Below are positions 1-35,721 of a stretch of 35,721 nt of DNA, in pieces. Position 1 is the stretch's first letter; each line of letters begins with the position of its first letter. The translations under genes and the position numbers were made by a program. The notes below the pieces were generated by a model. That model ran no database searches. It was not told where the DNA came from and worked only from the letters and a program-made list of their open reading frames with translations. This DNA is from an uncultured Chlorobiaceae bacterium (GTDB taxonomy: Bacteria > Bacteroidota > Chlorobiia > Chlorobiales > Chlorobiaceae), in contig CAIJWE010000089.1 of NCBI GenBank assembly GCA_903824295.1, forward strand, positions 1 through 35,721. Direction: 5' to 3'.

Positions 1-840
1 GCCGACGCGTCCCTGTGCCAGACCTGAGGCCTCGGTCAACAGGAGGGTCAACTGGTCACCATGATGGAGGGGATCATTAATGGAAACCATCGCATTGCCG
101 CGCCAGGTGCCGACATAGCGGTTACCCTCGTTGTCGCCATAGAGCATTCCTGAAAAGAGGGGGCCCTCTTTTACATCAATTTCAACACCACTGGTACCGG
201 TTGCACTGCCGGGAAAAAGAGAGGCTTTGGCCGATACACCGGGCAGATCGTTTATCAGCAGGAGGGCGCGCTCCAGCTCCTGCTCTTTGATTGGCTTACC
301 TGTATGCAGGGGTGACTTGGCAATACGGTGCAGATAATCAGGGCAGACTCTTGCGCTCTTGTCGCGCTTGATGGTGAGTGTGCCGTCACTTTTAACCTGT
401 GAAATGGCAATGATGATGATGCCGGAGGTGATATCCTGCTGCGGGAGGTAAGCCCTCGCATGCAAATATCCCTTTGTTTTCAGCCGTGCGGAAACCTTGT
501 CGGTAAGGCCATTGAGCTCGCCGAAGGTGACGCTTTTTCCGATGAAACCAGCGACCACTCCCTGAAGCTCGGCTTCACTTGCCAGCCCCCCGTATCCGCT
601 GAAGGTAAATCCCCTCACCACGACCTGAACCGTGCTCCCTGCTTGTGACACCGGTTCTTTTGCGCTGTCAGGAGCGGGTAACTGCAGTTGCAACGCTTTT
701 TGCGGCTGCTGCTGATCGCGCAAAATGCTGCCCGCGTCAGGAATTGGTGCGGCTGAAAGCTGCGGAGCGGGCTGTGAAATCGAGAGGATCAGCAGGAGTC
801 CCGTCAGGGAGATCGCTTTGGCTGTAATTGAATTTCGCAC
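1..840 (-). CDS. TpsB/ShlB-type two-partner-secretion outer-membrane transporter, N-terminal part
   Basis: Open reading frame of 280 codons that runs off the left edge, so only about half of a usual 550-600 residue TpsB protein is present. It starts at a GTG at 840, seven codons after an in-frame TGA. Residues 1-31 look like a signal peptide (hydrophobic TGLLLILSIS, then QLSA-APIP). Residues 70-148 read as a first POTRA domain with the family pattern GKSVTFGELN, a KGYLHARAYLPQQD stretch and a final beta strand. Residues 150-240 fit the second POTRA, followed by the start of the beta barrel (GDNEGNRYVGTWRGNAMVSINDP). Known members (FhaC, ShlB) export one large TpsA adhesin or haemolysin across the outer membrane. 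No TpsA partner is in the window; it may lie further left. No good ribosome-binding site is seen before the GTG. Confidence 0.85.
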   Translation of the reverse strand, partial: MRNSITAKAISLTGLLLILSISQPAPQLSAAPIPDAGSILRDQQQPQKALQLQLPAPDSAKEPVSQAGSTVQVVVRGFTFSGYGGLASEAELQGVVAGFIGKSVTFGELNGLTDKVSARLKTKGYLHARAYLPQQDITSGIIIIAISQVKSDGTLTIKRDKSARVCPDYLHRIAKSPLHTGKPIKEQELERALLLINDLPGVSAKASLFPGSATGTSGVEIDVKEGPLFSGMLYGDNEGNRYVGTWRGNAMVSINDPLHHGDQLTLLLTEASGLAQGRVG

Positions 841-1161
841 AGTGTAGGCAGTTTGTCAATGATTGAGGAACTGATGAGCCTGCCCTATTCACACGGTACA
901 GGACCATGACATGAATTAATTTTACAGCAAGCTACACTATCCAGAGAACAGAAACAGCTCATTTATTGTCATATTATCAGAACAGTTACCGATGCATTGC
1001 GTACGTAAAAAGACTATAGTACTGGCGAACAACAGGTAATTTTGTGACAATGCTGCGAGGGGCTGTTCACTGCATCACCGTTATGGCACAATTACGCAGA
1101 GGTCAGGCGGTAAACAGGGATGCTATCGAGGGCATTGGTGAAGATGGGATGGTGCGCAACA
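841..1161. other. Intergenic stretch between response regulator and tpsB
   Basis: This 321-base gap should contain the 3' end of the response-regulator message and the promoter of tpsB. I see no convincing coding frame, no hairpin followed by a T run, and no clear -35/-10 pair. The half near tpsB is AT-rich. Confidence 0.5.
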
Positions 1162-1905
1162 TCACTCGATGGTGATGTCGCCGAGAAACGCATAACCGAT
1201 ACCGTGGAATGTCTGGATGGGAAATTGCGTTTGGTCGGGAGCTATTTTTATGCGCAGGCGGTTGACAAGGGATTGCAGAGTGTGATTGCCAGCTTCATCG
1301 TTGAAGTAGTCGAGTTTCTTGAGCAGTTCTAAACGAAGTGAAACTTTGCGAGGGGCTGAGGCGAGTTGAGTCATGAAGTCGAGCTCTTTGAGGGTAAGTT
1401 TGATCACTTTCCCCACGGGGGATAGCAACAGCCGGCTACGGTTTATGAGCCTCCACTGTTCCAGCTCTTGTGATGGCTGCTGTTCACTGAGGAGCTTCTG
1501 TGCTGTGGCAGGTGCTGCCATGCGGTTGAGGAGGATGGCTATAGCGCCTGGGAGTTGGCGAAAATCGACTGGTTTAACCAGATAGAGATCAGCACCCGCC
1601 TTTTGAGCAGCAAGCTGGTCGTCGATGGTGTCGTGCCCGGAAAAGATGATGATACGCATCTCGGTGTTCTTTCGGGCATATTCGGCGAGCACCAGACCGC
1701 TCTGGTCGGGAAGGCCAATGTCGATTATGGCTACCGCATAAGATTCTGAGCGTATCTGGTAATAAAACTCATGTGCCGTAGTGACGGCTGTAACATCGTA
1801 ACCCTCTTGCGTCAAGAGACTGTGTACGCATTTCAGTATGGCTTGATCGTCGTCGACAAGGATGATTCGGCTGACTGAGCCGCTCTGCTCTGGGTGTTGT
1901 GTCAT
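1162..1905 (-). CDS. OmpR/PhoB-family two-component response regulator
   Basis: 247 residues. The N-terminal receiver domain has the acidic pocket D18-D19-D20 (ILVDDD), the phospho-acceptor D62 (IIDIGLPDQSG), the S89 switch position (IIIFSG) and K111 (LVKPVD). A linker at about 120-150 leads into a winged-helix DNA-binding domain (about 150-240) with the typical LTLKELDFMTQL start and a C-terminal hairpin (FHGIGYAFLGD). It should regulate transcription after phosphorylation by a histidine kinase, but none is encoded nearby. It lies 31 bases downstream of the flavoprotein gene and upstream of tpsB on the same strand. Control of the secretion system is plausible from position only. Confidence 0.88.
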   Translation of the reverse strand: MTQHPEQSGSVSRIILVDDDQAILKCVHSLLTQEGYDVTAVTTAHEFYYQIRSESYAVAIIDIGLPDQSGLVLAEYARKNTEMRIIIFSGHDTIDDQLAAQKAGADLYLVKPVDFRQLPGAIAILLNRMAAPATAQKLLSEQQPSQELEQWRLINRSRLLLSPVGKVIKLTLKELDFMTQLASAPRKVSLRLELLKKLDYFNDEAGNHTLQSLVNRLRIKIAPDQTQFPIQTFHGIGYAFLGDITIE

Positions 1906-1936
1906 CGGTGTATCATATTGTGCACATCGCTTTTGA

Positions 1937-2674
1937 TCAGCGGATGAAGTGGGTATAAATCTTTACAACAGGCTGCGGAGCAGGTAGCCGATCTTTTGAT
2001 TGCTCACGCATCTTCAGCAGCCACGCCATGTTTTCGCCGAGACGATCCATGATCTGAACACCTTCAGCGTCCTGTAATACTTCGCCTGGGGTACGGCCAT
2101 GGGTTATATTCCAGTAGTTGGAGGTTGCAAGAATCATTTCCGAATAGGTCAGATAATGGTTCAGGCTGTCGAATGTGGAGGAGCCGCCTGTACGGCGAAC
2201 GGCGACAACTGCTGCGGCTACCTTTTGACGGAACAACCCTCCGTTGCATCCAGCAACATAAAAGGCTCGATCGAGAAAACATTTCATGGTTCCTGCAATG
2301 CCTGCATAATAAACCGGAGAGCCAAGAATCAAGCCATCAGCCGCTTTGAGTTTCTGGATCCATTCATTCACCGGGTCGGTGGTGATGGAGCACTTTTCAT
2401 CCATATTTTTTGCGCAGGTTCCGCAGGCGAGGCAGCCCCTGACGGCCTGATTGCCAATGTGCAGAATTTCAAAATCGATGTTGTTCTCCTGTAATTGCCT
2501 GCCAACTCCCATCAGTGCATGAAAAGTATTGCCCTCCTTGCGGGGGCTGCCGTTAATTGCTACAACGTTCAATTTTTTGTGTGGTTTATGGTTACATGCT
2601 TCAATAAAAACTGTACGGCTTTCAGTCCAGCAATGGAGTGTCTGTTGCCTGAAGCAACTCTGCAAGCTCGGCAC
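1937..2674 (-). CDS. Iron-sulfur flavoprotein-like NAD(P)H-dependent FMN reductase
   Basis: Flavodoxin-fold protein of the NADPH-dependent FMN reductase/iron-sulfur flavoprotein family. The FMN phosphate loop reads NVVAINGSPRKEGNT. It is followed by a compact cysteine cluster GCLACGTC...KC, spacing CX2CX2CX7C, which fits the CX2CX2CX4-7C cluster-binding pattern of Isf proteins. The LILGSPVYYAGIAGTMKCFLDR stretch is the second flavin-binding segment. Likely role: flavin-mediated electron transfer or reduction of a small oxidant in the cytoplasm; the substrate cannot be inferred. The start is unclear. The frame is open from a GTG at 2674, which overlaps the preceding HEPN-like gene by 53 bases. 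The conserved fold begins only around residue 35, where a TTG (2572) is available, and no candidate start has a good Shine-Dalgarno. Confidence 0.8.
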   Translation of the reverse strand: MPSLQSCFRQQTLHCWTESRTVFIEACNHKPHKKLNVVAINGSPRKEGNTFHALMGVGRQLQENNIDFEILHIGNQAVRGCLACGTCAKNMDEKCSITTDPVNEWIQKLKAADGLILGSPVYYAGIAGTMKCFLDRAFYVAGCNGGLFRQKVAAAVVAVRRTGGSSTFDSLNHYLTYSEMILATSNYWNITHGRTPGEVLQDAEGVQIMDRLGENMAWLLKMREQSKDRLPAPQPVVKIYTHFIR

Positions 2675-3074
2675 TTATACGCATCGACTTTCGGGCGGCC
2701 TCGATAGCGGCGAGTGCCTCCTCTTCATTGAAAAGTTCCCAGGGAAGCTGGTAGGACGATTCATTGCCATATTTTGCCAGCATCTTTTCGTGTGAGTCAT
2801 ATTTTTCGAGCTCCGGCAATATCTCTTCAATCAATGCAGCAACCTCTTTGGTGACCGTCCCTTCCATCATGAGCTGCGATAAATGGCGGGCGGGCTTGTG
2901 TGTCAGGGGAGAGACGCCAAAGAGCATCAGCACGGCAAGACCGCTATTTTCAAGAACAAGTATGGAGCCTGACACACATGCCCGCCATCGCTTGAGGGAG
3001 CAATCCTGTTCTGCTTCATTCAAAAAGCCACGAGCAAGTTCAAGTCGATATGCAACATCCTTGTGTAATCCCAT
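2622..3074 (-). CDS. HEPN-like domain protein
   Basis: 150 residues from an ATG at 3074 with a clear ribosome-binding site (AAAGGAG, about 6 bases upstream). The frame stays open further upstream, but that part has no such signal. The protein is almost entirely helical. Its pattern resembles HEPN domains: LELARGFLNEAEQ, then WRACVSGSILVLENSGLAVLMLFG, then PARHLSQLM. HEPN proteins are often RNases or nucleotide-binding partners, commonly paired with nucleotidyltransferases. No nucleotidyltransferase partner is next to it here, and the RX4-6H RNase motif is not clear. Its 3' end overlaps the most upstream possible start of the flavoprotein gene. Function unknown. Confidence 0.6.
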   Translation of the reverse strand: MGLHKDVAYRLELARGFLNEAEQDCSLKRWRACVSGSILVLENSGLAVLMLFGVSPLTHKPARHLSQLMMEGTVTKEVAALIEEILPELEKYDSHEKMLAKYGNESSYQLPWELFNEEEALAAIEAARKSMRISAELAELLQATDTPLLD

Positions 3075-3128
3075 AACAATCTCCTTTAATGGTCCCTGCA
3101 TAGGGCAGGCTTTACATTGCAAGTAACG

Positions 3129-3165
3129 AAAAAAGAACAATCACCGAATCCGTCATGCGGCGATT
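3129..3165 (-). terminator. Probable intrinsic terminator after the LptE-like gene
   Basis: Read on the minus strand directly after the stop codon at 3166, AATCGCCG (3165-3158) can pair with CGGTGATT (3146-3139). This gives an 8-bp stem with one G-U pair and an 11-base loop. It is followed by TTC and a run of six T (3134-3129). It would separate the bchV/RLP gene series from the HEPN-like gene. Confidence 0.5.
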
Positions 3166-3675
3166 TTACCACCCGGAAACAACCTGGTCAAAGATCTGAT
3201 CAATAATCTGGCCAACGCAATGCCGAACGGCCTCTTGCTGAGCGATGTAATTTCCGGTTCGATAATCGGAAAATCCGACAAACGATTGGTCAAAAATTGG
3301 CGTTTTTTTCAACCGGTCAACCATTCTGACCTGCACAACAAGCGTCACCCTGTTTGTCATGGCTCGCTCGGTTGTGCTGGAGAGCTGGCTTGGCGCATCA
3401 GCAAAAGAGACAATAGTCCCTTCGAGCAGCGCGTCGGCACGGGCCATGGAGGGAGTGAGGCGAAGTACGCTTTGCGCTTCGATTTTGTTGGCAAGCCCGC
3501 CGGTAATCTCTCCCCTGAACTGTGCAATGCCGGCACCGGAACGGTCTTCAAATACCGGGATGGCAATGGTTTTGAGATGCGCAGGGAGCGATGATCCGGT
3601 AAAGCTGTAACAGCCCTGCAGAGTCGCAAGAACAAGAGCAAAAAACAGGTATACGGTTATGGCGGCTTTCGGCAT
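3166..3675 (-). CDS. LptE-like outer-membrane lipoprotein
   Basis: 169 residues with a lipoprotein signal peptide: hydrophobic core VYLFFALVLATL followed by the lipobox LQGC (Cys22). The mature part has the LptE-family layout: a start of the type YSFTGSSLPAHLKTIAIPVFEDRSG, then a helical GGLANKIEAQSVLRL segment, then beta strands (ALLEGTIVSF, RVTLVVQVRMVD). LptE plugs the LptD barrel that inserts lipopolysaccharide in the outer membrane. This is the shorter, diverged form found outside Proteobacteria, so the exact role is inferred. The ATG has an AAGGA ribosome-binding site 6 bases upstream. It follows the SDR gene by 15 bases and is probably cotranscribed with it. Confidence 0.75.
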   Translation of the reverse strand: MPKAAITVYLFFALVLATLQGCYSFTGSSLPAHLKTIAIPVFEDRSGAGIAQFRGEITGGLANKIEAQSVLRLTPSMARADALLEGTIVSFADAPSQLSSTTERAMTNRVTLVVQVRMVDRLKKTPIFDQSFVGFSDYRTGNYIAQQEAVRHCVGQIIDQIFDQVVSGW

Positions 3676-3690
3676 GACGATCCTTCGGCG

Positions 3691-4515
3691 TTAATAGGTT
3701 CGACGATCAATCCTCTTCGCTATTTTACGGAAGGGATAGGTCAGGAGCAACCATTTTTTTTTCTTTCCGTTCAGTGCTGAAAGGTAGAGTCCGGTTTTAG
3801 AGTCGCTCCAGTCAGAAGCGAGTTGTACGGCAAGCATGGCGGCAACTGATGGTGGTTGGGCAAAAATATCAAGAACCGTGCGGAAGGTGGTCAACTGCCG
3901 TGAAAGTTCTTGCGTAGGATTTTCGGAACTGACCATACCGGTACGAACCAGACCAGGATGGAGAAGCATGACTGAGATACCGGTATGGCGATACTCACGG
4001 GCAACCGCAGAGGTAAAACGGGCGATGGCTGCCTTGGAGGAGCCGTATGCACTCATCCAGGGGGTGTTTGAACCGCTGTCGGTGCCGGAACCTGCCATAT
4101 TGATAATCTTTCCCGGAATATTTTCCCTGAGGAAATAGCTGATTGCCGCACGGCAGCCGTTGTAGGTGCCTTTAAGATTGGTATCAATGACCTTGCCCCA
4201 AACTTCCGGATCGCTTTCTGTAATGCACTGGAAGGGATCGGAGATTCCTGCGTTATTGATAAAACAGTCAATACGTCCAAATTTTTCGACTGCCGCAGCA
4301 ACCAGGTGCTCCATATCGGCAAGAGAAACAACATCGCAGAGGCAACCATAAGCGGTACCAGGGGGAAATTCAGCCACAGCATCCTGAACATTGCGTTCCG
4401 AGGAGGAGGTTATCACCACCTTTGCTCCCTGGCGCACAAACTCATGCGCAATGGCTTTACCGATGCCTCTTGTGGAGCCGGTAATGACCGCAATTTTATG
4501 ATCCAGTTTACCCAT
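3691..4515 (-). CDS. Short-chain dehydrogenase/reductase (SDR)
   Basis: 274-residue classical SDR. It has the nucleotide-binding TGSTRGIG near residue 13, the structural NNAG motif, and the catalytic YxxxK in SAYGSSKAA, with a Ser in the preceding strand (NMAGSGTDSGS). The C-terminal tail is basic (KKKKWLLLTYPFRKIAKR), which could attach it to a membrane. It uses NAD(P)H on an unidentified carbonyl or alcohol. It begins 29 bases after the RLP stop and ends 15 bases before the LptE-like gene. A role next to RLP in the same pathway is inferred from this spacing. Neither its substrate nor its cofactor preference can be read with confidence. Confidence 0.85.
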   Translation of the reverse strand: MGKLDHKIAVITGSTRGIGKAIAHEFVRQGAKVVITSSSERNVQDAVAEFPPGTAYGCLCDVVSLADMEHLVAAAVEKFGRIDCFINNAGISDPFQCITESDPEVWGKVIDTNLKGTYNGCRAAISYFLRENIPGKIINMAGSGTDSGSNTPWMSAYGSSKAAIARFTSAVAREYRHTGISVMLLHPGLVRTGMVSSENPTQELSRQLTTFRTVLDIFAQPPSVAAMLAVQLASDWSDSKTGLYLSALNGKKKKWLLLTYPFRKIAKRIDRRTY

Positions 4516-4544
4516 ATAAGCAGAGCTTTTTCTGTTACTGGCGC

Positions 4545-5846
4545 TTATTTGTTCCTGTTAGCCCCATCAACCATTACCTGAAGTTCAGGGCGGCCGACGG
4601 CATAAGTTTCAAGCGCAATACCCTGTTCAATTGCCTCCCATGCCTGACGGATACTCGCAGCTCCGGCTCTGGGGCCCATTGGATGACCAAAAACTCCTCG
4701 ACCAGGCACAAAACCAAAGTCAACACTTCCGACCTTGCGGTAGACCGTTTCAAGTGTCAGCGCTGAATCGCTCCCTCCAGGGACGGGAAGCGAGCGTTTG
4801 AGATCGCCCAAATCCTGCAGACACTCCGCAATGTTCTCTTTTACCTCCTCTTCAGGAGTCATCATACGGCTGCCGAAGCCGGGCATGATGATTGAATCAA
4901 GACCGGCAAGCCGCTGAAGCTTGGTCATCACCCTTGAGTGAACACCATATTTTTCCATCCGGCTGAAAGCGGCGATAAAGGGAAAATGGCCAATCAGAGG
5001 CACTTTTGTATGACGGGCAAGCATTCTAACAGCACTGAGCCCAACCGGAAAGGCGTTAACCAGCAGCGCATTTGCTCCATTTCTGACAGCAATGTCGTGC
5101 TGCTCAAGGAGCCGGTCAACCTCATCGGTGATGTTGGCAAGATATATTTTTGGCGTACCAGTCTCTTTTTCCGCCCGCACTCTGGCTTCTCCGAGGACGA
5201 GAGAACGTTCGATAAGGGTTGACCAGTCAACATCGGCAAGCATTTCGTCATCTTTGGCAATGTCAAGCCCGCCGAGCCAGCTCTGATAGGCGATGTCTGA
5301 AAACTGGAGCGGAGTGAGGCCAATATTTGGCTTCACCACCCCGAAAAAGATCGGACGGTTATAGGCTTGCAGGATGTCGCGAATACCATCAACACCAAAT
5401 TTCGGGCCATCAAAGTCCTTCAGATAATTGTCAGGGAAGCCGATATCAAGCAACTTGACCACCGGCACGCCGGGAGTAAAAAAGACTCCCTCCCCGCAAA
5501 CAGCGGAGAGCAGATTAGGCAGTTTGGTGCCGAAATTGCAGTGAGGATGTGCAATGGTGACACGGCAGGCGTGAATCGGGCCTGATTCAGAATGGTGTAC
5601 CGGATAACTCAGCGCTTCAAGCTCACCCTCTACCGTCAAGCTGATCACCTTGGCGGCATACCTTGGACGAAAATCTTCATCATGGTCAACGCGTTTCCAC
5701 TGTGCCGTCGATTGTTCACTGCAGAAATGGGCAAGCGCGGTCTCAATATCTCCGACACACTCCAGATAGTAATCAAGCGTCAGATAGTCAGCCATATCAA
5801 GCTGCTCTTTTGAAGAAAAGAACCCTCTTATATCCTCACTGTTCAT
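4545..5846 (-). CDS. RuBisCO-like protein, form IV (green-sulfur-bacterial type)
   Basis: 433 residues, close in length and sequence to the C. tepidum RLP as I remember it. The RuBisCO large-subunit fold is evident from GVVKPNIGL (K172) and from [10 protein letters not shown], which keeps the metal-site residues K198, D200 and E201. Loop 6 reads [14 protein letters not shown] and lacks the catalytic lysine of true RuBisCO (GKLEG in the canonical enzyme), so CO2 fixation is not expected. Form IV proteins are known to act as enolases or isomerases on thio- or deoxy-sugar phosphates. The green-sulfur-bacterial version has been tied genetically to sulfur oxidation and oxidative stress, but its reaction is unknown. 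The gene sits 138 bases below the LsrF-like gene. A GGGGGGAG ribosome-binding site lies about 13 bases before the ATG, inside a possible hairpin. Confidence 0.95.
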
Positions 5847-5858
5847 AGAATAACATCA

Positions 5859-5901
5859 TCTCCCCCCCACTCTTCCGGGTTGGCTGGATAGAGTGGAGAG
5901 A
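5859..5901 (-). promoter_or_regulatory. 5' UTR hairpin that could cover the RLP ribosome-binding site
   Basis: On the minus strand, TCTCTCCACTCT (5901-5890) can pair with AGAGTGGGGGGGAGA (5873-5859) with two or so G residues bulged out; the loop is 16 bases. The 3' arm holds the G-rich Shine-Dalgarno of the RLP gene (ATG at 5846). There is no T run, so this is more likely a translational control element or chance pairing than a terminator. Confidence 0.35.
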
Positions 5902-5984
5902 TGCCCATTAAAAAAATCGAACTTTTTAAAAAACACCGCAGCAGGTACGCTTAAACAGGCTGCAGTGAAGTACATCACATTTAG

Positions 5985-6866
5985 TTATCCTTCAGCCTTG
6001 ATGGTATTGAAATAATCAAATGCATCCTCGGCACTCAAACCCTCATGCACCACCTTGTTGACGGCCTTCATCATCGCAAGAGGAGTATCGCTCTGGAAAA
6101 TATTACGCCCCATATCAACACCTGATGCGCCTTCATCAATGGCACGGCGGGACATGGTGAGCGCTTCGAGCTCGGGAAGTTTTTTGCCGCCAGCCATGAC
6201 TATCGGTACCGGACACGAAGCGACAATCGTATTGAAATCTTCAGGCACATAGTAGGTCTTGACAATCTGTGCGCCAAGCTCGGCAGCCATGCGACAGGCA
6301 AGCCTGAAGTATTTGGCATCGCGCACCATATCCTTGCCGACTGCGGTCACCGCCATAGTAGGAATCCCGTAACGCAGACCCATGTCAACAAGCCTGGTCA
6401 TATTGTGTATAGAGCGGGTCTCATACTCTCCACCAATGAAGATCTGGAGGGTTATTGCGGCAACGTTCATGCGGATGGCATCCTCAATATCAACAGCCAG
6501 CTCTTCGTCTGAAAGCTCCTTGAGAATGCTCGGGCCACCGCTGCAGCGCATCACGACCGCTCTGGTAAGGCTTGGTGGAACGGTGGTGCGCAGAATGCCC
6601 CGGGTGAGCATAATGGCGTCGGCATAAGGCATGAGCGGAACGATGTTGACATCAGGACGCTCAAGACCGGTGGTAGGCCCCTGAAAGTAGCCATGATCGA
6701 TCGCAAGCATGACCGTTTTTCCGGTATCGGGACGGAAAATCCTCGACAGGCGATTTTTCATTCCCCAGTCAAGGGAGTGGGCCCCTTTCAGAAAAAATCC
6801 GTGCGTGTTGACCGGAGTGTCGAGATAGTACTCTTTTGCCTGTTTGTCTTTATCGTATTCCGCCAT
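5985..6866 (-). CDS. LsrF-like class I aldolase/thiolase (DeoC/FbaB fold)
   Basis: 293 residues, almost the same length as E. coli LsrF (291). TIM-barrel class I aldolase: [13 protein letters not shown] at the first strand, [13 protein letters not shown], and [10 protein letters not shown] with Lys203 in the Schiff-base position; PIVMAGGKK and [13 protein letters not shown] form the phosphate site. LsrF transfers an acetyl group from 3-hydroxy-5-phosphonooxypentane-2,4-dione to CoA, giving acetyl-CoA and dihydroxyacetone phosphate. Archaeal-type fructose-bisphosphate aldolase and the ADH synthase of aromatic biosynthesis share the fold and are the main alternatives. The ATG has GGAGAG 9 bases upstream. 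It lies 60 bases below the aldolase/SDR fusion and upstream of RLP. No other lsr genes are present, so autoinducer-2 degradation is unlikely. Confidence 0.82.
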
Positions 6867-6926
6867 GATAGGTGCTCTCCGCTTTTTTCAGTTGTGGTTG
6901 TTGTTCTTGGTAACTCTCTCTTTCGT

Positions 6927-9044
6927 TCAGCGAAGCGCGGCTGCAATGTTGCCGCCATCCACTGTGGTAATTGAACCGGTTGTCCTGATTTCGAGCGCAA
7001 GATGGACAAAGGCCTCTGCCACATCTTCGGCGGTCACCTCAAGCTGCAGAAGGTTTCCGGCCATGTACTCTTTTTCACTCAAGCCGCGCGCTGTTGAGCG
7101 GGCCTTTATCATCTCTTCGGTCAAGAGGCCGCTACGGATGCGGTCGGCATTGATTCCGTTTGAACGAATGCCGTCACGCCCGTGGTCGAGGGCATATTGG
7201 CGCACCAAAAAGAGCGTTGCCGCCTTGGCCAGACCATAGGGGCCAAAGTCGGGACCGGGATTAACGGCCTGTTTTGAAACATTGAAAAGCAGGACGCCGC
7301 CGGTACCCTGGAGCTTCATCACCCTGACCGCCTCCTGGGCAATGGACTGGTGCGAAAAGAAGTTGATTTCAAAGCTCTTGCGCAGCAGATCGTCAGAGAC
7401 TTCACCAATTCGACCCTGTATGGCTGCACCGACGTTGGAGACGATAATATCGACACCACCAAAGCGGCGGCAGGCTGCGTCAAAAGCGGCACGGATATCG
7501 CCCCTTGAGGTGACGTCGCAGGTGAGGGCAAGGAGGTTGCCACCAAGCTCCTCCGATGCACGATCGAGGGCTTCACGGGTCAGATCCAGAATGACCAGCT
7601 CAGCCCCTCTCTGCCGAAATGCTTTAGCGGTGGCAAGGCCGATGCCGCTTGCAGCTCCAGTGACCATGACGATTTTACCGGCAAAAACATCGTGGTGAAC
7701 CTTGGTCATCTTGGCCTGCTCCATGTCCCAGTATTCGATCTCAAAAGCCTCGCGGTCGCTGATGGATTCGAAGGTGCCAACCGATTCGGCATCAAGGATG
7801 GCCGAGGCGGTACCCGTTGCAATGTCGGCGCTGACTGCCGCCAATTCGGCGGTTTTACCAAGGCCGAAAAGCCCGAGACCGGGCACCAGCACCACTCGCG
7901 GCAAGGGGTCGAGCATGGTGACCTGCATGTCGGCAGCTTGCTGCTGGATAGTAAAATAGTCGATGTACTCCTGACGGTAGCGTTGCACGGCCTCATGCAC
8001 CGACGCCTTGAATCCCGGCATGTCGGCCGCATCGGGCGCTGGAACAACAAGAGGGCAATTTTTTGTGCGGATAATGAAGTCGGGCGTCATGGCGCCCTTT
8101 TGACTCATAGAGAGGATATCGGCACTGTTGACATAGTCAAGAATGGCCGGAGAAGTACGAAAATCGAGAATAAACTGATGATACTCACGCATACCAAATG
8201 CCTTTTCATCAACACAGGCTCCCCTGATGACGGGTGCTGTTTCCTCAACCGAAGCAATGGTGGCTGGCAACGGTGCTGATGGAAAGAGTTTTCGGCCTGC
8301 TTTGGCAATCCGCTCTTCAAGCGTCGTGACCGCTTCTATCATGCGGCTGTAACCCTCTCTGGCCGTTGAGCCGAAAGTGACCAGACCATGCTTTTGCAGC
8401 ACAAGTCCCTTTATTTCAGGATTTTCCTCATAGACGACGGCGGCCGCGCGTGCAAGGCCAAGACCAGGCTTGATATAGGGCACAGAACCAAAATCCTCAC
8501 CCAGCGTTTCACCTATAAGCTTGGTGCCATCAGGCTGATTGCTGAGGGTAAGCAAGGCAAACGAGTGCGTGTGAAAAATAAAGCGATGCGGCAAAAATGC
8601 GTGCAGAAGGGTCTCAATCGAAGGAGTAAGCCGGTGCTCGTCCATGTGGTCCGTAAGACTGAACATGTTCAGAAGCAGAAGGTGTTTGAACTCTTTGGTC
8701 GAAAAACGCCGGAGAGCCTCTTCGCTTACAGTATCATTTCGGCTGAAGAGTTCACCCAGTTTGCGTAGCGGGCCAAGCCGGAGGGGCGTGTAATCACACC
8801 CGGAAACTCGGCTCAAATCGACACCGCTTGCCTTGATCAAAAGGACATCAGCCCGGTTGCCAACCAGATCGACCAGTTCACATTTGACTGAGGTGTTACC
8901 ACCACCATGCATCACCAGCGAGCTTTCGCGTCCAAGCAGGCGCGAGGCATAGACCAGCTCGGCAAGTTCCGGCTGCATATCGGTTGAGCTGCACTGCTCT
9001 CTGACGGAGCATTGAAGATCTGCTTCATTCCAAAGATTCTGCAT
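6927..9044 (-). CDS. Bifunctional class II aldolase / short-chain dehydrogenase
   Basis: 705-residue fusion. The N-terminal part is a zinc class II aldolase/epimerase: GGGNTSVK at 47-54 (phosphate loop), PSIETLLH with E144, FHTHSF with zinc ligands H158 and H160, and LQKHG with H219. The C-terminal SDR domain runs from about 455 to 705, with VTGAASGIG at 461-469, SNVGA in place of NNAG at 536-540 and the catalytic YGLAK at 603-607. Related fusions act in rhamnose breakdown: the aldolase splits a ketose-1-phosphate into dihydroxyacetone phosphate and a short aldehyde, and the SDR oxidises the aldehyde. No rhamnose isomerase or kinase is nearby, so the substrate here is probably different. It is followed at 60 bases by the LsrF-like gene. 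The ribosome-binding site is weak. Confidence 0.88.
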   Translation of the reverse strand: MQNLWNEADLQCSVREQCSSTDMQPELAELVYASRLLGRESSLVMHGGGNTSVKCELVDLVGNRADVLLIKASGVDLSRVSGCDYTPLRLGPLRKLGELFSRNDTVSEEALRRFSTKEFKHLLLLNMFSLTDHMDEHRLTPSIETLLHAFLPHRFIFHTHSFALLTLSNQPDGTKLIGETLGEDFGSVPYIKPGLGLARAAAVVYEENPEIKGLVLQKHGLVTFGSTAREGYSRMIEAVTTLEERIAKAGRKLFPSAPLPATIASVEETAPVIRGACVDEKAFGMREYHQFILDFRTSPAILDYVNSADILSMSQKGAMTPDFIIRTKNCPLVVPAPDAADMPGFKASVHEAVQRYRQEYIDYFTIQQQAADMQVTMLDPLPRVVLVPGLGLFGLGKTAELAAVSADIATGTASAILDAESVGTFESISDREAFEIEYWDMEQAKMTKVHHDVFAGKIVMVTGAASGIGLATAKAFRQRGAELVILDLTREALDRASEELGGNLLALTCDVTSRGDIRAAFDAACRRFGGVDIIVSNVGAAIQGRIGEVSDDLLRKSFEINFFSHQSIAQEAVRVMKLQGTGGVLLFNVSKQAVNPGPDFGPYGLAKAATLFLVRQYALDHGRDGIRSNGINADRIRSGLLTEEMIKARSTARGLSEKEYMAGNLLQLEVTAEDVAEAFVHLALEIRTTGSITTVDGGNIAAALR

Positions 9045-9111
9045 AAGAGATGATACTTCTCACACCGGAAATGCGGCGTGTATTGTTAAAAAATAACGAT
9101 AGCAATAAATG

Positions 9112-9120
9112 CCCCCCCCC
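9112..9120. repeat. Nine-base C/G homopolymer tract
   Basis: A run of nine C (nine G on the coding strand) lies between the small membrane-protein gene and the aldolase/SDR gene, 68-76 bases upstream of the latter's start. Such tracts change length by slippage in some bacteria. Whether this one does is not visible from one sequence. Confidence 0.6.
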
Positions 9121-9122
9121 GG

Positions 9123-9347
9123 TCACACCCTGCCTTTCTTTTTCTTTTCATGCCAACCCTCAATCAAAAAACCGGAGCCGTAGATAAGCAGAAATCCAGG
9201 AATCACCACACCAAGAAAAACGAGCTTGTCATCAACCGAGGGCAACTGACCGGAAGACCAGATCATCCAGACCAGCAAAAACCAGATCGGGCCGACAAAA
9301 AGAAACGTGGTATTCCAGAGCCTCTTGAAACTATGTTGCATGACCAT
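9123..9347 (-). CDS. Small two-span membrane protein of unknown function
   Basis: 74 residues (72 from the second ATG). Two hydrophobic segments, at about 14-31 (TTFLFVGPIWFLLVWMIW) and 42-61 (LVFLGVVIPGFLLIYGSGF), are followed by a basic tail ending EKKKKGRV. Both termini are likely cytoplasmic. I do not recognise the family. It sits 38 bases below bchV and 78 bases above the aldolase/SDR gene on the same strand, so cotranscription with bchV is likely. No clear Shine-Dalgarno precedes either ATG. A membrane partner for the membrane-bound BchV reaction is possible but only inferred from position. Confidence 0.65.
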   Translation of the reverse strand: MVMQHSFKRLWNTTFLFVGPIWFLLVWMIWSSGQLPSVDDKLVFLGVVIPGFLLIYGSGFLIEGWHEKKKKGRV

Positions 9348-9385
9348 TAAAGTATCTTGAGAAAAAAAAATGCGGAACCCCCCGC

Positions 9386-9859
9386 TCAGATTTGGCCGTC
9401 AATGCGCAGCTTGCGTTCATTACGTTTTTCAAGGATGATCCTGACCAGGTACTGCAGGGCATTGAGCACGTAAGTGAAATAGGCCAGAAAAGCATCGAAC
9501 AACAGCACCTGTTCAGAATAACGGCGATAAGCCAGAAAAAAATAGAGCAGATGAAAAAATGCGGCTATGGTACTGCCGATATCCTCCCAGAAAAACTCTT
9601 TTGAGTAGACCCATTTATTGAAAATTTCCTTTTCAAAAAACATCCCTGTTATAAAAAGGAGGGCAAAAAAGAGCGTTTTAAAAAGAATAGCTATGCTGAC
9701 CCAGTAAAAACTGGTGACAAAGAGGGAGTTGGCATAGAGCGCTGTTGTGGTGAGGCCGACAACAAAAAAGAGGAACTGGATCGGAGCAAGGATAATCTGG
9801 ATATCGGTCCAGACGGAAGCGTTTCTTTTGACAAGCTGTTCAGGGGTATAACGAGCCAT
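9386..9859 (-). CDS. bchV: 3-vinyl bacteriochlorophyllide hydratase (BchF/BchV family)
   Basis: 157 residues from the ATG at 9859 ([17 protein letters not shown]). This opening, together with [15 protein letters not shown], is characteristic of the BchF family. Four hydrophobic segments make it an integral membrane protein; the [17 protein letters not shown] stretch lies between spans. The enzyme hydrates the C-3 vinyl group of chlorophyllide intermediates to a 1-hydroxyethyl group, a step needed for bacteriochlorophylls c, d, e and a. Green sulfur bacteria have two copies, BchF and BchV. I call BchV because in C. tepidum, as I recall, bchV lies close to the RLP gene; the sequence alone does not settle it. 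In-frame starts further upstream exist at 9896 (ATG) and 9934 (GTG), neither with a good ribosome-binding site. Confidence 0.82.
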
Positions 9860-9927
9860 CTCTGTTTTACGCTTAACTGATAAAAAAAACTTCATGAGCC
9901 AGCCCGTCGCCGCCTGCCGGACCAACA

Positions 9928-9954
9928 CGCTCACCGTGAGCGGAAGGGAATATA
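9928..9954 (-). promoter_or_regulatory. Palindromic candidate operator and -10-like box upstream of bchV
   Basis: Positions 9928-9942 form a perfect inverted repeat, CGCTCAC-C-GTGAGCG. Just upstream on the minus strand is TATATT (9954-9949), a possible -10 box, which would place the palindrome near the transcription start, 69-83 bases before the bchV ATG. No good -35 box is seen. This fits a repressor site but is unproven. Confidence 0.35.
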
Positions 9955-10150
9955 GTAAAATTGAAGAGAGAGAAAAAAAATCCTGAACGAGTCACTCTCT
10001 ATCAGGAGCGTATCGTTGTGGTAATCGTAGAACTCATTGTCAAGATTTTTTTTGATCAGCGGCTCCCTGCCGGTTAGATTACCGTATCAATCCTGAAGCT
10101 CGACGCTCTGCGAAGCTGTTCAACAATTCATAACCGTTCACCCCTTTATC

Positions 10151-10633
10151 ATGGCAGACAACAATGCACATCCCGCAATGGCATTCGCCCTCAAACTGCT
10201 TGGGCTGCGCAATCACAGCCGCCGGGAACTTGAGCGGAAACTTCTGAAAAAGGGATATGACGCAAAGAGCACTAATGAGGTGATGGAAAAATTGACGAGC
10301 CGGGGAGTGCTTGACGACCGGGCATTCGGCATGGAGCTGATCAGAAGCCGCTCAAGAAGAAAGCCGTCAGGGAAATTGAAGCTCGGTGCGGAACTCCGCA
10401 AAAAAGGGGTTGCTGAGGCCATTATCGGTGAGCTTCTCAAAGAGTATGACAGCGCTACACGCTGCCGTCAGGCGGCAGAAAAAAAAATCGGGTCACTGCA
10501 TGAGGCAACCGAGGCCGATCGCAAAAGAAAACTTGAGGTTTTCCTCTGCAACCGGGGGTTTGAGTGGCATGAAATTCAAGCCGTACTCAAGCTGCTGTTG
10601 CAATCCGGTATGGATTTTGAGGAACCCTGTTAG
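10151..10633 (+). CDS. recX: Regulatory protein RecX
   Basis: 160 residues, all helical, made of the three-helix repeats typical of RecX. The first repeat reads AMAFALKLLGLRNHSRRELERKLLKKGY. The second has the family hallmark GVLDDRAFGMELIRSRSRRKPSGKLKLGAELRKKGV. The third runs through RCRQAAEKKIG to FLCNRGFEWHEIQAVL. RecX binds RecA filaments and limits recombinase activity in the cytoplasm. There is no recA next to it. It is divergent from bchV (291 bases between the start codons) and converges on pyrH with only 11 bases between the stops. No strong Shine-Dalgarno is present. Confidence 0.9.
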   Translation: MADNNAHPAMAFALKLLGLRNHSRRELERKLLKKGYDAKSTNEVMEKLTSRGVLDDRAFGMELIRSRSRRKPSGKLKLGAELRKKGVAEAIIGELLKEYDSATRCRQAAEKKIGSLHEATEADRKRKLEVFLCNRGFEWHEIQAVLKLLLQSGMDFEEPC

Positions 10634-10644
10634 GGCCCCTGCCG

Positions 10645-11355
10645 TTACCCGTGTACCAGCGAACCAATCTTCTCGCCACGCAACAACCTGGTAAAGTTCC
10701 CCTTTTCGTTCATGTTCATGACCACAATGGGCAGTGCGTTTTCGCTGCAGAGTGTGATAGCGGTCATATCCATGACTCGCAGATTTTTGCGAATGACATC
10801 GAGATAGGAGATATCAGCATAAAACTCCGCATTGGAATTTTTTTCCGGGTCAGAATCATAGACTCCTTCAACGCGTGTGCCTTTTACAATAATATCGGCT
10901 TCAATTTCTATTGCCCTCAGCGATGCGGCGGTATCGGTGGTAAAATAGGGGTTCCCTGTGCCAGCGCCAAAAATAACGACCCTTCCCTTTTCGAGATGAC
11001 GGACAGCTTTGCGCCGGATGAACGGTTCTGCCATCTGCTCCATTTTTATGGCCGTCTGCAGGCGGGTAAAGACCCCCTTACGTTCAAGCGCATCCTGAAA
11101 GGCCAGCGCATTGATCACCGTGGCAAGCATACCCATGTAGTCAGCCTGTACACGATCCATCTTGGCGGCAGCTTCGGACATCCCCCGAAAAATATTGCCT
11201 CCACCGATTACCAGAGCAATCTGGGCGCCCATGTCACGGGCCTCCCTGATCTCCTCGGCATATCGTTCAAGCATCTCGGGGTTAATGCCGTAGCCATCCT
11301 CTCCGGCAAGAGCTTCGCCGCTTAATTTGAGCAAGATGCGCTTGTAGTGAAGCAT
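10645..11355 (-). CDS. pyrH: Uridylate (UMP) kinase
   Basis: 236 residues, the full family length. The amino-acid-kinase fold begins [25 protein letters not shown] and carries the [13 protein letters not shown] nucleotide-binding loop, the ALAFQDALE and [43 protein letters not shown]-type segments and [14 protein letters not shown]. It phosphorylates UMP to UDP with ATP and works as a cytoplasmic hexamer. It follows tsf, as in many bacteria, but a strong terminator lies between them, so it probably has its own promoter or depends on readthrough. The frr gene that often follows pyrH is absent here; recX converges instead. Confidence 0.97.
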
Positions 11356-11413
11356 ATCCTTATCCTCAGGAAGAAAGGGTTAACAAAAACAACATCGTTA
11401 CCAACATATCTAC

Positions 11414-11449
11414 AAAAAAAAAGCCTCGCAACAACGAGGCTTTTTTTTT
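11414..11449 (-). terminator. Intrinsic terminator between tsf and pyrH
   Basis: A 6-bp GC-rich stem, GCCTCG (11423-11428) with CGAGGC (11435-11440), has a 6-base loop. It is flanked by nine A on one side (11414-11422) and nine T on the other (11441-11449). It starts at the tsf stop codon and would work in either direction. Confidence 0.88.
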
Positions 11450-12314
11450 ACTCTCCCAATTTACAACGGGCAAATTCTATCACATCAACCTTGGCTTGAT
11501 GCTTTTTGCAGAACTCAACCAGCACATCAGAGACCTTTGTGGTACTGTCTTTGATGAAGAACTGCTCACTGAGCACGACATCCTGGTAATACTTTTCAAG
11601 CCTGCCGATAACAATCTTGTCGACAAAAGCCTCTTTCTTGCCCTGTTCAAGAGCCTGCTGACGATATATTTCGGACTCTTTTGCAATATAATCGGCCGGA
11701 ACAAAGGAGCGGTCAACAACAATCGGAGCGGCTGCGGCAACCTGCATGGCAAGATCTTTTGCCAGTTCGCCAACCACACCCGGCTGGTCTGTAGCAAGAT
11801 GAATGATTGCGCCAAGCTGTGAACCCGGATGAAGATAGGCTTCGACAATGCCGTCCTGGGCATCAAGATAGACGAGGCGCTTGAGGCTGATCTTTTCGCC
11901 AAGTTTGCCGGTCATGGTCTTGATGGCGTCGTCCACTGTTACTCCGCCCCAGGCTTCGCCGAGCGTGAGCGTCAAAAGCGCTTCAGGAGAAGCCGTGCGG
12001 GTTGCAAGCGCGAGATCTGCAAGTGCCGCGGTAAAAGAGGTAAAATCGTCACCTCGGGCAACAAAGTCGGTCTCACAGTTCAGTTCAAGAATAATTCCTG
12101 CCTTGTGGTCAGCAGTCATTCTGATACCAACCATACCCTCCTTGGCATCCCTGTCGGCACGCTTTGCAGCAAGGGCTGCACCTTTTTTGCGCAGATAGTC
12201 GATAGCCTGCTGCATATCCCCGCCTGTTTCGTCGAGGGCTTTTTTGCAGTCCATCATACCTGCACCTGTTATATCACGAAGACTTTTAACGTCTTTTGCT
12301 GAAGTCTGGCTCAT
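11448..12314 (-). CDS. tsf: Translation elongation factor Ts
   Basis: 288 residues, usual length. The N-terminal UBA-like domain ([39 protein letters not shown], residues 7-45) contains the EF-Tu contact region. The core has the conserved [16 protein letters not shown] and, in the second half, [19 protein letters not shown]-Ts exchanges GDP for GTP on EF-Tu during protein synthesis. It lies 33 bases downstream of rpsB in the standard rpsB-tsf operon, and its stop codon runs directly into a strong terminator. Confidence 0.97.
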
Positions 12315-12347
12315 TGAAATTTCACTCTTATTAATTATAGACTCTGT

Positions 12348-13109
12348 TTATTCGCTGATCTCTTCCTTTTCGTCGCTGCCAGCCTCTTCGACTTCATCCA
12401 TTTCGGCAAGCACCTCATTTTCGACCTTGAGTTCACGTGCCTTGATGACGATATCAGCAACGGCCTTGACCATCAACTGAATGGAGCGGATGGCATCGTC
12501 ATTGGCCGGAATGACGAAATCAACAAGTTCAGGATCACAGTTGGTATCAACCATGGCAATGATGGGAATACCAAGCGAACGCGCCTCTTTGATGGCGATA
12601 TGCTCTTTTTTGATGTCAACGATAAAAAGTGCGGCTGGAAGGCGGTTCATGGTAGCAATACCACCGAGAATCCTCATGAGCTTCTCTTTTTCACGACCAA
12701 GCATGAGTCGCTCTTTTTTGGTAATCATGTCGTAGGTGCCATCAGTCGCCATGCGGTCAATCGAGTTCATGCGCCGGATGCTCTGGCGGATCGTCTGGAA
12801 ATTGGTCAGCATACCACCCAGCCAACGCTCGCAGACGTAAGGCATCCCTGCGCGCTCTGCCTGTTCGGCTATAATATGTTTGGCCTGTTTTTTTGTGCCG
12901 ACAAACATGATTTCCCTGCCTGTCTGCGCGATTGCTTCAAGCGCCTTGAATGCCTCATCGGCAAGAACGACGGTTTTCTGCAAATCGATAATATGAACAC
13001 CGTTCTTTTCCATGAAAATGTACGGCTTCATTTTTGGGCACCAGCGACGTGCAAGGTGACCAAAGTGGACTCCTGCGCGGAGCATCTCTTCAAGCTGAAA
13101 ATGTGACAT
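12348..13109 (-). CDS. rpsB: 30S ribosomal protein S2
   Basis: 253 residues from the ATG at 13109, which gives the family start [18 protein letters not shown]. The open frame extends further upstream, but that part does not match S2. Signature regions include [58 protein letters not shown] and [30 protein letters not shown]. The C-terminal tail is acidic ([15 protein letters not shown]). S2 is among the last proteins to join the small subunit. It lies 171 bases below rpsI, and that gap contains a structured leader candidate. No obvious Shine-Dalgarno is seen, which is common for rpsB. Confidence 0.97.
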
Positions 13110-13155
13110 CTGTGCTTTTTTGTGATTAAGTTGTCCCTCTACCATGCTTCTACCA

Positions 13156-13191
13156 TCCGGTATCCGGCGCAAGGCGTCGGACACTTCCGGA
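13156..13191 (-). promoter_or_regulatory. Structured rpsB leader hairpin
   Basis: On the minus strand the segment folds into one long hairpin. TCCGG (13191-13187) pairs with CCGGA (13160-13156). After a 3-base bulge, TGTCCG pairs with CGGATA (one G-U), and after a single mismatch CGC pairs with GCG around a CTT loop. There is no following T run, so it is not a terminator. It ends 46 bases before the rpsB ATG. An S2-binding autoregulatory leader is the natural reading; an RNA-processing site between rpsI and rpsB is the alternative. Confidence 0.5.
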
Positions 13192-13280
13192 AAGCTTCAT
13201 CTGAATGAAACTCAGAATAGCATGATATGTGAAGTTGTGTTCTGAAATAGCGTGTAAAATGTGACAAGAGCACCACCAGA

Positions 13281-13670
13281 TTAACGTTTTGAAAACTGGA
13301 AGCGTTTGCGGGCCTTTTTGCGACCGAATTTTTTGCGTTCAACCATACGGGGATCTCTGGTAAGCAGCCTCTCTGTTTTAAGAATGGCACGGGCAGCTTC
13401 ATCAAACTCGGTAAGAGCACGGGCAATTGCAAGGCTCACGGCACCTGACTGACCACTGACACCGCCGCCATGAACGTTGATCTTGATATCAAACTCTTCA
13501 GCTCTTTCGGTAATGACGAGAGGGCGAAGGGCTTGCTGGCGCTTGAATTCATCCCTGAAATACTCTTCAATCGGCAACTTGTTGACAATAACCCGGCCTT
13601 TTCCCGGAATCATAAAAGCTCGAGCCACCGAGGTTTTACGGCGACCTACTGTATCGATAACCTCTTTCAT
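13281..13670 (-). CDS. rpsI: 30S ribosomal protein S9
   Basis: 129 residues from the ATG at 13670; a TTG two codons upstream is less likely. Conserved parts are [50 protein letters not shown] and the C-terminal [24 protein letters not shown]. The extreme C-terminal KR contacts tRNA at the P site. It is 17 bases downstream of rplM, the usual rplM-rpsI pair. Confidence 0.97.
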
Positions 13671-13687
13671 TCCCAATGCTTTAATAT

Positions 13688-14137
13688 TTAGTTTACCTTC
13701 ATTTCAACAGGAGACTGCGAAGCGTGCGGATGTTCTGCGCCTGCATAAACCTTGAGCTTTCTGAACAACTGACGTCCGAGATTGTTGTGCGGCAACATGC
13801 CCCACACCGCATTTTCGATAATCCTCTCTGGTTTTTTCTTCAGCAAATCCTTAACGTGGTCAACTTTGACTCCACCTGGATACTGCGAGTGCGAGAAGTA
13901 GCTTTTCTGCTCCTCTTTTTTGCCGCTGAGCGCAACTTTTTCGGCATTGGTTACCACAATGAAATCACCGGTATCGATATGCGGCGTAAACTGTGGCTTA
14001 TGCTTGCCCCTGAGCACGTTTGCAATCTCGGAAGCCATGCGGCCCAAAACCTGACCTTCGGCGTCAACAACGTACCACTTGCGTTCAACTTCTGCCGGTT
14101 TTGCTGAATATGTCTTGAAACTTATCGTCTTGCTCAT
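13688..14137 (-). CDS. rplM: 50S ribosomal protein L13
   Basis: 149 residues, usual length. Conserved parts are [58 protein letters not shown] and [36 protein letters not shown]. It is the first gene of the ribosomal-protein group on this strand and is divergent from der across a 153-base AT-rich gap that must hold both promoters. On the rplM side of that gap a TATAAT stands about 90 bases before the ATG, without a good -35 box. An AGAG-type ribosome-binding site is present. Confidence 0.97.
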
Positions 14138-14290
14138 TCTCTTGCTCTTGATTATCTGAACTTTTGCGGAAAAATAAAGTCCGTCAATGTAAATTATTCC
14201 ACTTAATTCTACAAATTATACCTTATATCTCAAAAGGAATTCCCCTGTGGGTCTCTTTCAGCTTTTTTTATCAAGACCGCGTCTGTTTTT

Positions 14291-15604
14291 ATGAAGCCTT
14301 TAATTGCTCTGGTAGGCCGTCCTAACGTCGGCAAATCAACCCTGTTCAACCGAATCCTGCGCCAACGAAGCGCCATCGTCGATCCAACCCCCGGCGTTAC
14401 AAGAGACCGCCATATCGCAGAGGGCGAATGGCAAGGCAAGGAGTTTTCGCTGATGGATACCGGAGGCTACAATGCCGAGGGTGACACCATCAGCGTGGCA
14501 ATGCTTGAGCAGACTCTGACAGCCATCCGTGATGCCGATATTGTTATCTTTTTAACCGATGTTCGTGCAGGCCTCTCTTACGGGGATCTTGAACTCGGCC
14601 GACTGCTGCAGCGAACCTTCCGACACAAGCAGCTCTTTTTTGCGGTGAACAAGGTTGAAACCCCGCAGCTCACCATTGACGCTGCGTCGTTCATCAGTAC
14701 CGGATTTACCAACCCTTATTTCATCTCGGCCCGAGACGGGAGCGGGGTTGCTGACATGCTTGATGAAATTCTTGAGTCGCTGCCTGAAACAGAGAGAGAG
14801 CACAGCAACAAAGCGTGTGCCACCCAACTGGCCGTGGTCGGAAGGCCGAATGTGGGGAAATCAAGCTTTGTCAATGCCCTGCTTGGTTCAAACCGTCTGA
14901 TTGTGTCGAACATCCCGGGCACCACACGCGATGCCATCGACAGCCACTTTACCCGCAATCAGGAGGATTTTCTCCTGATTGATACGGCGGGACTGAGAAA
15001 GCGGACAAAAATTGATGCGGGCATTGAGTATTACAGTTCGCTGAGAACCGAAAAAGCCATTGAGCGCTGCGATGTTGCCCTGGTGATGCTCGATGCCGCT
15101 CCGGGCATTGAAAAACAGGATATGAGAATCATCAATATGGCCGTTGAGCGCAAAAAGGGAGCGCTCCTCTTGGTCAATAAATGGGATCTGATCGAGAAGG
15201 ATTCAAAAACGAGCAAGATCTATGAGGAGGATCTCCGAATGCAGATGGGGAACCTCTCCTACGTTCCAGTGCTCTTTATTTCAGCGCTCACCAAAAAGAA
15301 CCTCTACCGGGCCATTGATACGGCGCAGAAGATTTGCCGGAACCGCTCCCGCAAAATAAGTACCAGCGTGCTCAACAAATTTCTTGAGGAGGCTCTTTCA
15401 CAGACGCACGTCTCCACAAAAACGGGCAAGGAGCTGAAGATCAAGTACATGACACAGATCAATGCCGCCTGGCCGGTCTTTGCCTTTTTCTGTAATGATC
15501 CTCTTCTTGTGCAGCCAAATTTCAGAAAATTTCTTGAAAACAAGCTGCGCGAAAAGTTCAGTCTGGAGGGAGTCGCCATTTCGATGCGGTTCATGCAGAA
15601 ATAG
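14291..15604 (+). CDS. der: Ribosome-assembly GTPase Der (EngA)
   Basis: 437 residues with two tandem GTPase domains and a KH-like C-terminal domain, the layout unique to Der. First G domain: GRPNVGKST at 9-17, DTGG at 56-59 and NKVE at 120-123; the G4 motif ends in Glu rather than Asp, as in some other Der proteins. Second G domain: GRPNVGKSS at 184-192, a DTAGL switch II and NKWD. The C-terminal part (about 350-437) has the LNKFLEEAL and [22 protein letters not shown] patterns. Der is needed for 50S subunit maturation. It is the first gene of a plus-strand run and has no clear Shine-Dalgarno. Confidence 0.97.
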
Positions 15605-15624
15605 GCGGACGGCCGCAACTCAAC

Positions 15625-15645
15625 CAGAACGGTTTCTGTTTTTTT
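15625..15645 (+). terminator. Possible terminator after der
   Basis: CAGAA (15625-15629) pairs with TTCTG (15634-15638) around a 4-base loop, followed directly by seven T. The 5-bp stem is weak, so partial readthrough into the Mrp gene is likely. Confidence 0.45.
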
Positions 15646-15668
15646 ACAATATCAAATAAAATCACTCC

Positions 15669-16562
15669 ATGACAACACTCCATGATGAATCAGCACCTTC
15701 ATCCTGCAGCCATCACGGCGGCAACGATCACTCCGCACATGCATCCTGCGGTCATCATAACTGCAACCAGGAGCGTCCACTGAAAGAGGTCAAACAGATT
15801 ATTGCAGTAGCTTCAGGAAAGGGTGGAGTCGGAAAATCGACCTTTGCGGTCAACCTTGCCCTCACCCTGGCCAAAACAGGTGCAAAAGTGGGGTTGATCG
15901 ATGCCGATCTTTATGGCCCGAGCATTCCAACCATGTTCGGACTCCTCGATGCAAAACCGGAAGTTGAGGGGAAAAATCTTGTCCCGCTCGAAAAATGGGG
16001 CGTCAAACTGATGTCGATCGGCTTTCTGATCGAGAGCGATACGGCCGTAATCTGGCGGGGCCCGATGGTTTCGAGCGCTGTCAAGCAGTTTATCAATGAG
16101 GTAGAGTGGAAGGAACTCGATTACCTGATTTTTGATCTTCCTCCCGGTACCGGAGATATTCAAATCACCATTGCCCAGACCATTCCCCTGACTGGCGCCA
16201 TTATTGTGACAACACCGCAGGATGTGGCCATTGCCGATGTGTCGAAAGCGGTGAGCATGTTCCGCAAAGTCAATGTCCCCATTCTCGGAGTGGTTGAAAA
16301 TATGAGCTATTACGAACTGCCGGACGGAACGAAAGACTATATTTTCGGGCACCATGGAGGAGAGATTTTTGCCCGTACCCAGGGACTTGCCTTTCTTGGC
16401 TCCATACCCATCGACCGTGCGGTGCGCGAAGGCGGTGACAGCGGAACCCCCTGTATTGTCAGCCATCCTGATTCAGCAACATCGAAGGCGATCAATCAGG
16501 CTGGTATGGAGGTTGTCCGCAGGATTTCCATCATGGAAGCAGAGCGCGGCGTTGAACTATGA
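15669..16562 (+). CDS. Mrp/ApbC-type P-loop ATPase with His/Cys-rich N-terminus
   Basis: 297 residues. The ATPase core has the deviant Walker A GKGGVGKS (50-57), DADLYGPSIPTMFG and the Mrp signature DLPPGTGD (156-163). Family members bind and transfer Fe-S clusters. Two departures from the usual form are visible. The N-terminal MIP18 (DUF59) domain of most bacterial Mrp proteins is missing; instead residues 5-32 hold seven His and three Cys (C13, C27, C32). The CxxC cluster motif normally found after ENMSYF is replaced by YELPDGTKD (about 214-223). Cluster transfer by the canonical mechanism is therefore uncertain. The Nfu-like scaffold encoded 104 bases downstream supports an Fe-S role. Confidence 0.9.
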   Translation: MTTLHDESAPSSCSHHGGNDHSAHASCGHHNCNQERPLKEVKQIIAVASGKGGVGKSTFAVNLALTLAKTGAKVGLIDADLYGPSIPTMFGLLDAKPEVEGKNLVPLEKWGVKLMSIGFLIESDTAVIWRGPMVSSAVKQFINEVEWKELDYLIFDLPPGTGDIQITIAQTIPLTGAIIVTTPQDVAIADVSKAVSMFRKVNVPILGVVENMSYYELPDGTKDYIFGHHGGEIFARTQGLAFLGSIPIDRAVREGGDSGTPCIVSHPDSATSKAINQAGMEVVRRISIMEAERGVEL

Positions 16563-16666
16563 TGAATTTCATATTGTTTTTTTCCGCAAGAGGTTTGATA
16601 TTATCGTTCTGTTCTGATACCATAAAAGAGTACCGTTATTTTCAATCATTGTAAACCAAGCATACC

Positions 16667-16927
16667 ATGAGTTCCAGCAAGGATTATCTGCCAAAAAGCG
16701 ATGCACTCTACGACCAGGTTATTGCCGCACTTGAAACCGTACGCCCTTACCTGCAGGTTGATGGTGGCGATTGTCAGATTGTCGGCATTACCAAAGAGAT
16801 GACCGTTGATGTAAAACTGCTTGGTGCATGTGGTTCATGCCCGATGAGCACCCTGACACTGCGTGCCGGTGTTGAGCAGGCGATCAAAAAAGCAGTTCCG
16901 GAAATTGTACGCGTTGAATCGGTGTAA
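16667..16927 (+). CDS. Nfu-type Fe-S scaffold (NifU C-terminal domain)
   Basis: 86 residues consisting only of the NifU C-terminal domain. VRPYLQVDGGDCQIVGI begins the domain and GACGSCPMSTLTLRAGVEQAIKKAVPE carries the cluster-binding pair C55 and C58. Such proteins receive and pass on a [4Fe-4S] cluster at a dimer interface. It lies downstream of the Mrp-type ATPase in the same direction, which supports shared work in cluster delivery. The stop codon is 4 bases from the end of the convergent ftsK gene, and no separate terminator is visible. Confidence 0.93.
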   Translation: MSSSKDYLPKSDALYDQVIAALETVRPYLQVDGGDCQIVGITKEMTVDVKLLGACGSCPMSTLTLRAGVEQAIKKAVPEIVRVESV

Positions 16928-16931
16928 AGAC

Positions 16932-19403
16932 TCAGGCGTCCAGATTTCGCAATAAAAGTTCAAGGGAGTCGTCATTGTTGATGAGGACTTCCCTTGCTTT
17001 ACTCCCGTCGGCCTCACTGACAATCCCGCTGTATTCGAGCTGATCCATAACCCGCCCTGCGCGGCTGAATCCGAGACGGAGACGCCTTTGCAGCAGCGAC
17101 ACACTCGCCTGCTGATGCGTTACGACGAGCCGTGCCGCCTCTTCAAACATGCTGTCCTTGCCATCTTTTTCCTGATATCCCGACGAGGAAATCCCGTTAC
17201 CTTTTTGCACATCCGGAGTGGGCAGTACATACATGTTCTTCAGAGCATGTTGCGAGCCGATGAAGGAGGTAATCTCCTCAACCTCACCCGAAGAGACGTA
17301 GGGCCCCTGGATACGCATCGATTTCGGCTGGTTTGAGGGCTGATAGAGCATGTCGCCATTGCCGAGAAGCTGCTCTGCCCCTGAACCATCAAGAATGGTG
17401 CGTGAATCAACCCGGCTGGCCACCTGGAAGGCAATTCGAGCCGGAAAGTTGGCCTTGATGATGCCGGTAATAACGTCAACAGAGGGGCGCTGGGTCGCAA
17501 CAATAAGGTGAATACCCACCGCACGGGCGAGCTGGGCAATCCGGATGATCGGCTCTTCAACCTCCCGTCCCGCCGTAATCATGAGATCGGCAAGTTCATC
17601 AATAACGACGACAATGTAGGGCAGCGCCTCTTCGGGAATACGGCGGTTGTGATCGCCGATATTGCGGACAGCCGCTTTTTCAAGGGTTTCATAACGAACC
17701 TCCATCTCTTTAACGACGCACCTGAGCGCATAGACCGCCTTCTGGGGATCGGTGATAATTTGCTCATCAATACCGGGAAAGCGCATGAGAAAATGGTTTT
17801 TCAGATGCTGGTACTGAAAAAGCTCCACCCTTTTGGGATCGATCAGCACAAACTTGACCTTGTCGGGGCTGCATGCATAGAGCAGGCTGGAGATAATGAC
17901 ATTGATGCAGACTGACTTTCCTGCCCCAGTAGCACCGGCAATCAGGAGATGCGGCATGGTGGCCAGATCGGCAATATAGACCTCATTGGTGATGGTTTTG
18001 CCAAGCACAATCGGCAGCGTCATGGTGCTGTTCTTGAATTTTTCAACCTGCAACACTGAACGAAGCCAGACCGTTTTCGGCTTGCTGTTCGGAATCTCCA
18101 CACCAACGGCATTCTTGCCGGGAATGGGAGCGATGATGCGAATTCCCCGTGCTGAGAGTGCCATGGCAAGGTCATTTTCAAGCGACTTGACCCTGCTGAC
18201 TTTGACGTCCGGTGCAAGCTCCAGCTCAAAGAGCGTGACGCGTGGACCGACGGTCGTGACAATCCTTTTTACATCTATCTTGTAGATATTGAGTTTCTCA
18301 AGCAGTTTCTGCTTGCTCTCTTCAAGATGGCGCTCATCAATCTGATCATTGTCGTCCGGTACTTTTTCGAGAAGGTCAATTGAGGGGAAGCGGTAGGGCT
18401 CGCGATCCTTGGTCTGCACTTTCAGGCGGCGCTCGTCAAGGTCAGCCTCTTTTTCATGAACCGCCTTGTGAATGATCATCTCCGGCTCTCCGAGCACTTT
18501 TGGCTGCGGCACCAATGGAAGCGGTTCAACAACTACAGGCTCCGGCAAAAAGAGCTCCGGCGAAAAAAGCTCATTCTGCGGAGAAGCAACCGGCAAAACC
18601 GATACCGTGGGTTCAAGTGCCTTCACTTTCTGCGCCTCTTTTTTCAACTCCTCTTTTTTCAGGGCCTCCTTTTTCAGTGCAAGCTTTCTCTGCTCCTCCT
18701 TTTTCAGCTCTCTCTCTTTCGCTTTCAGCCTCTTCTGCTCAGCCTTTTTTTTCCAACTTTCAATATACTTTGCCCTGATAGCGCTGAACGCCTTGATGCT
18801 TCTTTTTATAACGGGCAGTACGATGACCTTGCAAGCTTCAAGAAACCCTTTCCCCATATAGATGGTCAAAGCAAGAGCAATAACAGCAAGAAGAACCGAT
18901 GATGCCGTAACACCAATCACAATAGAAAGAAACTCGGCAATCATCCGTCCAACCGCCCCTGCCATGAGATCACTGAATGGCGCAGAGGTAAGACCGAATA
19001 TGGTTGCGACATCAAGTGAAACAAAGAGGCTGTAAAGAGAAAAAAGAATTGCCGGTTTAAGGCTTTTGGCCCGCATGAGCAACCAGCCCCAAACAAAAAT
19101 TGAGGTTATCGGAAGCATGGCCGAATAACCGAGAAATGAACGGATAAAGAAGTCTGAAACCCTTGCGCCAAATAACCCGAACGGATTGTGGATACTTTCA
19201 GCCGCGCCCCTTGCCGCCTTGATAGAAATATCGTACCAGGCAAGCGTACCAAAACTTGCCTGATCATCCGGGTGAAAACAGAGAAGAGCACCTATCAAAA
19301 AGAGGGCAAGGAGCATCAGCCCCATGCCGATTATCTCTTTTTGAAGCGCCTTCATGTTCAGATTACTCACCCTGGCACTTTTGCTGTTATTTTTTATTTT
19401 CAC
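16932..19403 (-). CDS. ftsK: DNA translocase FtsK/SpoIIIE
   Basis: 823 residues from a GTG start with GGAG 11 bases upstream. The N-terminal part has about four membrane spans (around 27-43, 92-110, 115-140 and 150-182). Residues 210-260 are a highly charged Lys/Glu-rich probable coiled coil with repeated KKE units, and 260-340 is a short Pro-rich linker. The motor follows: Walker A GATGAGKS (490-497), Walker B IVVVIDEL (597-604), and VATQRPSVDVITGIIKANFPARIAF. The winged-helix gamma domain (about 750-812, RRLRLGFSRAGRVMDQLE) reads KOPS sequences. FtsK pumps chromosome DNA at the division septum and activates dif recombination. It follows gcvT by 33 bases. Confidence 0.96.
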   Translation of the reverse strand: MKIKNNSKSARVSNLNMKALQKEIIGMGLMLLALFLIGALLCFHPDDQASFGTLAWYDISIKAARGAAESIHNPFGLFGARVSDFFIRSFLGYSAMLPITSIFVWGWLLMRAKSLKPAILFSLYSLFVSLDVATIFGLTSAPFSDLMAGAVGRMIAEFLSIVIGVTASSVLLAVIALALTIYMGKGFLEACKVIVLPVIKRSIKAFSAIRAKYIESWKKKAEQKRLKAKERELKKEEQRKLALKKEALKKEELKKEAQKVKALEPTVSVLPVASPQNELFSPELFLPEPVVVEPLPLVPQPKVLGEPEMIIHKAVHEKEADLDERRLKVQTKDREPYRFPSIDLLEKVPDDNDQIDERHLEESKQKLLEKLNIYKIDVKRIVTTVGPRVTLFELELAPDVKVSRVKSLENDLAMALSARGIRIIAPIPGKNAVGVEIPNSKPKTVWLRSVLQVEKFKNSTMTLPIVLGKTITNEVYIADLATMPHLLIAGATGAGKSVCINVIISSLLYACSPDKVKFVLIDPKRVELFQYQHLKNHFLMRFPGIDEQIITDPQKAVYALRCVVKEMEVRYETLEKAAVRNIGDHNRRIPEEALPYIVVVIDELADLMITAGREVEEPIIRIAQLARAVGIHLIVATQRPSVDVITGIIKANFPARIAFQVASRVDSRTILDGSGAEQLLGNGDMLYQPSNQPKSMRIQGPYVSSGEVEEITSFIGSQHALKNMYVLPTPDVQKGNGISSSGYQEKDGKDSMFEEAARLVVTHQQASVSLLQRRLRLGFSRAGRVMDQLEYSGIVSEADGSKAREVLINNDDSLELLLRNLDA

Positions 19404-19436
19404 CTGCTTGCTTACTCCTGTAATACTTTATTGCAT

Positions 19437-20534
19437 TCACCCCAGTGAGGTTGTAACAAACGGCAGACGCCTGATAACACCTGCGTGAAAGTTTCCGCGA
19501 ACTTCAACCAGAATGGGAGTGCCCACCTTGATGTACTCACGCAAAACGTTGCAGGTACCAACAGGCTCCTTGATCGTCGGCGAAAGAGTACCGCTGCAGA
19601 CCCAGCCAATCTCCTCGCGTGCACTGTTATAGACCTTGAAATGCTGGCGTGGAAGAACTCGTCCATCAAGAGAGAATCCGGCGACTCCTCTCTTCAGGTC
19701 AAGCGCAACCTGCCGGCACACCTCCCTGCCGATAAAATCCCCTTTATCCATATTGACCACCCATTTCAGCCGCGCCTCAAGCGGATTCGTATCCTGATCG
19801 ATCTCATGACCATAGAGGGAGTATCCCATCTCAAGGCGGAGGGTATCACGTGCGCCAAGACCGATGGGCTGAATACCACTCGCCTTGCCCGCCTCAAACA
19901 GCGCCTCCCACAAAAGCTGCGCCACCTCATTGGGCAAACAAATCTCCACCCCCTTTTCACCGGTATAGCCGGTTCGGGCAATGATCACCTCTGAGCCCTG
20001 GAATAGTACCTTACAAAAATGGAAGGATCCAAGCGCCTCTACATCAAGGTCAGGAAAAACGCTTGCCAGAATATTCAGGGCAAGAGGGCCCTGGAGGGCA
20101 ATCAAAGAGAGCTGAGCGGTACAATCCTCAAGTTCAACCCCTTCAAAGGCTTCGATATGCTGCTGCAGCCACTCAAAATCTTTTGGAGCGTTGCTCGCAT
20201 TGACAATAAGAAAAAAAGTTTCGCTGTCGATACGGTAGATAATCAGGTCATCAACAATACCGCCATCGGGATAGAGCATGAGATTGTACTGCGCCTGACC
20301 GTCTGCCACCTTGTCAAGATCGTTGGTGGTCATGAACTGGAGAAACTCCTTTGCCCTTGCTCCCCTGACATAAAAATTGCCCATGTGCGACACATCAAAG
20401 AGCCCGGCCGCGTTGCGTACAGCATGATGCTCAGCGATAATTCCCGTGTACTGTACCGGCATCAGGTAGCCACCGAAGTCGATTATTTTGGCTCCAGCCT
20501 CTTCATGCCAGGAGTACAACGCTGTTTTTTTCAT
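19437..20534 (-). CDS. gcvT: Glycine cleavage system T protein (aminomethyltransferase)
   Basis: 365 residues, normal length. Conserved parts are KTALYSWHEEAGAKIIDFGGYLMPVQY at the start, FDVSHMGNFYVRG, NDLDKVADGQAQYNLML (folate site), ARTGYTGEKGVEICLP, and LGARDTLRLEMGYSLYGHEID. The protein takes the aminomethyl group from lipoyl-GcvH and forms methylene-tetrahydrofolate and ammonia. The gcvH and gcvP genes are not in the window. The ATG has an AGGG ribosome-binding site. Nothing links it functionally to ftsK downstream. Confidence 0.96.
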   Translation of the reverse strand: MKKTALYSWHEEAGAKIIDFGGYLMPVQYTGIIAEHHAVRNAAGLFDVSHMGNFYVRGARAKEFLQFMTTNDLDKVADGQAQYNLMLYPDGGIVDDLIIYRIDSETFFLIVNASNAPKDFEWLQQHIEAFEGVELEDCTAQLSLIALQGPLALNILASVFPDLDVEALGSFHFCKVLFQGSEVIIARTGYTGEKGVEICLPNEVAQLLWEALFEAGKASGIQPIGLGARDTLRLEMGYSLYGHEIDQDTNPLEARLKWVVNMDKGDFIGREVCRQVALDLKRGVAGFSLDGRVLPRQHFKVYNSAREEIGWVCSGTLSPTIKEPVGTCNVLREYIKVGTPILVEVRGNFHAGVIRRLPFVTTSLG

Positions 20535-20668
20535 AACGACCCTACTGCTAAATTTATTGAGTGGAGTTACAACTGACTGTAAAAAAACATTTAAACAAGA
20601 AAATCAAAGCTTTTTTTCAGGAGGAAGAAGATTTTGCCATAGAACAGCGACCATTCTGTACGATACTT

Positions 20669-20959
20669 TTATCTCCCAAGCCAATACGAGGGATGGCGCT
20701 TCAGATGCATCACGGCAATAACAAGCACTTCATCTGAAAGAATTTTATACAGGAGGGCAAATGGAAACTGACGAACGAGACTTCGACGAACAGCATACCT
20801 TATTTCAGGATAAGCTTCTGGGGTTTTTTCTATACGAGCGACAGCCTCATCTATCCGACCAATAAAATCACGACCAAGACCTTCGGCCTTATTATGATAA
20901 TAAAACATGGCTTCAAGCATCTCATCTTCAGCCGGCTTCAAAAATCGTACCTTTTTCAT
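20669..20959 (-). CDS. RelE/ParE-superfamily toxin
   Basis: 96 residues. The fold pattern is typical: KVRFLKPAEDEMLEAMFYYHNKAEGLGRDF for the first strand and helical hairpin, then IEKTPEAYPEIRYAVRRSLVRQFPFALLYKIL for the core strands, and VIAVMHLKRHPSYWLGR for the last strand. Members either cleave mRNA on ribosomes (RelE) or inhibit gyrase (ParE); the sequence does not settle which. Its start overlaps the antitoxin stop by 4 bases (ATGA), a sign of translational coupling. Confidence 0.9.
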   Translation of the reverse strand: MKKVRFLKPAEDEMLEAMFYYHNKAEGLGRDFIGRIDEAVARIEKTPEAYPEIRYAVRRSLVRQFPFALLYKILSDEVLVIAVMHLKRHPSYWLGR

Positions 20960-21183
20960 TCAAGTCGTTCTCGTGCATCGTGAAGAACGTCGGCAGCAGC
21001 TCTTGCTGAAACCGTCCCATTAAGGTAAGCCTGGTACCTCCTTTCTGCCTCTTCAATCCACAAGGCTTCATTTTCCTGACCTGCCAAATCATCAAGGCTC
21101 GCAAGAAGATACTCTGCAAGTTCTGCTCGAGCCTGTAGGGGCAGAGCCATAGCCTCTCGTTTGATCTCTAAGAAATTATTCAT
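20956..21183 (-). CDS. Addiction-module antitoxin (TIGR02574-type)
   Basis: 75 residues. The pattern ALPLQARAELAEYLLASLDDL followed by a helical WIEEAERRYQAYLNGTVSARAAADVLHDAR segment is that of the small antitoxins found before RelE/ParE toxins in many environmental bacteria. It should fold on and block the toxin encoded directly downstream. A GGGAGG ribosome-binding site lies 9 bases before the ATG. Confidence 0.88.
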   Translation of the reverse strand: MNNFLEIKREAMALPLQARAELAEYLLASLDDLAGQENEALWIEEAERRYQAYLNGTVSARAAADVLHDARERLE

Positions 21184-21222
21184 TTCATAGCCTCCCGTAC
21201 ATTGGGAATTAATAATTTCACT

Positions 21223-21488
21223 TCAACTCATAACCTCTCGGTTCTTGACCGCTACAACCTCCCCGCTCTTATTGACCCTGACCGTTTTGAATGAGCGTTT
21301 GGTCTTCCTCCGGGCCCGGCAAGATGCATTCTGTGGATAGTCCCAGGGACGTGAGAATCCAACCGTCACAAACCATTCGCCAACTTGATCATCGAAATCT
21401 CTTCCAGGCCAAGATTACTTATCTCCTCATGTTCAAAAAGAACACGGACATGATTGACCGCAATGGTTACAACATCTTTAACATTCAC
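21223..21488 (-). pseudogene. Frameshifted small hypothetical gene
   Basis: Two overlapping frames together read as one protein. The first starts at a GTG (21488; AGAG upstream) with VNVKDVVTIAVNHVRVLFE and continues to NLGLEEI. The second continues with FDDQVGEWFVTVGFSRPWD and ends with KTVRVNKSGEVVAVKNREVMS. The switch falls around 21391-21402. The total of 266 bases is one short of 267, so one lost base would explain it. The joined sequence of about 88 residues resembles a widespread family of small proteins of unknown role with a GFSRPWD-type core, recognised from memory. It lies just upstream of the toxin-antitoxin pair. A sequencing error is the alternative. Confidence 0.6.
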
Positions 21489-21512
21489 AGATTTTCTCTG
21501 TTAGTATTGTGT

Positions 21513-22157
21513 TCACCTCCCCCGGCCAATAATCACCTCATTGCCAAGTTCATTGCGATCACCGGTTTTAAGGGGAAAATGAACGGTGAGGATTTCAGCG
21601 CACCGGTCAACCGCTGTACAAATTGCAGCGGCCTGCCCTTTGCTTTTGATGCCACGGATGATAATTCCGACAATCTCCTGCCAGAGCTCGCTGTCAACTT
21701 TGGCGTTAATGCCTTTATCGGCAACCACACGGACGTTGTGCTCAAAGAGTGAAATATAGATGAGAATGCCGGTATGATCGACAGTCTGGTTGATATCCTT
21801 GTGATAAAAGGAGTTAATGGCCGCTTCTTCGACCTCTTCCTTCATGTCGGAGGCTGTGACAAAGAGGCGTTTGAAAAGAGGCGTGCGTTTGAGCACTTCA
21901 TGGAGCACAATAAAGGAGCACGCAAAAACCTCAAGAAATAACAACATACTATCTCCCCCCGCACGAAGCACCACAGCAATGCCAAGGAGCATGGCAAGAA
22001 GCGTACTGCCAATCATGCTGGCAAGAGGATAGTGATAGCTTGAGGGCACCACCATAACCACTATTTCACCCGAAGTGCGCTTTTCAGCCTCTGCTATTCG
22101 CGCCTCAATCTGAAGCCGATCCCCCGCTGCAAGGAATTTTTCTGCCGAATCTTTCAT
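21513..22157 (-). CDS. TPM-domain membrane protein
   Basis: 214 residues. It starts with a soluble helix (AAGDRLQIEARIAEAEKRTSGEIVVMVVPSSYHYP), has two membrane spans at about 46-80, and continues into a TPM-type region (FYHKDINQTVDHTGILIYISLFEHNVRVVADKGI, followed by WQEIVGIIIRGIKSKGQAAAICTAVDRCAEIL). TPM domains (YgcG, Psb32 and relatives) are linked to membrane-protein quality control and photosystem repair; biochemical activity is unclear. It is the last of three genes (LemA, YgcG-like, this one), 24 bases after the YgcG-like gene. Confidence 0.8.
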   Translation of the reverse strand: MKDSAEKFLAAGDRLQIEARIAEAEKRTSGEIVVMVVPSSYHYPLASMIGSTLLAMLLGIAVVLRAGGDSMLLFLEVFACSFIVLHEVLKRTPLFKRLFVTASDMKEEVEEAAINSFYHKDINQTVDHTGILIYISLFEHNVRVVADKGINAKVDSELWQEIVGIIIRGIKSKGQAAAICTAVDRCAEILTVHFPLKTGDRNELGNEVIIGRGR

Positions 22158-22181
22158 CTCTAACTTTTGTTATGCTGGCAT

Positions 22182-22943
22182 TTACCAATCGCCTGATGCT
22201 CCACCGCCGCCAAAACCTCCGCCGCCACCACCGAAGCCGCCACCTCCACCGCCGCTTCCCCCACCAAAACCGCCTCCATAAAAGCCGCCTCCAAAGCCGC
22301 CGTTGGCCATCGGGCCGCCTCTGTGACCACGGAAAATCTGGCTGATAAAATAGATCACCAGCAAAATAAGCGTGAGGAGGGTAAATGAGGGTTTGCTGCC
22401 CTTCGTCGGGGGCTTGGCCTTGTACTCGCCATGAACCGCCGCAATAATTGACGAAACCCCTTTGGTGAATCCGGCATCGAACTGGCCCGCCTTGAAGGCC
22501 GGGGTAATCTCGTCTTGAACAATTCGCCCGGAGAGAAGATCGGTCAATCTCCCTTCCAGACCATAGCCAACCTCAATGCGCGTCTTGCGATCAGCACGTG
22601 AAACAATGAGCAACACACCGTTGTCGGAGCCTTTATGACCTATCTTCCATGTTTCGGCCACCCGTATCGAAAAGTTTTCGATTGGCTCGCCCTGGAGCGA
22701 CGGAACCGTCAAAATGACAATCTGCGTCGACTCGGCCGTTTCAAACTGCTGAAGCCGAGCCTCAAGCTCCGCACGCACTGGTGCGGAGATCATGGCACCA
22801 TAATCGTTGACCCGCCCTGAAAGAGCGGGTACCGGAATTGCTGAAAAACCGCTGATGGGGAAGAACCCAATCAGCGCGAACAGCAGAAAGAGCATAACCC
22901 TCAGCCGGGATTGCATCAAATTGTTCATGACAGGCTGCAACAT
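22182..22943 (-). CDS. YgcG-family TPM-domain protein with glycine-rich tail
   Basis: 253 residues. A signal peptide (MLFLLFALIGFFPISGFSA) leads to a TPM domain, about 40-170, with the family motifs GRVNDYGAMIS, STQIVILTVPSL, NGVLLIVSRADRKTRIEVGYGLEG and DAGFTKGVSSIIAAV. After one membrane span (about 188-202) the tail is almost pure glycine with scattered F, Y and S. The predicted arrangement is an outward-facing TPM domain with the Gly-rich tail on the other side. The ATG overlaps the lemA stop by one base (TGATG), so translation is probably coupled. No separate ribosome-binding site is seen. Confidence 0.88.
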   Translation of the reverse strand: MLQPVMNNLMQSRLRVMLFLLFALIGFFPISGFSAIPVPALSGRVNDYGAMISAPVRAELEARLQQFETAESTQIVILTVPSLQGEPIENFSIRVAETWKIGHKGSDNGVLLIVSRADRKTRIEVGYGLEGRLTDLLSGRIVQDEITPAFKAGQFDAGFTKGVSSIIAAVHGEYKAKPPTKGSKPSFTLLTLILLVIYFISQIFRGHRGGPMANGGFGGGFYGGGFGGGSGGGGGGFGGGGGGFGGGGASGDW

Positions 22944-23530
22944 CAAAATTTGACTGCTGGTACCGCTTTTGCGGCTAAATCAGCCTTGAAATACTCCTTG
23001 GCTTTCAGCTTCAGCAGCACACTGTTGGTCATGGAGTTCGGAAACTTCCTGATTGAGAAGTTGAACGTTGCAACGGCCTCGTTATAGCGCTGACGGGCAA
23101 CGCTGATACGGTTTTCGGTTCCCTCAAGCTGATTCTGCAGATCGCGGAAATTCTGAGTGGCCTTGAGATCAGGATAGCGTTCAACCGCAACAAGCAGGCG
23201 CGAAAGGCTTGAGGAGAGACCGCTCTGGGCACTGCTGAATTTTGCCATGGCCGCAGGATCGCTGAGCATGGCGGGGGTGAGCTGAATGGAGGTTGCTTTT
23301 GCCCTTGCTTCCACTACAGCGGTGAGGGTCTCTTTTTCAAAGTTTGCCGCACCCTTGACCGTTGCCACGAGGTTTGGCACCAGGTCACCCCTGCGCTGCA
23401 ACTGCGACTCAAGATCACCCCACGATTGGTTCACCGCCTCTTCATTCTGCTGTATGACGTTATATCCGCACCCTGAAAGTGTGCTGAAAAAAAGAAAAAA
23501 TGCGACAAGCCTTGCCATTGAGACCTTCAT
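22943..23530 (-). CDS. lemA: LemA-family lipoprotein
   Basis: 195 residues from the ATG at 23530, which has GGAGAGGG directly upstream. The signal peptide ends in the lipobox LSGC (Cys21). The mature protein has the LemA pattern: [57 protein letters not shown], then [46 protein letters not shown]. LemA forms a long helical bundle of unknown activity and is very often encoded with TPM-domain proteins, as here. It lies 143 bases below rel. Confidence 0.92.
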
Positions 23531-23613
23531 AACCCTCTCCTTGTTCTGGTTTTTACTGTTAATCATATCAATCCGAAAAAAATATACAAAATTTCTACCC
23601 TTCGTTTCACAAA

Positions 23614-23646
23614 AGCGCCACGTTACCCTGGTTTACGCCGGGCGCT
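23614..23646 (-). terminator. Weak candidate terminator after rel
   Basis: AGCGCC and GGCGCT form a 6-bp stem with a 21-base loop, followed on the minus strand by only four T. The large loop and short T run make this doubtful. Confidence 0.25.
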
Positions 23647-23673
23647 ACCCACCTATCGACCTGGTCGAGGGCT

Positions 23674-25872
23674 TCAGTTTACAAGCCGTTCAACAGTGAA
23701 GATTCCCTGAACTTTTTTCAGTTTTTCCATCAGTATGTTCAGTTTTTCAGCATTGCGAACGTAGATCATCATGGTGCCGATAAACATCCCGTCATGGGCA
23801 TTGAGCGAAATGGTGCGGATATTGGTATCAAATTTCGAGATAACCGTTGTGAGCTGGTTCATGATACCGAGACGGTCTTCACCGACGATCTTGATGCCAG
23901 CAAGAAAATCGGTCTCGACTTTCCGGTTCCACGATACCGAGACGATACGCTCGCTTTTCAGGAGATTCTCATTACTCACATTAACGCAATTTTTGCGATG
24001 AATTTTGACACCTTCTGCCGTGACAAAACCGATAACGTCATCACCGGGAACCGGCTGACAACAGTTCGCGTAGGCGTATGCGATATTGTTCATACCGGCA
24101 ATAACGACTTCATCCTTTTTTGAAGGCAAACCATCCTGATCCCTTTCATGCCGGGCTTTCTGGAGATAATCCTCCACCTCACGTGCTTCATCACTGAGGG
24201 TTTTTGCAACCGATTCCTCTTTGCGGAAATTGGTAACCCGCTCAATAACCTCTTCTCCGCTGATTTGCTGGCTGCCGAGGGCGTTAAAGAAATCTGCCGG
24301 TGTTTTAAGTCCATACCCCTTAACCTGCTGAATGATATCACTCTCCGAGAAAAGCCGCTTGGTACCGGCAACCATTTTCTCCCATATTCCCCGCCCTTTC
24401 TCAATCTGCAACCGACGATCCTCATTGATAGCCGATCGTATTTTCAGCTTGGCCCGCTGGGTTACGACCATTTTGAGCCAATCGGGTTTCGGTTTCTGGT
24501 TCTTCGAGGTGATGATTTCGACCCGGTCACCAGATTTAAGCTGCGCATTGAGTCGGACAATCTTGCCGTTCACCTTGGCCCCGATACAGCCGTGACCGAT
24601 CTCCGTATGGATCGAATAGGCAAAATCTATCGGCGTGGCATCTGCCGGCATAGTTTTCATGTCTCCTTTCGGAGTAAAAACGTAAATCTCATCCTGATAG
24701 AGATTGAGCTTGAAACCCTCCATAAAGGAAGCGGCCGAATCGGCATCCTTTATCAGCTCTCTGGCCCAGCGAAGAAACGAATCAATGTTGACATCATCCC
24801 GAGATATTTTCTCCTTGTATCGCCAATGGGCCGCAACGCCGAGTTCTGCAAACTCATGCATACGCTTTGTGCGTATCTGCAATTCAACCATATGGCCTTT
24901 CGGGCCGATAATGGCCGAATGAAGAGACTGGTATCCATTATTCTTCGGTACCGAGATATAGTCCTTGAAATGCTGCGGAACCGGAGGATATTTCTGCGTA
25001 ATAAAACCATAGACCGAAAAGCAGTCGGCAATGCGCTCCGTATCGACAATCACACGCAGACCGTACAAATCGTGAATATCCTCAAAGCTCCTGTTTTTGC
25101 TGCGCATCTTATTATAGATAGAAAAGAGATGCTTGGCCCTTCCCTGCACCTCTACCTTGAATTCCTGCTGTTCAAGATCGGCTTTGATGGGTACAATCAT
25201 CTTGCCAAGATAGCTGACACGATTACCCTTGCCCATGAGAAGTTTCTGCTGAAGAAACTCGTACATCTCCGGATCAATGAATTTGAGTGCGAGATTTTCG
25301 AACTCGACCCTCATTTTTCCAAGACCAAAGCGGTGCGCAAGCGGGGCATAGATATCCCTTGTTTCAAGGGCAATCTTCAGGCGCCGATGCTCCGGTAACG
25401 ATTCGAGCGTGCGCATATTGTGAAGTCGGTCGCAAAACTTGATCAGAATAACGCGGATATCCTTGACCATCGAGAGCATCATCTTGCGAAAACCTTCCGC
25501 CTGGGTCGTCTCCCGGTTGATCGTGATACCGGATATTTTAGTCAGCCCTTCAACAATTTCAGCAACTTCAACACCAAGTTCAGCCACAATATCTTCGTAG
25601 GTATAGCCGCTGTCTTCGATAACATCATGCAGAAGCGCTGCCGCCACTGAGACGTCATCAAGGGGAAGCTCATTGAGCAGAATGGTGGCAACTTCGACCG
25701 GATGGAAAAAAAACGGTTCCCCCGAAGCCCGTTTTTCGCCTTCATGTGCCCGATAGCACATGAAAAAGGCCCGCTGAATCAGCGATTCATCAAAAGTTTT
25801 GAGACTCTTGCGCGCAAGCTGGAGTATCTCATTGAGTTTATTGTAATGATCCTTTTCTATCTGAGCTAACAT
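23674..25872 (-). CDS. rel: Bifunctional (p)ppGpp synthetase/hydrolase (Rel/SpoT)
   Basis: 732 residues with all domains of long RSH enzymes. The HD hydrolase is intact (H57 in FFFHPVE; HDVIED at 82-87). The synthetase region has FEDIHDLYGLRVIVDTER, HFKDYISVPKNNGYQSLHS (301-319) and MVELQIRT; the HFKD form fits the bifunctional class rather than RelA-only enzymes. Then come TGS (about 394-455), the conserved CCQPVPGDDVIGFVT segment and a C-terminal ACT domain (about 655-732). It makes and degrades the stringent-response alarmone. It lies 113 bases below uvrB on the same strand. Confidence 0.96.
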   Translation of the reverse strand: MLAQIEKDHYNKLNEILQLARKSLKTFDESLIQRAFFMCYRAHEGEKRASGEPFFFHPVEVATILLNELPLDDVSVAAALLHDVIEDSGYTYEDIVAELGVEVAEIVEGLTKISGITINRETTQAEGFRKMMLSMVKDIRVILIKFCDRLHNMRTLESLPEHRRLKIALETRDIYAPLAHRFGLGKMRVEFENLALKFIDPEMYEFLQQKLLMGKGNRVSYLGKMIVPIKADLEQQEFKVEVQGRAKHLFSIYNKMRSKNRSFEDIHDLYGLRVIVDTERIADCFSVYGFITQKYPPVPQHFKDYISVPKNNGYQSLHSAIIGPKGHMVELQIRTKRMHEFAELGVAAHWRYKEKISRDDVNIDSFLRWARELIKDADSAASFMEGFKLNLYQDEIYVFTPKGDMKTMPADATPIDFAYSIHTEIGHGCIGAKVNGKIVRLNAQLKSGDRVEIITSKNQKPKPDWLKMVVTQRAKLKIRSAINEDRRLQIEKGRGIWEKMVAGTKRLFSESDIIQQVKGYGLKTPADFFNALGSQQISGEEVIERVTNFRKEESVAKTLSDEAREVEDYLQKARHERDQDGLPSKKDEVVIAGMNNIAYAYANCCQPVPGDDVIGFVTAEGVKIHRKNCVNVSNENLLKSERIVSVSWNRKVETDFLAGIKIVGEDRLGIMNQLTTVISKFDTNIRTISLNAHDGMFIGTMMIYVRNAEKLNILMEKLKKVQGIFTVERLVN

Positions 25873-25985
25873 TGCAAACGAACCAGAATAAACAGCATCT
25901 AAAAAAAGCGACGGTCACCAAACGCAATATTTGTATATAACGCATTTCTCCATAACAATACAAACCGCAGGAGCCTTAGAAAAAA

Positions 25986-28040
25986 TCACTTCTCGGCATG
26001 TGGTCGATGCAACGCCTCTTCAAGCTTTGTTATTTCGTCTCGCAAATAAGCTGCCTTTTCATACTCCATCCCGGCAGCAGCCTCCTGCATTTCAAGGCGG
26101 AGCTCTGCGGCCATCGCATAGCCTGCTTCGGGTGTGAGCGTGTCGATAAGGCCGGAAAACACCCTCTCAGGCTTGGGCTCAAGACCGAAACGCTTCCTCC
26201 TGTAGCGCTCCTCAGCGTCAGCAACCCCGGTGGTGTCGAGAATCTGGTCGACCGATTTGGTAATTGAGCGGGGAGTAATGCCATGCTCCTCATTGTATTG
26301 CTGCTGAATGGTACGACGTCTTGTGGTTTCATCAAGCACTTCGCGGATTGAGCGGGTGATAACATCGGCATAGAGCACCACAAATCCGTCAAGGTTACGG
26401 GCGGCCCTGCCGGCAATCTGCATCAGCGAACGGGTGTTGCGCAAAAAGCCCTCCTTGTCGGCATCGAGAATAGCAACGAGGGATACTTCAGGGAGATCAA
26501 GCCCTTCACGGAGCAGATTGACCCCGACAAGCACATCAATATCTCCTACCCTGAGTTCCCGGAGAATCTGCATCCGCTCAAGACTCTTGATCTCCGAGTG
26601 CAGATAGCGCGAACGAATCCCCGTTTTCCTGAAAAAGTCGTGCAAATCTTCCGACATTCTTTTGGTAAGGGTCATGACCAGCACCTTATTGCCGTTTGCG
26701 GTGTGGATGCGGATCTCAGCCAGAAGATTGTCAATTTGACCCTCCACAGGACGAACTTCCACCGGAGGGTCAAGCAGACCAGTAGGACGAACAAGCTGCT
26801 CGACCACCACACCACCGGAACGGAGCAGTTCATGCTCACTCGGGGTGGCACTGACACAGATAACCTGAGGGACCATCTCCTCGAACTCCTCGAAACGGAG
26901 CGGACGGTTATCAAGCGCCGAAGGAAGCCGGAATCCATGCTCAACCAGAATATTTTTACGGGAACGGTCTCCTCCATACATTCCCCTGATCTGAGGCAGC
27001 GTTACATGGGATTCATCAATCACTACAAGATAGTCCGAAGGGAAATAGTCGAGCAGACAGCAGGGGCGCTCTCCGGAAGGACGGGCGGAAAGATGCTTTG
27101 AGTAATTTTCAATACCGGAACAGTAGCCAAGCTCCTTCATCATCTCAAGATCGTAACGGGTGCGCTCTTCAATCCTGCGAGCTTCGAGCAGACGGTTTTC
27201 GGCACGGTAATAGTTCAACCTCTCTGCAAGCTCATTTTCAATGGCGAGCATCGCCACCTTCAACTTCTCTTCGTCAGCAACAAACTGCCGTGCAGGATAG
27301 ATGAATGCGTATGTTTCAACACCGAGAACCTCTCCACTGTGAATATCAAAGGTCTGTATACTTTCGATTTCAGAGCCGAAAAACTCAATGCGCAGAGCAA
27401 GCTCCTCATGTGCGGGCACAAGGTCGATGATATCCCCCCTGACGCGAAACTTCCCCGAAGAGGGCTGAACATCATCACGAATGTAATGCAGGGCAATCAG
27501 CTCCTTCAAAAAAAGATCCCGATCCTTTTCCATTCCGGAACGGAGTTCGATAATCTGTGCCTTCCAGTCTTCTGGAGAGCCAAGACCGTAAATACAACTG
27601 ACAGAACTCACCACGATAACATCCTTCCGGCCACTGAGCAAGGAGCTGGTCGCCTTGAGCCGAAGGCGCTCAATCTCATCATTGATACGCAGATCTTTGG
27701 CTATATACTTGTCGAGAGAGGGGAGATAGGCTTCGGGCTGATAAAAATCATAGTAGCTGATAAAATATTCAACGGCATTATCAGGAAAAAACTGTTTGAG
27801 TTCCCCATACAACTGAGCAGCAAGGGTCTTGTTATGGCTCATCACCAGAACAGGCTTGTCGAAACGGGCAATAACGTTTGAAATCGTAAAGGTCTTTCCC
27901 GACCCGGTCACACCAAGCAATGTCTGAAAGGGTACACCTGAACGAACCCCATCACAAAGGGCTTCAATGGCTTTCGGCTGGTCACCAGCCGGACTGTAAG
28001 GACTGACAAGATTGTATATTCCGCTCCCGTTTACCTGCAT
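25986..28040 (-). CDS. uvrB: Excinuclease ABC subunit B
   Basis: 684 residues from the ATG at 28040; a TTG two codons earlier is less likely. Helicase-like core: Walker A GVTGSGKT (43-50), the beta-hairpin region [21 protein letters not shown], then [27 protein letters not shown]-type and [30 protein letters not shown], and [16 protein letters not shown]. The C-terminal UVR motif ([24 protein letters not shown]) binds UvrC. UvrB verifies damage and loads UvrC in nucleotide excision repair. It is divergent from the M16 peptidase gene; the shared upstream gap has an inverted repeat. Confidence 0.97.
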
Positions 28041-28095
28041 AGACAACGCTCCACACTTATTATTATTTTTTCATTCTCACTGACATGACTCATCA

Positions 28096-28125
28096 AAGAA
28101 CTATTAATAGTGTTTGTTAGTTCTT
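28096..28125. repeat. Inverted repeat in the uvrB / peptidase divergent promoter region
   Basis: AAGAACTA (28096-28103) and TAGTTCTT (28118-28125) are perfect 8-bp inverted arms, 14 bases apart. The left arm overlaps a second perfect palindrome, CTATTAATAG (28101-28110). It lies 56-85 bases before the uvrB start. A regulator site is plausible; it does not match a known LexA box that I can name. Confidence 0.45.
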
Positions 28126-28301
28126 CCACAATGATTATCTACTATGACAGCGACAAGGGTTTCTTTCCTGTGCAAGCCTCTCCCGAACGGAAGACCTGTT
28201 CAAAGTATCTTATTTAAAAAAGGTCATTCAAGGCGGTTGCAATTATCCGCTTTTAATCCCATTATTATCTTTTTTTGATGCCGGATAATTTTCAAAGAGT
28301 T

Positions 28302-31223
28302 ATGACGCGCCATATCCCCATATTCACCATCGGGATACTTTTTTTGCATTTAATTTCCTGTAAACCCATGATCAACGCAGAGAAGCCCTATCCATACACG
28401 ACGGTTCCCGGAGACTCGCTCCACACAAGAATCTATACGCTCAAAAACGGTCTGACGGTCTACATGAGCCCGTACAAAGACGAGCCAAGAATCTACACGT
28501 CCATTGCCGTCCGGGCAGGAAGTAAAAATGACCCGGCTGAGACAACCGGTCTTGCGCACTATCTTGAGCACATGCTCTTCAAGGGAACGGACTCACTCGG
28601 CTCTCTTGACTATGCCAAGGAGCACAAGGAACTTGAAAAAATTTCCGAACTCTACGAGCAGTACCGCTCAACTGAAGATGTCGAGAAACGGGCGGCGATC
28701 TACAAGGATATCGACAGCATTTCCAATGTCGCCGCCGGCTATACGGTACCGAACGAATATGACAAGATTCTGAACTCAATTGGCGCCCAGGGCACCAATG
28801 CATATACCTGGGTGGAACAGACCGTCTATGTCAACGATATTCCCTCGAACAAGCTTGACCAGTGGCTCTCCATGGAGGCTGAGCGATTCCGCAACCCGGT
28901 GATGAGGCTTTTCCATACGGAACTCGAAACCGTGTATGAAGAGAAGAACATGACGATGGACAGTGACAGCCGCAAAATCTGGGAAAATCTGTTTGCCGGA
29001 CTCTTCAAAAAACACACCTACGGTACACAGACCACCATTGGCAAGGCCGAGCATCTGAAAAATCCCTCGATCCGCAATGTCGTCAACTACTACCATACCT
29101 ACTATGTGCCGAACAACATGGCGCTCTGCATTGCCGGGGACTTCGATCCGGATGCAACCATAAAGCTGATCGACAAAAAGTTTTCGGTGCTTCAGCCCAA
29201 AGAGGTGCCCCACTTTACCCCGGCAGTGGAAGATCCAATCACGGAGCCGCTGGTCATCAAGGCAAAAGGGCCTGAATCGGAAGAGATTGTTCTCGGATTC
29301 CGATTCAATGGAATCAACAACTCTGATGCCGATTACATCACGCTTGCCGACAAGGTGCTGTTCAACCAGACTGCCGGCCTTATTGACCTTAACCTGAATC
29401 AGCAGCAGAAGGTGCTCGATGCCGGTTCGATGTTGATCATGATGAAAGATTACTCCGCCCATATTCTGAGTGGAAAACCAAGGGAGGGCCAGAGTCTTGA
29501 CGAGGTCAAGGAGATGCTGCTCGCCCAGATCGAACTGCTCAAAGAGGGCAAATTTCCAGACTGGCTGCTTGAAGCGGCAATCAACGACATGAAAATTGAG
29601 CAACTCAAGCTCTACGAAAGCAATCGGGGTCGCGTTGAGGCTTATGTTGATGCGTTTGTGTGGGGTATGGCCTGGCCCGATCACGTCATTCAACTCGATC
29701 GTCTCCAGAAAATCACCAAAGAGGATCTTGTCGCATTTGTCAAGAAGCACTACAGCTCGAACTATGTCGCCGTCTACAAAGAGCACGGTACCCCCAAAAG
29801 CGAAACGAAGATCCAGAAACCACCGATCACTCCGCTGAAGGTAAACCGTAACACTTCGTCACCGTTTGCAAAGAAACTTCTGGCATTGAAATCAAAAAAA
29901 ACTGAACCGCTCTTTCTTGACTATAAAAAGGATATCGGGTTTTTTGATGTCAATCCCTCCATCAAGCTGAACTATCTGCAGAACAACGAAAACGAGCTCT
30001 TCTCGCTCTATTATGTCTTCGATATCGGGAAAAATAACAGCAAAAAAATAGAGCTTGCCCTCGAGTACCTCTCCTATCTCGGAGCCGGTAATCTTTCTCC
30101 TGCTGAATTCAGTCAGGAACTCTACAAGATCGGTGCAAGCTTTTCGGCATTTACCTCCGACGATTTCGTCTACCTGAAGCTTTCGGGACTGCAGAAGAAC
30201 TCCGCTACGGCCATTCGACTGCTTGAAAATCTGCTTGTTGATGCAAAGCCAGACAAGGAGGCACTTGAAAAGCTGAAAGCCGGCACACTGAAAGAGCGGA
30301 CCGACGCCAAGCTGGCCAAAAAGAAGATTCTTTTTGAGGCGATGACCAACTATGGCAAATACGGGCCATCTTCGCCCTTCACCAACATTCTCAGCAATGA
30401 GGAACTTGAAAAGGTCACGGCAAAAGAGCTGCTTGAAGAGGTACACAAACTCCTGCAATACAGCCACAGGGTACTCTACTACGGCCCTGCAACGTCAGCG
30501 GAAGTACTCGGTGAACTGCGCTCGGTACGCCATTACCCCGAATCGTTCAAGACCCCGCCAGTCCACGACCCGTTCCATGATCTTGAGCAGCACGATAATC
30601 TTGTCTATTTCGTCGATTACGATATGACGCAGGCGGAGGTCATTCTTATGACAAGAGATGAGTTGTACCATCCATCCATACTCCCCCTCTCCACCCTCTT
30701 CAACGAATACTACGGGGGCGGGATGTCATCAGTGGTTTTCCAGGAACTGCGCGAAGCCAAAGCGCTGGCCTACTCTGTCTTTTCGGTTTACAAAACCCCA
30801 AAACAGAAGGATGAGCACAACTATATTGTCAGCTATATCGGCACCCAGGCAGACAAGCTTCCCGAAGCGCTCGATGGTATCAGCATTTTAATGAACAAGC
30901 TGCCTGTATCACCCGAACTTTTTTCTTCAGCCCAAAACGGCATTCTGCAGAAAATTTCAACCGAACGGCTGACAAGAACAGAGATCCTTTTCAATTACGA
31001 AGAGGCTGTCCGGCTTGGGCACGACCTTGATATCAGGCGGGATATTTATCGTGATGCCGCTTTGTTCACGCTTGCCGATATTGAAAAATTTCACGACGAT
31101 CATTTCAGGAACAAAAAACATGTCATGCTGGTGCTTGGCAAGAAAAAAAATCTTGACATGAAAACCCTGAAGAAATATGGAACCGTAAAAGAACTCACGC
31201 TGAAGGATATTTTCGGCTATTAA
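28302..31223 (+). CDS. M16-family zinc metallopeptidase, lipoprotein
   Basis: About 973 residues from the ATG at 28302; an ATG at 28278 would add eight. The chosen start gives a short lipoprotein signal peptide, [19 protein letters not shown], with Cys20. The catalytic inverted zinc motif HYLEH is at 86-90, with the distal ligand in [10 protein letters not shown]. Between them is a charged helical insert ([14 protein letters not shown]). The length corresponds to two M16 halves; the second (from about 560) lacks the HxxEH motif and includes [31 protein letters not shown], the usual inactive partner. It is probably anchored in the cell envelope and degrades peptides. An lptF/lptG-type gene follows 40 bases downstream. 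Confidence 0.9.
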
Positions 31224-31239
31224 ACAGTGCCTTTTACAT

Positions 31240-31260
31240 CCACCCTGATGGTGGTTTTTA
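31240..31260 (+). promoter_or_regulatory. Hairpin covering the ribosome-binding site of the LptF/G gene
   Basis: CCACC (31240-31244) pairs with GGTGG (31250-31254) around a 5-base loop, followed by five T. The GGTGG is also the only Shine-Dalgarno-like sequence before the ATG at 31264, so the fold could act as a weak terminator or hide the ribosome-binding site. Confidence 0.4.
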
Positions 31261-31263
31261 CCT

Positions 31264-32343
31264 ATGAAGATTCTCGACAAGTATATATTCAGGCAGTTTG
31301 CAAAGGCTTTTCTTTTCAGCTCCATAGCCTTTGTCTGCCTGTTCGTTCTCGTCAACATGGTTGAAAAACTTGACGAGTTCATGGACAAAAATCTCTCTTT
31401 ATGGCAGATTGCCTATGATTACACCCTGTCGATACCCTCCATCATTCTCATTATTTCTCCAGTGAGCGCCCTGCTCTCATCAATCCTTGTTGCCGGAAAA
31501 CTCTCCTTTTCAGGTGAACTTCCGGCAATACGATCTGCCGGTGTCAGTATGCGCCAACTGCTGGTACCTTTTCTTTTCGGTGGAATAATCATTCTTGTTC
31601 TCAATATCCTCAACGCATGGTGGATTGCGCCTGCAGCATTTACAAAACTGAATGCTTTTGAACAGCGTTATTTCAAAAACAACTCCTCGGAGCCGCATGA
31701 AAACCACAATATCCATATTCTTGAACCTGGTAAACGGATGGTATCAATAGGCACCATCAGTGCAGACTGCTCCAAACTCAGCACCGTTTCCATCGAAGAG
31801 TTCAGCGGTACCAGGCTCATATCGCGAACTGATGCAGACACCATGCGCTACAATTCCAAAAAACACGAGTGGGTAATGCAAAACGCTTCAACCCGCGTTT
31901 TTACCCGAGGGGATGAAGCATTTCATTTTGAACAGTTGATGCCGCAAAAACTTGCACTTTCGCCGAACTCCCTGGCGGAACTCAATCTTCAGCCTGATGA
32001 AATGGACATCATTCTCCACTACCAGTACCTTGCAAAAAAGCAGAAAGCTGGTTTTTCCGGACTGGAACGCTCAATGGTAAAATTTCACAACAAAATAGCC
32101 CTGCCGTTCGCCTCCCTCGTCATCATTCTCATCGGTGTACCCCTTTCTGCGAAAAAAAAGCGGGGAGGGCTCGCCTCTGAAATAAGCATCACCCTTTTTA
32201 CCGGCTTCCTCTTTATAGGATTGCAGAAAACCAGCACTATCGCCGGAGACCAGGGGATGATAGACCCGATGCTCGCCGCATGGCTTCCGAATATTCTCTT
32301 TCTCGGCATCGGCTATGCCATCTACAAAAACGCTATCGACTGA
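31264..32343 (+). CDS. LptF/LptG-family permease (YjgP/YjgQ)
   Basis: 359 residues. The N-terminus MKILDKYIFRQFAKAFLFSSIAFVCLFVLVNMVEKLDEF is typical, with the first span at about 15-35. Further spans are near 55-75, 95-120, 280-297 and 305-350, with a large periplasmic domain between (about 130-265). Family members form the membrane part of the LptB2FG ABC exporter that pulls lipopolysaccharide out of the inner membrane and hands it to LptC. Which of the two paralogues this is cannot be told. The LptE-like lipoprotein gene at 3166-3675 may belong to the same machine. The stop codon is 8 bases from the next start. Confidence 0.88.
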   Translation: MKILDKYIFRQFAKAFLFSSIAFVCLFVLVNMVEKLDEFMDKNLSLWQIAYDYTLSIPSIILIISPVSALLSSILVAGKLSFSGELPAIRSAGVSMRQLLVPFLFGGIIILVLNILNAWWIAPAAFTKLNAFEQRYFKNNSSEPHENHNIHILEPGKRMVSIGTISADCSKLSTVSIEEFSGTRLISRTDADTMRYNSKKHEWVMQNASTRVFTRGDEAFHFEQLMPQKLALSPNSLAELNLQPDEMDIILHYQYLAKKQKAGFSGLERSMVKFHNKIALPFASLVIILIGVPLSAKKKRGGLASEISITLFTGFLFIGLQKTSTIAGDQGMIDPMLAAWLPNILFLGIGYAIYKNAID

Positions 32344-32351
32344 ACATAAAA

Positions 32352-33152
32352 ATGGATGCTGCAAAGCCCCCGCTTATTGTCCTGATGACCGATTTTGGCC
32401 TCAGCGACACCTATGTCGGCCAGATGAAGGGTGTCATCCATTCTATTACCCCTGAGGCCCGGATCATCGATCTGACGCATGCCGTGACACCCCAGAGCAT
32501 TGCTCAAGGCACCTTTCTTCTTGGCAAATCAACCCCGTATTTCCCTGAAGGCACCATTTTTGTTGCGGTTGTCGATCCGGGAGTGGGCACTTCACGCAAG
32601 GCAATTGCTGTGGAAACTGCCCGCCATATCTTTCTTGCCCCCGACAACGGCTTGCTCACCGCTATTTTTCAGGCCGGAGAGGTCAAGCGCTGTGTCACCA
32701 TCACCAGTGAGCGCTACATGCTCCCCTCGCGCAGTTCAACCTTTCACGGGCGGGATGTTTTTTCTCCCGTGGCTGCGCATCTTGCTTCCGGCGTTGCGCT
32801 TATGGAACTTGGGTCAGCAATTGATATGGCAGAATGCACAAGCATCCCCCTGCCGGGATGCCAGAGCAGAGACAACGGCGCATCATGGGAGGGAACAATC
32901 ATCTGCACCGACCACTTCGGCAACCTGATCACCTCGCTTGACTCTGACGTGCTTGAGCGCTCCAATCAATGGATGGTAGGTGCGGGGGAACATGAATTAC
33001 CGGTTTTCGGCACCTACGGCGATGTCACCGACCAGCAGCCACTTGCTTATACCGGGAGCAGCGGCATGATCGAAATCGCCATAAGAAACGGCAATGCCGC
33101 AAAGAGCCTCGGCCTGCAGGATGGTGATTCGGTCAGGGCTTTTTTCCGATAG
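32352..33152 (+). CDS. SAM hydroxide adenosyltransferase (DUF62 family)
   Basis: 266 residues from the ATG at 32352. The open frame reaches back into the permease gene, but the family begins with LIVLMTDFGLSDTYVGQMKGVI. Other family motifs are DLTHAVTPQSIAQGTFLL, VAVVDPGVGTSRKAIAVE (catalytic Asp and Arg), FHGRDVFSPVAAHLASG (catalytic His) and the C-terminal-domain TDHFGNLITSL. Characterised members hydrolyse S-adenosylmethionine to adenosine and methionine using an activated water; fluorinases and chlorinases share the fold. Its biological purpose is unresolved. It lies 8 bases below the LptF/G gene and is probably cotranscribed. Confidence 0.92.
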   Translation: MDAAKPPLIVLMTDFGLSDTYVGQMKGVIHSITPEARIIDLTHAVTPQSIAQGTFLLGKSTPYFPEGTIFVAVVDPGVGTSRKAIAVETARHIFLAPDNGLLTAIFQAGEVKRCVTITSERYMLPSRSSTFHGRDVFSPVAAHLASGVALMELGSAIDMAECTSIPLPGCQSRDNGASWEGTIICTDHFGNLITSLDSDVLERSNQWMVGAGEHELPVFGTYGDVTDQQPLAYTGSSGMIEIAIRNGNAAKSLGLQDGDSVRAFFR

Positions 33153-33188
33153 GACAGGAGAGCCCAGATGCGATATCGATTCGGGATG

Positions 33189-34079
33189 TCAAGCGGATTT
33201 CTCCGGCTTTTCAGCATAAGAGAGAATATAGTCCAAGCCGGCGTAGACACTCTCTGCAGAGCGATGGAATGCTGATTTTGCGAGCATCATGGCAACCGGA
33301 GGCAGCTTTTTGACAAACGTTTGATCTCTTGACAGATACTCATGAAGAGGCTGATAGACATCGTCGCGTATTGATTTGATGTCGATACGAACGAAGCCGG
33401 CGCTCAAGAGCTTACTGGTATAGGAGGGAATCAGATAGTAGTTTTCCTGCGGAATATTGAATTTGCCGGCTACAAGACTCCATGAAATCCATTGCTCCAT
33501 CCGCCTGAAGAGATTATCGGAGTTTTTTGTCGGGACAATGTCCGCTGTCACCAACCGTCCTCCTGGTCGCAACACCCGATACGCCTCCCTGAAAAAATCC
33601 TCACGGCTCCTGTAGTGAAAAGCACTTTCCAGGGAAACGACCAGATCGATGGATTCATTTGCAATCGGCATCTCCGTTGCCGAACCTTCCCTTAAATCTA
33701 TCGACGTGCGGAGCCCTGCATCGGCAACATTCATCCGCGCCCGTTCCACCTGAGACCTTGTGATATTCAGCCCGATGATTTTTTCAGGTTTCATGCTCCT
33801 GGCCCAGAGGATATCCTGGTCGCCAAAGCCGTACCCGCAATCCAGCACGATATCACCTGCCGACATACCGCCCCGTTTCGCCACAAGAAGAGCAAGCGCT
33901 TCACTGGCCTCATCGATGGTATCCACATCCCGCCAGTAACCAAGATTCAGATAGAGCCTGTGCTCGGTAAGAGAAGTGGTACCAATCAGATCATAGACTT
34001 CCGTCGTCTCCAATCCATGGAATGGATTGAAAAGCCAGTTCAGATATGCAAAAAAACGACCCGTGGTGTTGTCTGACAT
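33189..34079 (-). CDS. Class I SAM-dependent methyltransferase
   Basis: 296 residues from the ATG at 34079. The Rossmann fold starts with IVLDCGYGFGDQD (motif I), followed by IIGLNITRSQVERARMNVADAG, SIDLVVSLESAFHYRSREDFFREAYRVLRPGGRLVTADIVP. The arrangement resembles the UbiE/sterol/tocopherol methyltransferase group, whose members methylate small hydrophobic molecules. The extra N-terminal helix (FFAYLNWLFNPFHGLETTEVYDLIG) and a long C-terminal helical part suggest a lipid or pigment-like substrate, which cannot be named. It converges on the DUF62 gene with 36 bases between stops; no terminator is seen there. Confidence 0.85.
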   Translation of the reverse strand: MSDNTTGRFFAYLNWLFNPFHGLETTEVYDLIGTTSLTEHRLYLNLGYWRDVDTIDEASEALALLVAKRGGMSAGDIVLDCGYGFGDQDILWARSMKPEKIIGLNITRSQVERARMNVADAGLRTSIDLREGSATEMPIANESIDLVVSLESAFHYRSREDFFREAYRVLRPGGRLVTADIVPTKNSDNLFRRMEQWISWSLVAGKFNIPQENYYLIPSYTSKLLSAGFVRIDIKSIRDDVYQPLHEYLSRDQTFVKKLPPVAMMLAKSAFHRSAESVYAGLDYILSYAEKPEKSA

Positions 34080-34116
34080 GATTTTTATTCTTTTCCGATG
34101 AAGAAATTGATGTCGC

Positions 34117-34230
34117 TTCCGCAACTCGAAAACCGGGATAGTAGTTCCTGATGTCGGGATTGTGATGGAGCGATCGACACAACGCAGTGAGCTTCCCCTC
34201 CTCCCGATACAGACAGAATAGCCTGACTTT
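34117..34230 (-). pseudogene. Possible C-terminal remnant of a formylglycine-generating-enzyme-like gene
   Basis: Between vapC and the methyltransferase gene a minus-strand frame without a start codon reads ALCRSLHHNPDIRNYYPGFRVAE. The spacing of HHNPDIR and GFRVA resembles the end of FGE-sulfatase (SUMF1) domains. The frame is closed by a TGA just upstream and nothing else of the domain is left. The match is short, so this is tentative. Confidence 0.3.
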
Positions 34231-34284
34231 TCAGGATACAGTTCAACGTCACTGAGTCCATGATAATGATGACTGGCTGATCGA

Positions 34285-34692
34285 TTATTCCGGAGAAATG
34301 ATTCTGACTGACGGGAAATAGGTTTGATATCTGTTTTTATCTCGTGTGATTAATTCAAGACCTGATACTGCGGCATGTGCACCAATAAAAAAGTCCGGCA
34401 AAGGAGACCTCTTTTCACCTTTATGCTTGCGGTAGTTGAGAAAAGCTTTCCCTGCAAGAAAAAGGGCCTCCTTTGGAATTTCCAGCATCTGAAATCCGCT
34501 GGACGAAATCGCCACATCCAGTTCCTCAATCTTTTTAAACCCAATGGAAATTTCGGAATAGATGATTTGATTGATGAGTAAAGGGGTATGAATGGCATAT
34601 TCAGAAAGAGCGGCCTCCGACCAATCAGCCCAAAGAGGATCATCGAGAAAAACATCCAGGATGATATTTGAATCAACAAGCAGACCGTTCAT
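34285..34692 (-). CDS. vapC: VapC-type PIN-domain toxin
   Basis: 135 residues. The four acidic PIN positions are present: D7 (LLVDSNIILDVF), E47 (YSEISIGF), D100 (SPLPDFFIGAHA) and D118 (LITRDKNRY). VapC toxins are magnesium-dependent RNases that cut tRNA or rRNA. The start overlaps the antitoxin stop by 4 bases (ATGA). The downstream gap to the methyltransferase gene holds only the possible remnant described separately. Confidence 0.92.
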   Translation of the reverse strand: MNGLLVDSNIILDVFLDDPLWADWSEAALSEYAIHTPLLINQIIYSEISIGFKKIEELDVAISSSGFQMLEIPKEALFLAGKAFLNYRKHKGEKRSPLPDFFIGAHAAVSGLELITRDKNRYQTYFPSVRIISPE

Positions 34693-34913
34693 ACAGCTCT
34701 TGTGAGCGCCATGATTTCGTCCGTAGTCATTTTGACAGTCGCAATCCCCCGAAGCTTTTTAAATTTGCGACTCGCCGGCGTTGCGTTTTTTCGTTTTACC
34801 ATCACGATGCGATCCCCCTCTTGCAGAAAATCAACTTCTGTATCCGGGGTTATCCCTAAATTTTCCCGTATGGTAACAGGTATCGTCACCTGCCCTTTTG
34901 TTGTTACTTTCAT
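34689..34913 (-). CDS. vapB: AbrB/MazE-type (VapB) antitoxin
   Basis: 74 residues. The swapped-hairpin DNA-binding fold is clear from MKVTTKGQVTIPVTIRENLGITPDTEVDFLQEGDRIVMVKR. The C-terminal helix that should cover the toxin reads RKFKKLRGIATVKMTTDEIMALTRAV. It represses its own promoter and neutralises VapC. A GGAGGG ribosome-binding site is 4 bases upstream. Confidence 0.92.
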   Translation of the reverse strand: MKVTTKGQVTIPVTIRENLGITPDTEVDFLQEGDRIVMVKRKNATPASRKFKKLRGIATVKMTTDEIMALTRAV

Positions 34914-34923
34914 GGTACCCTCC

Positions 34924-34972
34924 AGTATTACGTATTACCCATAAGAATACTACATTCCTCCTGATAAATCAA
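34924..34972 (-). promoter_or_regulatory. vapBC promoter with candidate operator
   Basis: On the minus strand TTGATT (34972-34967) and TATTCT (34949-34944) are 17 bases apart, a fair -35/-10 pair. The -10 box overlaps the inverted repeat AGTATT...AATACT (34924-34929 and 34946-34951), and two tandem GTATTAC units lie at 34925-34938. This suits autorepression by VapB. Confidence 0.45.
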
Positions 34973-35024
34973 ACAACGTTCATGAATCGAGCGATTCCAC
35001 CACTTCCCCGCACGCAACTGCCGC

Positions 35025-35721
35025 TTACCCTTCCCACTCAGCGCTGAGGGTTTCGGCCTGTTCGAGAACCAGCGTTATGGCCGCCTCCTGTTTTGTGGGC
35101 GGGTACTTGTATTTGCGCAGGATTCGCTTGACCAGCAGGCGAAGCCGGGCTCGGACGCTCTCTCTTGTTGACCAGTCTACGGTGATGCTTTTGCGGAGGT
35201 TTTCTGCCAGTTCATGGGCAATTTTTTTGAGGATCTCATCACCCATCTCCAGCACGGCCTCTTCGTTATTGGCAAGTGCATCGTAAAAGGCGAGTTCGTC
35301 AGTGTTAAGCCCAAGGCTCTCTCCCCTGTTTACCGCTTCCTGAAATTTCTTTGCCATTGCGATAAGCTCTTCAATCACCTGAGCTGTTTCGATGTCGCGG
35401 TTCTGGTTTCGCTGAACAACGTTGGTGAGGAGTTCGGAGAATTTTTTCTGCTGAACAATGTTGGTTGCAAAGCGTGTTTTGACCTCTCCTTCAAGCAGGC
35501 GCTCAAGCAGCTCTACGGCGAGATTGCGTTCCGGCAGGTTGCGCACTTCATTCAGAAAGGCTTCGTCGAGGATACCGATGTTGGGTTTATCGAGGCCGAC
35601 GGCTTCAAAAATATCAACCACATTTTCTGAAATGAGAGCAGAACCGATAATCTGACGGATAGCCACCTCTTTCTCTTCGTCACTCCGTTTTTTGGTGCTG
35701 CTCTCTTTTTTGGTCAAGAGC
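35025..35721 (-). CDS. hsdR: Type I restriction enzyme HsdR subunit, C-terminal part
   Basis: About 232 codons are present; the gene continues past the right edge. The sequence matches the helical C-terminal region of HsdR (DUF3387-like): NLPERNLAVELLERLL, TRFATNIVQQKKFSELL, LNTDELAFYDALA and especially VDWSTRESVRARLRLLVKRILRKYKYPPTKQEAAITLVLEQAE. HsdR is the ATP-driven translocase and nuclease of the restriction complex; this part contacts the modification core. The nuclease and helicase domains, and hsdM/hsdS, would lie to the right. It ends 111 bases upstream of vapB. Confidence 0.88.
   Translation of the reverse strand, partial: LLTKKESSTKKRSDEEKEVAIRQIIGSALISENVVDIFEAVGLDKPNIGILDEAFLNEVRNLPERNLAVELLERLLEGEVKTRFATNIVQQKKFSELLTNVVQRNQNRDIETAQVIEELIAMAKKFQEAVNRGESLGLNTDELAFYDALANNEEAVLEMGDEILKKIAHELAENLRKSITVDWSTRESVRARLRLLVKRILRKYKYPPTKQEAAITLVLEQAETLSAEWEG

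Follow-up and report, generated by a model that had tools for sequence, protein, structure and literature searches.

The window is a stretch of 35,721 nucleotides from the genome of an uncultured Chlorobiaceae bacterium. Read 5' to 3', its minus strand carries a bchF/V family gene, a 74-aa open reading frame (ORF), a class II aldolase/SDR fusion, an LsrF-like gene, a gene for a RuBisCO-like protein (RLP) and a stand-alone SDR, in this order. The first-pass annotation had described the last four as consecutive minus-strand genes, and we confirmed their positions and families. Its placing of bchV at the head of the series was a fair description of a gene that is BCHF by TIGR02020. The features are:

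9386-9934, minus strand: bchF/V family gene (2-/3-vinyl bacteriochlorophyllide hydratase); PF07284 4.9e-52, TIGR02020 198.5 bits against a cut-off of 101.35
9123-9347, minus strand: small ORF of membrane type that separates bchF/V from the fusion, 74 aa, from its translation
6927-9044, minus strand: fusion of class II aldolase (N-terminal) and SDR dehydrogenase (C-terminal), 705 aa; PF00596, PF13561, NF006193
5985-6866, minus strand: LsrF-like protein (3-hydroxy-5-phosphonooxypentane-2,4-dione thiolase, predicted), 293 aa; PF01791, NF006081
4545-5846, minus strand: RLP, assigned to the IV-Photo type, 433 aa; PF00016 1.5e-49 and PF02788
3691-4515, minus strand: SDR, 274 aa; PF00106 6.4e-49
3166-3675, minus strand: LptE-like lipoprotein gene, next on the same strand; PF04390

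We compared gene order around RLP across the Chlorobiaceae. An RLP match was present in 80 of 86 genomes, comprising 58 whose loci were fetched with flanks, the window's own genome and 21 for which no flanks were fetched. The fusion, LsrF, RLP and SDR genes are consecutive on one strand in all 58 fetched loci (in one, L071, the SDR is truncated at a contig edge), and the linkage is thus kept; its loss in most of the family would, by the first-pass annotation, have refuted the pathway. Median gaps are 59 bp (fusion-LsrF), 114 bp (LsrF-RLP) and 33.5 bp (RLP-SDR, 29 bp in the window). The bchF/V gene lies 5' of the fusion in 54 of these loci, and the 74-aa ORF is likewise kept in 54/58. An LptE-like gene follows the SDR in 57, the remaining locus stopping at a contig edge; it is probably a housekeeping neighbour outside the pathway. 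The 74-aa ORF matched no Pfam family above cut-off, and "membrane-type" is our reading of its hydrophobic sequence. Regulatory DNA in the gap between bchF/V and the fusion was considered and rejected, the conservation there being that of this coding ORF. No known RNA or riboswitch matched an Rfam model above cut-off anywhere in the window; the sole match with E up to 1 in positions 3600-10200, a plant miRNA model (24.1 of 54 bits), was taken as chance.

The LsrF-like protein is predicted to be an orthologue-like thiolase of 3-hydroxy-5-phosphonooxypentane-2,4-dione (P-HPD). It scored 509.6 bits with NF006081 (P-HPD thiolase; cut-off 297), and its best solved-structure match is LsrF 3gkf (390.9 bits). 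Like LsrF of the E. coli lsr operon, to which it is identical at 178 of 286 residues (62%), it retains K203, which we take to be the catalytic lysine; this residue is invariant across 62 sequences. LsrF is also the most conserved of the four operon proteins (median identity of 91%). By structural formulae, with the substrate name taken from NF006081, P-HPD is 5-deoxyribulose-1-phosphate (dRu1P) oxidised at C4. A LuxS search, whose control was positive for 5 of 14 known genomes, found no match in any of the 98 class genomes. The usual route to P-HPD, by way of AI-2, is therefore missing, and we rejected AI-2 as the origin of the LsrF substrate. Unlike in the lsr operon, the neighbours here are an aldolase/SDR and an RLP and there is no LuxS match; P-HPD would therefore have to derive from an oxidised deoxypentulose phosphate. 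Outside the class, only 3 of 296 genomes of the phylum matched LsrF at E ≤ 1e-60, so the wider LsrF context consists of three loci. LsrF adjoins a zinc-type dehydrogenase in two other Bacteroidota loci, all family matches being under cut-off: several zinc-dehydrogenase families match the L264 dehydrogenase, none above cut-off, and a small L264 protein has a glyoxalase fold match under cut-off only. The neighbours in L265 and L266 were assigned by eye. Such pairing fits an oxidise-then-thiolyse scheme.

The fusion scored 1360.6 bits with NF006193 (cut-off 1213). The glutamate and three histidines of its aldolase domain and the S/Y/K motif residues of its SDR domain are invariant in 62 sequences. 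It is the sole PF00596 match in its own genome and in 76 of the 78 fusion-bearing genomes, the other two having two fusions. A stand-alone aldolase occurs in 11 relatives, none of which has an LsrF match. We propose that the fusion is a dRu1P aldolase with a dehydrogenase domain. The closest solved structures to the stand-alone SDR are glucose 1-dehydrogenases, at about 120 bits, so its substrate is not fixed; it is our candidate for the enzyme that would dehydrogenate the deoxyketose phosphate at C4. We also considered this SDR as a paralogue of the SDR of the islands described below; it is only 33% identical to the island SDR and 26% to the fusion SDR domain, and because of these values we drew no inference.

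We assigned the RLP to the IV-Photo group. Its nearest solved structures are 1tel and 1ykw (774 and 772 bits), which we take to be green sulfur bacterial RLPs, and 2qyg (664 bits), presumably R. palustris RLP2; the next match reached 171 bits. The best 80 of 199 RLP loci belong to Chlorobiota or to genera of purple phototrophs. By curated cut-off it is neither a bona fide RuBisCO nor a known salvage RLP (TIGR03326, 210.7 of 497.45; OiaX, 205.8 of 700; MtnW TIGR03332, 151.3 of 513.6). The [10 protein letters not shown] metal-site motif and the VVKPN lysine are invariant in 58 sequences.

Genes for an upstream phosphorylase and isomerase, whose absence would likewise have refuted the first-pass idea, are present: a PNP-family gene occurs in 95 and mtnA in 93 of the 98 class genomes, and the two are adjacent in 75 of the 80 Chlorobiaceae genomes compared. 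G003 and G018 were dropped from this count as having only weak PF01048 matches (E 6.6e-6 and 1.3e-5), and for G067 we used the mtnA fragment on the phosphorylase contig. The pair is unlinked to the operon. In the window's own genome the phosphorylase (C94:31419-32156) and mtnA (C94:32193-33197) lie on one contig and the operon on another (C89), and in the single-contig genomes G001, G002, G016, G020 and G025 mtnA and the fusion are ~38 kb or more apart. The phosphorylase and mtnA are also found in relatives that have neither RLP nor LsrF. The best above-cut-off families of the phosphorylase are TIGR01700 (inosine/guanosine PNP) and NF006054, with MTAP far under its cut-off. In 11 of 11 aligned sequences it resembles MTAP at two positions that presumably set specificity, with Asp where human PNP has N243 and Ile or Val in place of H257. 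The window's own genome has one amidohydrolase, unclassified. For Synechococcus elongatus it is described that 5'-deoxyadenosine is apparently not a substrate of the other purine phosphorylases (PMC8102628, in extract).

The reading that we hold most likely, at a probability of about 0.5, is that the operon serves to salvage the 5-deoxypentose moiety of 5'-deoxyadenosine, which the radical-SAM steps of bacteriochlorophyll synthesis leave as a by-product; it would be a variant of the DHAP shunt. The phosphorylase-MtnA pair would convert 5'-deoxyadenosine to 5-deoxyribose-1-phosphate and then to dRu1P, which the aldolase domain of the fusion would split into DHAP and acetaldehyde, leaving its SDR domain to deal with the acetaldehyde. 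The same cleavage has been established for a class II aldolase of B. thuringiensis (PMC6079011, in extract). In an oxidative route, an SDR would oxidise dRu1P, or the isomeric 1-deoxy-pentulose-5-phosphate, at the C4 hydroxyl to give P-HPD, and LsrF would convert P-HPD to DHAP and acetyl-CoA. The RLP, with its family's enolising metal site, may shift the carbonyl along the deoxyketose phosphate to yield 1-deoxy-pentulose-5-phosphates, among which DXP could enter isoprenoids. What the sequences show directly is the gene content and order, the families and the conserved catalytic motifs; the steps given here are inferred. Aldolase and thiolase routes running in parallel appear redundant, which speaks against this reading, as do the PNP family assignment of the phosphorylase, the distance of its gene pair from the operon, the S. 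elongatus finding and the separability of RLP and LsrF described below.

The sugar-phosphate salvage operon put forward by the first-pass annotation is partly supported, by its conserved order, the fit of LsrF to P-HPD and its upstream genes; a single linear pathway that needs RLP is not supported, as RLP is separable and outside the Chlorobiaceae travels with yjbQ and not with LsrF. Several genomes show RLP and fusion-LsrF to be modules that can come apart. G086, a genome in one contig, carries RLP without an LsrF match, G087 has fusion-LsrF and RLP on different contigs, and G026 and G048 have second fusion-LsrF copies without RLP. A search of 12 purple genomes that carry this RLP (out of 14 purple RLP loci) detected no LsrF and had no positive of its own, and in 15 of 15 named non-Chlorobiaceae loci RLP directly follows yjbQ.

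Several radical-SAM enzymes act per pigment in bacteriochlorophyll c synthesis, so much 5'-deoxyadenosine is expected in green sulfur cells. The second fusion-LsrF copies lie in two bacteriochlorophyll-e-type islands of two genomes, where a bchF paralogue and a radical-SAM gene precede them. The island radical-SAM search gave eight full-length matches and one partial match (G073). All seven island loci examined for the 74-aa ORF (L229 left out) carry it, placed after the bchF paralogue and ahead of the radical-SAM gene; because the island loci share this pair of bchF and small ORF, the island fusion-LsrF copy may descend from the operon described here. We read six further islands: two keep decayed fusion remnants (one also an LsrF remnant), and four, one of them on a 3.9-kb contig, are without fusion or LsrF. 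The source that the first-pass annotation suggested, 5'-deoxyadenosine, is favoured by the co-location with bchF/V and by the two island copies. The closeness of the operon to bchF/V could be chance. 5'-Deoxyadenosine is described as inhibitory (PMC6079011, in extract).

The best-surviving alternative, which we consider possible and clearly less probable than the salvage operon, is that two unrelated modules meet here, fusion-LsrF serving deoxypentose salvage and RLP, SDR and a distant YjbQ filling another need of the Chlorobiaceae, e.g. in DXP/isoprenoid, sulfur or stress metabolism. The purple genomes, the yjbQ loci and the separate copies in G087, G026 and G048 all speak for it. Against it, RLP is kept between LsrF and the SDR with short gaps in 58/58 loci, and a chance join need not persist. 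The matching Chlorobiaceae yjbQ lies 11-565 bp 5' of dxs on the same strand in all 20 loci fetched, which were chosen for the presumed RLP-linked type of yjbQ. This hints at an RLP role around DXP (isoprenoid); the adjacency is no more than suggestive, since the neighbourhood belongs to a long block of synteny in the family.

A bolder and rather doubtful proposal, supported by these two yjbQ arrangements, is that the IV-Photo RLP converts 5'-deoxyadenosine-derived dRu1P directly to DXP in a 5'-deoxyadenosine-isoprenoid shunt, while SDR and LsrF would recover the wrong isomer in the form of DHAP and acetyl-CoA. If true, the ribose left over from each radical-SAM step of bacteriochlorophyll synthesis would be fed back into the isoprenoid tail and the carotenoids that belong to the same antenna. 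Such a shunt would resemble the MTA-isoprenoid shunt of the DeepYkr RLPs (R. rubrum Rru_A1998, R. palustris RLP1) in having RLP after a phosphorylase and MtnA and, as proposed here, DXP as product. It would differ in that the window RLP is of the IV-Photo group, which was found not to serve MTA (PMC5893883, in extract), and in that a 5-deoxy substrate would need no methylsulfurylase cupin.

Methylthioadenosine (MTA) salvage, in which the same genes would act on 5-methylthioribulose-1-phosphate in MTA-isoprenoid or DHAP-methylthio shunts, appears improbable. A methylthio substrate would be expected to give methylthioacetyl-CoA, because LsrF releases the acetyl group, and we know of no use for this product. 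The radical-SAM island link likewise favours 5'-deoxyadenosine. Phosphorylase and MtnA are present, as this salvage would need; DeepYkr-group RLPs isomerise methylthioribulose-1-phosphate, and slight conversion in vitro is described for the Photo RLP of R. palustris. The same study found at most a negligible part for that Photo RLP in MTA metabolism (PMC5893883, in extract), which weakens the 5-methylthio alternative raised by the first-pass annotation.

Lsr-type use of AI-2, with LsrF degrading phospho-AI-2 imported from neighbours, would account for the true LsrF similarity and is very improbable given the missing LuxS match and the eight locus proteins scanned, among which there was no transporter, LsrK-like or LsrG-like gene. 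Least probable of all is rhamnose- or fucose-type breakdown by the fusion with the other genes as mere neighbours: the fusion resembles rhamnulose-1-phosphate aldolase/lactaldehyde dehydrogenase (RhaEW, TIGR02632) in domain order, and RhaEW performs DHAP-forming chemistry of the kind proposed here, but the fusion, at 439.4 bits, falls under the curated cut-off of 567.75, it belongs to NF006193/NF006192, and the same eight proteins include no sugar isomerase, kinase or transporter.

Papers of 2001 and 2003 on C. tepidum reportedly describe pigment, sulfur and stress defects on RLP deletion. A salvage operon beside bchF/V would, if true, explain the pigment defect and give RLP a substrate. Deletion of the R. 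palustris Photo RLP gave none of the C. tepidum phenotypes (PMC5893883, in extract). Our literature search found no description joining LsrF with a RuBisCO-like protein, and none combining deoxyadenosine, bacteriochlorophyll, salvage and green sulfur bacteria. With the LsrF substrate being, by formula, oxidised dRu1P, the pathway guess becomes a one-step spectrophotometric assay.

Known clusters of the DHAP shunt for 5-deoxyribose disposal comprise a kinase or phosphorylase, MtnA and the class II aldolase DrdA/Ald2 (PMC6079011, PMC10986504). The window's genome likewise has a phosphorylase-type gene, MtnA and a class II aldolase, with DHAP among the expected products. Its aldolase differs in being a 705-aa SDR fusion paired with LsrF and RLP, and in lying in a bacteriochlorophyll locus and not beside mtnA; acetyl-CoA is proposed here as a second product. 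In the archaeal 6-deoxy-5-ketofructose-1-phosphate route, too, a deoxy-diketose phosphate is handled by an enzyme of the LsrF family (DeoC/LacD), MJ0400. That route may be fed by dRu1P (PMC6079011, in extract). The LsrF-like protein of the window is far nearer LsrF (391 bits) than MJ0400 (127.5 bits).

The operon lies on contig C89 of a 2.85 Mb green sulfur bacterium genome whose nearest named relatives are Chlorobiaceae MAGs. The first-pass annotation had reported four minus-strand open reading frames (ORFs), encoding an aldolase/SDR fusion, an LsrF-like protein, a RuBisCO-like protein (RLP) and a second SDR, and the ORF coordinates place all four where it had them:

9386-9934, minus strand: bchF/V, upstream of the fusion
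9123-9347, minus strand: ORF for a 74-aa membrane-type protein, between bchF/V and the fusion
6927-9044, minus strand: aldolase/SDR fusion ORF
5985-6866, minus strand: LsrF-like ORF
4545-5846, minus strand: RLP ORF, of the IV-Photo type
3691-4515, minus strand: SDR ORF
2622-3140, minus strand: HEPN-domain gene, next to the operon
1937-2674, minus strand: FMN-reductase-like gene, next to the operon

The gaps calculated from these coordinates, from bchF/V down to the SDR, are 38, 78, 60, 138 and 29 bp, with LptE 15 bp beyond. They are short throughout because the 74-aa ORF fills the space between bchF/V and the fusion.

We searched 98 genomes of the class and matched RLP in 82, comprising 80 of the 86 Chlorobiaceae and both genomes of a second family (f2); none of the 10 genomes of the other two families (f3 and f4) matched. 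Flanking genes were compared at 58 Chlorobiaceae loci, the other 22 Chlorobiaceae genomes with RLP being the window's own and 21 without such flanks. At all 58 loci the fusion, LsrF, RLP and SDR are consecutive on one strand (the SDR of locus L071 is cut by a contig edge). The gene series that had been described is borne out and unusually well conserved. LptE follows the SDR in 57 loci and bchF/V precedes the fusion in 54. The small ORF is missing as well from three of the four loci that have no bchF/V; the remaining locus stops at a contig edge. Among the best 80 RLP matches listed, LsrF precedes RLP in 61 of 65 named Chlorobiaceae loci, many of these genomes being common to the set of 58. 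The remaining four have RLP beginning 9-324 bp into the available stretch, and in three of them the end of LsrF is still visible ahead of it. The HEPN gene (39 of 58 loci) and the FMN reductase gene (6 of 58) are variable neighbors outside the series, contig edges being ignored in both counts. Median identity is highest for LsrF (91%), followed by RLP (86%), the fusion (81%) and the SDR (77%). In one RLP gene (genome G024, locus L051, C47:198798-200091) an in-frame TGA leaves two frames that overlap, which may reflect a sequencing error or a recent loss. Genome G050 (99% complete, 40 contigs) keeps the phosphorylase and mtnA and has no match to RLP, LsrF or the fusion; the operon may really have been lost there, or it may lie on a contig that was not binned.

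In the fusion, the Glu and three His of the class II aldolase part and the Ser/Tyr/Lys of the SDR part do not vary among 62 sequences; Lys203 of LsrF is likewise invariant among 62 LsrF sequences. A 15-residue segment and VPGGSD are invariant in 58 RLP sequences (the broken G024 RLP was left out). We take the motifs in all three proteins to be catalytic. The LsrF-like protein of the window aligns with E. coli LsrF without gaps and is identical at 178 of 286 positions.

The LsrF family name carries 3-hydroxy-5-phosphonooxypentane-2,4-dione (P-HPD), CH3-CO-CHOH-CO-CH2OP. This is 5-deoxyribulose-1-phosphate (CH3-CHOH-CHOH-CO-CH2OP) with one hydroxyl, at C4, oxidized, and oxidation of 1-deoxyxylulose-5-phosphate (DXP; CH3-CO-CHOH-CHOH-CH2OP) at its own C4 also gives P-HPD. 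As both ketoses are one C4 oxidation from P-HPD, a dehydrogenase and LsrF could cut either, and the products would be dihydroxyacetone phosphate (DHAP) and acetyl-CoA; an isomerase-type RLP would interconvert the two ketoses. This scheme, which we infer from structural formulae and family chemistry, predicts substrates to try and is narrower than the first-pass proposal, namely salvage of deoxy- or methylthio-pentulose phosphates, for example from the 5'-deoxyadenosine of radical SAM enzymes. That proposal is supported in part: we retain a deoxypentulose phosphate derived from 5'-deoxyadenosine as the best reading of the substrate, at a probability of about 0.5; the place given to RLP is its weakest point. 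If the reading is right, the operon would be a DHAP shunt in a form not described before. Salvage of 5-deoxyribose via a class II aldolase is established, according to the accessible parts of three reports (PMC6079011, PMC10986504, PMC12632272). Among the mostly open-access papers searched, none was seen to describe a salvage operon made up of the fusion, LsrF and RLP.

Genes for the upstream steps are widespread in the class. mtnA (TIGR00512) was matched in 93 of the 98 genomes and a PNP-superfamily gene in 95, the latter being the sole one in the window's genome. The phosphorylase and mtnA domain hits are 33-95 bp apart in 75 of the 80 Chlorobiaceae genomes compared (exceptions: G036, G040, G041, G043 and G048; G003 and G018 were excluded for weak matches). 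The phosphorylase exceeds the cut-offs for PNP (TIGR01700, NF006054) and does not reach that of the MTAP family profile. In all 11 class sequences aligned, it has Asp at human PNP N243 and Ile/Val at H257, like human MTAP, positions that presumably select 6-amino bases and 5'-deoxy sugars. In R. rubrum, the MTA phosphorylase is described as handling MTA and 5-deoxyadenosine ~30 times faster than adenosine (PMC4958253, in part). Counting against the phosphorylase step, the accessible text of PMC8102628 indicates that non-MtnP phosphorylases of Synechococcus elongatus are apparently inactive on 5'-deoxyadenosine. The window's genome, in which we found one amidohydrolase only, may have a deaminase route.

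The distribution of the genes bears on RLP itself. PF00596 was matched in 89 of the 98 genomes: in 77 Chlorobiaceae and G087 the open frames are of fusion size (691-765 aa), and in the 11 others (G086 and the f3 and f4 genomes) the aldolase stands alone (234-285 aa). LsrF was matched in 79 genomes, 78 Chlorobiaceae (one by fragments only) and G087, and in none of the 11 with a stand-alone aldolase; the fusion and LsrF therefore appear to take the place of the simple aldolase. In G087 the fusion adjoins LsrF on a different contig from RLP. Among the best 80 RLP matches listed, yjbQ is directly followed by RLP in all 15 named non-Chlorobiaceae loci (one from Chloroherpetonaceae and 14 from purple bacteria), with no fusion, LsrF or SDR near RLP within the available stretch. 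A search of purple genomes, which covered 12 of the 14 purple loci and had no positive of its own, likewise detected LsrF in none of the 12. Since RLP occurs without LsrF outside Chlorobiaceae, it probably serves some function for which LsrF is not required. That RLP acts separately from salvage altogether is a serious rival, if on balance an unlikely one. According to the accessible text of PMC5893883, the Photo RLP of R. palustris (RPA0262) contributes negligibly, if at all, to MTA metabolism, and deleting it does not reproduce the phenotypes seen in C. tepidum; we found no mention of 5'-deoxyadenosine in that text. IV-Photo members come from phototrophic Proteobacteria or Chlorobi, and Gemmatimonas phototrophica groups with them (PMC7844134, in part).

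One yjbQ copy of Chlorobiaceae clusters in a tree with the RLP-linked yjbQ (joining-node support 0.25-0.96). In 20 of 20 fetched loci, dxs follows this copy on the same strand after 11-565 bp, within a long block that shows synteny throughout. In R. rubrum, the RLP pathway yields DXP (PMC4958253, in part), and the yjbQ-dxs neighborhood makes sense if RLP here forms DXP likewise. YjbQ is listed as a protein of unknown function (PMC7954711, in part). Outside Chlorobiaceae, yjbQ (UPF0047) is found just upstream of IV-Photo RLP at loci L157-L171 and L032; the Chlorobiaceae copies (L267-L286) stand after an alpha-amylase-like gene and before dxs.

In a phylum sample of 394 genomes, 296 of them outside the class, LsrF had a good match in three of the 296. 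At two of these loci its neighbors are a zinc-type dehydrogenase and a small protein that perhaps has the glyoxalase (VOC) fold; at the third, proteins nearby look like members of the DhaK/DhaL and VOC types. These neighborhoods, in other Bacteroidota, are L264 7586-9948, L265 6474-8814 and L266 9929-12871. The L264 dehydrogenase is nearest L-threonine 3-dehydrogenase, below every cut-off, and the VOC match of its small protein is also below cut-off; neighbors in L265 and L266 were assigned by eye. The loci give a slight hint that a dehydrogenase beside LsrF recurs, as the scheme requires.

Second intact fusion-LsrF copies occur in G026 (named contig Pelodictyon luteolum CIII) and G048, in a bacteriochlorophyll-e-type island ordered bchF paralogue, small ORF, radical-SAM protein (NF045502, taken as BciD), fusion and LsrF. 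Compared with the window proteins, the fusions are 72-73% and the LsrF proteins 88-89% identical. These copies support a tie between fusion-LsrF and bacteriochlorophyll radical-SAM chemistry, but the island could have arisen from this operon and brought the pair with it. Neither gene was found in four further islands; those of G078 and G085 hold a C-terminal fusion remnant only, with an LsrF remnant also in G078. The 74-aa ORF, found in 54 of the 58 Chlorobiaceae operon loci, also occurs in all seven island loci tested, flanked there by bchF and the radical-SAM gene. Decayed remnants stand behind the radical-SAM gene at L226 3437-3780 (fusion and LsrF) and L228 7658-7849 (fusion).
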